Shown here in pieces: positions 1 through 12,745 of a stretch of 12,745 bases of DNA. Source of the DNA: Chryseobacterium sp. UBA6632 (GTDB taxonomy: Bacteria; Bacteroidota; Bacteroidia; Flavobacteriales; Weeksellaceae); contig DKLU01000195.1 in NCBI GenBank assembly GCA_002455915.1, forward strand, positions 10,927 to 23,671, in the 5' to 3' direction. The number at the start of each line of letters is the position of its first letter. Positions within the stretch are counted from its first letter, which is position 1. Under the pieces are notes generated by a model, which saw only the letters and a program-made list of their open reading frames with translations, was not told where the DNA came from and did no database searches. The position numbers and the translations under genes are program-made.

Positions 1-58
1 AGAAATTTATTAAACAATAATTGATTTTCATATTCAAATTATTCTCATATTATTAACC

Positions 59-91
59 AAAGCGAATTCTTTTTTATAAAGGATTCGCTTT
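59..91 (+). terminator. Rho-independent terminator of an upstream gene outside the window
   Basis: An inverted repeat pairs 59-72 with 78-91. The arms AAAGCGAAT and ATTCGCTTT are perfect and are extended by one G-U wobble, one C-G pair and three T-A pairs. The loop is 5 nt, and the 3' arm runs into a T-rich stretch (89-99). The orientation fits termination of a plus-strand gene off the left edge. Bases 1-56 are AT-rich with early stops in all plus frames, so I cannot say which gene that is. Confidence 0.7.
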
Positions 92-138
92 TTATTTTTA
101 TTAAATGTTGGTACAATAATAATCTCTACTGACAAACT

Positions 139-164
139 GTTGTCTTAACAACGCATTACATTTG
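139..164 (+). promoter_or_regulatory. Promoter of the VOC gene: Bacteroidota-type -7 element with a small inverted repeat upstream
   Basis: TACATTTG at 157-164 matches the Bacteroidota -7 consensus TAnnTTTG exactly and would place the transcription start near 168, about 20 nt before the ATG at 190. A TTG lies at 140-142, only 14 nt upstream of the -7 box and closer than the 17-23 nt usually quoted, so the -33 element is uncertain. GTTGT (139-143) and ACAAC (148-152) form an inverted repeat around CTTA in the spacer, a position where a repressor could act. That role is inference. Confidence 0.55.
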
Positions 165-189
165 TTTCATAATTAAAATTTTATTTAAA

Positions 190-603
190 ATGAATGTTGC
201 TTCACTAAGAATTATCACGGCAGATATCGAAAATTTGGTTAAATTTTACGAGCAAATAGCAGTTACAAAAGCCATACAATACACTCTTGATTTTGCGGAA
301 ATTCAAACACCAAATGCCACAATTGCCATAGGAAGTGTAAAAACATTACAGCTTTTCGGAGGAGATCATGTGGCAAAACCTGCACAAAACCAAAGTGTTA
401 TTATAGAATTTTTAGTTCACGATGTAGATCAGGAATTCGAAAGATTAAAAGAAGTTTTGCCATCTAAAATTGTTCAGGAACCAACAGTTATGCCTTGGGG
501 AAATAAATCCTTATTATTCAGAGATCCGGATGGAAATTTAGTAAATTTCTTTACACCAGTTTCTGAAGCTGCAATTGAAAAATTTAAATCGAAAATGATT
601 TAA
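190..603 (+). CDS. VOC-family (glyoxalase/bleomycin resistance fold) protein
   Basis: The product is 137 aa, the usual length of a single-subunit vicinal-oxygen-chelate protein built from two beta-alpha-beta-beta-beta modules. Module 1 starts with SLRIITADIENLVKFYEQ (residues 5-22). Module 2 starts near 68 (QSVIIEFLVHDVD) and ends with the family hallmark RDPDGNLVNFF at 111-121. Glu73 is a possible metal ligand, but the full set of metal-binding residues cannot be confirmed by eye. The family includes glyoxalase I, extradiol dioxygenases and drug-binding proteins, so the substrate is unknown. The ATG at 190 is supported by the -7 box about 25 nt upstream; there is no Shine-Dalgarno sequence, as is normal in this phylum. 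It is monocistronic and convergent with the pentose phosphate operon. The fold assignment is solid; the function is open. Confidence 0.88.
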   Translation: MNVASLRIITADIENLVKFYEQIAVTKAIQYTLDFAEIQTPNATIAIGSVKTLQLFGGDHVAKPAQNQSVIIEFLVHDVDQEFERLKEVLPSKIVQEPTVMPWGNKSLLFRDPDGNLVNFFTPVSEAAIEKFKSKMI

Positions 604-650
604 TAGTTTATTTTAAGCTCAAAGTTCGTTAAGATTTTTGCGCTTAAAAC

Positions 651-688
651 AAAAACAGCATCATTAAGATAATAATGATGCTGTTTTT
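651..688. terminator. Bidirectional terminator between convergent genes
   Basis: A perfect 16-bp inverted repeat (651-666 with 673-688) has a 6-nt loop (AGATAA). The outer five pairs are A-T, so the plus strand ends in TTTTT and the minus strand likewise. It lies 47 nt past the VOC stop and 34 nt past the pgl stop, and can serve both transcripts. Confidence 0.88.
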
Positions 689-722
689 ATTTTATTAATT
701 AAATTTTCAGGTTTAATGAAAA

Positions 723-1430
723 TTAGCCTTTTGCTTTTTCATCTGTAAAAAACTGAAAACCTTCTTTTCTTTCGATAAGTTGTAAAGGATATAATTTAGG
801 ATTATATTCCCCGTTTAAGACTTCATTTAAAGCGTGCTTTTTAGACTCTCCGAAAGCAACCACTAAAATATTTTCTGCTTTATTAATAATTGGAGCCGTT
901 AAAGTGATTCTAAACATTTCCTGAGGCTTCAGATAATAGGCATCAACCCATTTTTCTTTTTCATCTAAAATAGCTTCACCAGGGAATAACGAAGCCGTGT
1001 GACCGTCATCTCCCATTCCTAAAAGAATAAAATCAAAAATACCTTCTTCACCAAGAATATTTTTAATATCCTGTTCGTATTCTTTAGCATAATCTTCAGG
1101 CTCTATACCATCCTTATACATCGGAAAAATATGATCTTTACTCACCGGAACTTTATTAAAAAGAGCTTCAAAAGTCATTTTAGCATTGCTTTTCTCATCA
1201 TTCAGAGAAACCCATCTTTCATCGACCCAGAAGAAATAAATTTTACCCCAGTTTATTTTTTGCGAATATTCTTCAGTTGCTAATAAATTGAAAATAGCTT
1301 TTGGAGAAGAACCTCCGCTTAATGCTACAACAAATTTATCATGCTTTTGAATTGCCTTTTCTGAAAGTTCAACAAAAGTATCTGCCGCTTTTTTATATAA
1401 TGTATCTAAATTATCAAATACTGTAATCAT
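723..1430 (-). CDS. pgl: 6-phosphogluconolactonase
   Basis: Hydrolyses 6-phospho-D-glucono-1,5-lactone to 6-phosphogluconate, the second step of the oxidative pentose phosphate pathway, in the cytosol. The 235-aa length fits the DevB/Pgl type, which shares its fold with glucosamine-6-phosphate deaminase, rather than the beta-propeller YbhE type. Visible motifs are the phosphate-binding LSGGSSPK at 37-44, DERWV at 70-74, and the signature GMGDDGHTASLFPG at 138-151, whose His144 is the expected catalytic base. It is last in gnd-zwf-pgl, with only 22 nt after the zwf stop, so it probably depends on the upstream promoter. The complete set of motifs and its position beside zwf make the deaminase alternative unlikely. 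Confidence 0.96.
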   Translation of the reverse strand: MITVFDNLDTLYKKAADTFVELSEKAIQKHDKFVVALSGGSSPKAIFNLLATEEYSQKINWGKIYFFWVDERWVSLNDEKSNAKMTFEALFNKVPVSKDHIFPMYKDGIEPEDYAKEYEQDIKNILGEEGIFDFILLGMGDDGHTASLFPGEAILDEKEKWVDAYYLKPQEMFRITLTAPIINKAENILVVAFGESKKHALNEVLNGEYNPKLYPLQLIERKEGFQFFTDEKAKG

Positions 1431-1452
1431 TTTTATTGATTTAATTAAAATT

Positions 1453-2934
1453 TTAAACCCAATTATGCCCTTGTCTTTCCGTTAAAGCAAAACTATCCTG
1501 TGGCCCCCAGCTTCCCGCTTCATAATTCGGGAAAGAAGAATCTTTGGTATTTTCCCAAGCTTCCTGAATTGTTTTCACAACATCCCAAGCCTCTTCCACC
1601 TGATCAGAACGCATAAACAGTGTAAGATCTCCCAAAAGCGCATCTAGCAACAGCGTCTCATAAGCTTCCGGAGTATCTTCCTGACAGGCAAAATAATCGA
1701 AAATCATTTCTACAGGTTTTAAATCTAATGAAAGACCAGGCATTTTAGTCATAAACTGCAACCTGATATCCATCAAAGGCTGAATATTGATAATCAACCG
1801 ATTAGCAGATAAAAGCTGAGAACTTTCTGAAAAAGTAGAATGCGGAAGCGGTTTGAACTGAATCGTAATATAAGAATGTTTTTCTTTCATTTTCTTACCT
1901 GTACGCACATAAAATGGCACATTTTGCCATCTCTCGTTATCCAGATAGAATTTTACGGCAGCAAAAGTTTCTGTATTAGAATCGGGAGCAATCCCATCTT
2001 CCTGACGATAACCTTTAGCTTTCACTCCATTTACTGTTCCTTTTCCGTACTGACCTCTCACGGCATAATGATCTACTTTATCAGGTGAAATTCTGCGAAT
2101 AGCTTTCAAAACATCAACTTTGCGATCTCTAATTTCGCCAGACTCCAACGAAGCAGGAGGCTCCATGGCAACCATACACAAAATCTGAAGCAAATGGTTC
2201 TGAATCATGTCTCGTAAAGCTCCTGTCTGCTCATAAAAGCTTCCTCTGGTTTCTACACCGACCTCTTCAGCAACGGTAATTTGCACAGATTCAATATGTT
2301 CATGATCCCATAAAGGTTCAAAAATAGAATTCCCGAATCTGAAAGCTAAAATATTCTGCACCGTTTCTTTACCTAAATAATGATCGATACGGTAAATTTG
2401 CTCTTCCTCAAACGTTTCTGCTAAAAGACTGTTTAATTCGATAGCCGATTGTTTATTATGACCAAATGGCTTCTCAATAATAATACGATCTTTCTGAGGA
2501 TCAGATGCTAACGATGTATTTTTAATATGATTTGAAATCGTGGAAACAAAATTCGGACCTATAGAAAGATAGAACAACCTGTTCCCTCTTGTACCGTAAA
2601 CTTTGTCGAATTTCTCCAGCTTTTCATGTAAATTCTTGTAAGAAGCTTCTTCGTCCAACTGATGTTGAAAATACGTGATATGGGCCTGAAAACCAGCCCA
2701 ATCTTCTGAAGTTATTTTTTTTCTTGAAAAGTTTTTAAGATTATCTTTAATATAATTTTTAAAATCTTCATCAGTATTTTCTGCCCTTCCTAATGCCACA
2801 ATATTGAAGCCTTTAGGCATTCTGCCATCGATATATAAATTATAAAATGCCGGAAAAAGTTTTCTTTTTGCCAGATCTCCTGTAGCTCCAAAAATAATAA
2901 TGGTTGTAGGCTGCAAGATTTTATTGTCGTTCAT
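1453..2934 (-). CDS. zwf: Glucose-6-phosphate 1-dehydrogenase
   Basis: Oxidises glucose-6-phosphate to 6-phosphogluconolactone with NAD(P)+, the committed step of the oxidative pentose phosphate pathway. At 493 aa it is the normal bacterial length. The nucleotide-binding GATGDLAKRK lies at 16-25, and Arg50 in LGRAE sits where Leuconostoc G6PD has the arginine that contacts the NADP 2'-phosphate. EKPFG is at 154-158. The substrate-site signature RIDHYLGKE is at 182-190 (His185), and the catalytic base His247 is in RDMIQNHLLQ, with the same 62-residue spacing as His178/His240 of the Leuconostoc enzyme. VPFYVRTGKKM lies in the C-terminal beta domain. It starts 13 nt after the gnd stop and is followed 22 nt later by pgl, so the three genes are almost certainly one transcript. 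No frameshift or missing catalytic residue was seen. Confidence 0.97.
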   Translation of the reverse strand: MNDNKILQPTTIIIFGATGDLAKRKLFPAFYNLYIDGRMPKGFNIVALGRAENTDEDFKNYIKDNLKNFSRKKITSEDWAGFQAHITYFQHQLDEEASYKNLHEKLEKFDKVYGTRGNRLFYLSIGPNFVSTISNHIKNTSLASDPQKDRIIIEKPFGHNKQSAIELNSLLAETFEEEQIYRIDHYLGKETVQNILAFRFGNSIFEPLWDHEHIESVQITVAEEVGVETRGSFYEQTGALRDMIQNHLLQILCMVAMEPPASLESGEIRDRKVDVLKAIRRISPDKVDHYAVRGQYGKGTVNGVKAKGYRQEDGIAPDSNTETFAAVKFYLDNERWQNVPFYVRTGKKMKEKHSYITIQFKPLPHSTFSESSQLLSANRLIINIQPLMDIRLQFMTKMPGLSLDLKPVEMIFDYFACQEDTPEAYETLLLDALLGDLTLFMRSDQVEEAWDVVKTIQEAWENTKDSSFPNYEAGSWGPQDSFALTERQGHNWV

Positions 2935-2947
2935 TTTTTTCCGAATT

Positions 2948-4366
2948 TTAATTATTTACGTTTTGCCAAATAGTATGGAAAACCCCTTCTCTGTCTGCTC
3001 TTTGGTAAGTATGTGCTCCAAAATAATCACGCTGAGCCTGAATTAAATTCACCGGCAGAGATTCTGTAGTATAAGCATCAAAATATCCTAAAGCCGTCTG
3101 AATTCCTAAGCTTGAAATACCGTTCGAAACAGCAAAAGAAGCCGTATTTCTTAATGATTGTACTTTTGATTTAACAATATCTGAAATTTCTTTATCAAGC
3201 AAGATATTCGATAAATTAGGATCCTGAGTATATGCAGAATAGAATTTCTCTAACAATACAGAGCGAATGATACAACCGCCTCTCCAGATTTTTACCACAT
3301 CTTTCAACGGAATATCAAAACCATATTCATTAGAAGCTTTTACCAATAAAGCTAAGCCTTGCGCATAACTAATTAATGTAGATAAATAAAGTGCTTCACC
3401 TACTTCTTTAATGAATAACTCTACATTTTCAGGTGTAGAAATTTCGTTTTTAGCATATAATTGAGAAGCTTTTACCCTTTCATCTTTATAAGCCGATAAA
3501 ATTCTTGAAGTCACCGCAATATCAATAGTTGGGATAGAAACTCCGATTTCCATCGCCTGTTCAGAAGTCCATTTTCCTGTACCTTTTGCTCCGGCTTTAT
3601 CTAAAATTTTGTCAACAAGATATCCTTCTTTCAAATCATCTTTTTGCTGAAAAATATCTCTTGTGATTTCAATTAAGAATGAATTCATTTCGCCATTATT
3701 CCATTCTTTGAAAACTTCGTATAGTTGATCGTTATTTAAATTAGCTCCTTTTTTAAGCAAATCATACGCCTCACTTATCAATTGCATGATGGCATATTCA
3801 ATTCCGTTATGCACCATTTTCACATAGTTTCCAGCAGAACCTTTGCCCATATAAGCTGTACAAGCCTCTCCTTCTACTTTTGCCGAAATAGCTTCCAGCA
3901 TCGGCTGAAGAAGATTAAACGCTTCCTGATCTCCACCCGGCATAATGCTCGGTCCTCTTCTAGCGCCACTTTCACCTCCGGAAACTCCAATTCCCATGAA
4001 ATGTAATTTTTTTGATGCTAAATCAGCAATACGTCTGTCGGTATCTTTAAAATAAGAATTTCCTGCATCAACCACGATATCACCTTCGCTTAAAAGAGGT
4101 GTAATATTTCCCAAAACAGCATCTACAGGCTTTCCTGCGGGCACCATAAGAATTATTTTTCTGGGAGTTTCTAAAGCGGCTACAAATTCTTCTAAAGAAC
4201 CCATACCTTTTACTTTCATTTCTGAAGTAGCTTCGTCACCAAGTTCTTTTATTTTTGCAGCATCGAGATCAAATCCAGCGATTGAAAAGCCGTGATCGGC
4301 TATATTATAAAGAAGGTTACGCCCCATGACACCGAGCCCCACCATACCGTAGTTATATCTTTCCAT
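2948..4366 (-). CDS. gnd: 6-phosphogluconate dehydrogenase (decarboxylating)
   Basis: Oxidatively decarboxylates 6-phosphogluconate to ribulose-5-phosphate, CO2 and reduced coenzyme. At 472 aa it is the long, dimeric form. The Rossmann motif GLGVMG is at 10-15; the substrate site VSGGESGARRGPSIMPGG is at 128-145; catalytic Lys183, with His186, Asn187 and Glu190, lies in KMVHNGIE; GAKGTGKWTS and WRGGCIIRS are present; and the C-terminal tail GAHTYQR...GVFHT that reaches the partner subunit is complete. Oddities: residues 33-35 after beta-strand 2 are D-L-D where NADP enzymes usually have N-R-S/T; MVPAG replaces the common MVKAG; Asn180 replaces a usual His; and Ala192-Ile193 replaces Gly-Asp. 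First gene of gnd-zwf-pgl. The start has no Shine-Dalgarno sequence. The family call is firm; the coenzyme is not. Confidence 0.96.
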   Translation of the reverse strand: MERYNYGMVGLGVMGRNLLYNIADHGFSIAGFDLDAAKIKELGDEATSEMKVKGMGSLEEFVAALETPRKIILMVPAGKPVDAVLGNITPLLSEGDIVVDAGNSYFKDTDRRIADLASKKLHFMGIGVSGGESGARRGPSIMPGGDQEAFNLLQPMLEAISAKVEGEACTAYMGKGSAGNYVKMVHNGIEYAIMQLISEAYDLLKKGANLNNDQLYEVFKEWNNGEMNSFLIEITRDIFQQKDDLKEGYLVDKILDKAGAKGTGKWTSEQAMEIGVSIPTIDIAVTSRILSAYKDERVKASQLYAKNEISTPENVELFIKEVGEALYLSTLISYAQGLALLVKASNEYGFDIPLKDVVKIWRGGCIIRSVLLEKFYSAYTQDPNLSNILLDKEISDIVKSKVQSLRNTASFAVSNGISSLGIQTALGYFDAYTTESLPVNLIQAQRDYFGAHTYQRADREGVFHTIWQNVNN

Positions 4367-4391
4367 TTTGCTTACTTTAATATGAATTCTA

Positions 4392-4411
4392 TTATACGGA
4401 GTATAAAATTA
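4392..4411 (-). promoter_or_regulatory. Possible gnd operon promoter overlapped by a palindrome
   Basis: TTATAC-GGA-GTATAA at 4392-4406 is a perfect inverted repeat with 6-bp arms, 25 nt upstream of the gnd start. Read on the minus strand, TAATTTTA (4411 to 4404) matches the Bacteroidota -7 consensus TAnnTTTG at all fixed positions but the last, and overlaps the palindrome. No TTG -33 element is found at the expected distance. The palindrome is read directly from the sequence; the promoter and operator roles are inferred. Confidence 0.3.
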
Positions 4412-4739
4412 CGTAAATACCCTTAAGTAAAAAAATAAATTGAAGGAAAAAATAAAGTCTCGATTAGCATCTATCTCATTTATAACCTCATACCTTCTAT
4501 TGATTTTTTCTAAGTTGAAAATCATTGATTTTATTTTTATGTAAAAAAATCCTGATTTTTATCAGCTCTCTCATAAAGGATATATAATTTTTTAAGAAGC
4601 TAAATTTCAACAGGTCAGGTTCAGAAAAAGCATTTATAACACTATTAATATTCCCAATTATGTGACTTTAACATAACTTTAATACTCAAAAACTATAATA
4701 AAATCGACCTAGAAAGTGGTTATTTGTTAGAATTAAACC

Positions 4740-4747
4740 TATATTTG
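4740..4747 (+). promoter_or_regulatory. -7 promoter element of the 118-aa gene
   Basis: TATATTTG matches TAnnTTTG exactly. It predicts a transcription start near 4751 and a leader of about 12 nt before the ATG at 4763. TTTG at 4723-4726 is a possible -33 element, but the 13-nt spacing is shorter than usual. The element decides the start codon: the in-frame TTG at 4724 lies upstream of the predicted transcription start. Confidence 0.55.
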
Positions 4748-4762
4748 CGGAAATTTAAATTC

Positions 4763-5119
4763 ATGAACTATAAACTTGAGCTTAATACTCAGGAACCAAA
4801 CTCTAACATTGTTTTTAATACAATTATATTTGATTCGTTCAAGGTTAATATAGTAGAAAGATATGCTGGGCCAGCGAGGTCTCGTAAATTATGCGAAGCA
4901 TTGTTTAAAGTAAGAACTTTAGACGATCAACTCATGGCAAAAAGAGATGGTAATTTTAGAGTAAAAATTAAAGGAGATGAGTTTGAGGCTTATCTGCAGT
5001 TAAGAAGACAATTAGATTCTTACGAATACAAAAACAAATTAATCAACAGAAAAGATGTTGATCAGAACTACGTTCACTTCTTTTTAAGCATGTTGATTGC
5101 TAATTACGATCTTAATTAG
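4763..5119 (+). CDS. Conserved-looking small protein of unknown function
   Basis: I do not recognise a family. The product is 118 aa from the ATG at 4763. The frame can be extended to a TTG at 4724 (131 aa), but that codon lies upstream of the -7 box, so the ATG is preferred. There is no signal peptide or membrane segment, so it is probably cytosolic. The N-terminal half (to about residue 42) looks like beta structure. The rest is highly charged and probably helical, with KLCEALFKVRTLDDQLMAKR around 44-63, FEAYLQLRRQLDSYEYKNKL around 75-94 and a hydrophobic helix HFFLSMLIANY near the C-terminus. Its own promoter and strong terminator mark it as a real monocistronic gene. It is divergent from gnd and points toward the surface operon, and nothing links it functionally to either. 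Confidence 0.75.
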   Translation: MNYKLELNTQEPNSNIVFNTIIFDSFKVNIVERYAGPARSRKLCEALFKVRTLDDQLMAKRDGNFRVKIKGDEFEAYLQLRRQLDSYEYKNKLINRKDVDQNYVHFFLSMLIANYDLN

Positions 5120-5144
5120 TTTTCAATAAACTTTGAAACAATAT

Positions 5145-5189
5145 AAATACTCTTTATTATATTTTATACAAATATGATAAAGAGTATTT
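5145..5189 (+). terminator. Terminator after the 118-aa gene
   Basis: A perfect 13-bp inverted repeat (5145-5157 with 5177-5189) continues inward through one G-U and six A-T pairs to give a stem of about 20 bp with a 5-nt loop (5165-5169). It starts 25 nt past the stop codon at 5119 and is followed by T-rich DNA. It could also stop minus-strand transcripts of the surface operon, which ends at 5355, though no strong T run follows it in that direction. I saw no better minus-strand hairpin in 5190-5354. Confidence 0.75.
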
Positions 5190-5354
5190 CTGTTATTGTT
5201 ATATTTTAATTGGGTATAATTCAACAATTCTCATCGCTTCTGTTTTTGGCAATATTTTTATTTAGCCTATCGATTTTTTTATGATGAATTGTACTCGTTT
5301 TTAATAATTTCTATATTCAAATGTTTTTTTTCTTTCAATAGATTCTCTATTAAA

Positions 5355-7109
5355 TCAAAAACTATAATTATATCCCACAGTGCAAGTCATTTCATTAATA
5401 TTCTGATTTTCAACTTCCTGATCTGTCTTTCTAAACATCTGAATAAAATTAAGATCGAAACTATGCTTTTTCCACGGCATATAATTACCGCCCAATCTAA
5501 AATTCATTACGTTAATGTTTGCTGTTGAACTTCCTGAATGATTATAAGATGCCCCAAAATTCGTCTTCAACTTATCTTCTTTCAGAAAAGCTTTAGTCAC
5601 CGTTAAAGCCGGACCCCAAATATTTGAAATTTGAGAAGCTGCATAGGTATGTGTATAATTCATAGAGGCGGCAACATTCATTTTCTTTTCAGGAAATCCT
5701 AAGATATAATTTACGTTTGCGTTATGAAATCTTGACAAACCGCCTTTTCTTACAATCCCATTCTCTCTGTTTACCATTTCATTCAGAGAATAATTGATAT
5801 TAATATTCTGTACCTTCTCTTTACTGCTTGAAATAACATAGTTCACATTAATATTGGTATTTTGTGAAATCTGTTTATAATCTATTGAATCTTTGGGTTG
5901 CTGAATCATTAACGGATTATTGTTGATTGTATTGAACTGATTCAGCTGTTTGTTCGTAAACATGGTAAAATTGGAATAACTTGCCGTAATCATTAACTTT
6001 TCAGATGCTTTCAAGTTGGCATTCACAGCACCTACCCAACGGCTGGTTTGCTTAAACTTTTGATTATCCAAATTATCTCTTTGCCTTCCTATATTGGCTG
6101 AAAGTGCCAACTTATCTTTCAATAAAGTAAAAGAAGAATTTAATGTAATATTCTCCAAATCGTTATTAAAATAATAAGCTCCCAATGTTCTGTATCCAGG
6201 ATCTATTCGCTCATACCTCACACCTACCATTCCTTTTTTCAGTTTTAAGTTTACCCCTCCGTTATAGGCAGAATAACTTTCCATAGAAGCATTAGGCGAA
6301 AGAAATTTTGCCGCAATCCCTTTTTTCTGTGCCCCTTCGCCAGATGATCTTAAATCATTAACCAAACCTGTATTTGCATATTCTCCAAATACTTCCAAAT
6401 TTTTATCAATCATGAAGCTTCCAGTCATTGAAAGGACTAGATTTTCTTGCGGTAATACGTCTTTAGAATCAGGAGCCACAGAAAGGGAACCCAAATTATC
6501 TTTGGCATAAAACCCTATTAATCCTAATTTGTATCTTTCCTTTTCCCATCGTAGATGAGCTCCGTAACCCATTCTTTTATAAGCAGGAATTGTATTAGGA
6601 TTACCGTCATCTTCCACCGCTTTATTAAGCCTTCCTGTCATCACTGCAACTTTTAGGGGAATATTGGGTGTAAGCTCTACCCCAGCTCCCGTAAATAACA
6701 ATCCATTAAAAGTATACGGAGAAAACGTCATATTGGCATCACCAATATAAGCCTTTATCCATTTGTATTTTGGAGCAATACTTATTCTGTTAAATTTAAA
6801 TGGAACCTGATATCCTAGCTGACTTCCCTGATTCGTAAGGCTATATGATACAGGCATAGACCATCTATACAATCCAAGATTTAGATTTCCGTTCAAAAAG
6901 TAGGTAAAAGGAGCCCTTCCGCTATATACATTGGAACTATAAAAAACGGAATTCGCAGAAACACCTCCACTTATTTTAAAGGGATTTTTCTTAAGCTCTT
7001 CCATTGTTCTTTTGCCTATATTTTCCAGATCAACTTCCTGTGCATTAGCCAACGTACAAGCAGAGGTGAAAAATACAAAAGCAATACTTCTTACATAAGA
7101 TTTTTTCAT
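5355..7109 (-). CDS. Outer-membrane beta-barrel protein, last gene of the surface operon
   Basis: The 584-aa product has an N-terminal signal peptide (residues 1-23, cleavage most likely ANA|QEVD). Almost the whole mature chain is alternating hydrophobic/polar beta-strands with aromatic girdles and Asn-rich turns, for example LNGNLNLGLYRWSMPVSYSL near 72-91 and INVNYVISSSKEKVQNININ in the C-terminal third. It ends in TVGYNYSF, and a terminal Phe is the usual recognition signal for barrel insertion by BAM. A short helical stretch (about 26-41) precedes the first strand. Cys18 within the signal gives a weak lipobox-like TSAC, but the ANA|Q site is better. It is not a TonB-dependent transporter (no plug or TonB box seen), and it is longer than the roughly 300-aa SprF/PorP partners of T9SS cargo. 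It follows the PKD lipoprotein gene by 11 bp. Likely role, by inference: membrane anchor or export partner of the proteins encoded upstream. Confidence 0.8.
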   Translation of the reverse strand: MKKSYVRSIAFVFFTSACTLANAQEVDLENIGKRTMEELKKNPFKISGGVSANSVFYSSNVYSGRAPFTYFLNGNLNLGLYRWSMPVSYSLTNQGSQLGYQVPFKFNRISIAPKYKWIKAYIGDANMTFSPYTFNGLLFTGAGVELTPNIPLKVAVMTGRLNKAVEDDGNPNTIPAYKRMGYGAHLRWEKERYKLGLIGFYAKDNLGSLSVAPDSKDVLPQENLVLSMTGSFMIDKNLEVFGEYANTGLVNDLRSSGEGAQKKGIAAKFLSPNASMESYSAYNGGVNLKLKKGMVGVRYERIDPGYRTLGAYYFNNDLENITLNSSFTLLKDKLALSANIGRQRDNLDNQKFKQTSRWVGAVNANLKASEKLMITASYSNFTMFTNKQLNQFNTINNNPLMIQQPKDSIDYKQISQNTNINVNYVISSSKEKVQNININYSLNEMVNRENGIVRKGGLSRFHNANVNYILGFPEKKMNVAASMNYTHTYAASQISNIWGPALTVTKAFLKEDKLKTNFGASYNHSGSSTANINVMNFRLGGNYMPWKKHSFDLNFIQMFRKTDQEVENQNINEMTCTVGYNYSF

Positions 7110-7120
7110 AGAAGAAATTT

Positions 7121-8479
7121 TTAAGGTTGCTTTTGTATTTTAATGTCCACGATGATATAAGAGCTTGAGCCATTAGCTACAAATTCTTTAATCTTTACCG
7201 CTCCTTTTCTTCCGTCTGATGTCTGAAATAGAGTTACTCTTGGTACAACAGAATTGCTAAAGGGTGACTTTCCTGCGTTTGTTTCGATAATATTAATAGA
7301 ATTAAAATCATCTCCTGAATTTACAGCATCAAAACCTGATGAAGAAAGCTGTATCCCAACCAATTCCTGTGAATTGATAATTTTTGAATGAGTCGCATTT
7401 GGAATGGCTAAAAATCCGCTATTCTGTACCTCATCTGGAGACACAAACTGATTATAAATAAAGGAAGAATTCAACCCGAAAAAGGCAAAATCAATTTTAG
7501 AACCATTTGTTGCATTGACTTCATTCTGCTTAACCACAGTTCCCAATTCAGATGAAAAGAAACATCCTATGGTAGAACCGGCACTATTAATCCCTAATTT
7601 AACATCAGAAAAAGATAAAAGATTAGCATCCGGCAACACAACAACTTGTTTTTGCAACGTTTTGGTTTCTTTATCATTAATGGCTTTCAAAACAATAGTA
7701 TATGTCCCTGCTGCTGGCAAAGTTATATCTGGATTAGTGACTGATGAAACTGCCGGATTTGCCCCAACAATGCTCCATTCATACGAAAAAGCATTTGTTG
7801 AAAGGTTATTTAAATGTAATGTTACCGGAGCCTGATAATCGTTATCAATAGGATCTACTGTCCAATTAAAATCTACCGTCATCGCCGGCTTAATATTGAT
7901 AGTCTTTTGAGTAGAATACGTTTCCAGACCATTAGAAATTGTCAACTTAATTATATGATCTCCGGGAGTTGTAAATACAACATCCGGATTCTGAGCATTA
8001 GAAGTTGTGGGATTACCTCCTTCAAATTCCCAAAGATACTGGGTGGCACCTAATGATTTATCAATCATGTGTAAGGTAACAGGTGAAATATCACTTCCCT
8101 GCATTTGCCAGTCAAAATCTACATTCATGGCTGCATCTGCTTTTACCTCTATTATTTTCTCATCTACATTTCCATCCTTATTGGATGCCTTTAATTTAAT
8201 TTTATAAATTCCGGCAGAAGCATAGGTTACAGGTTGTGGATTTTTTTCTGTCGAACTTGTCACCGAAGCTCCGTCAAATGACCAGTCATACGTTTCTGCC
8301 CCGGTAGATTTGTTTGTAATTTCTACTTTTACAGGAACCGAATAATCATCATTTACCACTTTAATGCTAAAGTCTGCCTTTACCGGAATGCTTTCCTCCA
8401 CTGCACATGCATTAAAAATAAAAGTAATAGCAATGATGAGGAAAAGGGATGCAATTTTTATGTTTTTAAAAAAATTCAT
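7121..8479 (-). CDS. Lipoprotein with three PKD domains and an unassigned C-terminal domain
   Basis: The 452-aa product has a lipoprotein signal peptide: a basic start, a hydrophobic core (10-22) and the lipobox FNAC with Cys25. Mature residues +2 to +6 are AVEES, and the Glu-Glu pair at +4/+5 resembles Bacteroidota lipoprotein export signals that send lipoproteins to the cell surface. Three PKD-type beta-sandwich domains lie at about 34-113, 118-197 and 201-282. Each has a T-x-x-Y-x-W or S-Y-x-W core (YDWSFDG, YLWEFEG, YEWSIVG), an NP pair and a closing G-x-Y/H-x-I-x-L-x-x-S/I-N strand. Residues 285-452 form a different Ser/Asn-rich beta domain that I cannot name, ending in SSYIIVDIKIQKQP. 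There is no T9SS sorting domain. The gene lies 28 bp after the SprB-like gene and 11 bp before the barrel gene. Probable role, by inference: a surface lipoprotein bridging the secreted protein and the barrel. Confidence 0.82.
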   Translation of the reverse strand: MNFFKNIKIASLFLIIAITFIFNACAVEESIPVKADFSIKVVNDDYSVPVKVEITNKSTGAETYDWSFDGASVTSSTEKNPQPVTYASAGIYKIKLKASNKDGNVDEKIIEVKADAAMNVDFDWQMQGSDISPVTLHMIDKSLGATQYLWEFEGGNPTTSNAQNPDVVFTTPGDHIIKLTISNGLETYSTQKTINIKPAMTVDFNWTVDPIDNDYQAPVTLHLNNLSTNAFSYEWSIVGANPAVSSVTNPDITLPAAGTYTIVLKAINDKETKTLQKQVVVLPDANLLSFSDVKLGINSAGSTIGCFFSSELGTVVKQNEVNATNGSKIDFAFFGLNSSFIYNQFVSPDEVQNSGFLAIPNATHSKIINSQELVGIQLSSSGFDAVNSGDDFNSINIIETNAGKSPFSNSVVPRVTLFQTSDGRKGAVKIKEFVANGSSSYIIVDIKIQKQP

Positions 8480-8507
8480 GGTGTTCTATTTGTGTTTGTG
8501 ATTGTTA

Positions 8508-11500
8508 TTATTGTACAAGCATTTTCTTAACGAGTACCTCTCCTCCTGTTTCTACGATAATTAGGTATGAACCAGCTGGAAGTGAGGTATTATACGGAAT
8601 CGTAAAATAAGTAGATGGAGTCATTTTAACCGCCGGATAAGCTTCATGTGATACCATATCTATAATTCTTACGTTGACAATGGCTGCCTTGTCTAGACCT
8701 ACCAATATTTTAAACACTCCATTATTAGGGTTAGGAAGTATCGTAAACTCTCTTATGTTGGAGGCTTTTACAGGATTTAAATTCACTCCTGCTGTATTTT
8801 CTTCCACAATTACTTTTTTGTAGAAAGTTTTTTCGCATTCTCCTTGGGTTCCCTTTAGTCCTATTTCATAAGATCCTAATTGGGAAAATTTTAATTCTAA
8901 AAATTCATCCGTTTTATTCATAACCTGAATATCCGGAGTATCCGGAACAATCCACTCCACAGTTTGAGGCTTGGTAGGCGATGTATTCACCAGTACCACA
9001 GTTGCTTCCCTGTAAGCATGAGTCGTTAACATAAACTGAGGATTTAATATCTCTGAAGAATTTTTAACAACAACAGTATCCGTAGCCGTACAACCTTTTG
9101 AATCAGTGATTAAGACAGTGTAGCTACCTGCTACAGAAAGTATTATGGATGAAGCTGTTGAAATAATATTTCCAGATTGGTCTTTCCATTGGTATGTCGC
9201 TCCAGGATCATTTATAGCCACATTATACGTATGGCTATCTCCAAGACAAAGCGTAATGTCTGAACCTAAATCAACTGTAAGCTGTGCAGGATCTGTTAAT
9301 GTATAGTTTCTGAAAACACTGCATCCGTTGTCATCTGTAACGGTAACGGTATACGTTCCTGATGGAATATTTAGATTGCTTTCTCCAGTAACTCCGTTTG
9401 ACCATGTAACATTATAAGGTGCTTTTCCACCTGAAATATCCACTTTTATTTCGCCATTATTAGCTCCGAAGCATATAGGATTCTGTACAGAAATATCATC
9501 AATAATCAATTGATTCGGTCCCTGAATCTGAACACTTCCGCTTACTTTACAGTTTTTAGCATCGTTTACCAAAACAAAATAATTTCCTGCCGAAAGTCCT
9601 GTAACTGTCGGAGTCGTATCATTGGTATTCCATTGATAAGAATAGGCTCCTGTTCCTCCGGTGGCGGCCACAGAAACCTGTCCGCTGTTTTGGCTGTAGC
9701 ATGCGATTGTATTTGCAGAAAGCGTTATTGCCAAAGTAGCAGGAAACCCAAAAGTATATTCTGCATCAGTTGTATTATTGTTGACATCTTTAATAAGAAC
9801 CTTATATGTTCCTGTTGTCAGATTTTCCAGAGTAGCCTGAGTGGCCCCTGAAATATTCTGAAAAATACCATTATTTGATTTTTGCCATTGATAAGTATAT
9901 GTTCCGACACCACCTGTAACGGCAGCTTTCAAAATTCCGTCTTCTGCTTCATCAGGAACTCCATTGCTATCTAAATCTGCTTTATACTGATAATCATTGG
10001 CTATATTGCAAGAAATCTGCTTCTGAATATTTATTGTTACAGCTAGAGGATCCGGCTGAGACATAATAAATTCCTGAGAGATAATTCCGCAATTCCCTAA
10101 CTGGCTTGTAGCGCTGCTATAATTTTTATCTTTTACCGTTAAATAATAATTTCCAGCTGCCAAGCCATCAAGTTTAATGGTAAAAGGATTATTAACAGCA
10201 TCTGTAGTTATTCCGGCTGTGATTACCGTTCCAGTCGGGCTATCTTTTCTCCATTCAAAATTATAAGAACCACCTGTATTAGGGGTTCCTCCCACTACTC
10301 TCACCGAAATATATCCGTTGCTTAGTCCATAACCTGTAGGCTGTGAAACTTCAATTTCACTGGAAGGGAGATCAATGGCTTCAGCGGGTTGCGTAATAGT
10401 GACTGTAATTTCTTTTTCCGTTCCGTTTTCTTTAGCTACACAAAGATTAGAATCTCTTACTTTAATTTTATAAGTACCTGCTGCAAGGTTTGATATTTGA
10501 GAGTTATTTCCACTAGTAAAATTAGTCCAATCTACAAGCAACTGTCCATCTTTTACCACATGATACTGGAACTGATTTTGTCCTCCCGATGCCGTCAGAT
10601 TAATAATTCCATCATTTCCCTGATAGCAATACACATTGGTCTGGGAAGTCATGGAAAAAGTAACCGGAGTAGGTTTCGTAATTTCAAAACTAATGGTATG
10701 CGAAGGACTGTCGGTATAGGTAGCATTATTCTCATAAGTTCCTAATAAATCCAGCTTATAAGTTCCGGCAGGAAGGTCTTGTAAAGTATAGGAAGTACTG
10801 GTTTGCAAGTCGCCAGTAATATCCTGATTGATAACTGCAGCACCTGTAACGGTATTGATTAAGGATAATTTTAATGTTTCATTGGTCAATAAAGTTCTGT
10901 CGAAATTTAAAGTCACTGATCCATCCGAGGTATCTGAACATTTTGTCGGTGAAACTGTACTGGAAAGAATATGGGGAGCAGACTGAATAATCGTTAACGG
11001 AAGCGGTGTTGAAATTGATTGATATGTTCCGTTATTAAGACAAGATACTGCTCTAAAATAGATATTGTCTCCTACATATTGAAGATATCCTGCGCCTAAT
11101 AAATCCTTAGCAGAAAGCGTTAATATATGTAAATTATATAAAGTAGAAGGAACGTCCGTCCAGCTGATATTATCTAAACTATACTGATAATTATAGCTTG
11201 AAGCTACGAAACCATCATTATCGGTTATTGTAATTTTATCATCTGATGGTAAGTAAGTATTTGTTACGGCAGCTCCATTTACGATATTTTTTGAAGTTAA
11301 TGAATGTACCGGGAAAAGTGTCGCTCTTACTGTATAGGCAATAGATGTTGCATTATTATCTCCTTCATCACTGACTTGGCTCGTATTACAATCTGAAACA
11401 GAAATAGTTCTGTCAAAATCTTCATCATCACCATTACAGCCACCAATTGTAGCTCTTCTTTTTGCATATCCCTGCCCTCTTACAGATACAATTTTTTTTG

Positions 11501-11723
11501 CTCTGGTATATGATAAATCTACATCAAACCATTGTGACTGTCCGTTATAAACTTCTTCGCTGGTACCGTCAGAAAAGTTAAGAGTGATTTTACTCCAATA
11601 TTCACAGACTTTTCGCCCACCGCCATCAGCATGAAATCTGAAATAGACATTCACTTTATATTTATCCTGAGCAAAAGAGAATATTCCGCTCAATAGAAAT
11701 AACAGTAATAAAAATTTTTTCAT
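8508..11723 (-). CDS. T9SS-secreted surface protein with SprB-like repeats
   Basis: The 1071-aa product has a signal peptide (MKKFLLLLFLLSGIFSFA, cleavage after 18, mature QDKYKV). Residues 20-250 are an N-terminal region I cannot assign; it has Cys40, Cys96 and Cys112, a GGG turn and an acidic patch DDEDFD (99-104). About six SprB-like modules follow (255-812), then an Ig-like module (813-887; DITLCLGDSHTY, ATYQW, AGSYTVLITDSKGC) and a PKD-like module (893-973). The C-terminus (993-1071) is a T9SS type A sorting domain with ILPNPNNG at 995-1002, VRIIDM, LPAGSYLIIVE and a final VKKMLVQ strand. Family knowledge: such proteins cross the outer membrane by T9SS, lose the CTD and are released or attached to lipopolysaccharide. 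A Ca2+-loop-like insertion lies at 583-595. It is 14 bp after the FN3 gene. Adhesin or matrix roles are typical of such proteins, but the ligand is unknown. Confidence 0.9.
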   Translation of the reverse strand: MKKFLLLLFLLSGIFSFAQDKYKVNVYFRFHADGGGRKVCEYWSKITLNFSDGTSEEVYNGQSQWFDVDLSYTRAKKIVSVRGQGYAKRRATIGGCNGDDEDFDRTISVSDCNTSQVSDEGDNNATSIAYTVRATLFPVHSLTSKNIVNGAAVTNTYLPSDDKITITDNDGFVASSYNYQYSLDNISWTDVPSTLYNLHILTLSAKDLLGAGYLQYVGDNIYFRAVSCLNNGTYQSISTPLPLTIIQSAPHILSSTVSPTKCSDTSDGSVTLNFDRTLLTNETLKLSLINTVTGAAVINQDITGDLQTSTSYTLQDLPAGTYKLDLLGTYENNATYTDSPSHTISFEITKPTPVTFSMTSQTNVYCYQGNDGIINLTASGGQNQFQYHVVKDGQLLVDWTNFTSGNNSQISNLAAGTYKIKVRDSNLCVAKENGTEKEITVTITQPAEAIDLPSSEIEVSQPTGYGLSNGYISVRVVGGTPNTGGSYNFEWRKDSPTGTVITAGITTDAVNNPFTIKLDGLAAGNYYLTVKDKNYSSATSQLGNCGIISQEFIMSQPDPLAVTINIQKQISCNIANDYQYKADLDSNGVPDEAEDGILKAAVTGGVGTYTYQWQKSNNGIFQNISGATQATLENLTTGTYKVLIKDVNNNTTDAEYTFGFPATLAITLSANTIACYSQNSGQVSVAATGGTGAYSYQWNTNDTTPTVTGLSAGNYFVLVNDAKNCKVSGSVQIQGPNQLIIDDISVQNPICFGANNGEIKVDISGGKAPYNVTWSNGVTGESNLNIPSGTYTVTVTDDNGCSVFRNYTLTDPAQLTVDLGSDITLCLGDSHTYNVAINDPGATYQWKDQSGNIISTASSIILSVAGSYTVLITDSKGCTATDTVVVKNSSEILNPQFMLTTHAYREATVVLVNTSPTKPQTVEWIVPDTPDIQVMNKTDEFLELKFSQLGSYEIGLKGTQGECEKTFYKKVIVEENTAGVNLNPVKASNIREFTILPNPNNGVFKILVGLDKAAIVNVRIIDMVSHEAYPAVKMTPSTYFTIPYNTSLPAGSYLIIVETGGEVLVKKMLVQ
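9288..10961 (-). repeat. Array of about six SprB-like modules within the T9SS cargo gene
   Basis: Modules of 70-105 residues begin at about residues 255, 357, 452, 560, 664 and 740. The shared pattern is a Cys near the start, G-x-I/V-x-V strands, (G)GTGxYxYxW, L-x-x-G-T/N-Y-x-V/I-x-V-x-D, and usually a closing N-x-C. The last two (664-735 and 740-812) are the most canonical: GGTGAYSYQWNTNDTTPTVTG and SNGVTGESNLNIPSGTYTV-type cores. The first two are degenerate. They diverge too far at the DNA level for recent duplication to be visible by eye. Confidence 0.75.
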
Positions 11724-11737
11724 AGTATTTTGTGTGT

Positions 11738-12745
11738 TTAATATTCAATTGTGATTTTTTCAGTTTTAGCAAGTTGGTTGCTCTTTAGCATCGGCTTGAT
11801 CAGATACGTATAGGAATTGCTTACCTGAACCGATTTATCTTCGAGGAAATTCTGAGCTCCATTAAGTGTTCCCCACATGGTTGGCTTTTCAGTTCCTTTT
11901 TGACGATACACCATAATCTCACCAACATCTTTCCCGTTTATTTTCCACTGAAGTTCAATTTGCTTTTTATTTCTGTTGGCTGCACCTGAAAGATTGGTAA
12001 GGATAGAGAGTGCCTCTATTTTACTACTTCTCAGCGTCATTTCCTGAGATTTGTCGGACTTCAATTTACTTTTATCAATGGCCAATAAATAATAAGTATA
12101 CCTTTTATCTGCTTCAACCTCTTTATCTGTAAATGTATAATTGGGTTGAATATCTTTTGTTTCATAAATTACTTTCCAGCTTTTATCAGCATCATCTTTC
12201 GCCTGACGGAATAATTGATGAATCATCACATCTTCACTTTGGCTTCGCATCCAGTTGATAGTAATTTTACCATCATCTTGCAGTTTATACTCTGTGAAAA
12301 CCGGCGTTTGAGGTTTCACCTTATCAGGCTTTTCAAGTTCCAAAATAATAGATGGTTTTGATTGATTTTTCCTTCTGTCCGTAGCTGTTACATAATAATA
12401 AACCTTTGAATTCAGGTTTTCCAACACCACTTTATCCTCAAAATGATTTTTTGTAATGGCCTGTGGAGTCACACGAACCAGTTCATCTCCTTTTTGAATT
12501 CCCCTGAAAATATGATAACCTTCGAGGTCTTTTTCAGTGTTTGCTTTCCATTTTAGATGTACCACACCTAGCGAATCTATTTTTCCTTCAAACTGTACCG
12601 GCGTTTCCGGAGGTGTGATGTCATTGGGTTGCGCTAAGACAGAAAAAGATTCTCTTTTATCTCCCGCTTTACCAATCGCCTGTATTTTATAATAATTAGA
12701 GGGCGCCAGACTTTTTGTAATAATACTTCTTGTAGTTACAGGAAG
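11738..12745 (-). CDS. Fibronectin type III repeat protein, 5' end missing
   Basis: The frame stays open from the stop at 11738 to the window edge, giving 335 visible residues of a larger protein. The GTG at 12563-12565 is an internal valine, not a start. The visible part holds the tail of one FN3-type domain (residues 1-38, with SNYYKIQAIGKAGDK) and three full ones: about 45-140 (VVHLKWKANTEKDLEGYHIF, then YYYVTATDRRKNQS), 145-240 (KITINWMRSQSEDVMIHQLF, then YTYYLLAIDKSKLKSD) and 243-335 (QIELQWKINGKDVGEIMVY, then SYTYLIKPM). It ends in TEKITIEY with no T9SS sorting domain, so it is not a CTD-bearing cargo. It is the first visible gene of the surface operon, 14 bp upstream of the SprB-like gene. 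FN3 arrays usually act as spacers or binding modules; the lost N-terminus would show how it is exported. Confidence 0.85.
   Translation of the reverse strand, partial: LPVTTRSIITKSLAPSNYYKIQAIGKAGDKRESFSVLAQPNDITPPETPVQFEGKIDSLGVVHLKWKANTEKDLEGYHIFRGIQKGDELVRVTPQAITKNHFEDKVVLENLNSKVYYYVTATDRRKNQSKPSIILELEKPDKVKPQTPVFTEYKLQDDGKITINWMRSQSEDVMIHQLFRQAKDDADKSWKVIYETKDIQPNYTFTDKEVEADKRYTYYLLAIDKSKLKSDKSQEMTLRSSKIEALSILTNLSGAANRNKKQIELQWKINGKDVGEIMVYRQKGTEKPTMWGTLNGAQNFLEDKSVQVSNSYTYLIKPMLKSNQLAKTEKITIEY

Follow-up and report, generated by a model that had tools for sequence, protein, structure and literature searches.

A Chryseobacterium Envelope Gene Cluster as the Probable Second Half of a TANFOR Polymorphic-Toxin Operon with a Putative Outer-Membrane Barrel Partner

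Results

Four Adjacent Genes Encode Predicted Envelope Proteins

The right-hand part of the window, i.e., the whole stretch of 12,745 nucleotides that was analyzed, carries four genes on the minus strand, with the following features:

5355..7109, minus strand: outer-membrane beta barrel (predicted), 584 aa; last gene of the operon; signal peptide read by eye; member of a family paired with TANFOR
7121..8479, minus strand: lipoprotein, 452 aa; lipobox cysteine Cys25, three PKD domains, and a C-terminal domain without a name (about residues 287-450)
8508..11723, minus strand: SprB-repeat protein, 1071 aa; signal peptide read by eye; type A T9SS sorting domain
8511..8738, minus strand: type A T9SS C-terminal sorting domain, residues 996-1071 of the SprB-repeat protein (TIGR04183)
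11738..12745, minus strand: FN3 protein, C-terminal 335 aa of about 700 aa; open at the right edge of the window, with its start beyond it

In the list of open reading frames the intergenic distances are 11, 28 and 14 bp, in the order given above, so that the coordinates confirm the original prediction of four closely linked genes. Its proposal of a single operon is supported by the common strand and the short gaps, which make an operon-like layout. All four products are predicted envelope proteins, as had also been proposed, and the proposed link to T9SS is supported too.

The 1071-aa protein matched SprB repeats in five stretches (Pfam PF13573, E = 1.7e-26). Its tail matched T9SS sorting domains both in Pfam (PF18962, E = 9.7e-9) and in NCBIfam, where TIGR04183 gave 42.3 bits for a cut-off of 23. 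The label FN3 did not hold on the truncated 335-aa piece, for which the best match in Pfam had an E value of 0.13 and the one NCBIfam match (E = 1.1e-4) was far under its cut-off; it did hold through the full-length ortholog at locus L001 of a relative (Pfam fn3, E = 3.6e-8). Orthologs at L001, L003 and L006 contain 695-705 aa, and their N-termini, read by eye, look like signal peptides. The targeting route of this protein, originally listed as unknown, is therefore settled at least up to Sec export.

In the lipoprotein, the PKD domains were matched in three stretches (Pfam, E = 7.9e-18), and the lipobox Cys25 was invariant across 17 aligned sequences. A structure model (pLDDT 85) gave the C-terminal domain a fold like that of DUF4466, as in entry 4ei0 from Parabacteroides merdae (12% identity). 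The title of that entry names the DUF family and no function.

The 584-aa protein was modelled by AlphaFold2 as a beta barrel of about 25 strands (pLDDT 83, pTM 0.71). Pfam returned no family for it at E ≤ 1, the MtrB/PioB family, POTRA domains and CdiB/TpsB-type transporters included, and PADLOC none at E ≤ 0.1. The single NCBIfam match (E = 0.086) was far under its cut-off, and there was no match to PorP/SprF families in either Pfam or NCBIfam. With Foldseek the top match of the model was MtrB; ushers covered more of the model, and TonB receptors were also among the matches. Such a predicted likeness of fold to MtrB and ushers says nothing about function. A receptor for nutrients or a TonB-dependent one, merely accompanying the operon, is a very unlikely identity for this protein. 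Some of its relatives are annotated "TonB-dependent receptor" by one source, and the Foldseek matches include such receptors, but no plug or TonB-receptor domain was found in Pfam at E ≤ 1, MtrB and the ushers are ahead in rank and coverage, respectively, and the barrel is constantly paired with TANFOR (see below).

Relatives Place the Four Genes in a Longer Operon

A search for the barrel in one genome per species yielded 19 loci, 17 of which could be assessed, L015 and L019 being cut by contig ends. The order FN3-SprB-lipoprotein-barrel was kept at 13 of these 17, i.e., intact at 12 loci from Chryseobacterium, Bergeyella and one Flavobacteriales MAG, and with broken frames at L012. At four Flavobacteriaceae loci (L013, L014, L017 and L018) the lipoprotein adjoins the barrel and the four-gene order is absent.

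Read 5' to 3', the Chryseobacterium and Bergeyella relatives have, upstream, a giant protein (about 1,565 aa, with no credible family in Pfam), a TANFOR protein (about 1,150-1,950 aa) and several small genes, followed by the four genes of the window. Some also have a protein of about 470 aa, with a signal-peptide-like start, between the small genes and these four. Where both ends could be read, the operon spans 20-26 kb. In Flavobacterium its parts are permuted around the toxin gene, the order in F. hercynium being SprB/CTD-TANFOR-small genes-lipoprotein-barrel-giant-FN3-SprB/CTD-TANFOR.

Judged from these relatives, a TANFOR polymorphic-toxin operon very probably ends with these four genes, which would make up its downstream half; the self-contained assembly that had been proposed is not supported. 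Because the window stops short of the toxin, we infer its presence from relatives with barrels 78-89% identical (Chryseobacterium-type loci); the strain's own TANFOR gene would lie beyond the right edge. Going upstream from that edge, we expect immunity-type genes, a TANFOR toxin and a giant protein, the last two in the size ranges given above.

Relatives' TANFOR Proteins Combine a Conserved Head with Variable C-Termini

The TANFOR model TIGR02542 was searched in the genomes of the 19 loci minus L015, L017 and L019. It matched in all 16, always under its curated cut-off, with best E values per genome of 6.0e-8 to 6.7e-6. In 14 of the 16 the match lay on the contig and strand of the barrel, about 10-19 kb upstream of it. 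In genome G011 a linked TANFOR gene was seen on joining L059 to L011, the match of TIGR02542 itself being elsewhere, and in G014 the match and the barrel are on separate contigs.

Ten TANFOR proteins, taken from loci of Chryseobacterium, Bergeyella and UBA1937, were aligned, with gaps counted as mismatches. Up to residue 900, the identity of the nine others to the L037 protein averaged 69-92% per 100-aa stretch; beyond residue 1500 it was 7-13%, and the short L042 protein diverged already after residue 500. The four window-type genes are conserved (61-92% identity) while the toxin C-termini vary.

Thirteen TANFOR C-termini, whole or in part, were searched in Pfam. Two gave matches over the cut-off, i.e., EndoU in L037 and an AHH nuclease in L041. 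Behind the latter lies an Imm11 gene, so that an immunity family follows at least one toxin. The L042 C-terminus matched the CdiA-CT RNase A family with 26.4 bits, against a cut-off of 27; ART matches in L038 and L040 were under the cut-off, and L045 had one weak match of doubtful meaning. No toxin-type Pfam family was matched at E ≤ 0.01 in the other seven (L013, L039, L043, L044, L046, L051 and L059). A conserved head, a variable toxin C-terminus and immunity genes are all present among the relatives' TANFOR loci. In two distant genomes, TANFOR proteins some 4,000 aa long, followed by an FN3 gene, had no toxin domain in Pfam, a sign that the system may not act as a weapon in every case.

The Barrel Family Is Paired with TANFOR across Bacteroidota

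A fixed sample of 395 Bacteroidota genomes was searched with profiles for the barrel (A1) and the TANFOR head (A2), and its barrel genomes with one for the FN3 protein (A5), with E values calculated per genome. At most three (A1) or five (A2) candidate places were scored in each genome, so that some may have been missed. Profile A1 matched 77 of the 395 genomes at E ≤ 0.001, or 72 after removal of G054, G077, G116, G138 and G191, in which the sole barrel match had an E value of 2e-4 to 8e-4. A second weak match in G029 and extra fragments of an already listed frame were also left out of the barrel counts. Profile A2 matched at least 120 genomes, at least 90 of them at E ≤ 1e-20, and these included all 72 barrel genomes.

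Among the matches listed, 82 of 89 barrel matches had a TANFOR match within 25 kb, all 82 on the same strand and 59 downstream, and 18 of the 90 strong-TANFOR genomes had no barrel match. This adjacency count is partly circular, because 22 of the 34 rows of A2 come from barrel loci of the sample. The chance probability of the genome overlap (P = 2.6e-62) is exaggerated both by shared ancestry and by this composition of A2, and we therefore relied on the independent model TIGR02542 instead. It matched 13 of the 395 genomes, of which 12 were barrel-positive (P = 6.7e-9).

The partnership is also close at the level of single loci. At 29 of 40 barrel loci read in detail, the next downstream gene on the same strand was tagged as TANFOR or giant (≥ 25 bits). 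Seven others had an untagged next gene, where profile A2 places a TANFOR head at a distance of 32-666 bp from the barrel match. As for the remaining four, the fused gene of L116 lies immediately upstream, and no such gene adjoins the barrel at L092, L104 and L129. At seven of the 40 loci the TANFOR head and the giant are fused in one open frame.

The FN3 family was matched in 72/72 barrel genomes at E ≤ 0.001, in some of them weakly, and matches of more than 100 bits lay within 25 kb of 66 of the 89 barrel matches, all on the same strand. (Rows G174:C41, G331:C1 near 2.6 Mb, G265:C1:1459063 and G283:C7 were left out of this count, which they do not affect.) The giant was matched in 40 of the 72 genomes. 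Lipoprotein matches occurred in 47, but were full length in only five (G001, G013, G214, G218 and G331), the rest being PKD stretches. All rows of profile A5 come from barrel loci, and the searches for FN3, giant and lipoprotein covered just the 72 barrel genomes, which gives no background rate for them; it is adjacency, not co-occurrence, that supports them.

The best reading of these sequences is a conserved core of barrel, TANFOR and FN3 protein. The giant often joins it, as a separate or a fused protein, and the lipoprotein would have been added in lineages close to that of the window. By these counts, other gene combinations are conserved more widely than the four-gene set, and the constant partner of the barrel appears to be TANFOR, outside the window. 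That the barrel mostly occurs without the lipoprotein goes partly against the original prediction of one multi-component surface assembly. A form of that view in which the four genes serve adhesion, have no part in the toxin's work and share its operon by chance we consider improbable. It would fit the predicted envelope location of all four products, their order in 13 of 17 relatives, their conservation while the toxin C-termini diverge and the two distant TANFOR proteins without Pfam toxin domains, but a full-length lipoprotein in 5/72 barrel genomes against TANFOR in 72/72, and the permutation of the Flavobacterium operon around the toxin gene, argue against it.

Barrel Genomes Also Carry SprA

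The domain SprA_N was found in 303 of the 395 genomes and, when the lists were compared by eye, in all 77 with any barrel match. For the 72 strict barrel genomes, the probability of this by chance is 5e-10, uncorrected for shared ancestry. Such an association would fit a dependence on T9SS; it is no proof that either the barrel or TANFOR would pass through it.

The main rival to a dedicated role of the barrel would be plain T9SS export, modelled on PorP/SprF partners as treated in PMC12618676 and PMC12635249. The TANFOR toxin would then be an ordinary passenger exported through SprA, with the SprB-repeat protein or some unknown signal to carry it, and the barrel only a surface anchor or shuttle (like PorV or PorP/SprF) that acts after export. 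We regard this as a serious possibility, although not the one that we favor. Export by T9SS was proposed for TANFOR toxins in the main text of Jana et al. (PMC7073777), and the rival reading is in keeping with SprA_N in every barrel-match genome and with the type A tail of the SprB-repeat protein. According to PMC12618676, moreover, PorP/SprF shuttles are often encoded beside their substrates, and two substrates need theirs. However, the barrel has no PorP/SprF match, and the association with SprA may reflect phylogeny alone. In addition, the same source reports that type A tails use PorV, so that a private shuttle would not be expected for the SprB-repeat protein.

Discussion

The best overall explanation, with a probability that we put at roughly 60%, is that a TANFOR polymorphic-toxin operon has these four genes as its second half and works as follows. 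All of the products would reach the periplasm by Sec, to judge from signal peptides read by eye. The SprB-repeat protein would be exported by T9SS and anchored via its type A tail, as in the known family. In the outer membrane, the TANFOR head would have the barrel as its dedicated partner, which would carry or hold a complex of toxin and giant at the surface; this role is suggested by the constant pairing on the same strand, the TANFOR-giant fusions and the large predicted barrel. The FN3 protein, SprB-repeat protein and PKD lipoprotein may form an outer stalk or brace, the giant and FN3 proteins may build the body of the structure at the surface, and the variable C-terminal toxin would kill non-immune neighbors on contact.

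We think it probable that the barrel is the outer-membrane partner of TANFOR; a role as the conduit itself, and not as an anchor or a T9SS shuttle, is a more doubtful proposal. More speculative still is the idea that barrel and TANFOR constitute a dedicated two-partner route of export or display in Bacteroidota. The TANFOR head would cross the outer membrane by way of a large usher- or MtrB-like barrel, T9SS being needed for accessory surface parts alone, and Chryseobacterium, Flavobacterium and their relatives would have converted an older system of surface megaproteins into a toxin launcher by adding swappable warheads to the head. The two distant TANFOR proteins without known toxin domains hint at such a pre-weapon system. 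A barrel family paired with TANFOR in 72/72 carrier genomes is a concrete and testable candidate for the exit of TANFOR toxins, and profile A2 raises the number of genomes with TANFOR-type heads from 13 to at least 90 of the 395 sampled.

The window can be compared with several known systems. With the SprB/SprF gliding adhesin and PorP/SprF shuttles it shares SprB repeats, a T9SS tail and a barrel in the same operon. However, the SprB/SprF system has a type B tail (TIGR04131), whereas the tail here is type A (TIGR04183), and the barrel here, with about 25 strands and no PorP/SprF match, has TANFOR as its constant partner. The departure from SprB/SprF noted in the original prediction is upheld by the tail type and the missing family match. 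MtrB-type barrels, which have 26 strands, and chaperone-usher pores (FimD, PapC) resemble the window barrel in predicted size and overall fold, but with 11-12% identity in the alignments quoted and no family match. Among the genes of the loci read, no haem protein (multihaem cytochromes included), chaperone or pilin gene was noticed. Two-partner secretion by CdiB/CdiA likewise pairs an outer-membrane barrel with a large polymorphic toxin, and one TANFOR C-terminus resembles the CdiA-CT RNase A family, slightly under the cut-off. CdiB/TpsB transporters consist of POTRA domains and a barrel of their own family, and the window barrel matches neither in Pfam at E ≤ 1.

The closest system is that of the TANFOR toxins of Bacteroidetes, described by Jana, Salomon and Bosis (2020; PMC7073777). 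According to the main text of that paper, one TANFOR toxin domain is a DNase with an identified immunity protein, and toxicity upon expression in E. coli is shown for one such domain, BaCT; the exit of these toxins from the cell was left open, with T9SS as a guess. Exact TANFOR phrases in open-access searches led to this paper alone, and the titles listed for TANFOR, or for T9SS with polymorphic toxins or immunity, included no other on the system. A search of its main text, as distinct from its supplements, for "barrel", "lipoprotein", "porin" and "TonB" returned none of these terms. Within the open-access literature, i.e., outside preprints and most subscription papers, we found no published report of a barrel partner or of TANFOR-giant fusions. 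The toxin class is known, while its constant outer-membrane barrel partner is apparently unreported.

As to whether the gene set matches an already named system, the answer is divided: the FN3/SprB/CTD/PKD neighborhood is that of the described TANFOR toxins, and the barrel is absent from that main text. The relatives' loci share with the published toxins, as the main text presents them, the TANFOR head, the variable toxin C-terminus, downstream immunity genes and neighbors of the SprB, Fn3, PKD and T9SS-tail types, domains which the paper found enriched nearby. The published toxins also have T9SS in the genome, with which SprA_N in all 77 barrel-match genomes of the sample would agree. In the window SprB, PKD and the T9SS tail are found directly, and fn3 through the L001 ortholog. 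The differences are that in the present loci the constant partner is a barrel family, the FN3 family is usually near and the giant is often present or fused, and that TANFOR-type heads are more widespread than TIGR02542 reveals.

Genes flanking and joining the operon

Left of the four-gene operon, the window carries the following genes, the first assigned with Pfam and the others read by eye only:
190-603, glyoxalase-family gene
723-4366, pgl, zwf and gnd

In related genomes, a family of ~470-aa proteins with a signal-peptide-like start sits between the row of small immunity-type genes and the FN3 gene (loci L001, at 1700-3100, L006, L007 and L016), with weaker relatives in L093 and L094. The L001 copy matched no Pfam family at E ≤ 0.01.

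Barrel variants

Longer barrels, with frames of ~815-848 aa, i.e., ~230 aa more than the window copy, were found in loci L093-L101 (genomes G218, G331, G238, G261, G037, G041, G214, G327 and G198). At L095-L098, SprB-repeat proteins of ~2,130-2,220 aa immediately precede the barrel, and the TANFOR gene then follows it. Three barrel relatives (P0026, P0034 and P0068) are labelled TonB-dependent receptor by a source; when the window's barrel copy was scanned, this label found no Pfam support, and it is probably a misnaming.

TANFOR modules and their detection

Flavobacterium hercynium (L018, L052 and L053) has two consecutive TANFOR modules on a single contig, each with its own lipoprotein, barrel and giant-protein genes; the second TANFOR frame is just 482 aa. 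In B. zoohelcum, a second TANFOR gene lies ~320 kb from the main operon (L047; genome G011, C1:1241300-1260000), accompanied by small genes and by masked stretches that appear transposase-like by eye.

Across the 395-genome Bacteroidota sample, no match to TIGR02542, the existing TANFOR-head model, exceeded its curated cut-off. Our profile A2, with 22 of its 34 rows from barrel loci of the same sample, detected TANFOR-type heads in 90 genomes at E ≤ 1e-20, versus 13 genomes with TIGR02542. The existing model overlooks the majority of TANFOR-type heads, and annotation of TANFOR proteins is probably far too sparse.
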